From Micromonospora chokoriensis (lineage in GTDB: Bacteria; Actinomycetota; Actinomycetes; Mycobacteriales; Micromonosporaceae), in the NCBI RefSeq assembly GCF_000718555.1, contig NZ_JOAN01000015.1, positions 62,001 to 126,000 on the forward strand: 64,000 bases of DNA. The letters run 5' to 3'. Made by a program: the position numbers and the translations under genes. Positions 1-64,000 of the stretch are shown here, piece after piece (the stretch's first letter is position 1; each line of letters starts with the position of its first letter). The notes under the pieces are model-generated. The model saw nothing but the letters and a program-made list of their open reading frames with translations, had not been told where the DNA came from and did not search any database.

Positions 1-752
1 ACCTGACCACCGGCCTGCTCGCCGCCGAACCGGCCGCCGGGCTGCACCGTGCGCTCGGCCGGGTGCTCGCGTTGCGGCCCCGACCGGACTGCGTGGTGAT
101 CACCGGCGACCTGGCCGACCACGGGCAGCCCGACGAGTACGCGGCGCTGCGCGAGGTGATCGGCCGGTTCCCGCTGCCGGTGCACCTGGCCACCGGCAAC
201 CATGACGACCGGGAGTCGCTGCTCGACGCGTTCGGGGGCACGCCGTGGCTCGGGGGCGGCTTCTCGGCCTACTACCACGTCGACCACGAGGCGGCGTCGG
301 TCGTGGTGCTCGACTCGCTCGTCCCCGGCAGCGACAGCGGGCAACTCGGCGAGGAGCAGCTCGGCTGGCTCGACGGGGTGCTGGCCGGGCGGCCCGAGGT
401 GCCGGCGGTGATCTTCCTGCACCACCCGCCGGTCGCGGTCGGCATCCCGGTGGCGGACACCGTCCGGCTCGCCGACGGTGCCGCGCTCGCCGAGGTCATC
501 GGCCGGCACCGGCACGTCGTCCGGGTCGCCGCCGGGCACCTGCACCGCCCGGTCACCACGGCGTACGCGGGCACGGTGCTCACCGTGGCCCCCAGCACCT
601 GGAAGCAGAGCACGCTCACCATGAGCGCCGACGAGCAGATCGGTTGGGTCAACGAGCCCACTGCCTTCCTGCTGCACTCGGTCGAGGCCGGCGGCTGCGT
701 GACCCACACCGTGCAGGTGAGTCACTCCGCTGGGCAGACCTGCGGCTTCTGA
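1..752 (+). CDS. CpdA-like metallophosphoesterase (5' truncated by window edge)
   Basis: This is a calcineurin-like phosphoesterase of the class III cyclic-nucleotide phosphodiesterase type (CpdA, Rv0805). The frame is open from base 3, so the N-terminus with the first metal motif (DxH) lies outside the window. Visible metal motifs in order are GDLADHG, GNHDD, HHPP and GHLHRP, the full remaining set for a dinuclear metal centre. Family members hydrolyse 3',5'-cAMP and other phosphodiesters in the cytosol; cAMP as the substrate here is inferred from family only. The stop lies 10 bases before the next gene, suggesting one transcript. A cyclase-domain gene at 30911 and crp at 48809 give a cAMP context, though they are far away. 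Confidence 0.85.
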   Translation, partial: LTTGLLAAEPAAGLHRALGRVLALRPRPDCVVITGDLADHGQPDEYAALREVIGRFPLPVHLATGNHDDRESLLDAFGGTPWLGGGFSAYYHVDHEAASVVVLDSLVPGSDSGQLGEEQLGWLDGVLAGRPEVPAVIFLHHPPVAVGIPVADTVRLADGAALAEVIGRHRHVVRVAAGHLHRPVTTAYAGTVLTVAPSTWKQSTLTMSADEQIGWVNEPTAFLLHSVEAGGCVTHTVQVSHSAGQTCGF

Positions 753-762
753 AGGCGTCGCC

Positions 763-1413
763 GTGCTGGTCTGGTACGTCGCGTACGGCTCGAACCTGCA
801 CGCCGCCCGGCTGGCCTGGTATATCGGTGGCGGCTGCCCACCCGGCGGAAAGCGGACGTACCCAGGCTGCCGCGACCGGCGCCCACCGAGCCGGTCCGAG
901 CCGGTGTCGCTGCCCGGCGGCATCTACTTCGCCGGCGAGTCCGGTGCCTGGACCGGCGGCATGGCCTTCTACGACCCGGATCTGCCGGGTGAGACGGCTG
1001 CCCGCGCCTACCTGGTGACCCTGGAGCAGTTCACCGACATCGCGGCCCAGGAGATGTACCGCCCGACGGCTGACACCGCCGACCTGATCCCGGCGACCGG
1101 CGCGGCCATCGACGCCGCAGTCGCCGACGGGCGAGCGACGCTCGGCCCGGGACGATACGAGACGCTTGTCTGCCCCGGCAGCCGTGACGGCGTTCCGCTG
1201 CTCACCTTCACCGCACCCGAGGGGGCGTCAGCCGCACGATGCCGGCCACCCGCGCCGATCTACCTCGCCATGATCGCCCGAGGGCTACGCGAGTCGCACG
1301 GCTGGCCGGCGGAGCGGATCGCCAACTATCTGGCGGTCCGGCCCGGCGTGGCCGATAGTTGGCCTCCGGACGCGGTTGCCGCCCTGGTCACCGAGGCGCT
1401 AGCCGTCAGTTGA
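763..1413 (+). CDS. GGCT/AIG2-fold protein with YGSN motif
   Basis: A 216-residue protein whose N-terminus carries YVAYGSNLH, the substrate-loop signature of the gamma-glutamylcyclotransferase/AIG2-like fold, so a small cytosolic enzyme acting on a gamma-glutamyl compound is possible. Relatives in actinobacteria are often mislabelled histone deacetylase; nothing in the sequence supports that. The start is a GTG 10 bases after the preceding stop, which puts YVAYGSN near residue 5, the usual place. The stop overlaps the convergent alpha/beta hydrolase by 8 bases, so the two genes share their 3' ends. The fold is fairly clear; the substrate is unknown. Confidence 0.7.
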   Translation: MLVWYVAYGSNLHAARLAWYIGGGCPPGGKRTYPGCRDRRPPSRSEPVSLPGGIYFAGESGAWTGGMAFYDPDLPGETAARAYLVTLEQFTDIAAQEMYRPTADTADLIPATGAAIDAAVADGRATLGPGRYETLVCPGSRDGVPLLTFTAPEGASAARCRPPAPIYLAMIARGLRESHGWPAERIANYLAVRPGVADSWPPDAVAALVTEALAVS

Positions 1414-2203
1414 GCAGGAACTCGCGAAGCGCCGGGGCCAACGTCGTCGGCGGCACGTCGTGGTAATCACCGTCGAGGCTGATGGACCGGCCACCCGGGA
1501 CCGCCTCGGCAGCGGCCCGGCTCGCGTCCCGCAGCCACTGTGGACTGCCCGTGCTGTCCACCGCGAGGGTCGGCGCGGTGATGGCCGCCAGCCGGTCGGC
1601 AGGGAACCGCCCGCCGGCGGTGACGATCGAGTCGTACGGCAGGGTGTGCGCGATCGCGGTCAGTGAGCCCCACATCGGTTGCGCCTTCATCCCGGCGACC
1701 GCCTCGGCCGGCAGCCCCACCGAGTCACTGAGGAACGTCTCCACCGCGCCGCCCCGGTCGTCGGCGGCGATCAGCTCGATGAGTTGCGCGGTGATGTCTT
1801 TACGGACGCCAACGTGCGGGCCGACCTGAAACGGTGGCTCGAAGAGGACCAGCCCGGTCACCGGGAGGCCCTGCGCGGTGGCGAGGGCGGCCAGGACCGC
1901 ACCCGAGGAGATCCCGTAGACAGCGGAGGAACCACCTGCCGCCGCGATCAGGGCGGCCAGGTCGTCGATCTCGCGGCCAATCTCGTACGGTGCGGTGTCG
2001 CCGCTTTGGCCCCGACCTCGACGGTCATAGCCGAAGACGGTGAAATCCGGTGCCAACGCCGCCCCCAGTGCGCGGGTCGTGTTGCGATCGCTGAACGCGC
2101 CACCGACCAGGATGATCGTCGGCCCGGCACCGGACCGTTCGAACGCGATGGGCGTGCCATCCGCCGATCGCACCTGCTCCACCGTCGGTGTCGTTCCGCT
2201 CAC
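1406..2203 (-). CDS. Alpha/beta-hydrolase
   Basis: A 265-residue alpha/beta-hydrolase-fold protein. The oxyanion-hole region (LVGGAFSDRN) and the strand-turn YDRRGRGQSG are typical. The nucleophile elbow reads YGISSG, so Ser is the nucleophile. A late His in DGDYHDVPP can complete the triad, and TLAVDST sits where the family usually has its acid. The GTG start at 2203 follows a strong GGGGG ribosome site; upstream extension of the frame has no support. It is probably a single-gene unit, convergent with the GGCT-fold gene. The substrate cannot be inferred; family members are esterases, lactonases or C-C hydrolases. Confidence 0.85.
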   Translation of the reverse strand: MSGTTPTVEQVRSADGTPIAFERSGAGPTIILVGGAFSDRNTTRALGAALAPDFTVFGYDRRGRGQSGDTAPYEIGREIDDLAALIAAAGGSSAVYGISSGAVLAALATAQGLPVTGLVLFEPPFQVGPHVGVRKDITAQLIELIAADDRGGAVETFLSDSVGLPAEAVAGMKAQPMWGSLTAIAHTLPYDSIVTAGGRFPADRLAAITAPTLAVDSTGSPQWLRDASRAAAEAVPGGRSISLDGDYHDVPPTTLAPALREFLLN

Positions 2204-2482
2204 GATGCCGCCCCCTTTCCATGATTGCTGTCCTGTCCTTTCTAGACCCTGGGTCCGACACTGTCCGGCAATGCGCGGTAAACGGTGATCGATTTCGGAC
2301 TGGGCGTATGCGCAGCTCTGCTGCGCTGCCGGAGTCGCCGGGTCGGCGTCCGGATGAGAGGCTGTCGGGGCAGGCGGCCATCCACGACCGCCGCTAACCG
2401 TGACCCTTCCGACGGCGTCGGTCGGGGGCCCGGTCGACCCACCGGCCGGGCACCGTACGCGCCGATTCTCACGAGGAGATCC

Positions 2483-4189
2483 ATGTTCATACCCGGGATG
2501 CGTCGGGCCGCTGTCGGCCTGACCGCGCTCGCGGTGGCCGCCCTCGGCGCGGTCGCCACCAGCCCTGAGCAAGCCGACGCACGGCCGAAGCCGGTCGACG
2601 TCACCCTGCTGGCCCTCAACGACTTCCACGGCAACCTCGAACCACCGAGCGGGTCCAGCGGCACCATCGCCGGGCAGACCGCCGGCGGCGTCGAGTACCT
2701 GGCCACCCACCTGGCCGAGCTGCGCGCCGCCGCCAAGAAGAAGAACACCATCACGGTCGCCGCCGGTGACCTGATCGGCGCGTCCCCGCTGCTCTCCGCG
2801 GCGTTCCACGACGAGCCGACCATCGAGGCGCTGAGCATGGCCGGGCTGGACTACGCCAGCGTCGGCAACCACGAGTTCGACGAAGGTGCAGCCGAGCTGC
2901 TGCGCATCCAGAACGGCGGCTGCCACCCGGTGGACGGCTGCGCCGACGGCACCCCCTATCGGGGCGCCGGCTTCAAGTACCTGTCCGCGAACGCCTTCAA
3001 GACCGCGACCGGCAAGCCGCTGCTGGCGCCGTACGCGATCCACAAGGTGCAGGGCGTCAAGGTCGGCTTCATCGGGATGACCCTGGAGGGCACCCCGCAG
3101 ATCGTCAGCCAGCAGGGCATCGCCGGCCTCAGCTTCGCCGACGAGGCGGACACCGCCAACCGGTACGCCCGTGAGCTGCGCCGCAAGGGCGTACAGGCGA
3201 TCGTCGTCCTGCTGCACGAGGGTGGCACCCAGGCGGCGACCGGTGGGATCAACGACTGCGTCGGCATGACCGGGCCCATCGTCGACATCACCAACCGGAT
3301 GGACCCGTCGATCGACGTGGTGGTCAGCGGGCACACCCACCAGGCGTACAACTGCGACATCAACGGCAAGCTGGTCACCAGCGCCAGCTCGTTCGGTCGC
3401 CTCGTCACCGACATCGACCTCAAGATCGATCGCCGCAGCGGGGACGTGATCTCCGCCGCCGCGAACAACGTCGTGGTCACCCGGGACGTCGCCAAGGACC
3501 CGAGGCAGACCGCGCTGATCAACCGGTACAAGACGGTGCTCGGCCCGGTCGCCGGACGCCAGGTCGGCGTGACCAGCCAGGTGATCACCCGGAGCCAGGA
3601 AACCCTCTTCGGTACGAGTCTGGGTGAATCGCCACTGGGCAACCTGATCGCCGACGCGCAGCTCGCCGCCACCGACAACGAGCAGGGCGCAGTCGCCGCC
3701 TTCATGAACCCCGGCGGGGTTCGAGCCGACCTCGACGCCGGCCCGGTCACCTACGAAGAGGCGTTCACGGTGCAGCCGTTCGCCAACAACCTGGTGACAC
3801 TGGACCTGACCGGCGCGCAGCTCTACTGCGTCCTGGAACAGCAGTTCGTCACCAACCGGACGCTGTACCCGTCGGCCACGGTGGGCTACGTGGTCGACCC
3901 CAACGGCACCACCGGCACGGTCGCCGACCCGTGCGCCGGCACCCGCGTGGTCCGAGGCAGCCTCACCCTCGGCGGCACCACCGTCGACACCGCCGCCACC
4001 TACCGGGTGACGGTGAACAACTTCCTGGCCGGCGGCGGTGACGGCTTCAGCGCCCTCACCGGTGGAACGAACCTGGTCACCGGCCAGATCGACCTGGACG
4101 CCTTCGTGGACTACCTGACCGCCCAGTCGCCGGTCTCCGCACCGACGCTGGACCGAATCCGCACCACCGTCGAGGTCCCCGCCGCCTGA
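2483..4189 (+). CDS. Secreted 5'-nucleotidase (UshA family)
   Basis: A 568-residue bifunctional-type nucleotidase. A Sec signal peptide covers about residues 1-33 (basic start, hydrophobic core, AxA-like end). The metallophosphatase domain follows with LNDFHGN, GDLIGASP, GNHEFDEG and SGHTHQAY, which bind two metals. The C-terminal substrate domain has the GNLIADA and NPGGVRADL motifs that stack the nucleobase. Family members dephosphorylate extracellular nucleotides to scavenge nucleosides and phosphate. The ATG at 2483 follows GAGGAG by six bases and starts the signal peptide exactly. No LPxTG or membrane anchor is seen, so it is probably released. A 13-bp hairpin terminates it. Confidence 0.93.
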   Translation: MFIPGMRRAAVGLTALAVAALGAVATSPEQADARPKPVDVTLLALNDFHGNLEPPSGSSGTIAGQTAGGVEYLATHLAELRAAAKKKNTITVAAGDLIGASPLLSAAFHDEPTIEALSMAGLDYASVGNHEFDEGAAELLRIQNGGCHPVDGCADGTPYRGAGFKYLSANAFKTATGKPLLAPYAIHKVQGVKVGFIGMTLEGTPQIVSQQGIAGLSFADEADTANRYARELRRKGVQAIVVLLHEGGTQAATGGINDCVGMTGPIVDITNRMDPSIDVVVSGHTHQAYNCDINGKLVTSASSFGRLVTDIDLKIDRRSGDVISAAANNVVVTRDVAKDPRQTALINRYKTVLGPVAGRQVGVTSQVITRSQETLFGTSLGESPLGNLIADAQLAATDNEQGAVAAFMNPGGVRADLDAGPVTYEEAFTVQPFANNLVTLDLTGAQLYCVLEQQFVTNRTLYPSATVGYVVDPNGTTGTVADPCAGTRVVRGSLTLGGTTVDTAATYRVTVNNFLAGGGDGFSALTGGTNLVTGQIDLDAFVDYLTAQSPVSAPTLDRIRTTVEVPAA

Positions 4190-4208
4190 CGGTCGACCCC
4201 CGCGACGC

Positions 4209-4238
4209 CGGGCCCCGGAGCATCAGCTCCGGGGCCCG
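4209..4238. terminator. Bidirectional terminator hairpin
   Basis: A perfect 13-bp GC stem (4209-4221 with 4226-4238) and a four-base ATCA loop lie between the convergent 5'-nucleotidase and MFS genes. There is no T-run, as is common in high-GC actinobacteria. Confidence 0.8.
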
Positions 4239-4264
4239 ACCCGTCCCAGGCACTACCGCCCGGC

Positions 4265-4285
4265 GCGGGGTGCGGGGTGCGGGGT
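4265..4285. repeat. Three tandem copies of a GCGGGGT heptamer
   Basis: Three exact 7-base copies, followed by further G-runs up to 4325. The G-rich strand has several GGGG runs and could form a G-quadruplex in the transcript or DNA just past the 3' end of the MFS gene. No function is evident. Confidence 0.6.
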
Positions 4286-4301
4286 GAGTCGGGGGGCGGG
4301 G

Positions 4302-5588
4302 TCAGGCGGAGGCGGGGGCGGGGATCGCCGGGGAGGTCGTCGGACGGCCGTCCTGCTCTGCGTTGAGCAACCGGCGCAGGGAGAGCGCGACCAGCGAGGC
4401 GACCAGGCAGCCGCCGACCACGGTCGCCACCCAGACCTTGCCGTCAGCGGCGCCGATGAGCGGGCCGGCGGTGACCGGGCCGATCACACCGCTGATCCCG
4501 AAGATCATCGAACTCATCGCGTTGTACCGGCCGCGTAGCTCGTCGGTGGCCAGCGCGTTGGTCAGCGCGGGCATCACCGGCGACAGCAACGTCTCGCCGA
4601 AGCCGAAGATCGCCGAGCAGGCCACCACGCACAGCGCGGCCAGGACGGCACCCTGGGTGCTGACCAGGTTGGCGGCGCCGAGGACCAGCCATGCGGTGGC
4701 GAACACCGCCCCGACGAGGGCCAGCGCGGCGGTGCGGCTGCGGCCCTCGATCCGGCGGATGACCAGGAGTTGAGCCAGCACGATCATCACGGTATTCGCC
4801 GCCAGCGCCCAGGCCACCACCCGTGGGCTCACCTCGGCGACCCGTACGGCGTACGCGGCGAAACCCACCTCGACCTGTGCGTAGCCGCAGGTGGTGAGGA
4901 TCAACCCGAAGATCACCAGCCGCCGGAACGGGCGGTCCCGGAGCACGGTCAGGTAGCCGCCGGCCGATGGCTCGTCGACGCCCCGACGGTTGCCGAGTCG
5001 GTGACCCACGCCGGGCAGGGTGAGCAGGATCAGGGCCGGCATCAGGTAGGTGACCGCGTCCAGCAGGTAGATCGCCTGGAAGGTGCCGGGCCGGGCGGTG
5101 TCGATGATCGCGCCGGAGGTCATGCCACCGATCCCGATGCCGAGGTTGAGCAGCGCGAAGTTCAGCCCGAAGACGCGTTGCCGCTCATCGTCGTCGGTCA
5201 GCGAGGCGAGGATGGTGTTCTGCCCGGACCAGATCGCCGAGCTGCCAACCGCGATCACCGTCATCACCGCGAACGCGGAGGCGCTCGAATCAACCAGGGC
5301 CAGCGAGCCGGTGCCCACCGCCTCGATCAGCAGGCACGGCAGCACCACCCGGCGGGCCCCGAATCGGTCGATCAGAGTCCCGCCCAGCGGCGACAGGGCC
5401 AGGGTGACCACGCCGTACCAGCCGATCACCAGCCCGGCCCGGGTGTCGGTGAGACCGCGTACGTCGGTCAGGTAGATGAAGAGGAACGGCAGGGTGAGGC
5501 CGCGCCCGATCGCCGACAGCACGGTGCCGACGAGGAGCCGGCGAGCTTCCGAACGGCGGGGGAGGGCGCGACGCAACATGACCGACAT
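4302..5588 (-). CDS. MFS transporter
   Basis: A major facilitator superfamily permease of about 428 residues with roughly 12 hydrophobic helices. The MFS loop 2-3 signature is visible as GGTLIDRFGARRVVLP. It probably exports a small molecule by proton antiport, as multidrug-type MFS proteins do; the substrate is unknown. Three in-frame ATG codons are possible (5609, 5588, 5579). I chose 5588, just before the basic stretch leading into helix 1, but none has a clear ribosome site. The longer frame upstream overlaps the promoter of the divergent gene at 5731 and is not used. It ends against the 5'-nucleotidase terminator. Confidence 0.88.
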   Translation of the reverse strand: MSVMLRRALPRRSEARRLLVGTVLSAIGRGLTLPFLFIYLTDVRGLTDTRAGLVIGWYGVVTLALSPLGGTLIDRFGARRVVLPCLLIEAVGTGSLALVDSSASAFAVMTVIAVGSSAIWSGQNTILASLTDDDERQRVFGLNFALLNLGIGIGGMTSGAIIDTARPGTFQAIYLLDAVTYLMPALILLTLPGVGHRLGNRRGVDEPSAGGYLTVLRDRPFRRLVIFGLILTTCGYAQVEVGFAAYAVRVAEVSPRVVAWALAANTVMIVLAQLLVIRRIEGRSRTAALALVGAVFATAWLVLGAANLVSTQGAVLAALCVVACSAIFGFGETLLSPVMPALTNALATDELRGRYNAMSSMIFGISGVIGPVTAGPLIGAADGKVWVATVVGGCLVASLVALSLRRLLNAEQDGRPTTSPAIPAPASA

Positions 5589-5730
5589 TCTGTTCGCCAG
5601 CTGCGACATCGCGCGAACGGTATTGACCGAGCCACGCCTTCGCCGGGGTGCTCGGGTGACCAATCCCACGAGGATGGACGCGGCGCGTTCGTTCGCCGTT
5701 GGTGTCCGCCGGGTCTGCGATGCTCTCCCG

Positions 5731-6204
5731 ATGACCGGCACCTGGCGACATCTGCCCGCTACCGCCCGCGCCATCGCGGTGACCGCTACCGCAGCTGTCG
5801 CCGCCGCCCAGACGCGCGACGGTGAGGTGTACGACGAGGCGGTCGATGGGCTCGCCGCGGACGAGCGATCTGGCCTGGTGCTCGGCGCAGTGGTGCGGCT
5901 GCTGCTGGAGGCGACCCATCCGGACGGGCTGGACGGCGACGACGTGCGGCAGGTGCTGGAGCGGTGCGTCCGGGCGGCGGCCCCCTGGCGACCGGACGTC
6001 GACCCGCACGTCGTGCTGGTCCTGCTGGCCGGGGCGCTCGGCGTGTACGACCCCGGCGAGGACGACTCGCCACCCGACCCGGCAGCGCTCGCCCGGCACG
6101 CCCCACTGCTCGTGGCCGACCTGCTGGCGGTGACGGGCCGACCGCTCGACGGCTACCTGAGCGCGGCGTTCACCGAGATCGAGCGCACCGAGCGGCACGA
6201 CTGA
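5731..6204 (+). CDS. Conserved hypothetical protein, 157 aa
   Basis: I do not recognise this family. The product is an acidic, alpha-helical-looking soluble protein rich in Ala, Leu and Asp, without signal peptide or membrane helix. A central stretch (VVLVLLAGALGVYDPGED) is hydrophobic but too short and charged around it to be a convincing helix span. The ATG at 5731 was chosen because the divergent MFS gene begins about 140 bases upstream and the longer frame has no ribosome site. It sits alone before the secreted-protein array. Confidence 0.6.
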   Translation: MTGTWRHLPATARAIAVTATAAVAAAQTRDGEVYDEAVDGLAADERSGLVLGAVVRLLLEATHPDGLDGDDVRQVLERCVRAAAPWRPDVDPHVVLVLLAGALGVYDPGEDDSPPDPAALARHAPLLVADLLAVTGRPLDGYLSAAFTEIERTERHD

Positions 6205-6310
6205 CACGTTGCGGCCGAACGGGCGAGGGTGCCGACCGATCGGAGCTGATCACATCGTTCGGCATCGCGCTATTCTCCCTCCGCATGATCGACTCGCACG
6301 GGGGTGTGTG

Positions 6311-8920
6311 ATGGACAGACGTATGGCGGCGCGGCTTGCGGTCGTACCGCTGCTTGGTGGTGTGGGCCTGGTGGGGCCGGCGATGCCGGCGGTGGCGGCG
6401 GCCCCCGCGCCGGTCGCGAGAGCAACGGCCAGCCTGGCGAACGAGCTGTACGTGAGCGGCCAGGACTGCACGCCGGGCGCCGATGGCAGCGAAGCGGCGC
6501 CGTACTGCACGATCTCGGCGGCGGCGGCGGTGGCGCAGCCCGGCCAGACGGTGCTGGTGCAGCCCGGCAACTATCCGGAGACGGTCACCTTCACCCGGTC
6601 AGGCACGGCGACCGCACCCATCGTGTTCCGCGCGGTGAACGCCTTCGACGGCTGGGTCCACGTAGGTCGGACCGTCGGGTCGGACGTTACCGGCACGATT
6701 CTGTCTCTCAACCAGGTCCACGACGTGGTGGTGGACGGCTTCGTGTTGTACGGGCAAAGTATCAGCGCCTCGCCTGCCGTGGTGATCGATGGCTCGTCCC
6801 GGGTCACGCTGAACGGTGTCGCCGTGCAACAGACAAAGGTGCCGGCAGCGGTACGGGTCAGCGGTGCTTCCCACGACGTGACGATCAGCCGAAACTGGCT
6901 GATCAACCTCAATGACACCGGTAGCGTCGCTTTGGCTGTCGAAGGGGCCGCGACCGGCACAACGGTCATTGCCAATCAGGTCGCGGCCGGGCGGATCGGC
7001 GTCACCGACGCGCCCGGCACCACGGTCACCAACAACACGGTAACCGCGGCGTGCGGCCCGGGGATCGACATCACCGGCACCTCGCCCAACGTGACCATCG
7101 AGAACAACATCGTCAAGCCATTGAGTAGGCAGGTGGCCCTGTGTAGGGGGTCATACGCCGACGGTGCGATTTCGGTCTCGGCGGCTTCGTTGCCGGCCGT
7201 GGCCGACTACAACCTGATCGATCCGACGGTGGGCACTGCCCCGTATGTCTGGGCTGGCACCACGCACCCCACCTTGGATGCGTTTCGATCCGCCACCGGG
7301 CAGGGCGGGCACGACATCGCCGCTGATCCGTTGCTGGATACCCAGAGCGGCGGAATGCGGAGTTTCTTCCCCCTGAAGGCGGGCTCACCGGCGGTCGACT
7401 CGGCCAACGCGACGGCACGGGGCCTGCCCGCGACCGACATGTTGGGCAATTCGCACGCCGACGACCCAGCGGTGACCAACACCGGCACCGGCAATGGCTA
7501 CCACGACCGGGGTGCGGTCGAGCGGATCCTCGGCTTCAACTGGTACACGGAGCCATTCCGCCAGTCCGTCGGCGGCGGGCCACTGGACGGGACCGCTCGG
7601 AGCACGAACCATTCGACGTGGCAGTACGACGGCCCGGTGGGGACCTTCACCTACAAGTTCAGCGACTCGAAGTTCTACCGGGTGAGCCAGTCGCCGGAGG
7701 AGACTCACCGGTTCCGCCGCGCGGGCCGGGCCTGCGCCTACGTCCGCTCGAACTTCACCGGTAACCGTGAAGCGCCCGGCTCCTACAGCACCCTCTGCAC
7801 GGTTCTCGGGGCGCACTACACACCTGTGTCACCGACCCGGCTGCTCGACACCCGTAGCGCGATCGGAGTGGGAACGACCACCCCGATTCCCGCGAACTCC
7901 GAGGTGGTGCTGCCGCTCAGCAGCATCGGTGGCGTGCCGGTGGCGCGGATCAGTGCTGTGGTGTTGAACGTGACGGTGACCGAGCCGACGACGTCGGGCT
8001 TCCTGACCGTCTATCCGGACGGTACGGGGACGCCGAGCGCGTCGAACGTCAACTTCGTGGCCAGGGAGACGGTGCCGAACCTGGTCACCGTCCCGGTGGA
8101 GAACGGGAAGATCCGGATCCGGAACAGTAGCGGCGGCACCGTGCACGTGATCGCCGATCTTCAGGGCCAGTACAGCGCAGAGGGCCAGGGGTTCACCGCC
8201 CTCGCCCCGCAGCGTGCGCTCGACACCCGTACCTCCGGCGGTGCGTTCCCGCCGAACACCACCCGGCAGTTGGACCTTGTCGGGAGGATCCCAGCGAATG
8301 CCACCGCCGTCGTCCTCAACGTCACGGTGACCGGGCCGACGACGAGCGGCGTCCTGAAGGTCTTTCCCGCCGGTGCGGCGCTGCCCGCCGCCTCGAACCT
8401 GAACTTCGTCACCGGTCAGACCATTCCGAACCTGGTGACCACTCCGGTGGTTGCCGGCAAGGTGAGCATCCACAACCAGAGTTCCGGTAGCACGCACGTC
8501 GTCGCGGACGTGGCCGGTTACTTCGGGCCGGCCGGTCAGTTGACGTACGTGCCGAACTCCCCGGTTCGGATCGCCGACACCCGCGCTGACCCGAACCGCG
8601 GAAACCATCCACTCAATCCGCGCGAGTCGATCACGGTCTATAGCGACTTCGCGGCCGGCGGGAACTGCTCCTGCCCGTTCGTGGCGGCGATGGTGGCGAA
8701 CCTGACCGTCACTGCTCCGACCACGGCCGGCGTGCTGACCGCCCACCCGGCAGACGAGGCCCGACCGTCGGCGTCGAACGTCAACTTCGCCGCCGGGGAG
8801 ACCGCTTCCAACCTCGCCATCGTCGGGACGGGTCGCGGCACCGCGCTCTACAACAACAGCTCAGGCACCACGCACGCCATCGTGGATCAGTCTGGCGTCT
8901 TCATCAAGCCGCTGTACTGA
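6311..8920 (+). CDS. Secreted beta-helix / triple LDTR-module protein, paralog 1
   Basis: An 869-residue secreted protein and the first of four tandem paralogs. Order: signal peptide (about 1-35); a right-handed parallel beta-helix domain (about 45-390) opening with a Cys pair ending PYCTISAAAAV and closing with a SPAVDSA...DRGAVE anchor-Q-like end; a linker with KVGGGPLD-like and RAGxxC...C motifs (about 410-500); then three modules of about 115-120 residues, each opening with an LDTR or ADTR motif and containing NVTVT-PTTSG, SNxNFV-ET and a final VIADLQG-like strand. Beta-helix proteins of this kind bind or cleave polysaccharides; no catalytic residues are evident. Start: ATG at 6311 after GGGGGTG. 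Six Cys outside the modules are shared by all paralogs, implying disulfides. Function unknown. Confidence 0.85.
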   Translation: MDRRMAARLAVVPLLGGVGLVGPAMPAVAAAPAPVARATASLANELYVSGQDCTPGADGSEAAPYCTISAAAAVAQPGQTVLVQPGNYPETVTFTRSGTATAPIVFRAVNAFDGWVHVGRTVGSDVTGTILSLNQVHDVVVDGFVLYGQSISASPAVVIDGSSRVTLNGVAVQQTKVPAAVRVSGASHDVTISRNWLINLNDTGSVALAVEGAATGTTVIANQVAAGRIGVTDAPGTTVTNNTVTAACGPGIDITGTSPNVTIENNIVKPLSRQVALCRGSYADGAISVSAASLPAVADYNLIDPTVGTAPYVWAGTTHPTLDAFRSATGQGGHDIAADPLLDTQSGGMRSFFPLKAGSPAVDSANATARGLPATDMLGNSHADDPAVTNTGTGNGYHDRGAVERILGFNWYTEPFRQSVGGGPLDGTARSTNHSTWQYDGPVGTFTYKFSDSKFYRVSQSPEETHRFRRAGRACAYVRSNFTGNREAPGSYSTLCTVLGAHYTPVSPTRLLDTRSAIGVGTTTPIPANSEVVLPLSSIGGVPVARISAVVLNVTVTEPTTSGFLTVYPDGTGTPSASNVNFVARETVPNLVTVPVENGKIRIRNSSGGTVHVIADLQGQYSAEGQGFTALAPQRALDTRTSGGAFPPNTTRQLDLVGRIPANATAVVLNVTVTGPTTSGVLKVFPAGAALPAASNLNFVTGQTIPNLVTTPVVAGKVSIHNQSSGSTHVVADVAGYFGPAGQLTYVPNSPVRIADTRADPNRGNHPLNPRESITVYSDFAAGGNCSCPFVAAMVANLTVTAPTTAGVLTAHPADEARPSASNVNFAAGETASNLAIVGTGRGTALYNNSSGTTHAIVDQSGVFIKPLY

Positions 8921-8934
8921 CCCGTTCGCCCACG

Positions 8935-8965
8935 GCGGCCACACTCCTCGTCGGGGTGTGGCCGC
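8935..8965. terminator. Terminator hairpin after paralog 1
   Basis: A 13-bp stem (8935-8947 with 8953-8965, one G-T pair) and a five-base loop lie 14 bases after the stop of paralog 1. Paralog 2 is therefore probably transcribed at least partly from its own promoter. Confidence 0.75.
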
Positions 8966-9028
8966 TGTGCCACGGAAGCCGCTTGGCAATCACGCTGAGT
9001 TCGATCATTTCTCTTACGGGGGCAAGTC

Positions 9029-11638
9029 ATGACCGTCCGACGTTGGGCGAGGTTCACGCTCGTACCACTGCTTGGCGGCGCGGCGCTGGTGGGGCCCGCG
9101 GCGCCGGCCGTGGCCGCACCCGTCGCGGCCGCGCCGGTGACCGTCGCGGCGGCCGGCGGTGAGCTGCACGTCAGCGAGCAATGGTGCCTCAGCAGCGGTG
9201 ACGGCACCGAGCAGCGGCCGTTCTGCACCATCTCGGCGGCAGCGGCGGTGGCCGGCCCGGGTCAGACGGTGCTGATCCATCCGGGGGAGTACCTGGAGAC
9301 GGTCCGGTTCACCCGATCCGGCACCGAGGGTGCGCCGATCACCTTCCGGGCAGTCAACGTCAAGTGGCAGATGGCCCGGGTCGGCAACTTCGACACGACG
9401 GTCGGGACCGGCGCCGTCCTCGACCTCACCAACGTGCACGACGTGACGGTGGAGGGTCTGGTCGTGTTCGGGGCGAATCTCGCCGACGCCGTGACGGTGC
9501 GGGACTCCCGCCGGGTCCGCCTCGACAAGCTCACCATCCACAACGGGCTCGGCGGCCTCACCGGTGTGCGGATCAGCGGCCAGTCGAATGAGGTGATGTT
9601 CAGTCGGAGCGTCATCCGGGCCGCACAGGGACCGTCGGTGACCGTCGAGCCCGGCGTGACCGGTACGACCATCACCGCGAACGTGCTCGACAACTCCGGC
9701 CTCGTCGCTACCGACGCCGTCGGCCTGGCCGTCACCGGAAACACGGTCTACGTCGACTGTCGTCGTGGCATCGATGTGGCCGGGCGTTCCCCCGGCGCCG
9801 CGATCCACAACAACATCGTCGTCACGGCGCGTCAGCGCAAGCGCTGCACCACCCCAGCGAACGCGGCCGGCATCCGGGTGTCCGCCGAGTCCGTGCCCGG
9901 GACCAGCACCGACTACAACCTGATCGAACCGTTGAGCGGTGGAGCACCCTACAACTGGGCGGGCACTGACTATCCGGACCTAGCCGCGTTCGTGGCGGCG
10001 ACGGGACTTGCCACGCACGACCTCGCGGCTGACCCGAAGCTCGTGTGGACGAACGCCCTGCACCGCGACTACCTGTTGACGCTCGGGGGTTCGCCGGCCC
10101 GGGACTCCGCCGACGCCACCGCCGTGGGTGTCCTGGACACCGACCTGCTCGACAGCTCCTTCGCTGATGATCCGGGTGTGCCGAACACCGGCACCGGCAG
10201 CGGCTACCGCGACCGAGGAGCGGTCGAGGGTGGCTCGCAGGTCACCGAGGATCCGGTACGTGTCGAACGCAAGGTGGGTGGCGGGCCGCTCGATATCGTC
10301 GCGCGTGCCGGCTGGCACCAGACCTGGACGGTCGAGCGGGATCGGGCCCAGTACGCGTATCACCTCGACGGTGAGCACTTCTGGCGGGTGAGCGACGTCG
10401 CCACCATGGAGTACACGCTGCGGCGAGCCGGCGATGCCTGCGTCCAGGTCCAGATCAGCGTGTCCGACTTCCGGATGCCCGCTGGTGGCGAAGAGCGGGT
10501 CTGCACCCAGGTCGGCGCGCGCTACGTACCGATCACCCCGACCCGACTGCTGGACACCCGGGCACCGATCGGTGTGCCCGCCTCGCGGCCGGTGGCAGGC
10601 TTCGGAACGATCGAACTGCCGGTCGGCATCATCGGCGGCGTCCGGGACACGGACATCAGCGCGGTCGTGCTCAACGTGACGGTCACCCAGCCGACCTCCG
10701 CCGGCTTCATAAGTGTCTTTCCGGGCGGCGACTGGAGCGACGCATCCAGCGTCAACTTCGTGGCGGGGGAGACCGTGCCGAATCAGGTCACCGTGCCGGT
10801 ACGCAACGGGTCGGTGAAGTTCTACAACGCAAGCTCGGGCACCGTCCATCTGGTCGCCGACCTGCAGGGTTTCTATGCCGCGGCGGGATCCGGCTTCGCG
10901 TCGGCGTCGCCGACCCGGGTCCTCGACACCCGGGAGGGCGTGGGAACCCCGATCGCCGCCAAGGGCACCCGAGTCCTCGACCTGTCCGGCCGGCTGCCCG
11001 CCACCGCGACGGCGGCCGTGCTCTCCGTGACAGTCACCGCGCCGAAGACGGGCGGTGTGCTCACCGTCTACCCGTACGGCTCGGCGGCGCCCACCGCGTC
11101 GAGTCTCAATTTCGTCGCCGGACAGACCATCCCCAACCTGGTCACCGTGCCGGTGGTGAACGGTCGGGTCAGCATCTTCAACAACAGTTCCGGCACCACC
11201 CACGTCATTGCGGATCTGGCCGGATGGTTCAGCCCGGACGCCACCCAGACGTTCGTCCCGATGACGCCGAAGCGGATCGTCGACTCCCGGAACAGCACCG
11301 GGCTGCCCGGCCGGACCCCGGCTCCCCTCGCCGCTCGGGAGACCGTCCGGTTCGCGCCGATGCGCAGTGCTCTGGTCTGTAACCCGGCCTGCCCCGCCCC
11401 CACCGCGCTGTTGGGGAACGTGACAGTCACCGCGCCGACCACGCCGGGCCTGCTCACCCTCTACCCCGGCGGTGGATCGCGACCCACTTCCTCGAACGTC
11501 AACTTCGTCGCCGCTGAGACCGCGTCGAACGCCGGGGTGGTCGCCGTGGGCGCCGGCATCGACCTCTTTCACAACAGCGGCGGTACGTCCCACGTCATCG
11601 TGGACCAGTCCGGCTACTTCATCGCCGCCGCGTCCTGA
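9029..11638 (+). CDS. Secreted beta-helix / triple LDTR-module protein, paralog 2
   Basis: An 869-residue paralog with the same architecture as paralog 1: signal peptide ending near residue 35, beta-helix region with Cys pairs (WCLSSG...PFCTISAAAAV and DCRRGID...RCTTP), linker with RAGDAC...VCTQVGA, and three LDTR modules (LDTRAPIG, LDTREGVG, VDSRNSTG). The third module carries a Cys pair (VCNPAC). The ATG at 9029 is preceded by GGGGGCAAG. No Asp/Lys/Arg cluster typical of pectate lyases could be picked out, so an enzymatic role is not supported. A surface adhesin, polysaccharide binder or spore/hyphal coat protein are all possible. Confidence 0.85.
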   Translation: MTVRRWARFTLVPLLGGAALVGPAAPAVAAPVAAAPVTVAAAGGELHVSEQWCLSSGDGTEQRPFCTISAAAAVAGPGQTVLIHPGEYLETVRFTRSGTEGAPITFRAVNVKWQMARVGNFDTTVGTGAVLDLTNVHDVTVEGLVVFGANLADAVTVRDSRRVRLDKLTIHNGLGGLTGVRISGQSNEVMFSRSVIRAAQGPSVTVEPGVTGTTITANVLDNSGLVATDAVGLAVTGNTVYVDCRRGIDVAGRSPGAAIHNNIVVTARQRKRCTTPANAAGIRVSAESVPGTSTDYNLIEPLSGGAPYNWAGTDYPDLAAFVAATGLATHDLAADPKLVWTNALHRDYLLTLGGSPARDSADATAVGVLDTDLLDSSFADDPGVPNTGTGSGYRDRGAVEGGSQVTEDPVRVERKVGGGPLDIVARAGWHQTWTVERDRAQYAYHLDGEHFWRVSDVATMEYTLRRAGDACVQVQISVSDFRMPAGGEERVCTQVGARYVPITPTRLLDTRAPIGVPASRPVAGFGTIELPVGIIGGVRDTDISAVVLNVTVTQPTSAGFISVFPGGDWSDASSVNFVAGETVPNQVTVPVRNGSVKFYNASSGTVHLVADLQGFYAAAGSGFASASPTRVLDTREGVGTPIAAKGTRVLDLSGRLPATATAAVLSVTVTAPKTGGVLTVYPYGSAAPTASSLNFVAGQTIPNLVTVPVVNGRVSIFNNSSGTTHVIADLAGWFSPDATQTFVPMTPKRIVDSRNSTGLPGRTPAPLAARETVRFAPMRSALVCNPACPAPTALLGNVTVTAPTTPGLLTLYPGGGSRPTSSNVNFVAAETASNAGVVAVGAGIDLFHNSGGTSHVIVDQSGYFIAAAS

Positions 11639-11699
11639 TTGGGCGGCGTGGGCCGTCCGTTTTCGCCCTTATTGCAGATCCACATTATGGAGATGATCG

Positions 11700-14315
11700 A
11701 TGAGACGGTCTGCCATGGCGGGGCTCGCGCTCCTGCCGCTGGCTGCTGGCGCGGGCCTGGTGGTCCCGGCGGCGGCCGCATCCGCCACTGTCGTGCGGGC
11801 GCCCGCGCCGAGCGCAACCGGTGTCGAGTTGCACGTGAGCAACACGAGATGCGTGACGGGCGGTGACGGCAGCCTGGTAGCCCCGTTCTGCACCATCTCG
11901 GCGGCAGCCGCCGTGGCCGAACCCGGCCAGGTCGTCCTGGTCCATCCCGGCACCGAATACCGGGAGTCGGTGGTCATCAGCCGATCGGGGACCGAGGGTG
12001 CGCCGATCACCTTCCGGGCGGTGAACGGCCCGGGTCAGAGTGCCACCGTGGTCAAGGTGGGTAAGCGACGCGGCGCCAATGGCAGCGAGAGCGCGTTCAC
12101 TCTTCGCGGCGTCCACGACGTGGTCCTCGACGGCTTCCAGGCTTCCGGTGAGGGCACCGCCGAGGCCGTCCTCGTCGACGCGTCCACCCGGATCACCCTG
12201 GACCGGCTTGTGGTCGGCGAGTACGACGCCCGGGCGGCGGTTCGGATCACCGGCACCTCCCAGGACGTCACGATGAGCCGTGGCGCATTCACGCCGGGCA
12301 GTGGCCTGGCGGTGGATCCGGGGGTACGCGGTGCGCTGGTGACCGCGAGCACCTTCACCCAGAGCGGTATCACGGTGCGGGACGCGCCGGGCACGAAGAT
12401 CGTCGGCAACACCCTGGAGACCGACTGCACGTTGGCGATCGACGTCATCGGCACGTCGCCGGGGGTGTCGATCCGCAACAACATCCTGGAGACCGCCACC
12501 GGCCCGCTCAGTGACGCGGTGGCGTGCGAGGTGCCGGCGGAGGCCACTGCCATCGCCGTCTCGGCGGACAGCGTCGCGCAGACCGTGTCGGACTACAACC
12601 TGATCGAGCCGGCCAGCGGCGGCCCGCTCTACCGGTGGGGTGGCACCGAGTACACCAGCCTGCCCGAGTTCGTCGCCGCCACCGGTCACGGCCGGCACGA
12701 CATCGCCGCGACCCCGTGGCTGTCGGCGGAGCCGGCGTACGAGCGGCCGTACTACAAGATCGACCGGAACTCGCCGGCCATCGACTCGGCCGATGCCGCC
12801 GCCGAGGGTGTCTCTCGCACCGACCTGCTGGACAACCCGCACTCTGACGACCCCGACGTCCCCAACACCGGCACCGGCTCGGGTTACCACGATCGGGGTG
12901 CGGTCGAGGCACAGGGCCCGACGACGGTCACCGAGGTGCCGGTCCGACGCAAGGTCGGCGGCAGCCCCATGGACGTGACCGTCGGCATCTCCGTCACCAC
13001 CGCCTGGCGTACGGACGGCCCGCTGGGCAAGGTGTCGCGCAGTTGGGGCGACGAGCCGTTCCGCCGGATCGTTCAGATCGGGCCGGAGGAGCACCGCTTC
13101 CGGCGTGCCGGTAGCGCCTGCGAGACCCACCAGGTGACCTTCACTGACTTCCGCTTCACCTATGGCGCCCCCAAGACCACCTGCACCGTGGTCGGTGCCA
13201 CCTACACCGCCCTTGCGCCGCTGCGGGTGCTGGACACCCGCAGTGCGCTCGGAGTGCCGGGATCCGTGCCGATTCCGGCGAACACCGAGGTCGTGCTGGC
13301 GCTGCCCCGGATCAACGGGGTGCCGGCCGCAGACCTCAGCGCGGTCGTGCTGAACGTGACTGCCACCGCGCCGACCACCGCCGGGTTCCTGCGGGTCTAC
13401 CCGGACGGCACCACCCTGCCGGACGCGTCGACAGTCAACTTCGTGCCCGGTGAGACGGTGCCGAACCTGGTCACCGTGCCGATGACCAACGGCAACCTGC
13501 GCATCCGCAACAGCGCCAGCGGCACGGTCCACGTCGTCGCGGATCTGCAGGGCTACTACTCGGCAGGTGGTTCCGGGTTCCGGTCGGTCGCTCCGTCACG
13601 GGTGCTGGACACCCGCGATGCCGGCAACTCAGCGTTCGCCCCGAACACCGGTCGGACGCTGGACCTGACCGGTCGAATTCCGTCCGGGGCGACGGCAGTG
13701 GTGGTCAACATGACCGTGACCGGGCCGACGACGAACGGGGTGCTCACCGTCCACCCGTACGGCACGGCGGTGCCGACGGCGTCGAATCTGAACTTCGTCG
13801 CCGGGCAGACCATTCCGAACCTGGTGATGGTGCCGGTGGTCAACGGGAAGCTGGCCATTCAGAACGTCAGCTCCGGTCGTACCCACGTGGTTGTCGATCT
13901 TGCCGGCTGGTTCGGCGGCGGTGCCACGGACGTCTTCGTGCCGTTCGGCCCGCGCCGCATCCACGACACCCGAGGGGCTGCCGGCGAGGGCTGGCCGCAG
14001 GCGCCGATCACTTCGACAGGCGTGCCTGTCCCGTACCTCGACCCGATGTTCGACAAGACGGCACCGAAGCCGACGGCCGTGGTGGCGAACCTGACCGTCA
14101 CCGCGCCGACCAAGGCCGGCGTGCTCACCGCCTACCCGAACGGATCGGGCCAGCCCACCGCGTCGAACGTCAACTACGTCGCAGGTGAGACCGCCTCGAA
14201 CCACGCCATCGTGGGCGTCGGTGAAGACAGCAACATCGTGCTGTTCAACAACAGTTCCGGATACACCCATACGGTCGTGGACCAGGCGGGTTACTTCATC
14301 GCCGCCGCACGCTGA
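11700..14315 (+). CDS. Secreted beta-helix / triple LDTR-module protein, paralog 3
   Basis: An 871-residue paralog of its neighbours: signal peptide, beta-helix, KVGGSPMD and RAGSAC linker, three LDTR/HDTR modules. It differs from the other three in the third module, where the Cys pair is absent and replaced by a Pro/Asp/Lys segment (VPYLDPMFDKTAPKPTA). The ATG at 11700 follows GGAG by nine bases. The 61-base gap from paralog 2 holds only a weak hairpin, so these two may be co-transcribed. It shares with the family the SNVNxVAGETASN motif near the C-terminus and ends in the strand pattern VVDQAGYFIAAA. Confidence 0.85.
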   Translation: MRRSAMAGLALLPLAAGAGLVVPAAAASATVVRAPAPSATGVELHVSNTRCVTGGDGSLVAPFCTISAAAAVAEPGQVVLVHPGTEYRESVVISRSGTEGAPITFRAVNGPGQSATVVKVGKRRGANGSESAFTLRGVHDVVLDGFQASGEGTAEAVLVDASTRITLDRLVVGEYDARAAVRITGTSQDVTMSRGAFTPGSGLAVDPGVRGALVTASTFTQSGITVRDAPGTKIVGNTLETDCTLAIDVIGTSPGVSIRNNILETATGPLSDAVACEVPAEATAIAVSADSVAQTVSDYNLIEPASGGPLYRWGGTEYTSLPEFVAATGHGRHDIAATPWLSAEPAYERPYYKIDRNSPAIDSADAAAEGVSRTDLLDNPHSDDPDVPNTGTGSGYHDRGAVEAQGPTTVTEVPVRRKVGGSPMDVTVGISVTTAWRTDGPLGKVSRSWGDEPFRRIVQIGPEEHRFRRAGSACETHQVTFTDFRFTYGAPKTTCTVVGATYTALAPLRVLDTRSALGVPGSVPIPANTEVVLALPRINGVPAADLSAVVLNVTATAPTTAGFLRVYPDGTTLPDASTVNFVPGETVPNLVTVPMTNGNLRIRNSASGTVHVVADLQGYYSAGGSGFRSVAPSRVLDTRDAGNSAFAPNTGRTLDLTGRIPSGATAVVVNMTVTGPTTNGVLTVHPYGTAVPTASNLNFVAGQTIPNLVMVPVVNGKLAIQNVSSGRTHVVVDLAGWFGGGATDVFVPFGPRRIHDTRGAAGEGWPQAPITSTGVPVPYLDPMFDKTAPKPTAVVANLTVTAPTKAGVLTAYPNGSGQPTASNVNYVAGETASNHAIVGVGEDSNIVLFNNSSGYTHTVVDQAGYFIAAAR

Positions 14316-14330
14316 CCCACGTACGCGCGC

Positions 14331-14371
14331 AAGCCGGTGCCCCCCCGCGAGCAGCGGGTGGGCACCGGTTT
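14331..14371. terminator. Terminator hairpin after paralog 3
   Basis: A 12-bp outer stem (14331-14342 with 14360-14371, one G-T pair) continues into a 5-bp inner CCCGC/GCGGG stem. The 3' side runs into GGTTTGG, giving a short T-stretch. Confidence 0.75.
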
Positions 14372-14478
14372 GGCTTCACGGCCAGGCAGCAGCCACCTGA
14401 TCGCCGATCTCACGCATAGCCATACGTCGGTATAGGCTGCCTCGCGTCAAGGTGATCTATTTTCAGCGGGGGCTGTTG

Positions 14479-17109
14479 GTGAGAAGAAGACTGTGGTCGC
14501 TGGTGGTCGTACCAGTGGTTGGTGGGGTGAGCCTGGTCGGGCCGATGACGCCCGCGGGAGCGGCACCGGCCCCCGCGCAGGCGGTGCCCGCGTCCGGCTC
14601 CGAGGTGTACGTCAGTAAGAGTTGTCCGTTCCCTGCCTTGGCGGACGGAACGGCCGACCGTCCGTACTGCACGATCTCGGCCGCCGCGGCGGTGGCACAG
14701 CCGGGGCAGACCGTCCTCGTGCAGATCGGCTCCTACGTGGAGAAGGTGGTGGTCAGCCGCTCGGGCTCCAGCGGTGCGCCGATCACCTTCCGGGCGGCGA
14801 ACGGTCCGGACGGCTTCGTCACGTTGAGCGCGCCGGCCGGAGGCAACGCGATCTCGCTCGCCGGGGTGCACGACGTCCGGGTCGAGGGTTTCTCGCTGCG
14901 GTCGTCCGGCACCGCCGAGCCGGTCCTGATCGACGGGGCCACCCGGGTGACCGTGGACGGGCTCACGGTCCGTGCGCCGGCCGGCGTGAGCGGAGTGCGC
15001 GTCACCGGGGCGTCGAGTGACGTGACCGTCAGCCGGGGCTGGTTCAGCGCTTCCGGTGCGCCCGGGGTGGCGATCGGTGCCGGTGTGGCTCGTGCCGTGG
15101 TCAGCGGCAACCAGTTCCGGGGTGGCCTCACGGTCACCGATGCCCCCGGCACGGCGATCACCGGGAACACGCTGGTGACCGGCTGCGCGTCCGGTATCAC
15201 CGTGACCGGCTCCTCGCCGGGAGTGGAGATCCGCAACAACATCGTGCAGACCGCCGACGTGTCCGGCAGCGCCCCCGCCGCGTGCGCTGACCCGGCTGCG
15301 GCCACCGCGATCGCTCTCTCGGCCGGTTCGGTCGGGCAGAGCGTCGCCGACTACAACCTGATCGACCCGGTGAGTGGCGCTGCCCTGTACAACTGGGGAG
15401 ACACTTCTTACGCGGACCTTGCGGCGTTCCGGGCGGCGACCGACCAGGGCGCCCACGACATTGCCGCCGACCCGAAGCTCAAGGCACAGCAGGGCACGGA
15501 ACGGCCGTGGATCGCTCTCGATCGCACGTCGCCGGCGGTCGACTCGGCGGACGCGGGTGCGACCGGCTCCGCTCCGGTCGACCTGCTCGGCAACTCCCGT
15601 GCCGATGTGCCGGAGGTGCCGAACACCGGCACCGGCTCGGGGTACCGCGACCGCGGCGCGGTCGAGATCGCCAGCCCGTGGACCGGCAGCAACGACGTCA
15701 CCGTCAGCCGGAAGGTGGGCGGCGGCCCTTACGACATCGTGACCCGGCTGCCCTGGACCTCCGCGTGGCCGGTGGAGACGGTTGCCGGCAACTTCGCCTA
15801 TCGCGCGACCGACTCCCGTTTCATGGAGCTGGCCAGCAGCCCGGTCCACGAGCAGACGGTGCGCCGGGCCGGCCAAACCTGCGTTCGAGTGTTCACGAGC
15901 GGGGACGGCTTCCGGATCCTCAACGACTTCGACCTGCCCAAGGGCAGCTGCACGGTGGTCGGCGCCCGGTACAACCCGGTCACTCCGACCCGCCTGCTGG
16001 ACACCCGGTCCGGGGTCGGAGTCGGCACCTCCGTGCCGGTCGGGCCCAACTCCGAGGTGCTGCTTCCGGTTCCGAGCATCGGCGGTGTGCCAGCGGCCAA
16101 CATCGACGCCGTGGTGCTGAACGTGACGGCGACCCAGCCGACGGCGAGCGGCTTCCTCACCGTCTACCCGGACGGCGTCACTGCGCCAACCGCGTCGAGC
16201 GTCAACTACGTCGCCAAGGAGACGGTGCCGAACCTGGTCACCGTGCTGCTGACGAGCGGGGGGATCCGATTCCGCAACAGCAGCAGCGGCACCGTGCACG
16301 TCATCGCCGACCTACAGGGTTGGTTCGGCGCTTCCGGGTCGGGTTTCAAGCCGCTCACCCCGGTACGGGTGGCTGACAGCCGGGAGGGTACCGGCGGCCC
16401 GTACCTGCCGGACACGTCGCGGCAGCTCGACCTCTCGTCGAAGGTTCCAGCCGACGCGACCGCCGTGATCCTGAACGTGACGGCCACCGCTCCGGCGACA
16501 GCCGGAGTGCTGAAGGTGTACCCGGGCGGTTCGCTGGTGCCGGTCGCGTCCAACCTGAACTTCGTGGCGGGTCAGACGATCCCCAACCTGGTTATGGTGC
16601 CGGTTATCAACGGCAAGGTGAGCATCTACAACCAGAGTTCCGGCACCGTGCACGTGCTCGCCGACCTGGCCGGATACTTCGGGTCCGCGTCCTCCGGCGC
16701 CGACCAGACCTACGTGCCGTACGGCCCGCGCCGGGTCGTCGACACCCGGGACGGCACCGGGTTGCCGTCGCGGCCGGTCGGACCGGTCGCGTCGAACTCC
16801 CTGATCAGCTTCAAGCCGGCGAACGTGCAGGCCAACCCTTACTGCGCGAGCGGCGTACTGCAGTGTCCGACCGCGGTGGTGGCCAACCTGACGGTTACCG
16901 GACCGACCAAGGCCGGCCTGCTCATCGGGTATCCGTCGCACCTGCCGCGGCCGACGGCGTCGAACGTCAACTTCGTCGCCGGGGAGACGGCCTCCAATCT
17001 GGCCGTCATCGGGACCGAGATGGGTGGGGCGTCGCTCTACAACGCCAGCTCGGGCAGCACCGACGTGATCGTCGACCAGGCGGGCTACTTCATCGCCGCC
17101 GCGTCCTGA
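14479..17109 (+). CDS. Secreted beta-helix / triple LDTR-module protein, paralog 4
   Basis: An 876-residue paralog and the last of the array. The GTG at 14479 was preferred to an upstream ATG at 14452 because it follows GGGGG by six bases and gives a basic N-terminus (VRRRLW) aligned with the other three signal peptides. The beta-helix domain again opens with a Cys pair before YCTISAAAAV, and the linker has KVGGGPYD and RAGQTC. Three modules follow (LDTRSGVG, ADSREGTG, VDTRDGTG), the third with a Cys pair (YCASGVLQC). It is separated from paralog 3 by a terminator, so it has its own promoter. Role unknown; probably extracellular and disulfide-stabilised. Confidence 0.85.
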   Translation: MRRRLWSLVVVPVVGGVSLVGPMTPAGAAPAPAQAVPASGSEVYVSKSCPFPALADGTADRPYCTISAAAAVAQPGQTVLVQIGSYVEKVVVSRSGSSGAPITFRAANGPDGFVTLSAPAGGNAISLAGVHDVRVEGFSLRSSGTAEPVLIDGATRVTVDGLTVRAPAGVSGVRVTGASSDVTVSRGWFSASGAPGVAIGAGVARAVVSGNQFRGGLTVTDAPGTAITGNTLVTGCASGITVTGSSPGVEIRNNIVQTADVSGSAPAACADPAAATAIALSAGSVGQSVADYNLIDPVSGAALYNWGDTSYADLAAFRAATDQGAHDIAADPKLKAQQGTERPWIALDRTSPAVDSADAGATGSAPVDLLGNSRADVPEVPNTGTGSGYRDRGAVEIASPWTGSNDVTVSRKVGGGPYDIVTRLPWTSAWPVETVAGNFAYRATDSRFMELASSPVHEQTVRRAGQTCVRVFTSGDGFRILNDFDLPKGSCTVVGARYNPVTPTRLLDTRSGVGVGTSVPVGPNSEVLLPVPSIGGVPAANIDAVVLNVTATQPTASGFLTVYPDGVTAPTASSVNYVAKETVPNLVTVLLTSGGIRFRNSSSGTVHVIADLQGWFGASGSGFKPLTPVRVADSREGTGGPYLPDTSRQLDLSSKVPADATAVILNVTATAPATAGVLKVYPGGSLVPVASNLNFVAGQTIPNLVMVPVINGKVSIYNQSSGTVHVLADLAGYFGSASSGADQTYVPYGPRRVVDTRDGTGLPSRPVGPVASNSLISFKPANVQANPYCASGVLQCPTAVVANLTVTGPTKAGLLIGYPSHLPRPTASNVNFVAGETASNLAVIGTEMGGASLYNASSGSTDVIVDQAGYFIAAAS

Positions 17110-17120
17110 GCACCGTTTTC

Positions 17121-17151
17121 GGAGCCGGCACCGCATTGCGGTGCCGGCTCC
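17121..17151. terminator. Terminator hairpin after paralog 4
   Basis: A perfect 14-bp stem (17121-17134 with 17138-17151) with an ATT loop, 11 bases after the stop. It closes the four-gene array. Confidence 0.85.
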
Positions 17152-17401
17152 GGCTGTCTCCGGGCAACAGTTAGCGGCACCGCTGACCAGTCGATCACTC
17201 ATCACTCATCACGACTCCGCCGAGGCGCAGAAGGTTGAAGGCCAGCAGCGCTCGCGTCGCGCAACGTTCACCTGAGAGAGCCGGTTACCAGCGGGTTTGG
17301 CTGAACCGAACGGTTCGAGGTGTCGTCGTAACGACCGGAACTGGCAGGTAGGACATGTTGTCTGGGGGATGGGCGTGGACGGCGGGCACCTGGGACGATC
17401 C

Positions 17402-18232
17402 ATGGAGACCACCGCGATGGAGCGGATCGACGCGCTCCGGTTCGACTGGGACGTTCAGGATGGCAAGGCGTATCGCGGTGCTCGCCGGGCTGGTCGCGCT
17501 CGTCGGAAGCGCGGTGCGGCGGCCCTGCTGCTTGCCTGCCTGTCGACTGTCGTTCTGGCGGTGATGATCGGGGTCGTGGCGATGCCCGCCAAGCTCGGAA
17601 GCTCCGCGCCGTTGGCCGGTCCCAGCATCGACGCGGGGATGCCGATGGTCCCGGTCGTTCCGCAGGTGTCCGACGCGCCGCTCGGCTCCGCCACCACTTC
17701 GCCGACGGCAGCCGTCCCTTCGACGAGCGGCACACCGTCACCGACGGGTTCCGCTCCTGTGCACCGGCCGACCACCCCCGGGCTGACCCCGCCCTTGGCC
17801 CCGACCGTGATCCCGTCGACGGCCGCGTCGGTCCCGCCCCCGACGGTCCAGCCGTTTCGTCCGGTGACCGTCCAGGCCGAGGACCCGCGCAACGAGCTGC
17901 ACGGCGACGCCCAGGCGGTTGGCTGTCCGACCTGTGATGGTGGCGCCAGGGTTCGCTACATCCTCGGCGCGAGCTATCTCGTCGCGAACCTGACGATGCC
18001 GGTGGCCGGGACCCGGACGGTGACCGTGAAGTACGAGTCCGCGGACTACCGGCCGCTGAAGATCAGCGTGAACGGTGCAGCCCCGCTCGTGGGCTGGGGG
18101 GCTGGTGGAGGCGACTGGGAGACGCCACTCTCCTTCACCGTCACGATGCACCTGCCCGCAGGTCCGATTCGGATGAAGCTCTACCACGACACGGACCCGG
18201 CCATGGACATCGACAGCGTCACCATCAGCTAG
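17402..18232 (+). CDS. Membrane-anchored protein with C-terminal CBM35-like domain
   Basis: About 276 residues. A charged, Arg-rich cytoplasmic N-terminus (ARRAGRARRKRG) precedes one hydrophobic helix (AAALLLACLSTVVLAVMIGV) that is a signal anchor or uncleaved signal. A long Ser/Thr/Pro linker follows, then a C-terminal beta-sandwich of about 125 residues that begins VTVQAEDP and ends MDIDSVTIS, the pattern of CBM35/CBM6 carbohydrate-binding modules. A CPTC pair in the module may form a disulfide. No catalytic domain is present, so I infer a surface sugar-binding protein. Possible starts are 17369, 17402 and 17417; 17402 has GGGACG at a suitable distance. It sits between the LDTR array and a convergent glycoside hydrolase. 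Confidence 0.7.
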   Translation: METTAMERIDALRFDWDVQDGKAYRGARRAGRARRKRGAAALLLACLSTVVLAVMIGVVAMPAKLGSSAPLAGPSIDAGMPMVPVVPQVSDAPLGSATTSPTAAVPSTSGTPSPTGSAPVHRPTTPGLTPPLAPTVIPSTAASVPPPTVQPFRPVTVQAEDPRNELHGDAQAVGCPTCDGGARVRYILGASYLVANLTMPVAGTRTVTVKYESADYRPLKISVNGAAPLVGWGAGGGDWETPLSFTVTMHLPAGPIRMKLYHDTDPAMDIDSVTIS

Positions 18233-18245
18233 CTGGTCGACCGGC

Positions 18246-18285
18246 GGAACCGGTGCGAGCGGCCTCAGCTGCCCGCACCGGTTCC
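18246..18285. terminator. Bidirectional terminator hairpin
   Basis: A perfect 12-bp stem (18246-18257 with 18274-18285) in the 64-base gap between the convergent CBM35-like and glycoside-hydrolase-like genes. Confidence 0.8.
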
Positions 18286-18296
18286 ACACCGTGGTG

Positions 18297-20342
18297 TCAG
18301 AGGATCACGATGGTGAACTTCTCCGCGGTCCCGATCGACGAACGATTGGCGATCAGGGGGCTGGCGCCGGAGTTGGCGGCGCTCACGTACATGCCGTTCA
18401 CCTTCGCCCGAAGGCTGATCGTGTTGTCCGAGTTGCGGACCAACGTGAAGGTCTCCCACCCGCCGACGGCGGCCCGGTTGGCGATCAGCGGCTTCGTGCC
18501 GGCCTCCGCCGCGCTCACGTACATGTTGTTGATCTTCGCGCGCAACGCGATGTTGCCGCTGCCCAGGTCAACCATCTCGAACGGTTCCCAGACCCCGATC
18601 CCGGCAGCACCGGCGATCAGGCTGTCCGCACCGGCGTACGAGCAGCTGACGTACTTCTTGTTGACCACGGCCTGCAGAGCGATCGGCCCGATGGGCAGCG
18701 TGGGCCCCGACGTGGGCGGGGTCTGCCCGGTCGGGTTCTGGGTGACGGCCTGCCAGAAGTTGATGTTCAGCGGCCCGCCCACGAACTCCAGCCGGACGGT
18801 GTGGTGCTTACCCGCCGGGAGGCTGAAGGCGCCCGCGTCGATCGTCTGGTAGCTCTGCCAGTCGCCGGTGTTCGGCACGGAGATGGTCGGTCCGGCGACG
18901 CCGTCGATGACGAAGCGAAGCTTGGCGTCCGTGTTCGGCGTGGCGACCCGGGCCTTCATCGTGACCGAGTTCTGCAGCGGAATCTCCTGCCACTGCAACC
19001 ACTCGCCATTGCTGGTGGAGCCGACGTTCCAGCCGCCCCCGGAGTCCGGGGTGGTCTGCACGTCGACGTCGCCGGCCCGGTAGACGTTGTACGCGTTGCC
19101 CGAGGTGCTGTCGCTGTAGCTGTCCGCGGTCTCCGCCTCGACCCGCAGATCGGTGGGGAACGGGTTCTTGGAGTACCGCCGCAGGATGTTCAACATCTGG
19201 TTGGGGTAGTCGACCCGCCGCTGGGCGTACGTCCCGGAGGCCATCCGCCAGGTCGCCGCGTTCTCCTCCCAGTCCGTGAAGCCCTCGACCAGGGTCGCCG
19301 CCGCGCCGTTGTTCACCGTGGTGTTGAGGTTGCTGGCGAAGGTCTGGCCGTGGTTCGGGTCGATCACCATGTTGGTGCTGTCTCGCACCACGTAGAACCC
19401 CGGTACGGCCACGCCGTAGCTGCGGCCGTTGAAGGTGGTGAGGGAGCGCCCACCGCTGGGCATGCTGAACCAGGAGTTCGAGCCGTTCGCGACGGCGCTG
19501 ACCGCCGAATCGCGCTCCATCCAGGTGCGGTCGAGGTTGAAGAACGGGTCGACCCCGAACTCCGCCTTTGCCCGGTCGCGGACGTGCTGCAACATCTTCG
19601 CGGCGTTACCGCCACCCTGGTGAACGAAGAAGGTGTCGCTCAACGACCACTCGTACACCACCGGCTTCCCGTCAATCTTGAAACGCAGATTGTCCGGTAC
19701 GGCGGTGAAGAAGGCCCGCAGGTTGTTGTCCCAGATGTACTTGTAACCACCCTCGCCGGTGCCGGCCGCGTCGGCGATGTCGAAGGGCGGGTCGTAGCCG
19801 CCGCGGTTGTGCACCGCCATGTTCTTCTGATCGGTCATCGAGGCCGGAGTGTCGTCGAAAGCGGCGATCTTGAGCCGGTCGGCGACACCCCGACGGTTGA
19901 TCGCGTCGACGAGCTCGCTCAGCATCCGCGGGTCACCCCCGCCGTTGGGCACCGCGGTCCCCGGGACGTACCCGCGCAGCACGGGGGCGACGAAGTCGAC
20001 CCCGGCGCTCGTCAGCTCCTCGACGTAGTTGTCCCAGAACTTCGCCCGGTCACCGGTGGTGACCAGGTACGACGGCAGGTTGTAGGTCGTGCTGCCGAAG
20101 CCGGGGTAGGAACCGTTGAGGGTGCCCCCGCTCAACCCGAACGTCACACCGACTGGTCCGGTCCCGCCGGCCGTACGGCCGGGCAGGCTGGTGCCGCTGG
20201 TGACGACCACCGGGGTGGTTGCCGCGGCGGCACTCGTCGTGGTTGCGCCCACCGCGCCGACCGGAAGGACCAGGGCGAGCCCCAGCATGGCCGCGGTGCG
20301 ACGCATGGTCCTCGGAGTGGTTTTCTCGGGCTTGTCGCTCAT
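18297..20342 (-). CDS. Secreted DUF5010-type glycoside hydrolase-like protein with CBM and fascin-like trefoil
   Basis: A 681-residue secreted protein. A signal peptide covers about residues 1-40. The first 380 residues resemble DUF5010 proteins, a presumed TIM-barrel hydrolase family; conserved-looking acidic stretches include AAFDDTPAS, YEWSLSDTF and EGFTDWEENA, where a catalytic pair may lie. A CBM6/35-like module follows (about 390-525, opening RVEAETADSYSD). The C-terminus is three repeats of about 44 residues (YVSCSYAGA, YVSAAEAGT, YVSAANSGA), a fascin-like beta-trefoil. The start at 20342 has AAGGGTG at ideal spacing. It probably binds and acts on a polysaccharide outside the cell; hydrolysis itself is inferred, not shown. 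Confidence 0.8.
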   Translation of the reverse strand: MSDKPEKTTPRTMRRTAAMLGLALVLPVGAVGATTTSAAAATTPVVVTSGTSLPGRTAGGTGPVGVTFGLSGGTLNGSYPGFGSTTYNLPSYLVTTGDRAKFWDNYVEELTSAGVDFVAPVLRGYVPGTAVPNGGGDPRMLSELVDAINRRGVADRLKIAAFDDTPASMTDQKNMAVHNRGGYDPPFDIADAAGTGEGGYKYIWDNNLRAFFTAVPDNLRFKIDGKPVVYEWSLSDTFFVHQGGGNAAKMLQHVRDRAKAEFGVDPFFNLDRTWMERDSAVSAVANGSNSWFSMPSGGRSLTTFNGRSYGVAVPGFYVVRDSTNMVIDPNHGQTFASNLNTTVNNGAAATLVEGFTDWEENAATWRMASGTYAQRRVDYPNQMLNILRRYSKNPFPTDLRVEAETADSYSDSTSGNAYNVYRAGDVDVQTTPDSGGGWNVGSTSNGEWLQWQEIPLQNSVTMKARVATPNTDAKLRFVIDGVAGPTISVPNTGDWQSYQTIDAGAFSLPAGKHHTVRLEFVGGPLNINFWQAVTQNPTGQTPPTSGPTLPIGPIALQAVVNKKYVSCSYAGADSLIAGAAGIGVWEPFEMVDLGSGNIALRAKINNMYVSAAEAGTKPLIANRAAVGGWETFTLVRNSDNTISLRAKVNGMYVSAANSGASPLIANRSSIGTAEKFTIVIL

Positions 20343-20654
20343 AGTCACCCTTCTTGGCTGCTGTGATCTGTCGGGTTCTCGAACACCGGAACCGCACTGG
20401 GAGACCAGTCATGGGCATGTTCGGGACGGCCCCCATTGCTGGCCGGTCGACACGGCCGGGGCTCCCGGGAGTGCAGTGCGTGTCCGGTCCGTGCCCCTCT
20501 GCATGGCCGGTGATCCGCCACCAAACTGGACGAATGGCGAGACCTGGCCACTCGGACGACGGCTGCTGGGCCGGCTTGGTTCAACAATTCCGGCAACCCA
20601 ATGCACGCGATCCCGAGGTTGCTGTCCGTACCGTGGGAGCGCCGGAAACGAATC

Positions 20655-20678
20655 AAGGCCCCTCCGTGGAGGGGCCTT
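20655..20678 (-). terminator. Terminator of the tRNA-Pro transcript
   Basis: A near-complete palindrome with an 11-bp AAGGCCCCTCC stem, about 20 bases past the tRNA 3' end. On the minus strand it is followed by a T-containing stretch. The remainder of 20343-20654 shows no gene; it should hold the promoter of the leftward glycoside-hydrolase-like gene, which I could not pick out. Confidence 0.8.
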
Positions 20679-20697
20679 GACCTGCTCTTACCTCTGG

Positions 20698-20771
<74 letters not shown>

Positions 20772-20785
20772 AGGCGTGCCGACAA

Positions 20786-20813
20786 ATAGTAGCCCACCCG
20801 GCCCGATGGTCAA
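20786..20813 (-). promoter_or_regulatory. Promoter of tRNA-Pro
   Basis: On the minus strand a -35 TTGACC (20808-20813) and a -10 TACTAT (20786-20791) are 16 bases apart and lie about 14 bases before the tRNA. This is the clearest housekeeping-type promoter in the window. Confidence 0.75.
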
Positions 20814-20858
20814 ACTCGGTACCCCCGCCGCTCTGGGCGACGGGGCACCGGGCGGCTG

Positions 20859-21752
20859 TCAGCGGGGGATGAGGGTGAGGATGCTGGCTTCCGGGGGACA
20901 GGCGAAGCGGACCGGGGCGGTCGGGTGGGTGCCGAGGCCGGCGGAGACGTGCAGCCAGGAGTCCGATCCCGGCCACCGGTGCAGACCGCGCGCCATCGAG
21001 CGGGGCAGGCCGCAGTTGGTCACCAGCGCCCCGAAGCCCGGTACGCAGACCTGACCGCCGTGGGTGTGCCCGGCCAGCAGCAGCCCGAAGCCGTCCGCGG
21101 CCATCTGGTCGAGCACCCGTGGCTCGGGTGAGTGGGTCAGCGCGATGGACAGGTCGGCCGAGGACGAGACCGCGCCGGCCACGGACGGGTAGTCGTCCCG
21201 GTCGATGTGGGGGTCGTCCACGCCGACGAGGTCGAGCTGGCGGCCACCGGCCTTCAGCGTGGTCCGAGCGTTGTTGAGGTCCGCCCAACCCGCGCCGGTG
21301 AAGACCTGACGCAGTTCCTCGTAGGGCAGCTCGACACCCTCGGTGTACTCCCGGTCGGGCAGGAAGTACGTGAAGGGGTTCTTCAACACCGGCCCGGTGT
21401 AGTCGTTGGACCCGAACACGAACGCGCCCGGGTAGTTCAGCAGCGGTTGCAGGGCCCGCAGCACCCCGGGCACCGCCCCCGGGTGCGCCATGTTGTCGCC
21501 GGTCACCACCACCAGGTCGGGGTCGAGGGCTGCCAGCGACGCCACCCAGCGCTGCTTGCGCGCCTGGTCGGGCATCATGTGCAGGTCCGACAGGTGCAGC
21601 ACGCGCAGCGGCTCCGCGTCGGCCGGGAGCACCGGCACGTCGTACCGCCGCAGGGTGAACATGTTGCGCTCGATGAGCGACGCGTACGCGAGGCTGGCCG
21701 CGCCGATCGTGGCGGTTCCGGCGGCGAGCCGGAATAGTGTGCGCTTTCGCAT
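20859..21752 (-). CDS. YkuE/YaeI-like membrane-associated metallophosphoesterase
   Basis: A 297-residue calcineurin-like phosphoesterase. A short basic N-terminus and one hydrophobic stretch (about 8-26) suggest a membrane anchor. Metal motifs are LSDLHM, TGDNMAHP, GSNDYTG (Asn kept, usual GNHE His replaced by Asp), LTHSPEP and GHTHGGQV. The GHTHGGQ end is typical of the YkuE/YaeI group, which includes UDP-diacylglucosamine pyrophosphatase relatives and other envelope phosphodiesterases. The start at 21752 is only 25 bases from the divergent YqeY-like start. No gene lies between its stop and the tRNA promoter. Confidence 0.88.
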   Translation of the reverse strand: MRKRTLFRLAAGTATIGAASLAYASLIERNMFTLRRYDVPVLPADAEPLRVLHLSDLHMMPDQARKQRWVASLAALDPDLVVVTGDNMAHPGAVPGVLRALQPLLNYPGAFVFGSNDYTGPVLKNPFTYFLPDREYTEGVELPYEELRQVFTGAGWADLNNARTTLKAGGRQLDLVGVDDPHIDRDDYPSVAGAVSSSADLSIALTHSPEPRVLDQMAADGFGLLLAGHTHGGQVCVPGFGALVTNCGLPRSMARGLHRWPGSDSWLHVSAGLGTHPTAPVRFACPPEASILTLIPR

Positions 21753-21763
21753 GGCGTTCAGGG

Positions 21764-21769
21764 TAGTTT
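21764..21769 (+). promoter_or_regulatory. -10 box for leaderless YqeY-like transcript
   Basis: TAGTTT ends eight bases before the ATG at 21778 and no Shine-Dalgarno is present. A leaderless start is likely; a -35 element is not clear. Confidence 0.4.
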
Positions 21770-21777
21770 GACCGTCC

Positions 21778-22233
21778 ATGAGCACGCTGAAGGACCGCCT
21801 CACTGCCGACATGCGTTCCGCGCTCAAGGCGCGCGACGAGCTGACCACCTCCACGCTGCGGATGGCCCTGGCCGCCGTCGGCACCGCCGAGGTCGCCGGC
21901 AAGGCCAAGCGCGAGCTCACCGATGACGAGGTGCTCGCGGTGCTGACCAAGGAAGCCAAGAAGCGCCGGGAGGCGGCCACCGCCTTCGCCGACGCCGGCC
22001 GCACCGAGCAGGCCGCGAAGGAGAGCGCCGAGGGCGAGGTGTTGGACCGCTACCTGCCCAGGCAGCTCTCGGACGCCGACCTGACCGAGCTGGTGTCGGG
22101 GGCGCTCGCCGCGGGCGGCTTCACCGCTAAGGCCCAGATGGGCCCGGCGATGAAGGCGGCCCAGGCCGCGGTGGCGGGCCAGGCCGAGGGTGGCCGGGTG
22201 GCCGCCGAGGTACGCCGACAGCTCGGTCTCTGA
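21778..22233 (+). CDS. GatB/YqeY domain protein
   Basis: A 151-residue YqeY-family protein: MSTLKDRLTADMRSALKARD at the start, the middle LTDDEVLAVLTKEAKKRREA, and LPRQLSDADLTELV near residue 95 are all characteristic. The domain matches the tRNA-binding tail of the GatB amidotransferase subunit, and free-standing versions are thought to touch tRNA-dependent amidation, but their role is not settled. It is cytosolic, highly charged and helical. Length is standard. It is divergent from the phosphoesterase and ends at a strong terminator. Confidence 0.93.
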   Translation: MSTLKDRLTADMRSALKARDELTTSTLRMALAAVGTAEVAGKAKRELTDDEVLAVLTKEAKKRREAATAFADAGRTEQAAKESAEGEVLDRYLPRQLSDADLTELVSGALAAGGFTAKAQMGPAMKAAQAAVAGQAEGGRVAAEVRRQLGL

Positions 22234-22298
22234 CTCACCAGGATCGGCCGGCGCGGCACGACGGTTGTCGCAGCCGATCGCCGGTCCGGACAGACGAA

Positions 22299-22329
22299 CG
22301 GGCGGGCACCCGAGGAGGGTGCCCGCCCG
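22299..22329. terminator. Bidirectional terminator hairpin
   Basis: A perfect 13-bp stem (22299-22311 with 22317-22329) and a five-base loop followed by TTGTGTCC, between the convergent YqeY-like and ponA genes. Confidence 0.85.
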
Positions 22330-22348
22330 TTGTGTCCTACTCGTCGGC

Positions 22349-24778
22349 TCAGCCGCCTGGACGACCGCCGGGTCGACCGGGCCCGTTACCGGGCGGCGGA
22401 CCACCCGGGGTGCCCTCGGTGTTGCCCGGCGTGCCGCCACCGCTGCTGACCTGAATGGTGACCACGCCACCCTTGATCGTGCGTCCGTCCGGGCTGCTAC
22501 CGGCCGCTTCGCCCGCCTTGCAGGAGGACGGCACCCTCGTGTCGGAGACGACCGGCTCGAAGCCAGCGCCCCTGAGCCGGGACTTCGCGGTGTCCACCGA
22601 CACGCACTTCACGTCGGGGATGCTGCGCTGGTCACCCTCGGAGATCTTCTGGCCCGGCGGCTCGAAGTTGATGCGGGGCTTGCCCTTCATGGCGTCGCGC
22701 AGCGTCTCCCACACCGGCGGGTTGATGCCGTCCCGCTCCGAGTGCTTCATCTTCACGTTGGTCTGCGGCCAGTCCGGGTCGGCCATGATGCCGGCGACCG
22801 AGTACTGCTTGGTCATCACGACCTGAGCAGCGGTCTTCTCCGAGTCGGTGGTGCCGGACTTGCCGGCCACCGGGTAACCGACGTCGTTGCGGATGTTGCC
22901 GGAGGTGGCGCCGGTGCACCGGGAGACGGATGACTTGTCACCGACTGGGCAACGGGCCGCGTCCACCGCGGCGCGGGCCACCTCGGTGCTGAACCGCTTC
23001 TCGCAGCGCGGGTTGGCGATGTCCAGCTTGTTGCCCGCCGGGTCGCGGATCTCCTGCACCGGGATCGGCTCGCAGTACTTGCCGTCTGCGGCGAGGGTGG
23101 CGTAGGCGTTGGCGAGATCAAGCGGGGTGGTCTGCGAGACGCCCAGGGTGAAGGCGCCCCACTGGTGCGCCCCCTTCTCCAGGTCCAAATCTTCCTGAGA
23201 TCGGAAGTTGATGCCCAGCCGCTTGGCGGCCTTGACTACGTTCTCGGCGCCGACCTGCTGTTGCAGCGGCACGAAGTAGGTGTTCACCGAGCGGCCGAAG
23301 GCACCCCACATGTTGTGTGGGCCGGCCATGCTCTCGGCCGCGTTGGTCGGGCAGTAGAAGTGGGTTCCCGGACAGGCTGCCTTGCCAGGCTGAATGATGT
23401 ATTCCGACCGGAACTGCTTCGGCGAGTTGATCGTGTAGCTGAGCGGGATGCCCTTCTCCAGCGCCGCCACGATGGTGAAGATCTTGAACGTCGACCCGGC
23501 CTGGTAACCGCTGATGCCGTCGCCGCCAGTGAGCAGCGGGTTGACCGTCGCCGGGTAGTTGCCGCGGATCTTCTTCTTGCTCTTCGCCGGATCGCTGGAG
23601 AGCTTGTTCTTCGGGTTCTTCGGGTCGTCCAGCTTGAACTGCCGGTTGACCGCCAGCGCCCGGACCCGGCCGGTGCCCGGCTCGACCACCGCGACCATGG
23701 CGGCTTCCTTGCTGTTCTCGCTCTTGGACTTGCGGACCGCCTTGTCCGCGGCCTTCTGCGCCTGAACGTCGATCGAGGTCACGACGGTGTAGCCGCCGCT
23801 CTTCAGCCGGCGCTCCCGGTCGTACGTCGTCGAGCCGAACGTCTCCTGATCCATCCACCAGCGGTAGAAGTAGTCGCAGAAGAAGCCCCAGCTGTTGACG
23901 TTGGCGGACACGCAGCCGTTCGGGGTGCGCTTGTCCTTGACCACCAGCTTGACCGCCTTGGCGGCGTCCGCCTCCTGCTGGGTGATGGCCTTGATCTCGA
24001 CCATGTTGTCGATGACGTAGTCACGTCGATGCAGCGCGGCCGGGTAACCCGACTCGGTGGTCGGGTCGTTCGTCGTGGGCGCCTTGACCATGCCGGCCAG
24101 CAGCGCGGCCTCTTCGATCTTGAGCTTGCTCGGCGGCTTGCCGAAGTAGACCTGGCTGGCGGCGAAGATGCCGTACGCGCCGTTGCCGAACGCGGCGAGG
24201 TTCAGGTAGCGGGTGAGGATCTCGTCCTTGGAGAATTCCTTGTCGACCTGGAGGGCCAGCCGCATCTCGCGCAGCTTGCGGGCGCTGGTGTCCTCGGTCG
24301 CCGCGACCACGTCGGCCGGGTGGGTGGCCGAGTAGGCGATGGCCAGCCGGACGTACTGCATGGTCAGCGTCGAGGCGCCCTGCCGGCCGGCGGACTCGCT
24401 CTGGTTGTTGACGAACGCACGGGCGACACCGTTGATGTCGACGCCGTTGTGCTTGTAGAAGTCATGGTCCTCGGCCGCGATGATGGCCTTCTGCATGTAC
24501 GGCGAGATGTCGGCGAACTTCACGTCGCGCCGGTTCTCGTCGTACATGGTCGCGAGCGGTGTCTTGCCGTCCGAGGCCAGTAGGTAGCTGATCTGTGGCG
24601 CGCTGGGCGCCTCCAGCTCCGTGGGCAGGGCGTCGAAGGTCTTTGCGCCGGCCTTCGCGGCCAGGCCAGACATCGCCACTGCGGGGAAGGCCGCCGCAGC
24701 GACCACCACGCCGGCCAATAGGCCACACACGAGTAGCGATGCGGCGTTGGTCAGCACATTGTGGTCACGTTTCCGCAT
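22349..24778 (-). CDS. ponA: Bifunctional class A penicillin-binding protein with PASTA domain
   Basis: An 809-residue class A PBP that polymerises and cross-links peptidoglycan. A membrane anchor spans about 8-37. The glycosyltransferase domain has its catalytic Glu at about 103 (AAEDHDFYKHNGVD) and the QGASTLTMQ motif. The transpeptidase domain has the nucleophile motif STFK (about 425), SVN, and KSGTT (about 640). One PASTA domain (about 705-775) and a Gly/Pro-rich tail follow. The start at 24778 has GAGGTG at ideal spacing and begins MRKRDHN. It lies head-to-head with wblA, the same order as ponA2-whiB4 in Mycobacterium, so it is the PonA2 ortholog by context. Confidence 0.95.
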   Translation of the reverse strand: MRKRDHNVLTNAASLLVCGLLAGVVVAAAAFPAVAMSGLAAKAGAKTFDALPTELEAPSAPQISYLLASDGKTPLATMYDENRRDVKFADISPYMQKAIIAAEDHDFYKHNGVDINGVARAFVNNQSESAGRQGASTLTMQYVRLAIAYSATHPADVVAATEDTSARKLREMRLALQVDKEFSKDEILTRYLNLAAFGNGAYGIFAASQVYFGKPPSKLKIEEAALLAGMVKAPTTNDPTTESGYPAALHRRDYVIDNMVEIKAITQQEADAAKAVKLVVKDKRTPNGCVSANVNSWGFFCDYFYRWWMDQETFGSTTYDRERRLKSGGYTVVTSIDVQAQKAADKAVRKSKSENSKEAAMVAVVEPGTGRVRALAVNRQFKLDDPKNPKNKLSSDPAKSKKKIRGNYPATVNPLLTGGDGISGYQAGSTFKIFTIVAALEKGIPLSYTINSPKQFRSEYIIQPGKAACPGTHFYCPTNAAESMAGPHNMWGAFGRSVNTYFVPLQQQVGAENVVKAAKRLGINFRSQEDLDLEKGAHQWGAFTLGVSQTTPLDLANAYATLAADGKYCEPIPVQEIRDPAGNKLDIANPRCEKRFSTEVARAAVDAARCPVGDKSSVSRCTGATSGNIRNDVGYPVAGKSGTTDSEKTAAQVVMTKQYSVAGIMADPDWPQTNVKMKHSERDGINPPVWETLRDAMKGKPRINFEPPGQKISEGDQRSIPDVKCVSVDTAKSRLRGAGFEPVVSDTRVPSSCKAGEAAGSSPDGRTIKGGVVTIQVSSGGGTPGNTEGTPGGPPPGNGPGRPGGRPGG

Positions 24779-25185
24779 CCAGGTCACCTCGACAGGGTAC
24801 GCGAGTAGGGAACGAGGGGCGCTGGGGCGTTCTTTCCCCATTTCCTGCGCGCGCTGCCCTCGTTGTGCTAAACGCACGACCCCCGGTGCGTGGTTGCGTG
24901 TGACCTGGCGTGAGTCTCCTCCAATTCAGGGAGGCGGCGCAGCGTTACCGCTGACCTCGGCGGGGTAACCGGCGGTTGAAGGCCCGGGAAGCCGGGAGTG
25001 TCCGGAATGATGGATTTCGCCGACAACGTTGCGTAATCAGTCGACTACAGAGCATGATGGAGGCGGCGACAGCGCCACATGTCGTCCGCGCCGCCTTGGG
25101 GAAGGCAGGCCGGGCGACCGGGGGGAATTGCCGGCTGACGTGCATCGACGAGGTCGGTAGGTACTGCAAGGGGGGACGTGTACAC
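24779..25185. promoter_or_regulatory. 407-base divergent control region of ponA and wblA
   Basis: No gene is convincing here; the frame entering wblA can be extended but lacks a ribosome site or conserved-looking sequence. The region should hold both promoters and gives wblA a potentially long leader. AT-richer patches (about 25005-25060, with TTGCGTAATCAG) are the likeliest promoter sites, though no well-spaced -35/-10 pair could be fixed. Confidence 0.5.
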
Positions 25186-25506
25186 ATGGGCATGATCACT
25201 GACTGGCCGTCACAGGCGGCATGTCAGAACGGGGACCCGGACGCGTTGTTCGTACAGGGCGCCGAACAGAACGTGGCGAAGCGGATCTGCCGGAGCTGCC
25301 CAGTTCGGTACGAGTGCCTGGCCGACGCGCTGGACAACCGGATCGAGTTCGGTGTGTGGGGCGGCATGACCGAACGCGAACGGCGGGCGCTGCTGCGCCG
25401 TCACCCGCAGGTGACGAGCTGGCGCAAGATGTTCGAGGCCGCGATGAAGAAGAACAGCAAGGACAAGGCCGGCAAGGACAAGATTCTCGTCAGCGCGGCC
25501 AACTGA
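25186..25506 (+). CDS. wblA: WhiB-family iron-sulfur regulator WblA/WhiB4
   Basis: A 106-residue WhiB-like protein. The four cluster-binding cysteines are C13, C35, C38 and C44 (C-x2-C-x5-C at the end), followed by the GVWGG turn at 56-60 and a basic C-terminus (RRALLRRHP) for DNA contact. The opening MGMITDWPSQAAC and the VQGAEQN segment place it in the WblA/WhiB4 group rather than WhiB1 or WhiB2. In Streptomyces WblA represses antibiotic production and drives sporulation; in Mycobacterium WhiB4 is a redox sensor. The ATG at 25186 follows AAGGGGGGACG. It is convergent with, and 6 bases from, the ArsA-like gene. Confidence 0.93.
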   Translation: MGMITDWPSQAACQNGDPDALFVQGAEQNVAKRICRSCPVRYECLADALDNRIEFGVWGGMTERERRALLRRHPQVTSWRKMFEAAMKKNSKDKAGKDKILVSAAN

Positions 25507-25512
25507 CGCCGG

Positions 25513-26661
25513 TCACGGCCGGCTGATCGCCGCGCCGATCGTCCGTAGCCCGTCGACGTCGTGCACGTCGGCGGGCTGCGCCGTGACCGAAACCGCCGGC
25601 ACGGCCGGGAACGCCTCGGTGAAGCGCGCGGCGACCTGCTGCTCGCGTACCGCCTGACGAGCCAGCGCCGCGTGCGCCCGCAGCACGTCGGCGGTGCCCT
25701 CGTGCCCACCCAGCTCGGTCAGCCGCTCGGCGGCGACCCGGCTCTGCTCGGCGTCCAGCTCCGGGACCGCCGGGCGGTGCACCCGGTTGAGCACTAGGCC
25801 GGCCAGCGGCATCCGCTCGTCGCGCAGCCGGCCCGCGAAGTAGGCGGCCTCTCGGACCGCGTCCGGCTCCGGCGTCGCGACCAGCAGAAAGGCCGTCTCC
25901 CGCGCCTGGAGGATGCGGTACGTCTGCTCGGCGCGCTGCCGGAAGCCGCCGAACATCGAATCCAGTGCGGCCACGAAGCCGGACAGGTCGGTGAGCAGCT
26001 GCGCGCCGAGCACCTTCTGCACCACCTTCGAGAACATCCCGAACGAGGCTGTGACCAGGCTGAACATGCTCCGTCCGCCGCTGCGGGCCGGGGCCAGCAG
26101 CAGTCGCAGCATCCGGCCGTCGAGGAAACGGGAGAGTCGAGCCGGCGCGTCCAGGAAATCAAGTGCCGAGCGCGATGGTGGCGTGTCCACCACGATCAGG
26201 TCCCATTCGCCCCGAGCGTGCAGCTGGCCCAACTTCTCCATCGCCATGTATTCCTGCGTGCCGGCGAAGGTCGAACTCATCGCCTGGTAGAACGGGTTCG
26301 CGAAGATCTCCGCGGCCTTCGTCGGGTCGGTGTGCTGCAGCACCACGTCGTCGAAGGTGCGCTTCATGTCGAGCATCATGGCGTGCAACTCGCCGCCGCT
26401 GCCCTCGACGTCGATCCCCTTGACCTGGCGGGGGGTGTTGTCCAGCTCGGTCAGGCCCAGCGACTGGGCCAGCCGGCGGGCCGGGTCGATGGTGAGCACC
26501 ACCGTGCGCCGGCCATGGTGCTCGGCGGCCCGCAGCGCCAACGCCGCAGCCGTGGTCGTCTTTCCCACTCCGCCGGCACCGCAGCACACGATGATCCGCA
26601 CGCCGGGGTCGGCGAGGATCTGGTCGACGTCCAGCTGCGGCGCCGCGTCTTCGGAAGGCAC
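25513..26661 (-). CDS. ArsA/Get3-like ATPase (Rv3680-type)
   Basis: A 382-residue P-loop ATPase of the ArsA/GET3 class. The deviant Walker A is GAGGVGKTT, with LTIDPARRL as switch I and VVDTPPSRSALDF as switch II. Mycobacterial orthologs (Rv3680) form a hetero-complex with Rv3679 and protect against glycerol-derived and other stresses; they have no arsenite role. The start is GTG 26661; a TTG at 26664 is possible. It is the second gene of a pair, 56 bases after its partner, on the same strand. Neither copy has the metal-binding cysteines of true ArsA. Confidence 0.9.
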   Translation of the reverse strand: MPSEDAAPQLDVDQILADPGVRIIVCCGAGGVGKTTTAAALALRAAEHHGRRTVVLTIDPARRLAQSLGLTELDNTPRQVKGIDVEGSGGELHAMMLDMKRTFDDVVLQHTDPTKAAEIFANPFYQAMSSTFAGTQEYMAMEKLGQLHARGEWDLIVVDTPPSRSALDFLDAPARLSRFLDGRMLRLLLAPARSGGRSMFSLVTASFGMFSKVVQKVLGAQLLTDLSGFVAALDSMFGGFRQRAEQTYRILQARETAFLLVATPEPDAVREAAYFAGRLRDERMPLAGLVLNRVHRPAVPELDAEQSRVAAERLTELGGHEGTADVLRAHAALARQAVREQQVAARFTEAFPAVPAVSVTAQPADVHDVDGLRTIGAAISRP

Positions 26662-26717
26662 CAATCGAGCGTATCGGGCCGGTGGGTCCGCGCGCCCGTG
26701 CTGCGCTCAGGTGTGAG

Positions 26718-27695
26718 TCATTCGGCGCGGACGAGGGCCTGGGCCAGCGTCGCGAGCCCGGCCTGGTCCACCCCGTCGGGCAGCAACGGCAGCTCGATCA
26801 TCGGCAGCCCCAACTCCACCAGGTCGGCGCGGAGCGAATCCTCCAGTTCGCGCCGGATGAGCTGGTCTCGTGCCTCATCGTGCAACCCGGCCACGATGTC
26901 CCGATCGGCTGGCAACCCGGCGGCGACCAGCCCGCGCTTCAACTCCGCGGCGGTGACCGCGCGGCCGGCGGGCAGCGGGGGCCGGACGCCGTTGACGAGC
27001 ACCTTCCCGATGCCGAAGCCGAGGGCGGTCAGGTCGGCGATCGCGTCGACCGTCTCCTGGATAGGCATCTCCTCGAGCAGCGTGACCACGTGCACCGCGG
27101 TCATCGGAGACCGCAACAACGCGGCGACCCCCTCGCTCTGGGTCTTGATCGGGCCCACCTTGGCCAGCCGGGCGGTCTCCGCCGTGACGTTGAGGAACCG
27201 GCCGATCCGCCCGGTCGGCGGGGCGTCCAGCACCACCGCGTCGTACGCGCGCCGCTGCCCCAAGGTGCGGGTGGTGGCCTCCTTCACCTTGCCGGTGAGC
27301 AGCACGTCGCGCAGGCCGGGCGCGATGGTGGTGGCGAAGTCGATGGCGCCGAGCTTGCGTAGTGCCCGGCCCGCCGCACCCAGCTTGTAGAACATGTCGA
27401 GGTACTCGAGCAGCGCCTCCTCGGCGTCCACCGCGAGTGCGCGCACCTCACCCCCGCCCGGGGCGTCGGCGAGGTGCCGCTCCTCGTAGGGCAGCGGGTC
27501 GATGCCGAACAACTGGGCGATGCCCTGCCGCCCCTCCACCTCGACCAGCAGGGTGCGCCGGCCACCGGCGGCTAGCGCGAGGGCCAGGGCCGCCGCAACG
27601 CTGGTCTTGCCGGTGCCGCCCTTGCCGGTCACCACGTGGAGGCGGGCAGACCATCCGGCACCGGCCGGGTCGATCGGACGCTCAGCTGCACACAC
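26718..27695 (-). CDS. ArsA/Get3-like ATPase (Rv3679-type)
   Basis: A 325-residue partner of the downstream ATPase. Walker A is GKGGTGKTS with the signature Lys of the MinD/ArsA class, and switch II reads VLDAPPTGRIGRFL. The family acts as a nucleotide-driven dimer at membranes or as a targeting factor. The GTG at 27695 was chosen, giving only 17 residues before the first strand. The proline-rich membrane-protein gene ends 26 bases upstream on the same strand, so all three probably form one unit. Confidence 0.9.
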   Translation of the reverse strand: MCAAERPIDPAGAGWSARLHVVTGKGGTGKTSVAAALALALAAGGRRTLLVEVEGRQGIAQLFGIDPLPYEERHLADAPGGGEVRALAVDAEEALLEYLDMFYKLGAAGRALRKLGAIDFATTIAPGLRDVLLTGKVKEATTRTLGQRRAYDAVVLDAPPTGRIGRFLNVTAETARLAKVGPIKTQSEGVAALLRSPMTAVHVVTLLEEMPIQETVDAIADLTALGFGIGKVLVNGVRPPLPAGRAVTAAELKRGLVAAGLPADRDIVAGLHDEARDQLIRRELEDSLRADLVELGLPMIELPLLPDGVDQAGLATLAQALVRAE

Positions 27696-27721
27696 CCGTC
27701 GAGCCTATCCAGGCCGGGCGG

Positions 27722-28459
27722 TCAGGCGACCTCGCAGACCCACCAACCCGTCTTCTGCACCACAGTGAAGCGCAGCTCCTGGTCGGCCACCTTCTCGTCA
27801 GCGGTGGTCATGGTGAGCCGGGTGGAGACGGTGGCCCGGTCCCCGGTCTGGTTGTCCACCTTCGGGGTGGTCCACCGGAAGCGCGGGTTCTGGTAGGTGG
27901 CGGCGTACTTCTCCACCTCGGCCACCTTCGCGGCGATCTTGTCGTCGTCGCGCGCGGCGGCGCAGACCCGACTGGCCGCCTTGGTCGCGTCGCGATCCTT
28001 GTAGACCGCGGTGAGGAACTCGTCGACGGCGACCGCCGGTTCCTTGGCGCCCTCGCCGGTCTCGGCATTGCGCAGGGTCAGGAAGGCCACCACACCGCCG
28101 CCCACGCAGAGCACCATGATCACGACCAGCGCGATCGCCGCGATCAGCAGGCCGCGCTTCTTCTTCGGCTCGGCCGCACCCTGGTAGGGCGGGTATCCCG
28201 GCGGGGGCGGGGGGATCGGCGACGGGCCCGGGGTGCCCGGCTGCGCCGCTGCGGCGGGGAAGGCGGGCGAGGTGGGTGAGGCGGGGTGGGCCGGCAACGC
28301 TGGCTGGGCGGGGGATGCGGGGAGGGCGAGCTGCCCAGGTCGCGCGGTGGGGGCCGGCTGGCTGGGGATGGCCAGCGCGCCGGGCTGACCGGCGGGATCC
28401 GGGTGGACCGGCGGGTGAGCGGGTGTGTCGGCCTGGTCGCCGCTGGGCGGGTGGGTCAT
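27722..28459 (-). CDS. Proline-rich single-pass membrane protein
   Basis: A 245-residue protein. The first 105 residues are almost only Pro, Ala, Gln, Gly and Ser (ending PPPPPGYPPYQG), then a KKKR stop-transfer patch and one transmembrane helix (LLIAAIALVVIMVLCVGGGVVAFL). An external domain of about 110 residues follows, starting AVAVDEFLTAVYKDRD, with the cystatin/NTF2-like look of DUF4878 domains and two Cys (VCAAAR and WWVCEVA) that could pair. The ATG at 28459 has GGGGGAA at seven bases. Function unknown; its place ahead of the two ATPases suggests a membrane partner. Confidence 0.75.
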   Translation of the reverse strand: MTHPPSGDQADTPAHPPVHPDPAGQPGALAIPSQPAPTARPGQLALPASPAQPALPAHPASPTSPAFPAAAAQPGTPGPSPIPPPPPGYPPYQGAAEPKKKRGLLIAAIALVVIMVLCVGGGVVAFLTLRNAETGEGAKEPAVAVDEFLTAVYKDRDATKAASRVCAAARDDDKIAAKVAEVEKYAATYQNPRFRWTTPKVDNQTGDRATVSTRLTMTTADEKVADQELRFTVVQKTGWWVCEVA

Positions 28460-28814
28460 GTCGTTCCCCCAGGGGTGCGGCGCCCGCCGCCACCCCTGGC
28501 GCCGAGCGTGATCGAGCGGGCGGCCGGGCGCTGCGCGACCGTCCGACCGGAAGGGTAGCGGTCGATGACCGGATCGGTATCGCCCCGGCCGTGCCGCACG
28601 GTTCATCGGTCCGGTGGGCGGTACCCGCGTCTGATTCGGTGTCAGGCCCCCGACCTGCGGTGTGTCGCATATGTGACTGTTGGTGATGCTTGTGCGCGTC
28701 CTGTTGGCGGGACTGCGGCCACAGACCTACCTTCGTCCCGGTGCGGGGGGGCCGGAACGGACGAATGGGTCCGGGCCGGACGCATGGTCCGAGAGGTACG
28801 ACCGGAGGCAGTGC
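28460..28814. promoter_or_regulatory. 355-base divergent intergenic region
   Basis: It lies between the leftward proline-rich gene and the rightward 160-residue gene. No small gene was convincing. It contains the palindrome at 28665-28676 and should hold both promoters. Confidence 0.45.
28665..28676. promoter_or_regulatory. Near-perfect palindrome TCGCATATGTGA, possible regulator site
   Basis: A 12-base near-palindrome with a CATATG core, about 140 bases before the ATG at 28815. Half-site TGTGA recalls Crp sites, but the spacing is wrong for the mycobacterial Crp consensus, so its regulator is unknown. Confidence 0.3.
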
Positions 28815-29297
28815 ATGCGCGACGCGGACAACATTCCTCGCACCCAGTTCCCGACGAACGACCGACCCCGCCGGCCCCGGTCAGCGGTCGAGGCCGGCGG
28901 GCAGCTCACCAGCCAGCCGATCAACGAACGGTCGTACCGCCGCATGCCGGAGCAGACGGAGACGGCTCGGGTGCCGAGCCAGCCCGCCGAGCGGACCCGC
29001 GACGACGACGAGCCGGGCTTCGTCATCCACCTGCCGATCCGGGTGCCGAATCTGGCGGCGGCGACCGTGCTGGCCGGCCGGGTGGCGGTGTCGCTGGGCT
29101 TCCTGCCCGAGCTGGACGCCGGCGAGACCACCGTGTCCAACGCCGACGATCAGAACAACCGGCACCGGGTCTTCTGTGACCTGCTGCTGCCCGATCGGTC
29201 CCGCTGCCCCCAGGGGTACGAGCACGAAGGGCTCTGCGGGGAGCTGCCGGCCGCGCCGGAGCAGCGTCCCGTACCTCGTCCGGCCAGCGGACCGTAG
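28815..29297 (+). CDS. Conserved hypothetical protein, 160 aa
   Basis: Not a family I recognise. The first 60 residues are hydrophilic and probably disordered. The C-terminal 90 hold a compact domain starting FVIHLPIRVPNLAAATVLAG, then a segment with Cys in RVFCDLLL and RCPQGYEHEGLCG, which could bind a metal. No signal peptide. The ATG at 28815 follows GGAGG; the longer upstream frame is not used because it lacks a ribosome site. It is followed by the DUF4177 gene within 45 bases. Confidence 0.65.
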   Translation: MRDADNIPRTQFPTNDRPRRPRSAVEAGGQLTSQPINERSYRRMPEQTETARVPSQPAERTRDDDEPGFVIHLPIRVPNLAAATVLAGRVAVSLGFLPELDAGETTVSNADDQNNRHRVFCDLLLPDRSRCPQGYEHEGLCGELPAAPEQRPVPRPASGP

Positions 29298-29341
29298 GCT
29301 GTCCCTCGAACAATTCCGCACCGAGAGGGAGCCCTTCAGCG

Positions 29342-29497
29342 ATGCAGAAGTGGGAATACTCCACGGTCCCGCTGCTGGTCCACGCGACCAAGCAGATCCT
29401 CGACAACTGGGGCGAGGACGGGTGGGAGCTCGTCGCCGTGGTCCCCGGCCCGAATCCGGACCAGCTGGTCGCCTACCTGAAGCGGCCCAAGCAGTGA
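29342..29497 (+). CDS. DUF4177 small protein (Rv3678A-like)
   Basis: A 51-residue protein starting MQKWEYSTVPLL and with the DUF4177 hallmark NWGEDGWELVAVVPGP, then YLKRPKQ. It is cytosolic with a small alpha/beta fold. The ATG at 29342 is preceded by GAGAGGGAG. Its TGA overlaps the GTG of ridA (GTGA), so the two are translationally coupled. The same pair is adjacent in Mycobacterium. Function unknown. Confidence 0.88.
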   Translation: MQKWEYSTVPLLVHATKQILDNWGEDGWELVAVVPGPNPDQLVAYLKRPKQ

Positions 29498-29955
29498 GCA
29501 ACGGTCCGCACGCGAAGCTTGCCGAGCTGGGGCTCGAACTGCCCGACGTCGTGCCGCCGGTGGCCAGCTATGTCCCGGCCGTGCAGTCCGGGCAGCACGT
29601 GTACGTTTCCGGCCAGTTGCCGATGGCCGAGGGCAAGCTGCTCGCGACCGGCAAGGTCGGCGCCGGGATCTCCGCCGAGCAGGCGAAGGATCTCGCCCAG
29701 CGCTGCGCGCTCAACGCGCTGGCCGCGGTCGACGCGCTGGTCGGCCTGGAGAACGTGGTCAAGGTGGTCAAGGTGACCGGCTTCGTGGCCTCAGCGCCCG
29801 GCTTCACCGGTCAGCCTGCCGTGATCAACGGTGCTTCCGACCTCTTCGGCATCGTCTTCGGGGAGGCCGGCCGCCACGCCCGCAGCGCCGTGGGTGTGGC
29901 CGAACTGCCCCTCGACGCCCCGGTGGAGATCGAGCTGATCTTCGAGGTCGCCTGA
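29494..29955 (+). CDS. RidA/YjgF-family protein (Rv3678c-like)
   Basis: A 153-residue RidA-superfamily protein starting VSNGPHAKLAELG. The core has HVYVSGQLPM, CALNALAAVDALVG and VVKVTGFVAS, the usual strand-helix order. The superfamily deaminates reactive enamine/imine intermediates in the cytosol. RidA proper has a catalytic Arg in the RxxVEI-like C-terminal motif; here the equivalent region reads RSAVGVAELPLDAPVEIEL, so this belongs to a wider YjgF subgroup and the activity is uncertain. It is coupled to DUF4177 by a four-base overlap. Confidence 0.88.
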   Translation: MSNGPHAKLAELGLELPDVVPPVASYVPAVQSGQHVYVSGQLPMAEGKLLATGKVGAGISAEQAKDLAQRCALNALAAVDALVGLENVVKVVKVTGFVASAPGFTGQPAVINGASDLFGIVFGEAGRHARSAVGVAELPLDAPVEIELIFEVA

Positions 29956-29967
29956 CGCGTCCCATCT

Positions 29968-30047
29968 CCCCGCGATCTTGCACTTTCGGCCCGGACGAAA
30001 GCCCTGAACGGGGATGAATCAGGGGTTGCAAGTGCAAGATCGTGGGG
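29968..30047. repeat. Intergenic inverted repeat with branched fold (GATCTTG type)
   Basis: Arms 29968-29985 and 30030-30047 pair over 18 bases with one G-T pair. The interior holds two further hairpins: TTTCG/CGAAA (29984-29988 with 29996-30000) and CCCTGA/TCAGGG (30002-30007 with 30019-30024). It lies between ridA and the MBL gene. It may act as a terminator, but its size and AT-richer arms look like a mobile REP-type element. Confidence 0.75.
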
Positions 30048-30064
30048 TGTGGCGGGCGGGGTCG

Positions 30065-30070
30065 TACGAT
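30065..30070 (+). promoter_or_regulatory. -10 box for leaderless MBL transcript
   Basis: TACGAT ends seven bases before the ATG at 30078 and there is no Shine-Dalgarno, consistent with a leaderless mRNA. Confidence 0.45.
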
Positions 30071-30077
30071 CGCAGCC

Positions 30078-30914
30078 ATGAGCGGGCACGTGACGGGGGC
30101 GGTGGCGGCGCTCGCCGACGAGCTGCCCCGCTGGGTGACACTGCTGCGTGCGCCCAACCCGGGGCCGATGACCCTCGACGGCACCAACACCTGGGTGCTG
30201 CGGGCGTCGGCAGCCGAACACGCCATCGTGGTCGACCCGGGGCCGGCGGACGAGGGGCACCTGACCCGGATCGCCGAGCACGGCCCCATCGGGCTGATCC
30301 TGATCACGCACGGCCACCCCGACCACACCGAGGGGGCCGCCCGGCTGAGCGAGCTGCTCGGCGGCGTGCACGTCCTCGCCGTGGACCCGGCGCACACCAT
30401 CGGCGGTGAGCCGTTGACCGAGCCGGGTGAGCGCTTCGGTGACTTCGACCTGCGCGTCCACCTGCTGCAAACGCCGGGGCACACCGCCGACTCGGTCTGC
30501 TTCCTTGTCGAGTACGGCGACGAGCGGGTGGTGCTCACCGGTGACACCATCCTCGGTCGGGGCACCACCGTGGTCGCCCACCCGGACGGGCACCTCGGTG
30601 ACTACCTGAACAGCCTGGAGCTGCTGTCCGCGTACCGGGGGATCGTGGCGCTGCCCGGGCACGGCCCGGCGCTGGCCGACTGCGCCGCCGCCGCCAATTT
30701 CTACCTGGCCCACCGCCGGGCCCGGCTCGACCAGGTCCGGGCGGCGGTCGCCGCAGGCGCCCACACCCCCGCCGACGTGGTGGCGACGGTCTACGCGGAC
30801 GTGGACCGCGCACTCTGGTGGGCGGCCGAATGGTCGGTCCGTGCCCAGTTGGAGTATCTGGGTGTCGGCACCGGGGAATCCGCGCCCGGGGCCAGTGGGT
30901 TGGAGCACATGTGA
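30078..30914 (+). CDS. Metallo-beta-lactamase-fold hydrolase (Rv3677c-like)
   Basis: A 278-residue MBL-fold enzyme of the LACTB2/glyoxalase II group. Metal ligands are THGHPDH, then TPGHTAD, the bridging Asp in TGDTILG and a late PGHGP. The C-terminal helices (about 215-265) match the LACTB2-type cap with the RRARLDQV and WWAAEWSV stretches. The group includes RNA endonucleases and thioester hydrolases; the substrate here is unknown. The start at 30078 matches MSGHVTGA. The stop overlaps the GTG of the cyclase gene (ATGTGA), so translation of the two is coupled, which is not the mycobacterial arrangement. Confidence 0.92.
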   Translation: MSGHVTGAVAALADELPRWVTLLRAPNPGPMTLDGTNTWVLRASAAEHAIVVDPGPADEGHLTRIAEHGPIGLILITHGHPDHTEGAARLSELLGGVHVLAVDPAHTIGGEPLTEPGERFGDFDLRVHLLQTPGHTADSVCFLVEYGDERVVLTGDTILGRGTTVVAHPDGHLGDYLNSLELLSAYRGIVALPGHGPALADCAAAANFYLAHRRARLDQVRAAVAAGAHTPADVVATVYADVDRALWWAAEWSVRAQLEYLGVGTGESAPGASGLEHM

Positions 30915-33900
30915 CCTGCCCCGTGTGTGGAACCGTTGCCGTTCCCGGTGCGCGGTTCTGCCACAACTGTGGCGCCGCGCTGCCGGCCGCCGCCACGTTG
31001 CCGGCGGCCGAGCGTCGGGTGGTCACCGTGCTCTTCGGTGACCTCTCCGAGTTCACCTCCTGGTCGGAGGACCTCGACCCGGAACGCGTCGGTGCGGTCA
31101 CCGACCGGGTGCTCGCCGCCCTCGCCGGTGCCGTGAAGACGTTCGGCGGGCACGTCGACAAGCTGACCGGTGACGGCATCATGGCGGTCTTTGGCGCCCC
31201 GGTGGCACACGAGGACGACGCCGAACGTGCCGTCCGGGCCGCCCTGTCCATGCAACGGGCCGTCCGCCGGGTGCTCGACGACGAGCGGGGCGGCGGCGCG
31301 CCGCTCGGGCTGCGGGTGGGGCTGAATACTGGCGACGTCATCGCGGGCATCCAGGCCGCGATTGAGTACACGGTCATCGGCGACACGGTGAACACTGCGG
31401 CCCGGCTCGCCGATGCCGCAGCGGTCGGAGCCGTCTACGCCGGTGGTCGCACCGCCGCGGCAACCCGGCACGTCTCCTCCTGGCGGGCGCTGCGTCCGTT
31501 GCGGCTCAAGGGCAAGCGTGAGCCGGTCGAGGCGTACGAGCTGCTGGGCCTGCTGGACGCGCCGGGCACCCGGTCGGGGCTCGGCGACGAGGCGCCGTAC
31601 GTCGGCCGAGAGACGGAGATCGGCCGGATCGCCGGCCGGCTCGCCGAGGTGATCGACCAGGGCGACCCGCGGGTGCTGCTGATGACCGCCGAGGCGGGGA
31701 TCGGCAAGTCCCGATTCGCTGCCGAGGTAGAACGCCTGGCCGCCGGGTACGACGTGGGTGCTGGCCGGTACGCGGCGCACACCGGGGCCCGGGTGCTCTC
31801 GGTGCGCTGTGCCGCGTTCGGTGAGCGGCGACGGCTCGCACCCCTGGCCGACCTGGTGCGTGCCGCCGTCGGTCTGCCCAGCGACGCCGCCCCCGCGCTG
31901 ACCCGCCCGGCGGTGGAGGAGCGGTTGCGGCGGCTCGGGCAGCGGCTCGCCCGCTCCGGCGGTGAGATCGCGCCGATCGCTACGGAGCAGCTGCTCGCCC
32001 TGCTCGGCTACGCGGAGCTGCCGGCGCACGGCGGCACCGACAGCGGCGAGTGGGGCGGGTCGGGCACTGCGGCGGCGGATGCCGAGGTGGTGCCGAACGC
32101 GGTCGCCGATCTGCTCAGCGGGCTCGCCTCGGAGGCGCCGCTGGTGATCGTGGTGGACGACCTGCACGATGCCACCGCCGAGACGATCAGTGCCCTCGGG
32201 CTGGCTCTCTCCAGGCTTACCGGCCCGGTGCTGGTGCTGCTGCTCGGCCGCCCGGAGCTGGTACGCACCGCTGGTGCGCTGACCCGGGTCGCGGACGCCG
32301 AGGTGCATTCGTTGCCGCCGCTGCGCGGTGCCGACGCGGCACGGCTGCTCACGAGCTACCTCGGCGGCGGCCGGCTGCCACAGGCCGACGCCGACCGGTT
32401 GCTCGCCACCGCGCAGGGCAACCCGTTCTACCTGGCTGAGCTGGTCACCCTGCTGATCGAGCGCGGAGCGCTCACCACCGAATCGGTGCGCGGAGTCGGT
32501 GCCGGTGCCGCGTCGGTGCGCGGAGTCGGTGCCGGGTCAGCGCGGGTCGCGGCGGAGCGGCCTGGCTCCGCCGAGCGGGAGCAGGGCGGGTCCGCCGGCT
32601 GGCGGCTGGTGCCGGGTTCGCTGGGCAGTCGGCTGCTCTCCCGCGACCTCGCCGCCGTGCTCGCGGCTCGGATCGACGCACTGCCGCCGGACGCCCGGTC
32701 GGTGCTGCGCGACGCCGCGGTCACCGGTGACACCGTGCCGACCGGAGCGTTGGAGGCGATGCGGGAGCAGCGCGCCGGTCGCGACGGCCGGCCGTCGGCA
32801 GTGGTCGCCGTCGAGCTCGACCGGGCTGTCGAGGAGCTGCTGCAACGCCGGATGCTGCACCGTTCGCGTACCGGCTACTCGTTCGCGACGCCGCTGATGC
32901 GGGAGGCCGCGTATGCCGGGGTGAGCAAGGCCGAGTTGGCCGAGCGGCACGCCGCGCTGGCCCGGTGGGCCGCGCCGGCGGACGAGGGCAAGGTCAGCAC
33001 GGTGGGCGGGTTCACCGACGAGGCCCGGGACGACTTCGTGGCGGCGCACGTCGAGCGGGCCGCCCGGCTCGCCGACGCGGTGAAGCTGCGCCCGGACGCG
33101 CCGGCCCGGGCGGTAGTCCCGCTCGGCGTCGCCGCGCTCGGTCGGGCCGCCCGCCGGTCGCTCTCCGCCGGTGAGCCGGTCATGGCCGTCGAGTACGCCG
33201 AGCGCGCCACCGAGTTGGCCCGCGACGGGGTGCCGGCAGCCGATCGGGTGGTGCACGCCCGGGCGTTGCTCCAGGTCGGCCGCGTTGCCGATGCGCTGGC
33301 GTACGCCGAGAAGATCGCCGCGAACGCGGGGGACGAGGCCACCCGGGTCAGCGCCCTGCTGCTGGCGGGGCAGGCCCAGGAGACCCTCGGCGATCAGGGC
33401 CGGGCGGTGACCGCCTGGCAGGAGGCGTTGCAGGTCGCCACGGAGGGTCAGCTGCCCACGCAGCGCGCCACGGCGATGCGCCGGCTCGGCATGGCCGACT
33501 TCGTGGCGGGGCGGCTGAGTCAGGCGAGCAGCCGGTTGGCGGCCGCGTACCAGGTCAGCCTCGGCGCGCAGGATCGGCGCGGGCAGGCGTGGTCCCTACA
33601 GAACCTGGCCTGGGTGACCACCACCCGGGGTGACTTCGCCGGCACCGACGCGGTGCTCGGTCGGGCCGCCCGGCTCTTCGCCGAGCTGAAGGACCCGTAC
33701 GGGCGGGCCTGGCTGCGCGGCACCACGGCGTTCGCCCGGCTGCTCGCCGGCCGACTGCGCGAGGCGTGTCGGATGGCGCAGGTGTTCCTGCCGTTCGGTG
33801 AGCGGGTCGGTGAGGCGTGGGCGGTGGGCACGTTGCGCGCGGTGGCGGCGTTCGCCACCGCCGAGCTGGGTGACCTGGCCGAGGCCGACCGGGAGGCCCG

Positions 33901-34591
33901 GCGCGCGTACCGGGACTTCGCCGCCGCCTCCGACGACTGGGGCCGCGGGTTCGCCCTGGTGGTCCGGGCGGTGGTGGCGCGTGGGCTGGGCGAGTCGGAG
34001 CACGCGGCGGACCTGCTCACCGACGCTCTGGCGTACGCGGAGCGGACCTCGCATCCGCTGCTCACCGGGATGGCCGGCACACTGCGGGGCTTCGTCGCGT
34101 TGGACATGGGCGACCGCGAGACGGCCGAGCGAGTGGCCCGCGCGGTGCTGACCGCCGTGGAACCGCACAACCCGCAGGCCCCGGCGCAGGTGGCGCCCCG
34201 GGTGTTGCTGGCGGCGGCCCGTCTCGCCGCCGGCGACTCGGCGACCGCGGTCGGGCTGCTCGCCCCGGTGGCCACGGCCGCTGCGAACGCACCCTCGTTG
34301 CTCTTCTCCCGCCGTCAGACGATGGCCCAGTACGCTGCGGCGCTGCTCGCTCACGGTCAGCGGGAGCAGGCGTTGGACTGGGCCCGCCGGGCGGTCACCG
34401 CACCCGCCGAGGACGTGCGCAGTCAGGTGATCGCAGCGAGTGTGCTGGCCGAGGCGTTGGCCGCCTGCGGTCGTCCGACCGAGGCCCTGTCCTGTGCGGA
34501 GGAGGCGGTCCGCACGGCGTACGCGACCGAGCAGCGCAGCGAACGAGCCGCGGCCGACGCCCTCCTCACCCGCCTAAAAGCCCTCACCTGA
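30911..34591 (+). CDS. Class III adenylate/guanylate cyclase - AAA ATPase - TPR signalling protein
   Basis: A 1226-residue cytosolic protein. A zinc ribbon (C3, C6, C17, C20) is followed by a class III cyclase domain (about 35-185) with both metal Asp residues (D44 in FGDLSEF, D88 in GDGIMAV), Lys84 for base recognition, and N161/R165 in VNTAARL, so it should be active; the Lys favours ATP. Then comes a STAND-type ATPase (Walker A Lys about 266 in EAGIGKS, Walker B VIVVDDLHD) and a long C-terminal TPR array (about 760-1220). Such proteins sense an unknown ligand through the TPRs. A 30-base tandem repeat at 32483 falls in the ATPase region. It is coupled to the MBL gene. Confidence 0.9.
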   Translation: MTCPVCGTVAVPGARFCHNCGAALPAAATLPAAERRVVTVLFGDLSEFTSWSEDLDPERVGAVTDRVLAALAGAVKTFGGHVDKLTGDGIMAVFGAPVAHEDDAERAVRAALSMQRAVRRVLDDERGGGAPLGLRVGLNTGDVIAGIQAAIEYTVIGDTVNTAARLADAAAVGAVYAGGRTAAATRHVSSWRALRPLRLKGKREPVEAYELLGLLDAPGTRSGLGDEAPYVGRETEIGRIAGRLAEVIDQGDPRVLLMTAEAGIGKSRFAAEVERLAAGYDVGAGRYAAHTGARVLSVRCAAFGERRRLAPLADLVRAAVGLPSDAAPALTRPAVEERLRRLGQRLARSGGEIAPIATEQLLALLGYAELPAHGGTDSGEWGGSGTAAADAEVVPNAVADLLSGLASEAPLVIVVDDLHDATAETISALGLALSRLTGPVLVLLLGRPELVRTAGALTRVADAEVHSLPPLRGADAARLLTSYLGGGRLPQADADRLLATAQGNPFYLAELVTLLIERGALTTESVRGVGAGAASVRGVGAGSARVAAERPGSAEREQGGSAGWRLVPGSLGSRLLSRDLAAVLAARIDALPPDARSVLRDAAVTGDTVPTGALEAMREQRAGRDGRPSAVVAVELDRAVEELLQRRMLHRSRTGYSFATPLMREAAYAGVSKAELAERHAALARWAAPADEGKVSTVGGFTDEARDDFVAAHVERAARLADAVKLRPDAPARAVVPLGVAALGRAARRSLSAGEPVMAVEYAERATELARDGVPAADRVVHARALLQVGRVADALAYAEKIAANAGDEATRVSALLLAGQAQETLGDQGRAVTAWQEALQVATEGQLPTQRATAMRRLGMADFVAGRLSQASSRLAAAYQVSLGAQDRRGQAWSLQNLAWVTTTRGDFAGTDAVLGRAARLFAELKDPYGRAWLRGTTAFARLLAGRLREACRMAQVFLPFGERVGEAWAVGTLRAVAAFATAELGDLAEADREARRAYRDFAAASDDWGRGFALVVRAVVARGLGESEHAADLLTDALAYAERTSHPLLTGMAGTLRGFVALDMGDRETAERVARAVLTAVEPHNPQAPAQVAPRVLLAAARLAAGDSATAVGLLAPVATAAANAPSLLFSRRQTMAQYAAALLAHGQREQALDWARRAVTAPAEDVRSQVIAASVLAEALAACGRPTEALSCAEEAVRTAYATEQRSERAAADALLTRLKALT
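32483..32535. repeat. Tandem 30-base repeat inside the cyclase-ATPase gene
   Basis: A 23-base identical unit at 32483-32505 recurs at 32513-32535 (period 30), encoding two copies of SVRGVGAG. The surrounding residues are Gly/Ala/Ser/Glu-rich, so it is a low-complexity linker inserted after the ATPase core. The frame is preserved. Confidence 0.85.
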
Positions 34592-34717
34592 CCCGACTCT
34601 GGGGTGGGGCAGGTTTTGGCGATTTTGGGGATGTGGTGGTCGGGGTGAGCGGCTAGCGTGTCACCACCGCGTGCGGGTCCACAGTGGTGACCGTCGCAGT
34701 GCCTGGGGAGGCCCTTC

Positions 34718-35221
34718 ATGAAGCTGCCGCGATCCATCGCGGGCTGGACCATCGCGGTCTTCGGCCTGCTGGCGCTGGTGATGGGCGGGGTCGGGCTGCT
34801 CTGGCCGGAGGCGCAGTTGCGCATGCTCGGCTTCGAGGTGCCGGCGACGCGGGCCGTCGGTGATCACACCGGCACGTTCCTGCTGGCGTCCTCGATGGCG
34901 GCGTTCAACATGGGCGTCTACTACCTGCTCGCCACGGTGACCGAGTGGCGGGCGTTCTACCGGTTCACCGTGGTCTTCCGACTGGTCACGTTCACCGTCT
35001 TCACCATCGCGGTGCTGGCCGACATCGCTCCCAACCGGTTCTTCGGGGTGGCGGCGTGGGAAGGGCTGGGTGCCGTGGCCACCGCCGTCGGTCTGCGCCT
35101 GGATGCCCGCCGGGGCGTCCCGGCCGGCGAGGTCGCATCGTCCGAGGGTGCCGGGACGACTGCGGTCGCCGAGGAGGGTACCGGTCCCGCCGGTGCCGCT
35201 TCGGCGGACGCGGTGCGCTGA
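34718..35221 (+). CDS. Hypothetical membrane protein with four helices
   Basis: A 167-residue integral membrane protein. Four hydrophobic helices are visible: WTIAVFGLLALVMGGVGLLW, FLLASSMAAFNMGVYYLLA, FYRFTVVFRLVTFTVFTIAVL and AAWEGLGAVATAVGL. An Ala/Gly/Ser/Thr-rich acidic tail of about 40 residues follows. The ATG at 34718 has GGGGAGG at seven bases. I do not recognise the family. It stands between the cyclase and the kinase gene, both on the same strand, with about 125 bases upstream in which no terminator was found. Confidence 0.7.
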   Translation: MKLPRSIAGWTIAVFGLLALVMGGVGLLWPEAQLRMLGFEVPATRAVGDHTGTFLLASSMAAFNMGVYYLLATVTEWRAFYRFTVVFRLVTFTVFTIAVLADIAPNRFFGVAAWEGLGAVATAVGLRLDARRGVPAGEVASSEGAGTTAVAEEGTGPAGAASADAVR

Positions 35222-35239
35222 GCCATCGGTCGGGTTGGG

Positions 35240-35245
35240 TATTTT
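35240..35245 (+). promoter_or_regulatory. -10 box for leaderless kinase transcript
   Basis: TATTTT ends six bases before the GTG at 35252 and no Shine-Dalgarno is present, so the kinase mRNA is probably leaderless. Confidence 0.45.
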
Positions 35246-35251
35246 CGAGCG

Positions 35252-36748
35252 GTGACCGACACCCCGACCGGCGGCCTGCCAGTGCCGATCGTGCCTGGTC
35301 TGACTGATTTGCGGGTCTTTGCCCGGGGCGGGTACGCGACCGTCTACCGAGCTACCCAGATCTCCGTGGATCGCGAGGTCGCCGTCAAGGTGGAGAACCG
35401 GACGCTGGACAGCGACCGGGATCAGGCCCGCTTCCTGCGCGAGGCGCGGGCGGCCGGCCGGATGTCGTCCCACCCGCACGTGGTGGACCTCTTCGATGTG
35501 GGGGTCACCGTCGATCAGCACCCCTATCTGATCATGGAACTCTGCGACGGCTCGTACGCCGAACGGATGCGCACCTCGCCGCTGGGCCCGGTGGAGGCCC
35601 GCGACCTCGGCATCAAGATCGCGGATGCCCTGGCCCACTCGCACGCCGCCGGGGTGCTGCACCGGGATGTGAAGCCGGCCAACATCCTCCACTCGTCCTT
35701 CAACTCGGCGGTGCTCGCCGACTTCGGGCTCGCCGTCCTCGCCGAGCACCGGGACGCCTCGGTCACCCTGGAGGTGCTCACCCCGGCGTACGCGCCACCG
35801 GAGATGTTCAGCCACAGCCCGCCGTCGCCGGCCGTCGACGTGTACGCGCTCTGCGCCACCCTCTACGCCGTGATGCACGGCCGGCCGCCACGCTGGCAGT
35901 CCGAGCGCAACCCGAGCCTGGTCACCGTGCTGGAGATGTTCAACCGGCCGCTGCCCGCCCTGCCCGGCGTACCGGACGAGCTGATCGACGTGCTGCGCGC
36001 CGGCATGGCCAACGACCCGGCCGAGCGTCCCTCCGCCCTGGAGTTGCACGACCTGCTCGCCAACCTGCCGTTCGGCTCTCCGGCGACACCGGTCAGCGGC
36101 GCTCCGGTCAGCGGTGGCGCGACCCCCTCCGGCCCGTACGCGGCCAGCCAGCGGGTGCCCCGCCCGCCTATCGAGGAGACTCAGCGAACAGTCCCGGCGG
36201 ACCGGCGTTGGCGGCGCTGGCTCTTCGGTGGTGCCGGGGTGCTCGCGCTCGCCGCCTCCGCAACCGCCGGGGCCTGGGTCGCCGACCGGGCGCCATCACC
36301 CACCCCGAGCCCGTCGGCCACGCAGATCGCCGCGCCGGCGACCGGGCCGCTGCCCGGCTGCGCGACCGGCATCGGTGCGCCCACCGCTCTCCCCGAGGGT
36401 GCCCGGTGCCTGCCCGAGCTGGAGTGCTTCGGCCCGATGCGGATCCGCGGCAGCCGCGCCGAGGCGGCTCGGCTGTCCTGCGCCGGCCGACACACCTGGG
36501 AGACGTACGCCGAGGGCATCCTGCCGGTGTCGCTTGTCGGCGCCGACTATGACGAGGTGATCGCCGCCGAGCCGGTGCGGCAGGTGTGCAGCGCCAAGAC
36601 CTTCCGGTTGACCACCGGCATCGGCGAGCCGACCGGCTGGCACCTGGAAGTGCTACCGCCGGTCGACGGCAGCATCGACCGGACCTACCGGTGTCTGGCG
36701 GGGCGGGGCGTGGACGCGCTCACCGCACCCACGCTCACCGGCCGCTGA
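35252..36748 (+). CDS. Transmembrane Ser/Thr protein kinase (PknB-like)
   Basis: A 498-residue Hanks-type kinase. The Gly loop reads FARGGYATVY, the ATP Lys is K46 (VAVKV), the catalytic loop is HRDVKPANIL (D139) and the metal Asp D157 is in ADFGLAVL; the P+1 region ends TPAYAPPEMF. A Pro/Ser/Thr juxtamembrane stretch precedes one transmembrane helix (about 325-345). The external domain (about 365-498) has four cysteines (GCATGIG, RCLPELECFG and later CAGRH, VCSAK, RCLAG) and no PASTA or known sensor fold that I can name. It probably senses an extracellular cue. The neighbouring substrate-binding lipoprotein is a possible ligand source. Confidence 0.92.
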   Translation: MTDTPTGGLPVPIVPGLTDLRVFARGGYATVYRATQISVDREVAVKVENRTLDSDRDQARFLREARAAGRMSSHPHVVDLFDVGVTVDQHPYLIMELCDGSYAERMRTSPLGPVEARDLGIKIADALAHSHAAGVLHRDVKPANILHSSFNSAVLADFGLAVLAEHRDASVTLEVLTPAYAPPEMFSHSPPSPAVDVYALCATLYAVMHGRPPRWQSERNPSLVTVLEMFNRPLPALPGVPDELIDVLRAGMANDPAERPSALELHDLLANLPFGSPATPVSGAPVSGGATPSGPYAASQRVPRPPIEETQRTVPADRRWRRWLFGGAGVLALAASATAGAWVADRAPSPTPSPSATQIAAPATGPLPGCATGIGAPTALPEGARCLPELECFGPMRIRGSRAEAARLSCAGRHTWETYAEGILPVSLVGADYDEVIAAEPVRQVCSAKTFRLTTGIGEPTGWHLEVLPPVDGSIDRTYRCLAGRGVDALTAPTLTGR

Positions 36749-37076
36749 GCCCGTCCGACCCGCGCCGACGGTCACGCACCGCACGCAACGCGTCCCGGCT
36801 GTCGAGCGCGTCGAGGGTGTCCGCATCGATCCCGTACGGCATCAGCTCGGGCGGCCCGATGGCCGCCGACCGGTCCATGGGCTCCGGGTCGTCGACCTGA
36901 CGGGCGGCGGAGACAGCAACCCCGGCGACCATGGTCAGCAGCACGCAGAGCAGCGCGAGAACCACGCCGAGGAGATCCTGTCGGCGCCACACGACCAGCA
37001 TGACCAGCGGCGCAAGAGCTCCCAGCGCCGCGAGCACCGCCACCGTCCGCGCATCTGGTCTGGACAATCGGCTCAC
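36735..37076 (-). CDS. Small membrane protein, 113 aa
   Basis: A 113-residue protein with two hydrophobic helices (TVAVLAALGALAPLVMLVVW and LLGVVLALLCVLLTMVAGVAV) and a hydrophilic C-terminal tail of about 50 residues with an Arg/Asp-rich end. The GTG start at 37076 is the only reasonable one. It is convergent with the kinase gene and overlaps it by 14 bases, so antisense interference is possible. Family not recognised. Confidence 0.6.
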   Translation of the reverse strand: MSRLSRPDARTVAVLAALGALAPLVMLVVWRRQDLLGVVLALLCVLLTMVAGVAVSAARQVDDPEPMDRSAAIGPPELMPYGIDADTLDALDSRDALRAVRDRRRGSDGLSGR

Positions 37077-37244
37077 CTGTCCAGCATGTCGTGACGAGGC
37101 CGGCTGTCAACCGCAGAGCTGGCCGCCGCGCCGATCGACATCGATCTGAGGGATCCACCCGACATGATCGACGGCGCGCACACGGATTGGACGACAACGG
37201 CTACTCTCGGTGTCCCGCAGGCTCTTTCGGCAGCGAGGTCGCCC

Positions 37245-38186
37245 ATGAACTCAGGCAGTTCGCAACCCCGGCTCCGCGCGTTCACGTCGACGCTGGCGGT
37301 CGCCCTCACTCTCGTGCTCGCCGCCGCCGCCGGTTGCGACAGCAGGAAGGAGCCGGAGCTGCCCTCCGTGCAGGAGAAGATGCGCGAGACGCACATCTAC
37401 GGCCAGTCGAAGCTGCGGATCGGTGTCGCCACGAACGAGCCGCTGATGGGGGAGTTGCGCAACGGCAAGCCGGTCGGCTTCGACGTCGAGATCGCCCGGT
37501 ACATCGCCACCTCGCTCGGTTACGCGGGGGACCAGCGGGTGGAGTTCGTCCCGGTGGCCACCGAGGAACGGATCCCCGCGCTCCAGGGCGGGACTGTCGA
37601 CCTAGTGGTGTCCAGCTTCTCCATCACCGAGGAGCGCAAGAAGGTGGTGAGCTTCGCCGGGCCGTACTTCGTCACCACCCAGGAGGTGATGGTGCCGACC
37701 CGATTGCGGGGGAAGATCAGCACCATTGAGGACCTCCGTAACCCGGACTACAAGATCTGCACCAGCGGCGGCTCCACCTCCGAGGCCGAGCTGGGAAGTC
37801 ACCAGGTCAAGGCGTTTGTCGTGAAGACCGTCGGGGACTGCGTCGCCGGCATCCGGACCGGCCGCTACGACGCGGTCAGCTCCGACGAGACGATCCTCGC
37901 CGGCTTCCTGGCCCGCCACCCGAAGGAGTTCGAACTCGTCGACATGCCCTTCGGTACCAGCGAGTTGCTGGGCGTCGGCGTGCCGATCGGCGACCCGGCA
38001 CTGCGGGACCTGGTCGCGTTCTTCCTGCAGAAGAGCTACCAGCAGGGGCGTGACGAGCAGGTGAGCCCCTGGCAGACCGCCTACAACCGGACCTTGGGCC
38101 CCTGGCTGAAGGCAGACAAGCGCCAGCCGCAGCCGCTGGAGGTGCCGAAGCTTGTCGACTTCGACGACAAGGCGCCCGCGAAGTGA
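37245..38186 (+). CDS. Solute-binding lipoprotein (amino-acid ABC type)
   Basis: A 313-residue periplasmic-binding-protein-like lipoprotein of family 3 (glutamate/polar amino acid type). The lipobox is LAAAAGC with C31 lipidated. The fold is shown by LRIGVATNEPLMGE, GFDVEIARYIATSLGY, GGTVDLVVSSFSITEERK and DYKICTSGGSTSE. Its length and motifs are normal. No permease or ATPase lies next to it; the stop overlaps the GTG of a polytopic membrane protein (AAGTGA), so the two are coupled. A sensory rather than a transport role is therefore possible. The ATG at 37245 has a weak GAGG at ten bases. Confidence 0.88.
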   Translation: MNSGSSQPRLRAFTSTLAVALTLVLAAAAGCDSRKEPELPSVQEKMRETHIYGQSKLRIGVATNEPLMGELRNGKPVGFDVEIARYIATSLGYAGDQRVEFVPVATEERIPALQGGTVDLVVSSFSITEERKKVVSFAGPYFVTTQEVMVPTRLRGKISTIEDLRNPDYKICTSGGSTSEAELGSHQVKAFVVKTVGDCVAGIRTGRYDAVSSDETILAGFLARHPKEFELVDMPFGTSELLGVGVPIGDPALRDLVAFFLQKSYQQGRDEQVSPWQTAYNRTLGPWLKADKRQPQPLEVPKLVDFDDKAPAK

Positions 38187-39379
38187 GCGCGGCGCCGACC
38201 GCCACCGGCGGTGACGGGCCGGTCCCGCCGCCCCGCTCGTCCGTGCCCGCCGACTCGCCAACGATCGACGGTACGGCCACAGCGCCGGTCGTCGATCGTC
38301 CGGCTGCCGTGGCCGGAGTCGCCTGGCCGGCCGGCGTGCCGGTCGCCGAACCGGCCGAGCCGGTCGTCGTCGAGGTCGAACCCGGTCGGGTGCGCTGGGA
38401 TCCGGCCGAGCGGCGGGCCCGCGCCAGCCAGTCGTTTTGGACGGCCGTGGTCGGCGTACCGGCGATCTTCTCGGTGCTCCGCCTCGGCGTGGAGGCCGGC
38501 GGCGAACTCCAGACCACGCTGCTGCTGGTGGCGAACGTCGGGCCGGTGAATCTGCTCGCCGGGTTCCTGACCACGGCGGCACGGCTGCTCTCCACCGGCA
38601 TGGTCGCCGTCTTCGCGCTCGGCGCGGTGCTGGCCGTCAGCGCGGACCGACTCCCACCCGGCACCCGACGCCGACCGCTCTTCGCCCGCTGGGCCGACAT
38701 CACCCCGGCCTGGGTGGTGCTGGCCAGCTTCCTGCTCGCCCTGATCACCTGGCCGTTGCTCTACCTTCCGTTGCTGCTGCCGGCCTTCGTGGCCGCGTTC
38801 CAACTACGCCCCGAGCGGCTGCACGAGCGGGTCGTGCCTCGGCTGCTGCTGATCGGCGTGCTGCTCGCCGGGTACGGCTGGCTGATGCTGCCCACGCTGC
38901 GCGAGGCGATGCGGCAGGGCGATGAGTGGCTGGTGCTGGCGCTCCTCGTGGTGCCTCCGCTGCTGGCCCTCTTCATCGCCGGGCCGCTGCCGGGGCTGGT
39001 GATCCGGCCGCTGGCGTCGGTGACCGAGGTGGCGGTGCTGGCCACCCTGGCCTGGGCCGCGGTGCCGGTGATCAGCACGCCGGTGTTGCCGCTGACCGTC
39101 ACCACTGTGGGGCCGGAGAGTGGGCCCACCGAGGACGTACGCGGGCACGTGGTCACCACCGACGACGTCAACATGGTGATCCTCCAGGAACAGGGTGGCG
39201 TCCGGTACGTCCCGGTCGACCTGGTCCGCGCCCAGGTGCTCTGTCCCAGCGAGGAGGAGTTGCCTCGCCATCAACTGCGCATCCACGACTTCCACGTCGA
39301 GGATTCCCTGCTGGAGGGCATGGGCCGCCGAGTCCGCCCAGTCCACCGCATAGACGCAGCCTGCCGCACCCCAGCCTGA
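38183..39379 (+). CDS. Polytopic membrane protein coupled to the binding lipoprotein
   Basis: A 398-residue protein. A hydrophilic N-terminus of about 90 residues, rich in Pro/Val/Ala, precedes six or so hydrophobic helices (for example AVVGVPAIFSVLRLG, LLLVANVGPVNLLAGFL, WVVLASFLLALITWPLLYLPLLL and VVPPLLALFIAGPLP). A C-terminal soluble domain of about 110 residues follows. It is not an ABC permease: no EAA loop is seen. The start GTG overlaps the lipoprotein stop by four bases. The pair may form a surface-sensing or regulated-channel module. Family not recognised. Confidence 0.7.
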   Translation: MSAAPTATGGDGPVPPPRSSVPADSPTIDGTATAPVVDRPAAVAGVAWPAGVPVAEPAEPVVVEVEPGRVRWDPAERRARASQSFWTAVVGVPAIFSVLRLGVEAGGELQTTLLLVANVGPVNLLAGFLTTAARLLSTGMVAVFALGAVLAVSADRLPPGTRRRPLFARWADITPAWVVLASFLLALITWPLLYLPLLLPAFVAAFQLRPERLHERVVPRLLLIGVLLAGYGWLMLPTLREAMRQGDEWLVLALLVVPPLLALFIAGPLPGLVIRPLASVTEVAVLATLAWAAVPVISTPVLPLTVTTVGPESGPTEDVRGHVVTTDDVNMVILQEQGGVRYVPVDLVRAQVLCPSEEELPRHQLRIHDFHVEDSLLEGMGRRVRPVHRIDAACRTPA

Positions 39380-39400
39380 CCGCCCCACCCCGGCCCCGCC

Positions 39401-39460
39401 CTTGCAGATCTTGGAAGGAAGCAGCCCCTATAGGGGCCGAAACTTTCCAAGATCTCGCAG
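39401..39460. repeat. Intergenic inverted repeat (GATCTTG type) with inner palindrome
   Basis: Outer arms GATCTTGGAA (39407-39416) and TTCCAAGATC (39445-39454) are perfect complements. Inside is a 14-base perfect palindrome, GCCCCTATAGGGGC (39424-39437). It lies between convergent genes, so it could terminate both, but it shares the GATCTTG core with the element at 29968. Confidence 0.7.
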
Positions 39461-39471
39461 CTGAGCGAGGC

Positions 39472-40635
39472 TCAATAAGACTTGTCCTGGCCGAGGACGT
39501 GTTGGGCCACGAAGTTGAGGATCATCTCCCGACTGACCGGGGCGATCCGGCCCGCCCGAACCGCGCCGAGCAGGGTCGCCACCCCGTACTCGGTGGTCAT
39601 GCCGGCCCCGCCGAGCACCTGGACGGCGGTGTCCACGGCGAGCGCGGCGGCCTCCCCGGCGGCGTACTTGGCCATGTTGCCGGCGACCCCGGCCTCCAGG
39701 TCGCGGCCGGCGTCGTAGAGCGTGGCCGCCTTCTGGATCATGAGGCGGGCCAGCTCCACCTGCACCGCCGCGTGCGCCAGCGGATGCGATACCCCCTGGT
39801 GGGAGCCGATGCTCCGGCCACCCCAGACCTTGCGGGTGGCGGTGTATTCACTGGCTCGCTCGATGGCGTACCGGCCGGTGCCGGCACCCATCGCGGCCAC
39901 CGTGATCCGCTCCGGGTTGAGCCCGGCGAAGAGCGCCGGCAGCCCGGCATCCAGCGACTCGCCGAGCAGCGCGTCGGCGGGTACCCGCACGTCGTCCAGG
40001 TAGAGCAGGAACTGGTTCTCCGGGGACACGATCTCCATGTCCAGCTTGGACCGGGTCAGCCCGGCCGCGTCGGTCGGCACCAGGAACAGCGCCGGCTTCA
40101 GCTTTCCGGTGGAGGAGTCTTCGGTCCGCGCCACCACCAGCACGTGGCCGGCCTCGTCGACCCCGGAGATGTAGCACTTGCGGCCGTTGAGCAGCCAGCC
40201 GTCGCCGTCGCGGCGAGCCACCGTGCCGAGCCGGTGGAAGTTGGAACCGGCCTCCGGCTCGGTGATCGCGAAGACGATCTTCTGGGAGCCGTCGGCGAGG
40301 CCCGGCAGGTGCCGCTTGCGCTGCTCCTCGGTGCCGTGCCGGCTGAGCACGGTCGCCGCGATGGCGGGGGAGACCACCAGCAGCAGCAGCGGGCAGCCGG
40401 CGGCGGCAAGTTCCTCGCAGACGATGGCCAGATCGGTGATGCCGCCGCCCCCGCCGCCGTACTCGGTGGGGATGTTGACCCCCAGGTAGCCGAGCCGTCC
40501 GGCCTCGGCCCAGAGTTCGGTGGTGTGTTCGCCGGCCTTCGCCTTCTCGACAAAGTAGCCGTGACCGTAGCGGCGGCCCAGCGCCCGCACGGCGTCGCGT
40601 AGCTGGTCCTGCTCGGGGGTGAGGTCGAAGGTCAT
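39472..40635 (-). CDS. Acyl-CoA dehydrogenase (operon gene 7)
   Basis: A 387-residue FAD-dependent acyl-CoA dehydrogenase. The FAD-contact strand is FAITEPEAGSN and the substrate-side strand is NGRKCYISG. The C-terminal helix bundle begins near residue 235. The usual catalytic Glu site in the EGT motif is not present; the region reads RAGRIAPVSREM, so the base must lie elsewhere or activity is altered. The stop is followed by the repeat at 39401. The ATG at 40635 overlaps the upstream stop (ATGA), coupling it to the biotin carboxylase gene. It probably oxidises a branched acyl-CoA in this pathway. Confidence 0.9.
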   Translation of the reverse strand: MTFDLTPEQDQLRDAVRALGRRYGHGYFVEKAKAGEHTTELWAEAGRLGYLGVNIPTEYGGGGGGITDLAIVCEELAAAGCPLLLLVVSPAIAATVLSRHGTEEQRKRHLPGLADGSQKIVFAITEPEAGSNFHRLGTVARRDGDGWLLNGRKCYISGVDEAGHVLVVARTEDSSTGKLKPALFLVPTDAAGLTRSKLDMEIVSPENQFLLYLDDVRVPADALLGESLDAGLPALFAGLNPERITVAAMGAGTGRYAIERASEYTATRKVWGGRSIGSHQGVSHPLAHAAVQVELARLMIQKAATLYDAGRDLEAGVAGNMAKYAAGEAAALAVDTAVQVLGGAGMTTEYGVATLLGAVRAGRIAPVSREMILNFVAQHVLGQDKSY

Positions 40636-42641
40636 CGGGGGTCCTCTTCGTCGATAACGGCCAGCACGGCGCCCGTCTGCACCTGACCGCCGGTCGGCAC
40701 CGGCAGCTCGGTGACCACGCCGTCGATCGGGGCCAGCACGGGATGTTCCAGCTTCATCGCTTCCAGCGTGAGCAGTGGTTCGCCGGCCGTGACCCGCTGG
40801 CCGACCTGGACGTGCACCCGGCTCACCGCGCCGGGCAGCGGCGCGAGCAGCGACCCGGCCGCCACCTGCGCGGTGGGCAGCGGGAGACGTGGCAGCTCGT
40901 CGAGGCTCGCCGCCCCGTCCGGGCCGTCCACGAAGACAGCCGACCCCACCCGGTGTACGCGGTACGCGTGCCGAAGCCCGTCGACGTCGAGCACCACCCG
41001 GTCCGGGGTGGCCTCCACAAGCGCTACTGCCGGCGGCTTCGCCTCTGACGCCGCCGCGTCGCCGGGTGGCGCTGCGGACCAGTCGGCGAGTCCACCGGTC
41101 CGGTCCAGGCGGTAGCGGATTTCGATCTCGTCGCCGTCCGGCCCGACGAAGCGGGTGATCTGGGGTACGGCGGGCACGTTGCGCCAGCCGGAGGGGAGCC
41201 CGGAGAGTACCGGTGCGGTCGCCCGGCGGTGCGCGGCACCGGCCAGCGCGGCGGCGAGGGCGGTGAGTGGGACCTGGTCGGCGGGGAGGAGTGGGGTGAA
41301 GACCTCCGGGTGCCGGTCCAGGAAACCGGTGTCGATCTCCGAGGCCGCGAACTCCGGGCTGCGCAGGACGCGGACCAGCAGGTCCCGGTTGGTGGCCACC
41401 CCGTGCAGCTCGGCCCGGGTCAGCGCGCCCGCCAGTGCCCGGGCCGCCTCGGCTCGGGTCGGCGCCCAGGCGATCAGCTTGGCGAGCATGGAGTCGTAGT
41501 GCACGCTCACCTCGGAGCCCGTCCCGACGCCGGAGTCCAGCCGCAGGCCGGCGCGCTGGAGGCCACCGAACTCCCGGTCCACTCCCGGTATCGCGAACCG
41601 GCGCAGTGTGCCGGTGGCGGGTCGCCAGCCCTGCGCCGGGTCCTCGGCGCACAAACGCACCTCGATCGCGTAGCCGCGTACGCCCGGCGCGTGAAGGTGC
41701 ACCGGCAGCTCTGCGCCCTCGGCGACCAGCAGTTGCAACCGGACCAGGTCGAGCCCGACCGGGACGGTCAGCTCGGTGACGGGGTGCTCCACCTGCAACC
41801 GGGTGTTCATCTCCAGGAAGAAGAACTCACCGGTCGGTGCCAGCAGGAACTCGACCGTGCCGGCACCCACGTAGTCGACGGAACGTCCGGCGGACACCGC
41901 AGCCTCGTGCAGCGCCACGGACAGCTCCCCCGGAAGCACCCCGGGGGCCTCTTCGATGATCTTCTGGTGTCGGCGCTGGATCGAGCACTCGCGCACCCCG
42001 AGGGCGGCCACCGTGCCGTGCGAGTCGCCGAAGATCTGCACTTCGACGTGCCGGCCACGCTCGACGTACCGCTCGATGAAGACCGTGCCGTCGCCGAACG
42101 CGGCAGCCGCCTCCCGGCTGGCGCTGGCGACGGCCTCGGTCAGCTCGTCCGCGTCCCGCACGATCCGCATGCCCCGGCCACCGCCGCCAGCGGACGCCTT
42201 GACCAGCACCGGGAAGTCGGTGACCTCGTCGGCGTCGGTCCAGCTCGGCAGCATCGGCACGCCTGCCTCGGCGAGCAGCGCCTTCGCTGCCAGCTTGTCA
42301 CCCATCGCGGCGATCACCTTGGCCGGCGGCCCGACCCAGGTCAGCCCCGCGTCGGTCACCGCCGCAGCGAACTCCGCGTTCTCGGCGAGGAAGCCGTAGC
42401 CCGGGTGGACGGCGTCCGCGCCGGCCTTGCTGGCCGCGTCCAGGATCAGGTCCGCCCGCAGGTACGTCTCGGCCGGCGAACTCCCCGGCAGGCGTACGGC
42501 CAGGTCGGCCTCGGCCACGAAGGGCGCGTCGGCGTCCGCGTCGGAGTACACGGCGACGGTCTGCACGCCCATCGCGCGGCAGGTGGCGAAGACCCGGCGG
42601 GCGATCTCGCCCCGGTTCGCCACCAAGAGTCGAGTGATCAT
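40632..42641 (-). CDS. Biotin carboxylase/BCCP subunit of an acyl-CoA carboxylase (operon gene 6)
   Basis: A 669-residue alpha subunit. The N-terminal biotin carboxylase domain opens RLLVANRGEIARRVF, has the ATP-grasp Gly loop KASAGGGGRGMR, and the EMNTRLQVEHPVTE segment of the active site. The C-terminal biotin carrier domain ends with EAMKLEHP, with biotin on K630. This is the MccA/LiuD/AtuF layout, with both functions in one chain. It carboxylates biotin for transfer by the CT subunit encoded just upstream. The gap to that gene is 11 bases. Methylcrotonyl-CoA or geranyl-CoA are the likely substrates; the sequence cannot choose. Confidence 0.93.
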   Translation of the reverse strand: MITRLLVANRGEIARRVFATCRAMGVQTVAVYSDADADAPFVAEADLAVRLPGSSPAETYLRADLILDAASKAGADAVHPGYGFLAENAEFAAAVTDAGLTWVGPPAKVIAAMGDKLAAKALLAEAGVPMLPSWTDADEVTDFPVLVKASAGGGGRGMRIVRDADELTEAVASASREAAAAFGDGTVFIERYVERGRHVEVQIFGDSHGTVAALGVRECSIQRRHQKIIEEAPGVLPGELSVALHEAAVSAGRSVDYVGAGTVEFLLAPTGEFFFLEMNTRLQVEHPVTELTVPVGLDLVRLQLLVAEGAELPVHLHAPGVRGYAIEVRLCAEDPAQGWRPATGTLRRFAIPGVDREFGGLQRAGLRLDSGVGTGSEVSVHYDSMLAKLIAWAPTRAEAARALAGALTRAELHGVATNRDLLVRVLRSPEFAASEIDTGFLDRHPEVFTPLLPADQVPLTALAAALAGAAHRRATAPVLSGLPSGWRNVPAVPQITRFVGPDGDEIEIRYRLDRTGGLADWSAAPPGDAAASEAKPPAVALVEATPDRVVLDVDGLRHAYRVHRVGSAVFVDGPDGAASLDELPRLPLPTAQVAAGSLLAPLPGAVSRVHVQVGQRVTAGEPLLTLEAMKLEHPVLAPIDGVVTELPVPTGGQVQTGAVLAVIDEEDPR

Positions 42642-42652
42642 GACCGCACCCC

Positions 42653-44254
42653 CTACATCCGGAAGACGCCGAAACCGTCGGCGCCCTTCACCGGTCCGTT
42701 GTGGATTGCCGAGAGGCAGAGCCCGAGGACAGTGCGGGTGTCCCGGGGGTCGATCACCCCGTCGTCGTAGAGCCGGCCGGAGAGGAAGAGCGCGCCGGAC
42801 TGCGACTCGATCTGCTGCTCGACCATCATCCGCATGGCGGCATCCGAGTCCTCGTCGTAGTCGCGGCCCCGAGCGGCGGCGGCCTGCCGGGCCACGATGG
42901 AGAGCACCCCGGCGAGCTGCGCCGGGCCCATCACCGCCGACTTCGCGTTCGGCCAGGTGAAGAGGAACCTCGGCTCGTACGCCCGACCGCACATGCCGTA
43001 GTTGCCGGCCCCGTACGAGGCGCCCAGGTTGACCGTCAGGTGCGGCACCGTCGAGTTGGACACCGCATTGATCATCAGGGCGCCGTGCTTGATGATGCCG
43101 CGCTGCTCGTACTCGGTGCCGACCATGTAGCCGGTGGTGTTCTGCAGGAAGATCAACGGGGTGTCCGAGGCGTTCGCGAGCTGGATGAACTGGGCCGCCT
43201 TCTGCGCCTCCGCGCTGAACAGCACCCCTCGGGCGTTCGCCAGCACCCCCACCGGGTAGCCGTGCAGCTCTCCCCAACCGGTGACCAGCGCGTCCCCGTA
43301 CGCCGGTTTGAACTCGTCGAAGTCGCTGCCGTCCAGGATCCGGACCAGCACCTCGCGGGGGTCGAACGGCACCTTCAGGTCGGCGCTGGTGATGCCGAGC
43401 AGCTCCTCCGGGTCGTACTTCGGTGGCTGTGGCACCGCCGTCCGCGGCGACGGCCCCTGCTTGCGCCAGTTCAGCCGGCGTACGCACTGCCGGGCCAGCC
43501 GGATGCCGTCCCGCTCATCCTCGGCGAGGTAGTCGGCCAGCCCGGACGTGCCGGCGTGCATCGCCGCGCCGCCCAGCGACTCGTCGTCGGTGACCTCGCC
43601 GGTCGCCATCTTCACCAGCGGCGGACCGGCCAGGTAGACCTGGGACCGGTCCCGGATCATGATCACGTGATCGGACATCCCCGGCACGTACGCGCCACCG
43701 GCCGTGGCGTTGCCGAAGACCACGCTGACCGTGGGGATGCCGGCCGCCGAGAGCCGGGTGAGGTCACGGAACACCCGACCGCCCGGGATGAAGATCTCCG
43801 CCTGGGTGGGCAGGTCCGCCCCGGCCGACTCGACCAGGTTGACCATGGGCAGCCGGTTGGCCAGGGCGATCTCACCGGCCCGCCGGGTCTTGGCCAGCGA
43901 CCACGGGTTGACCGCTCCGCCGCGTACCGTCGGGTCGTTGGCGACGATCAGGCACTCCACGCCCTCGACCACCCCGATGCCGGTGACCACGCTGGCCCCG
44001 ACCGGGAAGTCCGTGCCGTACGCGGCGACCGGCGACAACTCCAGGAACGGGCTGTCCGCGTCCACCAGCAGCTCGATCCGCTCCCGGGGGAGCAGCTTGC
44101 CGCGGGCGTGGTGCCGGGTCACGTACTTGTCGCCGCCGCCCGCCCGCGCCTGGTCCAGTGCGGTGTCCAACTCGGCCAGCCGCTCCAGCAACGCCGCCCG
44201 GTTCGCCGTGTACGCCGGTGCGGACGGGTCGACAGCGCTGTCCAGCGTGGTCAT
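42653..44254 (-). CDS. Acyl-CoA carboxylase carboxyltransferase subunit (operon gene 5)
   Basis: A 533-residue beta subunit of the MccB/LiuB/AtuC group. The N-terminal half has LVESAGADLPTQAEIF and GNATAGGAYVPGMSDH, the acyl-CoA and biotin oxyanion sites; the C-terminal half has LQNTTGYMVGTEYEQRG and YGAGNYGMCGRAYEPRF, which read more like methylcrotonyl/geranyl than acetyl/propionyl carboxylases. It pairs with the alpha subunit to carboxylate the gamma carbon of a 3-methyl-enoyl-CoA. The ATG at 44254 overlaps the upstream stop by four bases. Confidence 0.93.
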   Translation of the reverse strand: MTTLDSAVDPSAPAYTANRAALLERLAELDTALDQARAGGGDKYVTRHHARGKLLPRERIELLVDADSPFLELSPVAAYGTDFPVGASVVTGIGVVEGVECLIVANDPTVRGGAVNPWSLAKTRRAGEIALANRLPMVNLVESAGADLPTQAEIFIPGGRVFRDLTRLSAAGIPTVSVVFGNATAGGAYVPGMSDHVIMIRDRSQVYLAGPPLVKMATGEVTDDESLGGAAMHAGTSGLADYLAEDERDGIRLARQCVRRLNWRKQGPSPRTAVPQPPKYDPEELLGITSADLKVPFDPREVLVRILDGSDFDEFKPAYGDALVTGWGELHGYPVGVLANARGVLFSAEAQKAAQFIQLANASDTPLIFLQNTTGYMVGTEYEQRGIIKHGALMINAVSNSTVPHLTVNLGASYGAGNYGMCGRAYEPRFLFTWPNAKSAVMGPAQLAGVLSIVARQAAAARGRDYDEDSDAAMRMMVEQQIESQSGALFLSGRLYDDGVIDPRDTRTVLGLCLSAIHNGPVKGADGFGVFRM

Positions 44255-45447
44255 AGGCCCATGCCCTTCGCGATGATCTCGTTCATGATCTCGGTGGTGC
44301 CGCCGCCGATGCCGAGGATCCGCGCATCGCGGTAGTGCCGTTCCACCTCGGCGTCGCGCAGATAGCCGAAGCCGCCGTGCAGCTGCAATGCCTGGTCGAC
44401 GACGTGGTCGCAGGCGGCCACCGCCACGTTCTTCGCCATCGCCACCTCGGTCACCACCGGCTCGCCGGAGACGACCCGACCCGCGACCTCGTGCACGTAC
44501 GACCGGGCCGCCTCGGCCCGCGTGTGCATCTCGGCCAACCGGTGTCGGATCAGCTGCCGGCTGGCCAGCGGACGCCCGAAGGTCTCCCGGTCCCGGCACC
44601 AGCGCACCGCCAGCTCGACGCAGCGCTGCGCGGTCGCGTACGCCTGGGTCGCCAGCGACAGCCGCTCCGCCGCGAAGTGCTGCATGATCGCCAGAAAGCC
44701 GGTGTTCTCCGCGCCGATCCGGTTGGCGACCGGCACCCGCACGTCGGCGAAGGACAGCTCGGCGGTGTCCGAGCAGTGCCAGCCCAACTTCTCCAACCGG
44801 CGTCCCACGGTGAACCCGGGCAACCCCTTGTCGATGACCAGCAGGGTGAGTTCGCCGCTACCGGCAAAGTCGGTGCACACCGCAGTGGTCACGAAATCGG
44901 CCCGGTGCCCGCTGGTGATGTACGTCTTCGACCCGTTCACCACGTAGTGCTCGCCGTCGCGGCGGGCGGTCGTGCGGATGGCGGCGACGTCCGAACCGCC
45001 GTCCGGCTCGGTGATGGCCAGAGCGCCGATCATCGTGCCGGCGAGGGTGGGCCGGACGTACCGCTCGATCAGGCTGTCGTCGCCCGGGGACGAGACTCCG
45101 GCGAGCCGACCGCCCAGCGAGCCACCGGTGCGGGCACCGGCCGCCGCGACCATGTGCGGCAACGCGATGCCGTGCGTGAACAGGGCCGCCACCAGCCCGG
45201 ACGAGCCGCCGGAGCGGATCAGCTCCTCGGTCACGATGATCGAGTCGAGCAGGTCGCCGCCGCTGCCACCGACCGACTCCGGGAAGCCGATGCCGAGCAG
45301 GCCGAGCTTCGCGGCGGTCCCGTGCAACGCCCGCGGCACCTCGCCGGCCCGCTCCCAGTCGTCCAGGTGCGGCAACACCTCCCGGGTCAGGAACGCCCGG
45401 GTCAGCTCACGTAGTTGCCGGCGCTCCGGCGTGTCCACCAGGCTCAT
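44251..45447 (-). CDS. Acyl-CoA dehydrogenase (operon gene 4)
   Basis: A 398-residue FAD-dependent acyl-CoA dehydrogenase. FAD motifs are LAITEPDGGSD and NGSKTYITSG; the C-terminus has LQLHGGFGYL and GIGGGTTEIMNEI. The position of the usual EGT catalytic Glu is Gly here, as in isovaleryl- and long-chain dehydrogenases, where the Glu lies in helix G instead. That suits a branched-chain substrate. The stop overlaps the CT gene and the start overlaps the AtuA stop, both as ATGA. Confidence 0.9.
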   Translation of the reverse strand: MSLVDTPERRQLRELTRAFLTREVLPHLDDWERAGEVPRALHGTAAKLGLLGIGFPESVGGSGGDLLDSIIVTEELIRSGGSSGLVAALFTHGIALPHMVAAAGARTGGSLGGRLAGVSSPGDDSLIERYVRPTLAGTMIGALAITEPDGGSDVAAIRTTARRDGEHYVVNGSKTYITSGHRADFVTTAVCTDFAGSGELTLLVIDKGLPGFTVGRRLEKLGWHCSDTAELSFADVRVPVANRIGAENTGFLAIMQHFAAERLSLATQAYATAQRCVELAVRWCRDRETFGRPLASRQLIRHRLAEMHTRAEAARSYVHEVAGRVVSGEPVVTEVAMAKNVAVAACDHVVDQALQLHGGFGYLRDAEVERHYRDARILGIGGGTTEIMNEIIAKGMGL

Positions 45448-47108
45448 GGCGCGATCTCGCCTGGTAGGTCGACTATCCGGGCACGCAGCAGCTCGCCCAG
45501 CGCCTTGGCCTGCGGGTCGAACCGGGTTGACGCGGCCACCCCCGCCCCGAGCAGGCCCTCGATCACGAAGTTGACCGCGTGCAGGTTCGGCAACTCGTAG
45601 CGCTGTACCGACAGCGGCGCGGTCTCCGGCAGCAGCTCGGCCAGCCGCTCGACGGTCAACCAGGTCCGCAGCCACACGTACCCGACGTCGGTGCGCGCCC
45701 AGACACCGAGGTTGGCGTCCCCACCCTTGTCCCCGGAGCGTGCGCCGACCACCTCGCCGAGCGCCCCGCGCCGGGTCGGGCCCCCGACCGCCGTGTCACC
45801 GCTCGGGGCGATCTCGTCCGCCGAGGTGGGGGCGGTGCGGATCGGCGGGGCGATCGGCACCCGCTCGCCGCCGGGCAGCACCGCGACGTGCGCCACCGCG
45901 TCTTGCGGGACCGCGTCGGCGGTGAAGACGCCGTACGGTGTCGCGTCCCCGGGCAGGGTGGTCAGCGTGCAGCCCGGGTACGAGGCCAGCGCCAACTCCA
46001 CCGCGGCGGCCGAGAAGGCCCGCCCGGCCCGCGCCTTGTCGCCGTCGCGCAGGTGTACGTGCAGCAGGGCGCTGGCCGCCTCGGTGTCGGCGGCATCGGG
46101 GTGGTCGGTGCGGGCCAACGTGAACTCCAGCCCGTCCTTGCCCACCGCCTCCTCGACCTGCCCCCGGACCAGGGCCGCCTTCGCCTCGATGTCCAGCCCG
46201 CAGAGGACGAACGTCATCGAGTTGCGGAAGCCGCCGAGGTTGTTGACGCCCACCTTGAGCGTGGGCGGTGGCGGCGTGCCCCGAACGCCTGCGACCCGGA
46301 CCCGGTCCGGCCCGTCGGGGTGCAGCGTCACCGTGTCCAGTCGAGTGACCACGTCCGGCCCGAGGTACGCCGGCCCGCCGATCTCGTAGAGCAGTTGGGC
46401 GGTGACCGTCTCCACGGTGACCGCGCCGCCGGTGCCCGGATGCTTGGTGACCACCGATGAGCCGTCGGGGTGCACCTCGACGATCGGGAATCCCGGCCGA
46501 TGACCGCCGTCGGGCAGCTCGGTGAAGAAGCTGAAGTTGCCGCCGGTGACCTGTGCGCCGCACTCGACGAGGTGCCCCGCGACGGTGGCCCCGGCCAGCT
46601 CGTCGAGGTCGTCGCGGCTCCACCCGTACCGGGCGATGGCCGGGCCGACCACCAGCGACGCGTCGGTGACCCGGCCGGTGACCACCACGTCCGCACCGGC
46701 GTCGAGGCAGGCGGCGATCCCGAACGCGCCGAGGTAGGCGTTCGCGCTCAACGCGTCCGGCCGCTGGATCGTGTCGCCCTCGACGTAGCCGACCTGGGCC
46801 GGCAGGCCGAGCCGGTTGGCGAGCTTCTCGATCGCGGCGGCCAGGCCGGCCGGGTTCAACCCGCCGGCGTTCGTCACGATCCGTACCCCTCGGTCGAGGG
46901 CGGTGCCGAGAGTGGTCTCCAGCTGCCGCAGGAACGTCTTCGCGTAGCCCAGGTCGGGGTCGCGGAGACGATCCCGGGCGAGGATCAACATGGTCAACTC
47001 GGCCAGGTAGTCGCCGGTCAGCACGTCCAGCTCACCGCCGTCGAGCATCTCCCGCCAGGCGGTGAACCGGTCGCCGTAGAAGCCGGAGGCGTTGCCGATG
47101 CGGATCAT
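45444..47108 (-). CDS. AtuA-like protein (DUF1446 plus ferredoxin-fold domain)
   Basis: A 554-residue protein. Residues 1 to about 430 are the DUF1446/AtuA domain (MIRIGNASGFYGDR, TNAGGLNPAGLA, VVTGRVTDASLV). The last 100 residues are the separate AtuA-like ferredoxin-fold domain (VVGARSGDKGGDANLGVW, YELPNLHAVNFVIEG). The two are fused here; in Pseudomonas the acyclic terpene utilisation gene atuA encodes a similar protein. Its chemical step in terpene degradation is not settled. The operon context supports acyclic terpenoid or isovalerate-type catabolism. Start and stop both overlap neighbours by four bases. Confidence 0.9.
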   Translation of the reverse strand: MIRIGNASGFYGDRFTAWREMLDGGELDVLTGDYLAELTMLILARDRLRDPDLGYAKTFLRQLETTLGTALDRGVRIVTNAGGLNPAGLAAAIEKLANRLGLPAQVGYVEGDTIQRPDALSANAYLGAFGIAACLDAGADVVVTGRVTDASLVVGPAIARYGWSRDDLDELAGATVAGHLVECGAQVTGGNFSFFTELPDGGHRPGFPIVEVHPDGSSVVTKHPGTGGAVTVETVTAQLLYEIGGPAYLGPDVVTRLDTVTLHPDGPDRVRVAGVRGTPPPPTLKVGVNNLGGFRNSMTFVLCGLDIEAKAALVRGQVEEAVGKDGLEFTLARTDHPDAADTEAASALLHVHLRDGDKARAGRAFSAAAVELALASYPGCTLTTLPGDATPYGVFTADAVPQDAVAHVAVLPGGERVPIAPPIRTAPTSADEIAPSGDTAVGGPTRRGALGEVVGARSGDKGGDANLGVWARTDVGYVWLRTWLTVERLAELLPETAPLSVQRYELPNLHAVNFVIEGLLGAGVAASTRFDPQAKALGELLRARIVDLPGEIAP

Positions 47109-47902
47109 GCCCGTACCCCGTCTGCGCCCGCCGGCTTCCGGCCGTCACCCGGCGGGCCGGCGAAGGCCTGCGCCACGTCGAGCCACTCGTCAGCGACCGG
47201 CCCGGTGGCGACCAGGGCGAGGTCCGCGCGGTGTCGGCGCTGGGTGACCAGCAGGCAGAAGTCCCGAGCCGGGCCGGTGACCCGGTCGGCGGCGTCCGCC
47301 GGACCCCAGCTCCACGTGTCGCCGCCGGGCCCGACCAACTCGACCCGGACCGGCGTCGTCGGTGCCTCCCGGCCGTGCGCGGCGAAGCCGTGCCCGAGGG
47401 TACGCACACCCAGGTGCGCCACGTGTCGGAGCCGGTCGCTGTCGGGGCGGACCACGTCGAGGGCGTCGGCCACGTCCGCACCATGCGCCCAGGTCTCCAT
47501 GATCCGGGCGGTCGCCATCGAAGTGGCCGACATCTGGGTGCCGTACCAGGGAAGTTTGCCGCCGGCCGGAACGACGGCCAGCGCGTCGACGAGCGCGGTC
47601 CGCCCGGCTCGCCAGCGGGCGAGCAGATCCGCCGGCGGAGCGAGGAACCCCTCAGCGCCGACGTCGACGAGCCGGGTCACGTCCGGCGCGGCGGTCACCG
47701 TCGCGTAGAACGCCTCGGGCACGGTCGCCGCCAGCAGCGCGACGTGGTCGGTCCAGGCGAGGTGGGCGATCTGATGCGCGATGCTCCAGCCCGGCGCGGG
47801 GGTCGGCCTCGCCCAGCCGGCCGCCGGTAGTGGGGACACCAGGGCGTCCAGTTGGGCGGACTCGTCGGCCAGGTCCGTGAGCAGGTCGCTGAGGTCGACC
47901 AT
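47105..47902 (-). CDS. TIGR03084-type DinB-like metal-binding protein
   Basis: A 265-residue helical-bundle protein of the maleylpyruvate-isomerase/mycothiol-dependent DinB superfamily. A His-based metal site is suggested by HQIAHLAWTDH and METWAHGADVADAL. The TIGR03084 group is often found with these AtuA/acyl-CoA operons. It may use mycothiol or a metal-activated water; the reaction is unknown. The ATG at 47902 has GGAGG at six bases. It follows the TetR gene by 37 bases and overlaps AtuA by four. Confidence 0.82.
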   Translation of the reverse strand: MVDLSDLLTDLADESAQLDALVSPLPAAGWARPTPAPGWSIAHQIAHLAWTDHVALLAATVPEAFYATVTAAPDVTRLVDVGAEGFLAPPADLLARWRAGRTALVDALAVVPAGGKLPWYGTQMSATSMATARIMETWAHGADVADALDVVRPDSDRLRHVAHLGVRTLGHGFAAHGREAPTTPVRVELVGPGGDTWSWGPADAADRVTGPARDFCLLVTQRRHRADLALVATGPVADEWLDVAQAFAGPPGDGRKPAGADGVRA

Positions 47903-47939
47903 GGTGCCTCCGGTCGGTGGTGGCCGGTGCGGCCGGCGG

Positions 47940-48545
47940 TCAGGGCGTGAGCAGAGTGGCGAGCTGGCGCTTCCAGGTGGCCAACAGGGCAGTGCGGCGG
48001 GCGGAGTCGTCGCTGAGCAGGTTTGCCACCCCGAGCCCGCGGAGCAGGTCGAGCGTGGCCTGCACCGCCTCGCGGACGCCGGGTCGACGCTCGTCCACGC
48101 CGAGTAGGGCAACGGTGAGACGGTGCATCTCCCGCCCGACGGTCGCCTCCAGCGGCACCAGGGCGTCGCGCAGCTCCCGATCGGTGCGGGCGGCGACCCA
48201 GAGTTCGAGCGCGGCCACGAACAGCGGCCCGGTGAACGCCACAGCGAGCAGGTCGACCACCCGGTCCAACCGCTGTGGGCCAGCCGGCAACGCCTCGGCC
48301 TCGGTGCGCAACTCGTCGGCCCGCCGCTGGGCCAGATGGGCCACGGCGGCCGTCACCAGCGCTGCCTTTGTCGGGTAGTGGTGCAGCTGAGCCCCGCGCG
48401 ACACACCGGCCCGGGTCGCGACGACTGTTGTCGTGGTGCCGGACCAGCCGTGCTCGATCAGGCAGTCGACGGTCGCCTCCAGCAGCCGGGCCTGGGTGGC
48501 GCGGCTGCGCTCCTGCTGAGGGACGCGCGTCGATGCGGTGGGCAC
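47940..48545 (-). CDS. TetR-family regulator of the acyl-CoA operon
   Basis: A 201-residue TetR/AcrR repressor. The N-terminal HTH (about 12-58) reads TQARLLEATVDCLIEHGWSG and ends with VSRGAQLHHYPTKAALV, a clear recognition helix and Tyr-containing turn. The ligand-binding domain is all helical. As the first gene of the operon it probably autoregulates and derepresses on an acyl-CoA or similar ligand. The GTG at 48545 was chosen to give a short N-terminal arm; the ribosome site is weak. A near-palindrome 29 bases upstream may be the operator. Confidence 0.88.
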   Translation of the reverse strand: MPTASTRVPQQERSRATQARLLEATVDCLIEHGWSGTTTTVVATRAGVSRGAQLHHYPTKAALVTAAVAHLAQRRADELRTEAEALPAGPQRLDRVVDLLAVAFTGPLFVAALELWVAARTDRELRDALVPLEATVGREMHRLTVALLGVDERRPGVREAVQATLDLLRGLGVANLLSDDSARRTALLATWKRQLATLLTP

Positions 48546-48573
48546 GGAGACAGCCTGCGGCCTATGAAACAAA

Positions 48574-48585
48574 CAGTCAAGACTG
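48574..48585 (-). promoter_or_regulatory. Possible TetR operator CAGTCAAGACTG
   Basis: A CAGTC/GACTG inverted repeat with a two-base centre lies 29 bases before the TetR GTG, in an AT-rich patch that also reads TTGACT on the minus strand. Position fits autoregulation; no binding data exist. Confidence 0.4.
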
Positions 48586-48635
48586 ACTTTTTTGGGACTA
48601 GTGCCTGCATGCCTGCGGGAGGTGCGGTACACCTC

Positions 48636-48695
48636 GATCACTTGATGCTGAGTAGCTGAAAGACGCCCCCGACGACTACTCAGCATCAAGTGATC
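48636..48695. repeat. Perfect 20-bp inverted repeat between TetR and crp
   Basis: Arms 48636-48655 and 48676-48695 are exact complements (GATCACTTGATGCTGAGTAG and its reverse complement), with a 20-base spacer. It is AT-richer than its surroundings. It lies between the TetR promoter region and the crp terminator and is not needed as a second terminator. Confidence 0.9.
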
Positions 48696-48757
48696 AACGC
48701 TCGGCTCGGCCGTCACCCGGGCGCAGGCCACGTCTCCTGCGCCAGGCAGATGGAAAA

Positions 48758-48796
48758 GCGTCCCCGCCTGCCGTCAGTGACGGCAAGCGGGGACGC
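48758..48796 (-). terminator. crp terminator
   Basis: A 10-bp outer stem (48758-48767 with 48787-48796) contains an inner TGCCGTC/GACGGCA stem, and on the minus strand is followed by TTTTCC. This is the best Rho-independent-type terminator in the window. Confidence 0.88.
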
Positions 48797-48808
48797 GTGT
48801 GGTGCTAC

Positions 48809-49486
48809 TCAGACGCGGGCGCGACGGGCCAGGCGCTCCGGGTCCAGGATGATGATGCTCTTGCCGTCCAGTCGCAGCCAGCCACGCGAGGCGAAGTCGG
48901 CGAGCGCCTTGTTGACGGTCTCCCGGGAGGCGCCGACGAGCTGAGCGATCTCCTCCTGGGTGAGGTCGTGGGTCACCCGCAGAACGCCGCCGTCGCGGGT
49001 GCCGAAGCGGCCCGCCATCTGGAGCAGGTTCTTGGCTACCCGGCCCGGCACGTCCGTGAAGATCAGGTCGGCGAGCGAGTCGTTGGTCCGGCGCAGCCGC
49101 CGGGCGAGCACCCGGAGCAGTTGCTCGGCGATCTCCGGACGGTTGTTGAGCCACGGCCGCAGCGCCTGCTTACGCAGTCGCACCAGCCGGGTGTCGGTCA
49201 CCGCGGTGGCGGTCGCCGTACGCGGACCCGGGTCGAAGAGCGACAGCTCACCGACCATGTCCGATGGCCCCATCACCGCGATCAGGTTCTGTCGGCCGTC
49301 CGCAGCGCGGCGACCAACCTTGATCTTCCCGGACAGCAGGATGTAGAGGCTGTCACCGGGCTCGCCCTCATTGAAGACGATCTCGCCCTTGCGGACTTCG
49401 ATCGTCTCCATCTCCTTGGCAAGCGCCTCGGCAGCTTCCGGGTCAACACCCTGGAAGATCCCGCTGCGGGCCAGTACCTCGTCCAT
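48809..49486 (-). CDS. crp: Cyclic AMP receptor protein Crp
   Basis: A 225-residue Crp/Fnr regulator, ortholog of mycobacterial Rv3676. The cyclic-nucleotide domain has the phosphate-binding cassette [17 protein letters not shown]. The C-helix is [20 protein letters not shown], and the winged HTH (about 170-215) reads [20 protein letters not shown]. It activates or represses genes on binding cAMP. The ATG at 49486 follows GGAGG and starts MDEVLARSG as in orthologs; the longer frame to 49570 is not used. A cyclase-domain gene at 30911 and a CpdA-like gene at the window start could set cAMP levels, though distance argues against one operon. Confidence 0.95.
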
Positions 49487-49616
49487 TGCGCACCTCCGGT
49501 TGCGCGTGCCGTCCGTCGGCCGGGGCCGCCGTCCGCTGATCCCCTCGCGCGCCGCCAAGTCTAGGCGCACGTGAGCATGAATCAGAGGTCGCCCCTGGAA
49601 TCTTGATCGGTGGGCG

Positions 49617-49622
49617 TAACCT
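49617..49622 (+). promoter_or_regulatory. -10 box for leaderless cbiZ transcript
   Basis: TAACCT ends seven bases before the GTG at 49630 with no Shine-Dalgarno, which decides between that GTG and an upstream TTG at 49603. Confidence 0.45.
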
Positions 49623-49629
49623 GCCCGAC

Positions 49630-50337
49630 GTGCTGAGCGAGCCGATTCTGACCAGTCGCCCCGAGGATGGGCGGTGTGTGCCGCTGCTCGTCTGGCGCCC
49701 GGACGTGCCCCTGCGGGCGATCAGCAGCGGCTCGCTGGGCGGCGGCATCGGGGTCCGGCGATGGGTGTTGAACGCGACCGTGCCGATGTCGTACGACCGG
49801 GAGGACCCGGCGGCGCACCTGGCCTCGCTCGCCGCCGAGCTGGACCTCGACGGCCCCGGGGTTGGTTTGTTGACCGGCGTCGATGTGACCGAGGTGGTGG
49901 CGCGGACCGATACCGGGGTGCGCGCCTGGGCGACGGTCGGGCTCGGCACGCCGGTGTCCGCGGCAGCGCCGACACCGACCGCGCTCACCCAGCGCGTCGG
50001 CACGGTCAACATCGTGGTGTACGTGCCGGCCCGGCTCGCCGACTCGGCACTTGTCAACGCGGTGGCCACCGCGACCGAGGCGAAGACCCAGGCGATCACC
50101 GAGCTGGGGCTGCCGGGAACCGGCACGCCCACCGACGCGGTCACCGTGCTCTGCCCGGTGGACGGGCCGGAGGCGGCGTACGGGGGGCCGCGCTCCACCT
50201 GGGGCGCACCGCTCGCCCGAGCGGTGCACGCCGCGGTGCTCGCCGGAGGTGCCCGGCCCGTCGTGCCGTGGTCTGAGCAGCTCAGGGCCGCAAAGTCCAA
50301 CCGATCGGCTGTCGTCGGCGCGTTTGACGACCAGTAG
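49630..50337 (+). CDS. cbiZ: Adenosylcobinamide amidohydrolase CbiZ
   Basis: A 235-residue CbiZ-family protein ([37 protein letters not shown] and [10 protein letters not shown] are the conserved blocks). The family cleaves the aminopropanol side chain of adenosylcobinamide to adenosylcobyric acid, salvaging incomplete corrinoids. It acts in the cytosol. No cob genes are nearby; it may salvage alone. Mycobacterial crp-nth regions lack it, so it is an insertion in that block. The start is leaderless GTG 49630. The next gene begins 12 bases after its stop. Confidence 0.9.
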
Positions 50338-50349
50338 CGTCGACGGACG

Positions 50350-51513
50350 ATGTACGCTCCCGCGTCCCGCCCGTGTCGCGGCGTCGCACCTGGCCTCGCC
50401 GCGCTGCTGGCCGCCGTCCTGATGGCCGGCTGCGCCGACCCCGGTGGCGAGGCGCCCGTCTGGCAACCCGGCGCTGGCGGCGGCACCGGCGTCCCGGTCT
50501 CCACGGCCAGCCCGAAGGCGACCGGGCCCGCCTCCTCCGGTCCGCGCGCGATCTCACTCTCCGCCACCGGCGACATCATCATCGGCAACGCGCCCAGTCG
50601 GCTGCCCGCCGCCGACGGTAGGGGCTTCTTCGCCTCGGTCACCGCGGCGCTCAAGGCCGACCTGGTGATGGGCAACCTGGAGGAGCCGCTGACGGTCGAC
50701 ACCGGCGCTGGCAAGTGCGCGGCCAACGCCACCCGCTGCTTCCAGTTCCGGGCCCCACCGGAGTACGCCGCGCACCTGCGCGACGCCGGCTTCGACGTGC
50801 TCAACCAGGCCAACAACCATGGATACGACTACGGGCCCAAGGGCTACGAGAACACCCAGAAGGCACTGCAGAAGTACGACCTGGAGCACACCGGCGCACC
50901 GGACGAGATCACCGTGGTCGACGTCGAGGGCGTCAAGGTGGGCGTGGTCGGCTTCTCGTCGTACGTCTGGTCCAACAGCCTCGTCGACATCGCCGAGGCG
51001 AAGGCGGTGGTCACCAAGGCCGCCACCATGGCCGACCTGGTCGTGGTGCAGGTGCACATGGGCGGCGAGGGCGCCGACAAGACCCGGGTGAAGCCGGGCA
51101 CCGAGCTGTTCTTGGGTGAGAACCGGGGCGATCCGGTGAAGTTCTCGCACGCCATGATCGATGCCGGTGCCGACCTGATCGTCGGGCACGGCCCGCACGT
51201 GCTGCGGGGGATGGAGTTCTACCAGGGGCGTCTGATCGCATACAGCCTGGGCAACTTCGCCGGCGGCGGCAACTCGCTGAGCAACGACGGTCGCCTCGGC
51301 TGGGGCGGGGTGCTCAAGGTGTCGCTCAAGCCGGACGGCACCTGGGCCGGCGGCTCGTTCACCTCGACGTACATGAACTCCACCGGCAAGCCGACGATGG
51401 ACCCGGACCACCGGGGTCTGGGCCTGGTCGCCGAGTTGAGCCGCGCCGACTTCCCGAAGAGCGGCGCTCGGCTCGACCGGCAGGGGAAGATCTCGCCACC
51501 GACCGCTGGCTGA
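50350..51513 (+). CDS. CapA-like (PGA_cap) lipoprotein
   Basis: A 387-residue lipoprotein of the CapA/PgsA poly-gamma-glutamate capsule family, which has a metallophosphatase-like fold. The lipobox is LAAVLMAGC with C28; a Pro/Ser/Thr linker follows. Metal-type motifs are [38 protein letters not shown] and [10 protein letters not shown]. In capsule operons CapA is needed for polymer export; stand-alone actinobacterial copies are of unknown role and no capBC genes are here. A TAGCGT box nine bases before the ATG suggests a leaderless or short-leader mRNA. Confidence 0.88.
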
Positions 51514-51540
51514 CCCGGCGAGGCCGTCCGAGGTGCGACG

Positions 51541-51546
51541 TAGGCT
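51541..51546 (+). promoter_or_regulatory. -10 box for leaderless nth transcript
   Basis: TAGGCT ends seven bases before the GTG at 51554 with no ribosome site, favouring that start over a GTG at 51533. Confidence 0.45.
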
Positions 51547-51553
51547 GACCGTC

Positions 51554-52342
51554 GTGACCAGTAGCCCTCCCGGTGCCAGCGAGACCGACCTCGGGCGCAA
51601 ACGCCGTGCCCGCAAGATCGGCCGGGTGCTGGCCGAGACGCACCCCGACGCGCATTGTGAGCTGGACCACTCCAACGCCCTGGAGCTGGCCGTCGCCACG
51701 ATCCTGTCCGCGCAGTGCACGGACAAGAAGGTCAACGAGGTCACCCCGAAGCTCTTCGCCCGCTACCCGAGCGCCGCCGCGTACGCCGGCGCTGACCGGG
51801 GCGAGATGGAGGAGCTGATCCGGCCCACCGGCTTCTACCGCAACAAGACCGACTCGCTGCTCAAGCTCGGTCAGGCCCTCCTCGACCGGTATGACGGTAA
51901 GGTCCCGGGGCGGCTCGTCGACCTGGTGACGCTCCCCGGCATCGGCCGCAAGACCGCCAACGTGATCCTCGGCAACGCCTTCGACGTCCCGGGCATCACC
52001 GTCGACACGCACTTCCAGCGGCTGGTCCACAGGTGGCGGCTGACCACCGAGACCGATCCGGTCAAGATCGAGCACGCGATCGGCGCGCTGTACGACAAGC
52101 GCGACTGGACCATGCTGTCGCACCGGATCATCTTCCACGGGCGACGGGTCTGCCACGCCCGCAAGCCGGCCTGCGGCGCGTGCACGCTCGCGAAGCTCTG
52201 CCCCTCCTACGGCACCGGCCCAACCGAGCCCGCAGCCGCCGCCAAGCTGCTCAAGGGCCCTCGGGCCCGTGACCTCGCGGTGGCGGCCGGGGTCGACCCC
52301 GAGTTGGTGCCCGCGCAGGCGGTCAGTGCGGAGGTGCCGTGA
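51554..52342 (+). CDS. nth: Endonuclease III
   Basis: A 262-residue DNA glycosylase/AP lyase that removes oxidised pyrimidines. The helix-hairpin-helix reads [11 protein letters not shown] with catalytic K133, followed by catalytic D151 in VDTHFQR. The 4Fe-4S loop is the C-x6-C-x2-C-x5-C pattern in [19 protein letters not shown]-terminal extension of about 45 residues is common in actinobacteria. The stop overlaps the GTG of the TlpA-like gene, starting a four-gene run to marP. Confidence 0.95.
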
Positions 52343-52962
52343 ACCGCCGCCTCGCCCTGGGGATCCTGCCGCTGCTGCTGACCCTCGCCGGCTGCACCAG
52401 CGGCGCTGCCGACGACGACCCGGCGCCCCGTCCGGCCGCAGCTGAGCGGCCATCGCCGTTCCGGGACTGCTCCACGCTGAGCACGGCGCCCACGGCGGCA
52501 TCGCCCGGCTCCGGCACGACAGCCCCCGCCGCTGGCGGGCAGGCGCTGCCGGAGCTGACACTGTCCTGCTTCACCGGCGGCGCCCCCGTCGCGCTACGGG
52601 ACGTGGCCGGGCCGGCGGTGATCAACGTGTGGGCCTCCTGGTGCGGGCCGTGCCGCAAGGAGCTGCCCGCCTTCCAGCGGCTCAGCGAGCGGGCCGCCGG
52701 TCAGCTCCAGGTGGTCGGGGTCAACACCCGCGACAGCCGGGGCGGCGCCCAGTCCATCGGCGAGGACTTCGGCGTACGGTTCCCGATCCTCGTCGACCAG
52801 GGCGACGCGCTGCAACGGGAGCTGAAGCGCAGCGCCTTCCCGCTGACCCTCTTCGTCGACGCGCAGGGCCGGATCCGGCACGTGGACGCCACCGGGGCTC
52901 TCGACGACGCCCAGCTCGCCAAGCTGGTCCGCCAGCACCTCGGCCTGGCGGTGCCGGCGTGA
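52339..52962 (+). CDS. TlpA/ResA-like thioredoxin lipoprotein
   Basis: A 207-residue lipoprotein (lipobox LTLAGC, C19) with a linker and a thioredoxin-fold domain. The active site is [10 protein letters not shown] (C102/C105), of the TlpA/ResA type, with a cis-Pro segment later ([11 protein letters not shown]). Family members reduce cytochrome c or other extracytoplasmic disulfides. Two further Cys (C44 in FRDC and C77 in LSCF) could form a structural disulfide. The start GTG overlaps nth by four bases; the stop overlaps the NUDIX gene the same way. Confidence 0.92.
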
Positions 52963-53651
52963 CCCGTCGGCCACCCGAGTGGATCGAGCCGCTGCTGACC
53001 CGGCTGGGCACCGCCCGCGCCGAGGACTTCACCCGGCTGACCACCCCGGCCGAGGGTGGTCGGGAGAGCGCCGTGCTGGTGCTGCTCGGCGAGCAGCCCG
53101 GGGCCGGTCCCGACGTGCTGGTCCTGCAACGCGCCGCCACCCTGCGCAACCACGCCGGCCAGCCGGCATTTCCCGGGGGTGCGGCCGACCCGGAGGACGC
53201 CGACGTCCGCGCCACCGCCCTGCGCGAGGCGAACGAGGAGGTCGGCCTCGACCCGGCTAGCGTGACCGTCCTGGCCGAGCTGCCGAAACTGTGGATCCCG
53301 GTCAGCGACTTCGTGGTCACGCCGGTGCTGGCCTGGTGGCACGACCCGCACCCGGTGCACCCCCGGGAGCCGGCCGAGGTGGCACACGTCGCCCGGCTGC
53401 CAGTCAGCGAGCTGGTCGATCCGGCCAACCGACTGCGGGTCCGCCACCCGAGCGGCTGGATCGGGCCGGCGTTCTCGGCGCGCGGGATGCTCGTCTGGGG
53501 CTTCACCGCCGGGGTGCTCTCCACCCTCCTGGAAATGGGCGGCTGGGCTCGTCCGTGGTCGCGCGGTCGGGTGGTGGAGCTGCCGTCGACCGGGGCGACA
53601 CCGGCGCCGTCGGCCGGCACCGACGAGGCCGACGAGAACGCCCTACGCTGA
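52959..53651 (+). CDS. NUDIX hydrolase (CoA pyrophosphatase type)
   Basis: A 230-residue NUDIX protein. The box is GGAADPEDADVRATALRE followed by EEVG, containing REANEEVG, which binds the metals. The upstream block RNHAGQPAFPGG is the CoA-specific (NUDT7/YeaB-like UPF0035) signature, so CoA or an acyl-CoA is the probable substrate, cleaved to 3',5'-ADP and phosphopantetheine. The Mtb ortholog is Rv3672c, also between tlpA-like and marP. It is coupled to the TlpA-like gene by a four-base overlap. Confidence 0.92.
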   Translation: MTRRPPEWIEPLLTRLGTARAEDFTRLTTPAEGGRESAVLVLLGEQPGAGPDVLVLQRAATLRNHAGQPAFPGGAADPEDADVRATALREANEEVGLDPASVTVLAELPKLWIPVSDFVVTPVLAWWHDPHPVHPREPAEVAHVARLPVSELVDPANRLRVRHPSGWIGPAFSARGMLVWGFTAGVLSTLLEMGGWARPWSRGRVVELPSTGATPAPSAGTDEADENALR

Positions 53652-53702
53652 CGGCACGGTCACCATCCGCAAGCGATGGTCATCCGTCGGGCGCACTGCC
53701 CG

Positions 53703-53708
53703 TACGCT
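53703..53708 (+). promoter_or_regulatory. -10 box for leaderless marP transcript
   Basis: TACGCT ends six bases before the GTG at 53715 and no Shine-Dalgarno is present, so marP can be transcribed separately from the upstream operon. Confidence 0.45.
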
Positions 53709-53714
53709 TGACCC

Positions 53715-54893
53715 GTGTCCGTCGTGGATCTCGTCCTGCTGCTGCTCATGCTCGTGTTCGCGATCAGCGGATACCGCCAGGGTTTCGTCATCGGCGTCAC
53801 GTCGCTGACCGGCTTCTTCCTGGGTCTGCTGCTGGGCCTCCAGCTCGGGCCGTTGTTCGCGAGACAGTTCGTGGACGCCGGCACCCGCGTGCTGATCTCG
53901 CTCGTGGCGATCTTCGGGCTGGCGGTGGTCGGGCAGGCGCTCGCCGGCTGGGCCGGCTCGCACCTCCGCAAGACGATCACCAGCGATGTGGGCAAACGGA
54001 TCGACGACGTCGGTGGGGCACTCGTCTCGTTGTTCGCGGTGCTGCTGCTCGCCTGGCTGGTCGCCGTGCCGCTCGGCTCGTCCTCGGTGCCCTGGCTCGC
54101 CGCCTCGGTCCGCAACAGCGCGTTGATCACGGTGGTCAACCAGGTCCTGCCAGAGCAGGCCCACGAGTTGTCCACCGCGTTGGAGGACACCGTCGACACC
54201 GACGGGTTCCCGGACGTCTTCGGTAACCTCGCGCCCACCCGGGCCCGCCAGGTCGACCCGCCGGATCCGGCGCTGGCCGGCTCGCAGGTGGTGGTCAGTG
54301 GTCAGCGGTCGGTGGTCAAGGTGCTCGGCTCCGCCCCCAGCTGCTCTCGCCGGATCGAGGGGTCCGGCTTCGTGTACGCCGACGACCGGGTGATGACCAA
54401 CGCGCACGTCGTGGCCGGCACCCGCTCGGTCGCCGTGGAGCTGGGCGGCGAGCGGTACGACGGCAAGGTGGTGGTCTACGACCCGAACCGGGACCTGGCG
54501 GTGCTGCTCGTGCCCGGGCTGCCCGGCCCGTCCCTGCGGTTCGCCGCCGGCAACGCGGGCAGCGGCTCCGACGCCATCGTGCTCGGCTTCCCGCTCGACG
54601 GCCCCTACAACGCGCAGTCGGCGCGGGTCAGGGACGTCGACCAGATCAAGGGGCCGGACATCTACTCCGCCAATGAGGTGACCCGGGAGATCTACACGAT
54701 CCGGGCGCTGGTCCGCAGCGGCAACTCGGGCGGTCCGTTGCTCTCCGCCAACGGCCTGGTGCTCGGCGTGATCTTCGCGGCGGCGTCCGACGACCCGAAC
54801 ACCGGCTTCGCGGTGACCGCGGCCGAGGCCCGCCCCGTGGCGTTGGCCGGGGCCGAGCGCAACCGGCAGGTCGGCACCGGCGAGTGCACCTGA
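53715..54893 (+). CDS. marP: MarP-type membrane serine protease
   Basis: A 392-residue ortholog of mycobacterial Rv3671c. The N-terminal CvpA-like part has four helices (about 1-125). The periplasmic trypsin-like domain has H231 (TNAHVVAG), D260 (PNRDLAVL) and S338 (SGNSGGP), very close to the Mtb triad numbers. Two cysteines, C210 and C391, correspond to the pair that forms the regulatory disulfide in MarP. The protease preserves intrabacterial pH under acid and processes the peptidoglycan hydrolase RipA in mycobacteria; that role here is inferred. Confidence 0.94.
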   Translation: MSVVDLVLLLLMLVFAISGYRQGFVIGVTSLTGFFLGLLLGLQLGPLFARQFVDAGTRVLISLVAIFGLAVVGQALAGWAGSHLRKTITSDVGKRIDDVGGALVSLFAVLLLAWLVAVPLGSSSVPWLAASVRNSALITVVNQVLPEQAHELSTALEDTVDTDGFPDVFGNLAPTRARQVDPPDPALAGSQVVVSGQRSVVKVLGSAPSCSRRIEGSGFVYADDRVMTNAHVVAGTRSVAVELGGERYDGKVVVYDPNRDLAVLLVPGLPGPSLRFAAGNAGSGSDAIVLGFPLDGPYNAQSARVRDVDQIKGPDIYSANEVTREIYTIRALVRSGNSGGPLLSANGLVLGVIFAAASDDPNTGFAVTAAEARPVALAGAERNRQVGTGECT

Positions 54894-54917
54894 GCGTCGC
54901 GCCGCGGCCCGCTCAGC

Positions 54918-55706
54918 TCAGGCCGTCCCGGGGTGCCGCTCGACCTCGGGAGCGACGCCGTCGCGGGTCGGCCGCACCGGCCGGAGACCGGTTCCCGCCC
55001 GCCAACTGGTGAACGCGGCGGTGGTCGCCGCGACCACCGCCGCACCGAGCAGCCAGCCGGCCACCACGTCGCTGGTGAAGTGCACGCCGAGCGCCACTCT
55101 GCTCAACCCGGTCACCACGGCGAGCAGCACCGCGGCGACCCAGAGCGCGGCCCGCGCCACCCCTCGCCCGGCGTACGGCAGGAGCACCAGTAGCAGCACC
55201 CCGGCGGCCAGGGTGGCGTTCAGCGCGTGCCCGGAGGGGAACGAGTAGCCGGCGGCCCGGGCCACCGGGTCCAGAAGGTCCGGCCGGTCCCGGCCGACCA
55301 ACAGCTTGAGCAGCGGACCGACCAGCCCGCCGACGATCATGGTGGTGGCCGCCCAGAGGGCCAGGCGGTGGGCTCCCCGGCGCAGCAGCCAGACCACCAG
55401 GAGCAGGGCGACGGCGCGCAGCGGCATCGGCGCGAACACCTCGGTCCAGACCCGCATCAGCACGACCCAGGCCGGGTGATCCTGCGCGAAGCTGTGCAGC
55501 GCGTCGGTGATCGCCGTGTCCAGCCGGTGCAGAGGTGCCCAGGCGTCGAGCACCAGCAGCGTGAGCAGCGCGAACGGCACCAGCAGGAACGCCGCCGTCG
55601 CGGCCAGGGTGAGCCGCAGCCCCAGCGAATGGTCTGGATCGAATCGGCGGCGCCGCCAGGAGGGCTGGCCGGTGGGGGCGAGGGTGGGCGGCCGGTGCGT
55701 GCTCAT
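54918..55706 (-). CDS. PAP2-family membrane phosphatase
   Basis: A 262-residue PAP2/undecaprenyl-diphosphatase-like protein with about six helices. The three catalytic motifs are KLLVGRDRP, the PSGHALN block and SRVALGVHFTSDV, with the His and Asp/Arg residues in place. It probably dephosphorylates a lipid (undecaprenyl diphosphate, phosphatidic acid or PGP) on the outer face of the membrane. A basic Arg/Pro N-terminal tail is cytoplasmic. It is convergent with marP, the stops 24 bases apart, with no clear terminator between them. It is followed in the same direction by nothing within this unit. Confidence 0.92.
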   Translation of the reverse strand: MSTHRPPTLAPTGQPSWRRRRFDPDHSLGLRLTLAATAAFLLVPFALLTLLVLDAWAPLHRLDTAITDALHSFAQDHPAWVVLMRVWTEVFAPMPLRAVALLLVVWLLRRGAHRLALWAATTMIVGGLVGPLLKLLVGRDRPDLLDPVARAAGYSFPSGHALNATLAAGVLLLVLLPYAGRGVARAALWVAAVLLAVVTGLSRVALGVHFTSDVVAGWLLGAAVVAATTAAFTSWRAGTGLRPVRPTRDGVAPEVERHPGTA

Positions 55707-55759
55707 GGGTCCGTTTCTACCCGGCCGGTTGCTCGGTCAGGCCTGGCGGTGGGCCGTGA

Positions 55760-57100
55760 TCAGCCGGCCCGCTGACGGAGCCGGCGGACCAGCAGCACGG
55801 CACCGGCGACCAGAGCGACGAGGAACACGACAGTGGTCCACAGTTGCCCCGGCGCGGACGTGGCCGGACCGCCCGCCGCCCGGGCCGTCCACCGGCTGTG
55901 CTGGCCGGCTGCGGCGAGACCGAGCGGATCGCTGCCGGCGCCGGCTACCGGGTCGTCGTCGGCCGAGCCGGGCGCCGGCCCGAAACCGGTCACACCCGGC
56001 GACGTCTGATCGTCCAACGGGTTGGCGGTCACCGGCGGCACCTGAGCGGTCAACGCGGCCACCGGGTCGACCACCCCGTACCCGAAGCGGTCGTCGCGCC
56101 CGGTCGGGCCCAGGTCCCGGGCGGTGCTGAGCAACCGGTTGACCACCTCACCCGCGGGCATCTGCGGGTAGCGGGACCGGACCAGCGCGGCGGTCGCGGC
56201 CACCAGTGGCGCGGCGAAGCTGGTGCCCTGCACCCGCCAGTAGCCACCCGGCGGCTTCGCGCCGACCAGCCCACTGGCGGGAGCGGTGAGCACCGTCGCC
56301 CGGCCGGTGATCGACCCGGACCACAGGTTGTCGCTGCTGCGTTCGAGACCGGAGACCGCGATGACACCCGGCTCACGGGCCGGGTACCAGACCTTGCTGC
56401 TGCTGGAGGTGGCCAGGTTGCCGGTGCAGGCCACCACGACCACGTCCCGGACGAACGCGTAGTCCAGGGCCGCGGCCAGGGCTGGGCTGTCGCCGCTGCC
56501 GCCCAGCGACAGGTTGATCACGCGGGCGCCGTTGTCGACCGCCCAGCGCACCCCCTGGGCGACGATCAGAGCGTCGTCGTAACGGTTCTCCGCGTCGAGC
56601 ACGCGGACCGGCAGGATCCGGGCGTCCGGTGCCAGGCCGACCACGCCGCGCTTGTCGTCGCTGCGCCCGGCGATCAGGCCGGCGACCGTGGTGCCGTGGC
56701 CCACCGGATCCGGGCCTGCGCCGCCGCCGGGGCCCACCAGATCCTTACCCGGCAGCACCTGGCCGACCAGGTCGGGATGAGTGCCATCCACTCCAGAGTC
56801 GATCACCGCGACGGTCACGCCTCGGCCGGTCGAGCTGCGCCAAGCCGTCTCGGCCCGCAACTCGTCGAGCTGCCACTGCTCGTCACGGACCTGGTCGGTG
56901 CGGGCGATGGCGTCACCGGGAGCGAACGCCATCGGCGCGCCGGCGAGTTGTCCACCATTCGTGGGCGTGGCGACGGGCGTGGCTGCGGCGGTCGGGGCCA
57001 CGACGGCGAGCGCCGCGGCCACCCCGAGCAACGCCCGGCTGGTCGCTCGACGGGCCGTCGACGGACCGCTGTACCGCACCCCAGTCACATCCCCAGCCAT
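55760..57100 (-). CDS. mycP: Mycosin (subtilisin-like T7SS protease)
   Basis: A 446-residue membrane-anchored subtilase. The signal peptide runs to about 41. The catalytic triad is D101 (AVIDSGVD), H135 (GHGTTVAG) and S294 (GTSFAAPLV). A Pro/Gly/Ser/Asp linker follows, and a C-terminal transmembrane helix (VVFLVALVAGAVLLV) with an Arg-rich end anchors it with the protease outside. MycP stabilises the ESX secretion pore in mycobacteria and cleaves substrates. It lies 74 bases downstream of eccC on the same strand. An ATG with no strong ribosome site is at 57100. Confidence 0.93.
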   Translation of the reverse strand: MAGDVTGVRYSGPSTARRATSRALLGVAAALAVVAPTAAATPVATPTNGGQLAGAPMAFAPGDAIARTDQVRDEQWQLDELRAETAWRSSTGRGVTVAVIDSGVDGTHPDLVGQVLPGKDLVGPGGGAGPDPVGHGTTVAGLIAGRSDDKRGVVGLAPDARILPVRVLDAENRYDDALIVAQGVRWAVDNGARVINLSLGGSGDSPALAAALDYAFVRDVVVVACTGNLATSSSSKVWYPAREPGVIAVSGLERSSDNLWSGSITGRATVLTAPASGLVGAKPPGGYWRVQGTSFAAPLVAATAALVRSRYPQMPAGEVVNRLLSTARDLGPTGRDDRFGYGVVDPVAALTAQVPPVTANPLDDQTSPGVTGFGPAPGSADDDPVAGAGSDPLGLAAAGQHSRWTARAAGGPATSAPGQLWTTVVFLVALVAGAVLLVRRLRQRAG

Positions 57101-57174
57101 TCATCCCGACGGAACCATGACGATCGGAGATTACCGGTTTCCTCACCCGTCACGGGAAGAACCGGCGAGTCCGG

Positions 57175-60100
57175 TCATTGTGGCGGCAGTTGTGCCAGCT
57201 GCACGAGGCGTACGCCCTCCCGCCGGGTGACCAGCCGACCACGCCCCGGCGGCAGCGGTCCCGGCCGCACCGGCCCGACGAGCGCGCCCTCCTCGGGGCT
57301 GCCCGCCATCACCAGCCCGGCGGTGGACAGCTCCCGCAGCCGCTGCACGATCGACTCGTACTGTGCGCGGCCCGCCCCACCGGAGCGGCGGGCCAGCACC
57401 AGGTGCAGCCCGGTGTCCCGGGCGTGCGGCAGGTGCTCCTCCAGCGCGCGCAGCGGGTTCGCCGGCCCCGCCGCCACCAGGTCGTAGTCGTCCACCAGCA
57501 CGAACAGCTCCGGCCCGGACCACCAGGACCGGTCCCGCAGCTGCTGCGGGGTGACCTCCGGCCCCGGCGCCCGCCGCTCCAGATAGCCGGCGGCCGACTC
57601 GACCAGGTCGGCGGTGTGTGCCGCGGCGGTGCCGTACCCGATCAGGTGTGGCGTCTCGATGGCACCGAGCAGGCTGCGTCGATAGTCGACGAGGATCACC
57701 CGGGCCTCTTCGGGAGTGAACCGGGTGATGATCGACGTGGCCAGCGCGCGCAGGAACGACGACTTGCCGCACTCCGAGTCCCCGAAGACGACGAAATGTG
57801 GCTCGGTGGCGAAGTCGAGCAGCACCGGGCGCAGGTCCGCCTCCGCGATCCCGATCGGCAGCCGCAGCCCGGTCGTCGAGGCGAGGTCCAGATCGGCGTA
57901 CGGCAGCACCGGCGGGAGCAGCCGGACCCGGGGCGCCGGCGGGCCCGCCCACCCGTCGGCGGCCCGCTTGACCAGGTCGGCGGTGTCCCCGCTGGCGGCG
58001 CCGAGTTGGGGCAGCGCGGTGAGGAAGTGCAGACCCTCGGCCGTCACCCCACGGCCGGGGCGCTCCGGCACGTTCGCAGCCGCCCGCCGGGCCACCAGCG
58101 AGTCGGCCGGGTCGCCGAGGCGCAGCTCCAGCCGGGAGCCGAACAGGTCCCGGATGGCCGGGCGGAAATCCAGCCAGCGCAGCGCGCTGGCGACCACATG
58201 CACCCCGTACGACAGGCCCCGGGTGGCCAGGTCGGTGACGAGTGGCTCCAGGTCGTCGTACTCGCCACGGATGGTGCTCCACCCATCGATCACCAGGAAG
58301 ACGTCGCCGAACGGGTCCGCGCCCGGCTGGCTGAGGGTCCCCGCTGCCGCGCGGCGCTGCCGGTACGCGGCCATCGACTCCACTCCCAACTCGGCGAAGC
58401 GGCGTTCCCGATCGGCCAGCAGGGTGGTCATCTCGCCGACGGTGCGTCGTACGGCGGTCGGGTCGGCGCGGCCGGTCACCCCGCCCACGTGCGGCAGGTC
58501 GCGCAGCGCGGCCAACCCGCCGCCACCGAAGTCGAGGCAGTAGACCTGCACCTCGGCCGGGGTGTGGGTGAGCGCCAGCGCGCAGATCAGCGTTCGCAGG
58601 ACGGTGGACTTGCCGCTCTGCGGCGCACCGACCATCGCGACGTGCCCGGCCGCACCGTCCAGCGCCAGCCAGAGCAGATCCCGGCGCTGCTCCAACGGTT
58701 TGTCCACGACGGCCAACGGCACGCCGAGCGCCCCGTGCAGCTCTGGGTTGCCGACGGTGAGCCCACGCTGCGGGTCCACCTCGACCGGGCCGAGCAGCTC
58801 GTCCAGGGCCGGCGGCGCACCGAGCGGCGGGAGCCAGACCTGGTGCGCCGGTGGGCCCTGCCCGACGAGCCGGTCCACCAGCAGGTCGAGCAGCGTCCTA
58901 CCGCTCTCCTCCTCGGTCACGACGGGCACGACCGGGGTCGCCGGCTCGGGCACCGGCACGACGTGGGTGGTGAACGTGAGCAGCCGGGCGCCCCCCGCGG
59001 CGGTGCCGCCACCCGGCGTGGCCCGACGGCGGACCGCACCGGAGACGTACGCGGCCTTGAACCGGGCCAGCGGGTCGGTGCCGGCGCGCAGGTAGCCGTG
59101 GCCTGGCGAGCGCGGCAGCTCGTGCGCGTCCGCCACCCCGAGCACCGTCCGGGACTCCAGGGCCGAGAAGGTGCGCAACCCGATCCGGTACGAGAGGTGG
59201 GTGTCCAACCCGCGCAGCCGGCCCTCCTCCAGTCGTTGGCTGGCGAGCAGCAGGTGCACGCCGAGCGACCGGCCCAGCCGGCCGATCTGCACGAACAGGT
59301 CGATGAAGTCGGGCTTGGCGGAGAGCAGTTCCGAGAATTCGTCGCAGATCAGCAGCAACGACGGCAGCGGGGCCAGCGGGCTGCCGGCCGCCCGGGCCCG
59401 CTCGTAGTCGCGCACGCTGGCGAAGTTGCCGGCGCGTCGCAGCAACTCCTGGCGGCGGACCAACTCCCCGTTGATCGCGTCCACCATGCGGTCGACCAGG
59501 GGCAACGCGTCGGCCAGGTTGGTGATCACCGCTGCGGTGTGCGGCAGTCGGTCGAACGACGTGAAGGTGGCGCCACCCTTGAAGTCGACGAGCACGAAGT
59601 TGAGTTGCTCGGAGCTGTGCGTGGCGGCGAGCCCCAGCACCAGCGTGCGGAGCAGCTCGGACTTGCCGGAGCCGGTCGCCCCGATGAGCAGGCCGTGCGG
59701 GCCCATCCCGTCCTGGGCGGACTCCTTGAGGTCCAGCTCGATGGCACCGCCGTCGGTGCCCACCCCGATCGGCACCCGCAGTCGGTCACGCGCCGAGCGT
59801 GGCAGCCAGCCCTGCTCCGCCGTGAAGCTCTCCGGGTCGCCGAGACCGAGTAGCTCAGGCAGGCCCAGGTCGGCCTGGAGCGGGGAGTCCGGACCGCGGG
59901 CCGCGCCGGCGAGCCGCAGCGGCGCCAACCGTCGGGCGACCGCCTCGGCGTCGGCCAGGTCCAACTGGTCGGCGGTGCCCACGTCGGCGTGCCCGTCGGA
60001 AGACCGCGAGTGCAGCCGCCGGCCGTGCAACTCCAGCAGCAGTGCGTACCGGTCCAGCAGCCGGGGCGGCGGGGTGTCCAGGTCCAGCACGGTGACCGCG

Positions 60101-61158
60101 TCGATGCCGCCGTCGCCGGTCAGGTCACTGGCACCGGTCAGGTCGCCGCCGTCGAGGACCACCACCACGTGTGGGCCGTCGGTGGCCGGGCCGGCCGGGC
60201 TGAACCGGGACCGGCTGGCCAGCACATCGGCCAGCAGCGACTCCAACTCGGCGGCGGAGCTGGTGACCAGTCGTACCGGGCCGAGCGCGTCGGTGCGGCT
60301 GGGATGGTGGGCGTGCGGGAGCCACTTCACCCACTCCCAGCAGGTGCGGCGCTCCGGCCCGGCGCAGACCGCGACGAGCAGTTCGTCGGGGGCGTGGAAG
60401 ACCGCCAGCTGGGTCAGCACGGCCCGGACCAGCGCCTGCACCGCCGGGTCGCCGGTGGGTGGTCCGCCGGTGGTCGGGGTGTTCGCCCGGCTGCGGCCGG
60501 CGGGCCGGACATGCACCCGGGCGAAGCTGCGCAGCGACAGCGCCACCGGCAGGTCCGGCACCACGGAGTACGCGTCCAGGAATCGGCGCAGCGCGCCGGC
60601 GGTCATCGGCTCCAGCTCCTCCAGCGGCCGGGTGACCGGTGGGACGAGTGGGGTGGCCAGGGTCTGCGGCCCGACGGCGACCCGCACCACCGCGAAATCT
60701 CCGTCGGCCGGGCGGCGCTCCCAGACCCGGTGGCTGTCCACGGTCGACCAGAGCTGGCCCGGGTCCGGGTGCCGGTAGTAGAGCCCAGCCCGTTGCTGGC
60801 CCGCGGTCCGCCGGACCCGCCGCCGCAGCGTGGCCAGGTGGCGCAGGTACTCCCTGCGGGCGGCCATCATCTCGGACTTCTTCGGAGTGCCGGAGGCGCT
60901 GCCCCAGGACGTCACGAGCATCGCCAACGAGGAGAGCCCGAACATTCCGCCCACCACGTACGAGTACGCGCCGCCGCCCCGGCCGAACATCATCGCCATC
61001 GCCACCGTGCCGCCGAGCATCGGCAACACCATGAGCATCTGCTGCCACCGTCCGCCGGTCACCACGGGGATCTCCGGGGGCGCCTCGACCGGCAGCTCAC
61101 CGGCGGGGATCTCCGGTGCTGGTCGACGCGGTGGGCGCTTGATGACGACGGTGGACAC
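57175..61158 (-). CDS. eccC: Fused EccC-type FtsK/SpoIIIE ATPase of type VII secretion
   Basis: A 1327-residue T7SS motor with EccCa and EccCb in one chain. Two N-terminal helices (about 40-85) anchor it. Three ATPase domains follow with Walker A motifs GATGSGKSE, GAPQSGKST and GDSECGKSS. Walker B of the first is LLICDEFSEL; the second has VFLVIDGW without the Glu and the third VLVDDYD, the usual loss in domains 2 and 3. The motor recognises WXG100 substrates through its C-terminal domains. The GTG at 61158 follows AGGAGG. It is divergent from eccD with 101 bases between, and mycP follows. Confidence 0.95.
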   Translation of the reverse strand: MSTVVIKRPPRRPAPEIPAGELPVEAPPEIPVVTGGRWQQMLMVLPMLGGTVAMAMMFGRGGGAYSYVVGGMFGLSSLAMLVTSWGSASGTPKKSEMMAARREYLRHLATLRRRVRRTAGQQRAGLYYRHPDPGQLWSTVDSHRVWERRPADGDFAVVRVAVGPQTLATPLVPPVTRPLEELEPMTAGALRRFLDAYSVVPDLPVALSLRSFARVHVRPAGRSRANTPTTGGPPTGDPAVQALVRAVLTQLAVFHAPDELLVAVCAGPERRTCWEWVKWLPHAHHPSRTDALGPVRLVTSSAAELESLLADVLASRSRFSPAGPATDGPHVVVVLDGGDLTGASDLTGDGGIDAVTVLDLDTPPPRLLDRYALLLELHGRRLHSRSSDGHADVGTADQLDLADAEAVARRLAPLRLAGAARGPDSPLQADLGLPELLGLGDPESFTAEQGWLPRSARDRLRVPIGVGTDGGAIELDLKESAQDGMGPHGLLIGATGSGKSELLRTLVLGLAATHSSEQLNFVLVDFKGGATFTSFDRLPHTAAVITNLADALPLVDRMVDAINGELVRRQELLRRAGNFASVRDYERARAAGSPLAPLPSLLLICDEFSELLSAKPDFIDLFVQIGRLGRSLGVHLLLASQRLEEGRLRGLDTHLSYRIGLRTFSALESRTVLGVADAHELPRSPGHGYLRAGTDPLARFKAAYVSGAVRRRATPGGGTAAGGARLLTFTTHVVPVPEPATPVVPVVTEEESGRTLLDLLVDRLVGQGPPAHQVWLPPLGAPPALDELLGPVEVDPQRGLTVGNPELHGALGVPLAVVDKPLEQRRDLLWLALDGAAGHVAMVGAPQSGKSTVLRTLICALALTHTPAEVQVYCLDFGGGGLAALRDLPHVGGVTGRADPTAVRRTVGEMTTLLADRERRFAELGVESMAAYRQRRAAAGTLSQPGADPFGDVFLVIDGWSTIRGEYDDLEPLVTDLATRGLSYGVHVVASALRWLDFRPAIRDLFGSRLELRLGDPADSLVARRAAANVPERPGRGVTAEGLHFLTALPQLGAASGDTADLVKRAADGWAGPPAPRVRLLPPVLPYADLDLASTTGLRLPIGIAEADLRPVLLDFATEPHFVVFGDSECGKSSFLRALATSIITRFTPEEARVILVDYRRSLLGAIETPHLIGYGTAAAHTADLVESAAGYLERRAPGPEVTPQQLRDRSWWSGPELFVLVDDYDLVAAGPANPLRALEEHLPHARDTGLHLVLARRSGGAGRAQYESIVQRLRELSTAGLVMAGSPEEGALVGPVRPGPLPPGRGRLVTRREGVRLVQLAQLPPQ

Positions 61159-61259
61159 TCGGCCTCCTGACAGCGCTGGGTAACCCGAGCCTGGCTCATG
61201 GTAGGTAAAGTCCTGTCGTCCGCGCAGCCTCCGATCCCCCTCGATATGGAGTCCAGTCG

Positions 61260-62663
61260 ATGACTACCGGGCTGGCACGCGTCACCATCAGCGCGCCGCA
61301 ACGACGGGTGGACGTCGCCCTGCCGGAGCAGGTCCCCCTGGCCGAGTTGCTGCCCGACGTGCTCCGGCACGCCGGCGTCGGGCTGGCCGACGACGGCGAG
61401 CAGCACGGTGGTTGGGTGCTCCGTCGCACCGACGGCGCGCTCCTGGTGACGGCACAGGCGCTGCTGCCGCAGGGCGTACGCGACGGTGAGGTGCTGCACC
61501 TCGTGCCGGCCCGCGCGCACTGGCCCGAGTTGGAGTACGACGACGTCATCGAAGCGATCGCCGACGGTGCTCGCCGCCGTGGCGGCGCCTGGTCGCCCAG
61601 CGCCACCCGGGCAGCCGGTCTGGCCGGCGCCGCCGTGCCGCTCTCGGTCGGGCTCCTCGCGCTGTTCGCCGCCGGCCCGACGCACCGGGCCGGCTGGCTG
61701 GCGGCCGTCGGGGTGGCGCTGGTGCTCACCGTGGCCGGCACGGTGGCCTCCCGCGCCAACGGCGACGGCACCGCCGGGGCAACGCTCGGCGGTTATGCGC
61801 TGCCCTACGCGTTCACGGCCGGTGCCCTCGCGGTCGGCTCCGGCGACCCGGTCGGGCCGTTCGGGCCGGCTCGCTGGGTGGGTGCCCCCGAGCTGCTGGC
61901 CGGCTCGGTCGCGCTGCTGCTGGTGGCGTTGATCGGTCTACTCGGGGTGGCCAGCCGGCTGCGGGTCTTCGTGGCCGGTGTCACGGTCGGCCTGATCGGC
62001 GCCGGGGCCGCCCTCGGTGGGCTGGTGATGACCACTGCCGGTACGGCGGCAGTGCTGCTCAGCGCACTGGTCTTCGCCGTCGGGGTGATCCCGCTGCTGG
62101 CCATCCGGCTCGGCAAGCTGCCCCTGCCGCCCATCACCCTGCCGACCTCGACCCCCGAGGGGGAGCCGGAGCGGGCCCGGGATCTGCCGGACCGGAGCCG
62201 GGTGCACGCCGCGGTGATCCGCACCGAGGAGATGCTCACCGGGATGTTGATCGGCCACGCGGTGCTGGCGGCAGCCACGGCGGTCGTACTCGCGGTTGCC
62301 GGCGCAACGGCCGGTCGGGTGCTGGTGGCGGTCACCGCGGCGGTGCTGCTGCTGCGGTCGCGGCTGTTCGTGGCGCTGCGACACCGGGTGCCGACGGTGC
62401 TCGCCGGGCTGGCCGGCTACGCGGTGTTGGGCGCTGTGCTTGTCGCCCGGGTCGACGAGACCGGGCGGCTGGCGCTGGTCCTCGGCGGGGCGGCGCTGGC
62501 CCTGGTGGCCGTCGCCGGCGGCACCGGGTACGCCCGCCGGCCGGTCTCGCCGTACCTCGGAAGGGTCGCGGATCTCACCGACACGGCCCTGGTGGTCGCC
62601 GTGGTGCCGATCGCCTGCGCGGTGCTCGACCTGTACGACCGGGCCCGAGGGCTGCTCGGTTGA
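61260..62663 (+). CDS. eccD: EccD-type T7SS membrane channel
   Basis: A 467-residue EccD. The N-terminal 95 residues are the ubiquitin-like domain (VTISAPQRRVDVALP, then LLVTAQALLPQGVRDGEVLHL). After about residue 118 come 11 hydrophobic helices, the family number, with the cytoplasmic loop after helix 6 (PERARDLPDRSRVHAAVIRTEE). It forms the central pore of the ESX complex with EccB, EccC and EccE. The ATG at 61260 has GGAG at nine bases. No EccB, EccE or esx gene is in the window. Confidence 0.93.
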   Translation: MTTGLARVTISAPQRRVDVALPEQVPLAELLPDVLRHAGVGLADDGEQHGGWVLRRTDGALLVTAQALLPQGVRDGEVLHLVPARAHWPELEYDDVIEAIADGARRRGGAWSPSATRAAGLAGAAVPLSVGLLALFAAGPTHRAGWLAAVGVALVLTVAGTVASRANGDGTAGATLGGYALPYAFTAGALAVGSGDPVGPFGPARWVGAPELLAGSVALLLVALIGLLGVASRLRVFVAGVTVGLIGAGAALGGLVMTTAGTAAVLLSALVFAVGVIPLLAIRLGKLPLPPITLPTSTPEGEPERARDLPDRSRVHAAVIRTEEMLTGMLIGHAVLAAATAVVLAVAGATAGRVLVAVTAAVLLLRSRLFVALRHRVPTVLAGLAGYAVLGAVLVARVDETGRLALVLGGAALALVAVAGGTGYARRPVSPYLGRVADLTDTALVVAVVPIACAVLDLYDRARGLLG

Positions 62664-62678
62664 GCGACCCTCGGGCCC
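62641..62678. terminator. Terminator hairpin overlapping the 3' end of eccD
   Basis: An 11-bp perfect stem (62641-62651 with 62668-62678) encloses the eccD stop codon. It serves the convergent ppa gene too. Confidence 0.75.
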
Positions 62679-62694
62679 GGTGCGTCAGCGGTCG

Positions 62695-63201
62695 TCAGTG
62701 GGCGGATTCGCCGCGCGCCTCGGCGTCCCGGGCCCGCTGGTAGGAGGCGTGGATCTCGGCCTCGGCCTCGGTGCGGCCGACCCAGGTCGCGCCCTCCACC
62801 GACTTGCCGGGCTCCAGGTCCTTGTACACCTCGAAGAAGTGCTGGATCTCCAGGCGGTCGAACTCGCCCAGGTGGTGGATGTCGCGCAGGTGCTCCTGAC
62901 GAGGGTCCTCGTAGGGGACGCAGAGGACCTTGTCGTCCCCGCCCTTCTCGTCGGTCATCCGGAACATGCCGATGGTGCGGCAGCGGATCAGGCAGCCCGG
63001 GAAGGTCGGTTCGGGGACGAGCACGAGCGCGTCCAGCGGGTCGCCGTCCTCGCCCAGCGTGCCCTCAATGAACCCGTAGTCGGCCGGGTACTGGGTGGAC
63101 GTGAAGAGGGTGCGGTCCAGCCGGATCCGGCCGGTCGCGTGGTCCACCTCGTACTTGTTCCGGTGACCCTTGGGGATCTCAACCGTCACGTCGAAATCCA
63201 T
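62695..63201 (-). CDS. ppa: Inorganic pyrophosphatase
   Basis: A 168-residue family I soluble pyrophosphatase. The opening [20 protein letters not shown], then [11 protein letters not shown] and [10 protein letters not shown] hold the metal Asp residues and the substrate Lys/Arg. Length is standard for actinobacteria. It hydrolyses PPi in the cytosol to drive biosynthesis. The ATG at 63201 follows GGGAG. It is divergent from the carboxypeptidase gene at 63354, so both promoters share 152 bases. The frame can be extended upstream but would lose the standard start. Confidence 0.96.
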
Positions 63202-63353
63202 CTGCACGCTCCCTCGTCTGCCCACGCTGGCTAACGGAACCAATGGCGGCCCTCCGGACGGGTGAATGCCCACCCGCCGACTCCGGCCGCCGCATAGTCT
63301 TCGGACCGAAGTAGTGTCACCCAAGCCGATTTTCGCTGGGGGAGGAGGGGGTC

Positions 63354-64000
63354 GTGGGGAGGGAAGATTCACACTACCGCCCGGACAGGGGCTCTGTGCA
63401 CGGTACGGGACGATCCGGCTCCGGCGGTGCCAAGGGTCGGGTTCCGGTGCCGGATGCCCACCTCCCACGAACTCCCGAACCACCGGCGCCGACCCCGGAG
63501 AGGGTGCCCGAGCGACCGCCGCCGTTGCCGTGGCACCCACCGACCGGGTCGGCATCGCCCAGTCCGAACTTCGGTCGCTACCCGGTAACCGGCGCCGAGC
63601 GGCCGATGAGCGGCCCGCCGCGCGGCAGCGCCCAGGTCCCGGTCGGCCCGTCCGGTCCCGGTGGGGTTCCCCCACTGGGCCCGCCGATCTCCGCGCTGCC
63701 GGCGTCCGCCGGTCCCGCACCGGCACCCGCGACGCCGCCCCGCCGCAAGCGGCTGCCGGTGGTGCTGGCCGCCGTGCTCCTGCTGGTGCTCGTCAGCGTC
63801 GGAGTCGTGATCACTCGTCCCGGCCCGGTCGCCGGATGGCTGGGCGACGACGCTGGGTCCGCGTCGAACGCCGGTGGTGTGACCCCGGACCCGGCTCCGT
63901 CGGATGTGCTTGCCGGCCCGGATCAGAACGCCCCGCTGCCGACCCCGGACGGGGTTCGTGCCGCGCTCGATCCGCTGGTCGGCGCCGCCGCACTGGGCGA
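63354..64000 (+). CDS. dacB: D-alanyl-D-alanine carboxypeptidase (DacB/PBP4 type), 3' truncated
   Basis: A GTG start with GGAGG seven bases upstream opens a frame that runs off the window end. The first 125 residues are a cytoplasmic Pro/Gly/Arg-rich region. A transmembrane helix follows ([19 protein letters not shown], about residues 138-158), then a periplasmic part that reads [26 protein letters not shown], the conserved opening of actinobacterial PBP4-type carboxypeptidases. The catalytic SxxK lies beyond the window. It would remove the terminal D-Ala from peptidoglycan stems. The frame has no stop within the window. Confidence 0.82.

Follow-up and report, generated by a model that had tools for sequence, protein, structure and literature searches.

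SLH and CWB2 modules hold proteins on wall polymers as triplets that act as one unit (PMC4973711, PMC6081394). The SLH domains of Firmicutes wall anchors occur in three tandem copies per protein, which sit about a threefold and are helical at their core, and the Clostridioides difficile CWPs have CWB2 modules as tandem triplets, placed at one or the other end of the protein, whose three copies differ from one another and anchor only together. In the mosaic adhesive trimers (MATs) of Bdellovibrio, Bd2133 has one domain per chain in a three-chain trimer. The surface protein ChiW of Paenibacillus FPU-7 joins a surface anchor to Ig-like domains and a beta-helix resembling those of lyases, its CBM-54, which binds chitin, chitosan, glucan, xylan and cellulose, with cleavage not detected (PMC5132251).

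The window analyzed here, a stretch of 64,000 nucleotides from the soil bacterium Micromonospora chokoriensis, contains four tandem genes whose products each end in three copies of a module that we refer to as LDTR. Like SLH, LDTR has three tandem copies per protein, but it is all-beta and mainly actinobacterial; from CWB2 it is set apart by a different fold, different phyla and no sequence match, and whereas Bd2133 has one domain per chain, LDTR has three. The resemblance to ChiW is one of architecture, and ChiW differs in having two GH18 catalytic domains and an SLH anchor (PMC5132251). Neither the four proteins nor their 12 modules matched the SLH or CWB2 Pfam families (E up to 1), nor did 15 diverse modules (E up to 0.1), and by profile the triplet is outside SLH, CWB2 and choice-of-anchor Q. 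It may work like SLH and CWB2.

The array and its neighborhood

Copy 1 (6311-8920, + strand, 869 residues) comprises a signal-like N-terminus, a right-handed beta-helix with a choice-of-anchor-Q-like end (6437-7525, residues 43-405), a small beta-domain that includes the KVGG/RAGxxC region with C475 and C496 (7526-7804, residues 406-498) and three modules (7802-8197, 8177-8545 and 8531-8920; adjacent module cuts overlap slightly). The same architecture is found, on the same strand, in copy 2 (9029-11638, 869 residues; modules 10508-10888, 10880-11239 and 11237-11638), copy 3 (11700-14315, 871 residues; modules 13188-13569, 13563-13925 and 13920-14315) and copy 4 (14479-17109; modules 15955-16337, 16330-16697 and 16696-17109). 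Copy 4 has 876 residues from the GTG at 14479, and 885 from the first GTG of its open frame at 14452. In full-length alignment the copies are 50-53% identical to copy 1. The sequence-only reading of four tandem paralogs with a common domain order, a signal-like N-terminus and three modules per gene, 12 in the array, is confirmed.

Hairpins had been noted 3' of copies 1, 3 and 4, and each was located: 8931-8969 (17-nt arms, 88%), 14330-14372 (19-nt arms, 89%) and 17120-17152 (16-nt arms, 100%). Among the inverted repeats listed there was none 3' of copy 2, and the gap of 61 bases between copies 2 and 3 lacks a hairpin. A motif scan returned no promoter-like sites and one T-run terminator-like site, within copy 1, vs. 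3.9 expected; separate promoters for the copies, as had been suggested, are conceivable.

On one side the array is flanked by a 5'-nucleotidase-like gene, a gene for an MFS transporter and a frame without a Pfam match (5476-6204), and after it come a DUF5010/CBM35 gene, tRNA-Pro and a penicillin-binding protein (PBP) gene. The DUF5010/CBM35 gene (18297-20348, - strand), which also carries DUF7910 and lies between the array and tRNA-Pro, was not matched by tblastn (1e-10) in the loci of 16 relatives.

The beta-helix and the small beta-domain

The model of copy 1 (pTM 0.85) shows a beta-helix followed by three beta modules, as had been predicted from sequence. Pfam Beta_helix (PF13229, cut-off 25.9 bits) passes in three of the four copies (37.8, 30 and 32.1 bits) and falls below in copy 3 (17.6 bits), and DUF1565 is above cut-off in two of the four. 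For the anchor-Q-like end that had been proposed, the NCBIfam model choice_anch_Q matches copies 1 and 4 below its cut-off of 25 bits (22.5 and 18.4 bits, respectively), and no match was listed for copies 2 and 3. As to the suggestion that the helix is Cys-bridged, C66, C248, C278, C475 and C496 are invariant across the four copies and C53 is shifted one column in copy 4; the cysteines are thus conserved, and disulfide bridges between them are plausible. The KVGG/RAGxxC region, originally taken for a linker, is instead a folded domain in the copy 1 model, with seven strands between residues 409 and 499, and at 30-38% identity between the window paralogs it is the least conserved of five parts.

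In a structure search of the model, the fold neighbors of residues 43-405 included Pel9A, PL6 and related beta-helix lyases, which have this fold in common with the array proteins; the neighbors span many activities, and some are non-enzymes, e.g., NosD and PfbA. No enzyme family model in Pfam or NCBIfam was above cut-off in any of the four proteins.

An unnamed module with a preferred count of three

As cut, the array modules are 120-138 residues long. The module had been described as lacking a name, and this held: no Pfam, NCBIfam or PHROGs profile was above cut-off, and PDB sequences gave no name either. DUF7196 was rejected (E 0.0064, 17.1 bits vs. a cut-off of 27), as were the weak matches to S_layer_C (E 0.0077) and phrog_5400 (E 0.0071). 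PDB sequence searches gave no match with query A2 (copy 1 module 1) or query A5, and with query A4 a best match at E 0.021 to an agarase chain. In searches of the open-licence PMC literature, no paper on the module was among those listed.

The count of three per protein, noted earlier for the array, was tested more widely. Among 149 proteins, a set skewed to one family and to the three-module query, 140 had three modules, seven had six and two had five, the last being truncated or fused with remnants. Complete frames in 91 loci gave 86 with three modules, 10 with two, 19 with one and none higher (three/two/one: 81/10/11 in genome loci, 5/0/8 in viral loci), and in four loci (L060, L092, L094 and L127) adjacent one- or two-module frames seem to total three. 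In the 28 genomes listed in full, which comprise 11 positives outside the genus (61 searched) and 17 of 26 further positives (79 searched; the window's own genome not counted), 103 groups resolved into 64 threes, one frame-split three, 10 twos and 28 ones, and no intact run of four or five was present. We re-read 22 of the twos and ones; the other 16 include several at contig ends or shorter than 270 bases. Four frames became threes by HMM (L154, L158, L159 and the first of L160) and two by eye (the second frame of L160, and L163), one was still a two (L157) and 15 were still single. Because re-reading moved six frames to three, the raw counts of ones and twos are too high. In small control sets from the same 28 genomes, PKD domains occurred in runs of one (15), two (4), four (4), six (1) and seven (1) in 11 genomes, and fn3 domains in runs of one (9), two (3), three (2) and six (1) in seven.

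Across 30 representative triples (including two Micromonospora array members and two viral loci), modules within a protein are 53-58% identical, vs. 41-46% for same-place modules of different proteins, and the number three has therefore persisted through repeated re-making of the triplet. In the Micromonospora family, modules 1, 2 and 3 are distinct (their labels change 2, 3 and 2 times in the tree, vs. ~35 when shuffled). Such clustering by position was not seen across the 30 diverse triples, and an old shared triplet is therefore not general.

Paralog age and synteny in Micromonospora

A search with copy 1 returned 250 proteins, and among the 120 listed, those named by organism were from Micromonospora except one from Actinoplanes. 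Within the genus, 34 of 151 genomes (the window's genome counted) had matches at 1e-30, and in 11 of the 34 the proteins were full-length, on a reading of the match rows; since this survey scored just the top candidates from each genome, its copy numbers are lower bounds. The array adjoins the same MFS gene in nine other genomes, where it has two to five copies, some of the arrays being at contig ends. The PBP gene was within the examined stretch in four of these nine loci, and tRNA-Pro was present in five of six scanned loci with an MFS-linked array. Of 42 beta-helix frames, 40 are full-length, each with exactly three modules after the helix, and a single gene split by the edge of the examined stretch accounts for the remaining two. 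Among 14 Micromonospora that lack modules, a match to the MFS gene at 1e-80 was found in eight, with an MFS-PBP distance of 3.5-5.7 kb in six and of 12 and 18 kb in two; in the window this distance is 16.6 kb.

In the tree each window copy groups with copies from other genomes and not with the other window copies, from which we conclude that the paralogs are old and that copies have been retained, lost and gained at a single locus. The same grouping does not favor recent duplication or gene conversion of the four copies. A phage origin of the array is unsupported, INPHARED having no match to the one diverse module used as query.

In L045 (G173, 6478-10200), the frame of an array copy, one of the 40, also carries remnants of two further modules ahead of it, which look like the trace of a decayed adjacent copy, and P0127 is laid out likewise. 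Three other Micromonospora genomes (loci L049 in G014, L050 in G008 and L051 in G036) also encode three-module proteins in tandem, but these lack this beta-helix, and some have a different N-terminal part.

The module beyond the genus

The module had been thought family-specific, which proved too narrow: many Actinomycetota have it, as do Chloroflexota MAGs and two Rudaea loci, and it is also found on viral contigs. With residues 498-869 as query, 7569 of the 7985 candidates scored were matches. On genome contigs there were 78 loci, titled as Actinomycetota, Chloroflexota MAGs, two Rudaea and one "Planococcus", and on viral contigs 13; the plasmid search gave 14 records, of which 10 are from Streptomyces, and INPHARED phages gave no match with one diverse module as query. 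The combination of beta-helix and triplet is also found in Kitasatospora, Streptomyces and a Pseudonocardiales MAG. In G279, G354, G364, G396 and G427, which belong to one family of the same phylum, at least 22 module matches each were counted, all 22 of the candidates scored per genome being matches and many more candidates lying beyond these, and the module is probably greatly expanded there.

In 76 of 86 triples the modules form a C-terminal cap. Among 37 module proteins, of which 28 have three modules and the others one or two, the Pfam domains found beside the module include FG-GAP, subtilase, beta-helix, Amidase_2, PQQ propellers, GH16 and cutinase, and ten triples scanned singly included beta-helix (3), subtilase (2) and kumamolisin propeptide (2), with an amidase in none. 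Wall-acting partners occur with other numbers: an amidase and a CHAP protein (P0131, P0129) have six modules each, the L119 amidase has two, and an endolysin has one, in a phage that also carries terminase and portal genes, so that the amidase partners traced have six, two or one module and never three, the third Amidase_2 member of the 37-protein set being untraced.

On viral contigs L141-L143, endolysin-like proteins end in one LDTR-like module, with Amidase_2 in L141 and L142 and genes for terminase, portal and head protease near that of L142. L134 and L136, on putative viral contigs, encode three-module proteins; L136 belongs to a set of which one member matched glucose/sorbosone dehydrogenase.

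A putative single-chain trimer

The isolated model of copy 1 module 1 has a pLDDT of 88.9 and a pTM of 0.83. The best VIA match of the module model was Bd2133, the Bdellovibrio predatory fiber tip, a moderate match with 13% identity in the structural alignment; Bd2133 appeared neither in the PDB sequence searches (queries A2 and A4) nor among the Foldseek matches listed. Matches in BFVD include phage tail fibers, and no SLH or CWB2 chain was among the best 50 VIA matches listed for either model. Together with the count of three, the fiber-tip match favors the earlier idea of a functional trimer-like unit and suggests that the three modules fold together as a built-in trimer in one chain, a packing that we consider probable.

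As far as our searches show, the module family, its count of three and its link to a trimeric fiber tip are new. We raise, as a tentative possibility that may well prove wrong, that the LDTR triplet is a third, unrecognized class of triplet surface anchor on a fiber-tip fold. It would be a single-chain trimeric fiber head, with one module per chain in trimers and three or six in monomers, distributed across Actinomycetota and Chloroflexota and taken up by endolysins of phages.

Proposed role of the array proteins

We suggest that the products of the four genes are surface proteins, secreted and each composed of a displayed part and a holder. The holder would be the C-terminal triplet, three tandem beta-sandwiches around a predicted pseudo-threefold axis, a single chain making what fiber proteins make from three. 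It would bind glycan non-covalently, the likeliest ligand being an envelope polymer of the producing cell itself, and the displayed part would be the beta-helix on the small beta-domain, for which polysaccharide binding is probable and cleavage less likely. That the array proteins combine all of this, a display part with a polysaccharide-binding beta-helix and a non-covalent pseudo-trimeric glycan holder, has in our estimate close to an even chance. The earlier reading as a putative surface polymer binder fits the module partners and the fold neighbors of the beta-helix.

Since wall-acting partners exist (amidases, the CHAP protein and the endolysin), a wall glycan is weakly favored, and if the triplet is a pseudo-trimer we would expect, on balance, a wall ligand. 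A pseudo-trimer might instead bind outside targets such as prey, host or substrate glycans, making the proteins adhesins or substrate-targeting factors and not wall-anchored. The predatory fiber tip as top VIA match and the tail fibers in BFVD speak for this reading, as does the MAT tip Bd2439, of another (TNF-like) fold, which is reported to bind glycan; yet modules on peptidoglycan amidases, the CHAP protein and a phage endolysin suggest wall targeting, and the 76 C-terminal caps resemble general anchors, leading us to regard outside targets as somewhat unlikely. That the modules are independent tandem carbohydrate-binding modules acting by avidity, with three merely the preferred number, seems improbable to us: intact runs of four or five are absent from the 103 groups while six modules do occur, in seven of the 149 proteins, and the numbers of PKD and fn3 domains vary freely.

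The beta-helix could also be an active polysaccharide lyase or hydrolase, and the array a set of wall- or substrate-degrading enzymes. This we consider unlikely, given that no enzyme family model exceeded its cut-off, that the fold neighbors are varied and some are not enzymes, and that CBM-54 of ChiW is a lyase-like beta-helix acting as a pure binder (PMC5132251). Our expectation is rather that the beta-helix is a binder, and with CBM-54 as the model we read the four paralogs as candidate surface-held polysaccharide binders whose beta-helices have diverged.

To our knowledge, the retention of proteins on Actinomycetota surfaces by means other than sortase is poorly understood. An unnamed, mostly triple module in more than 7,500 matching proteins can be tested as an actinobacterial counterpart of SLH and CWB2, and a module profile would put a name on thousands of hypothetical proteins. 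The triplet would also be a natural experiment in which a three-chain fiber head was turned into one chain, and is perhaps usable as a surface-targeting part for enzymes.

Single modules occur as well. Elsewhere in the window's genome there is one more, weaker and divergent LDTR module (E 2.5e-13; L013, C4:162466-162858), a single one in a protein with a twin-arginine-like start, with similar one-module proteins in L147 and L155.
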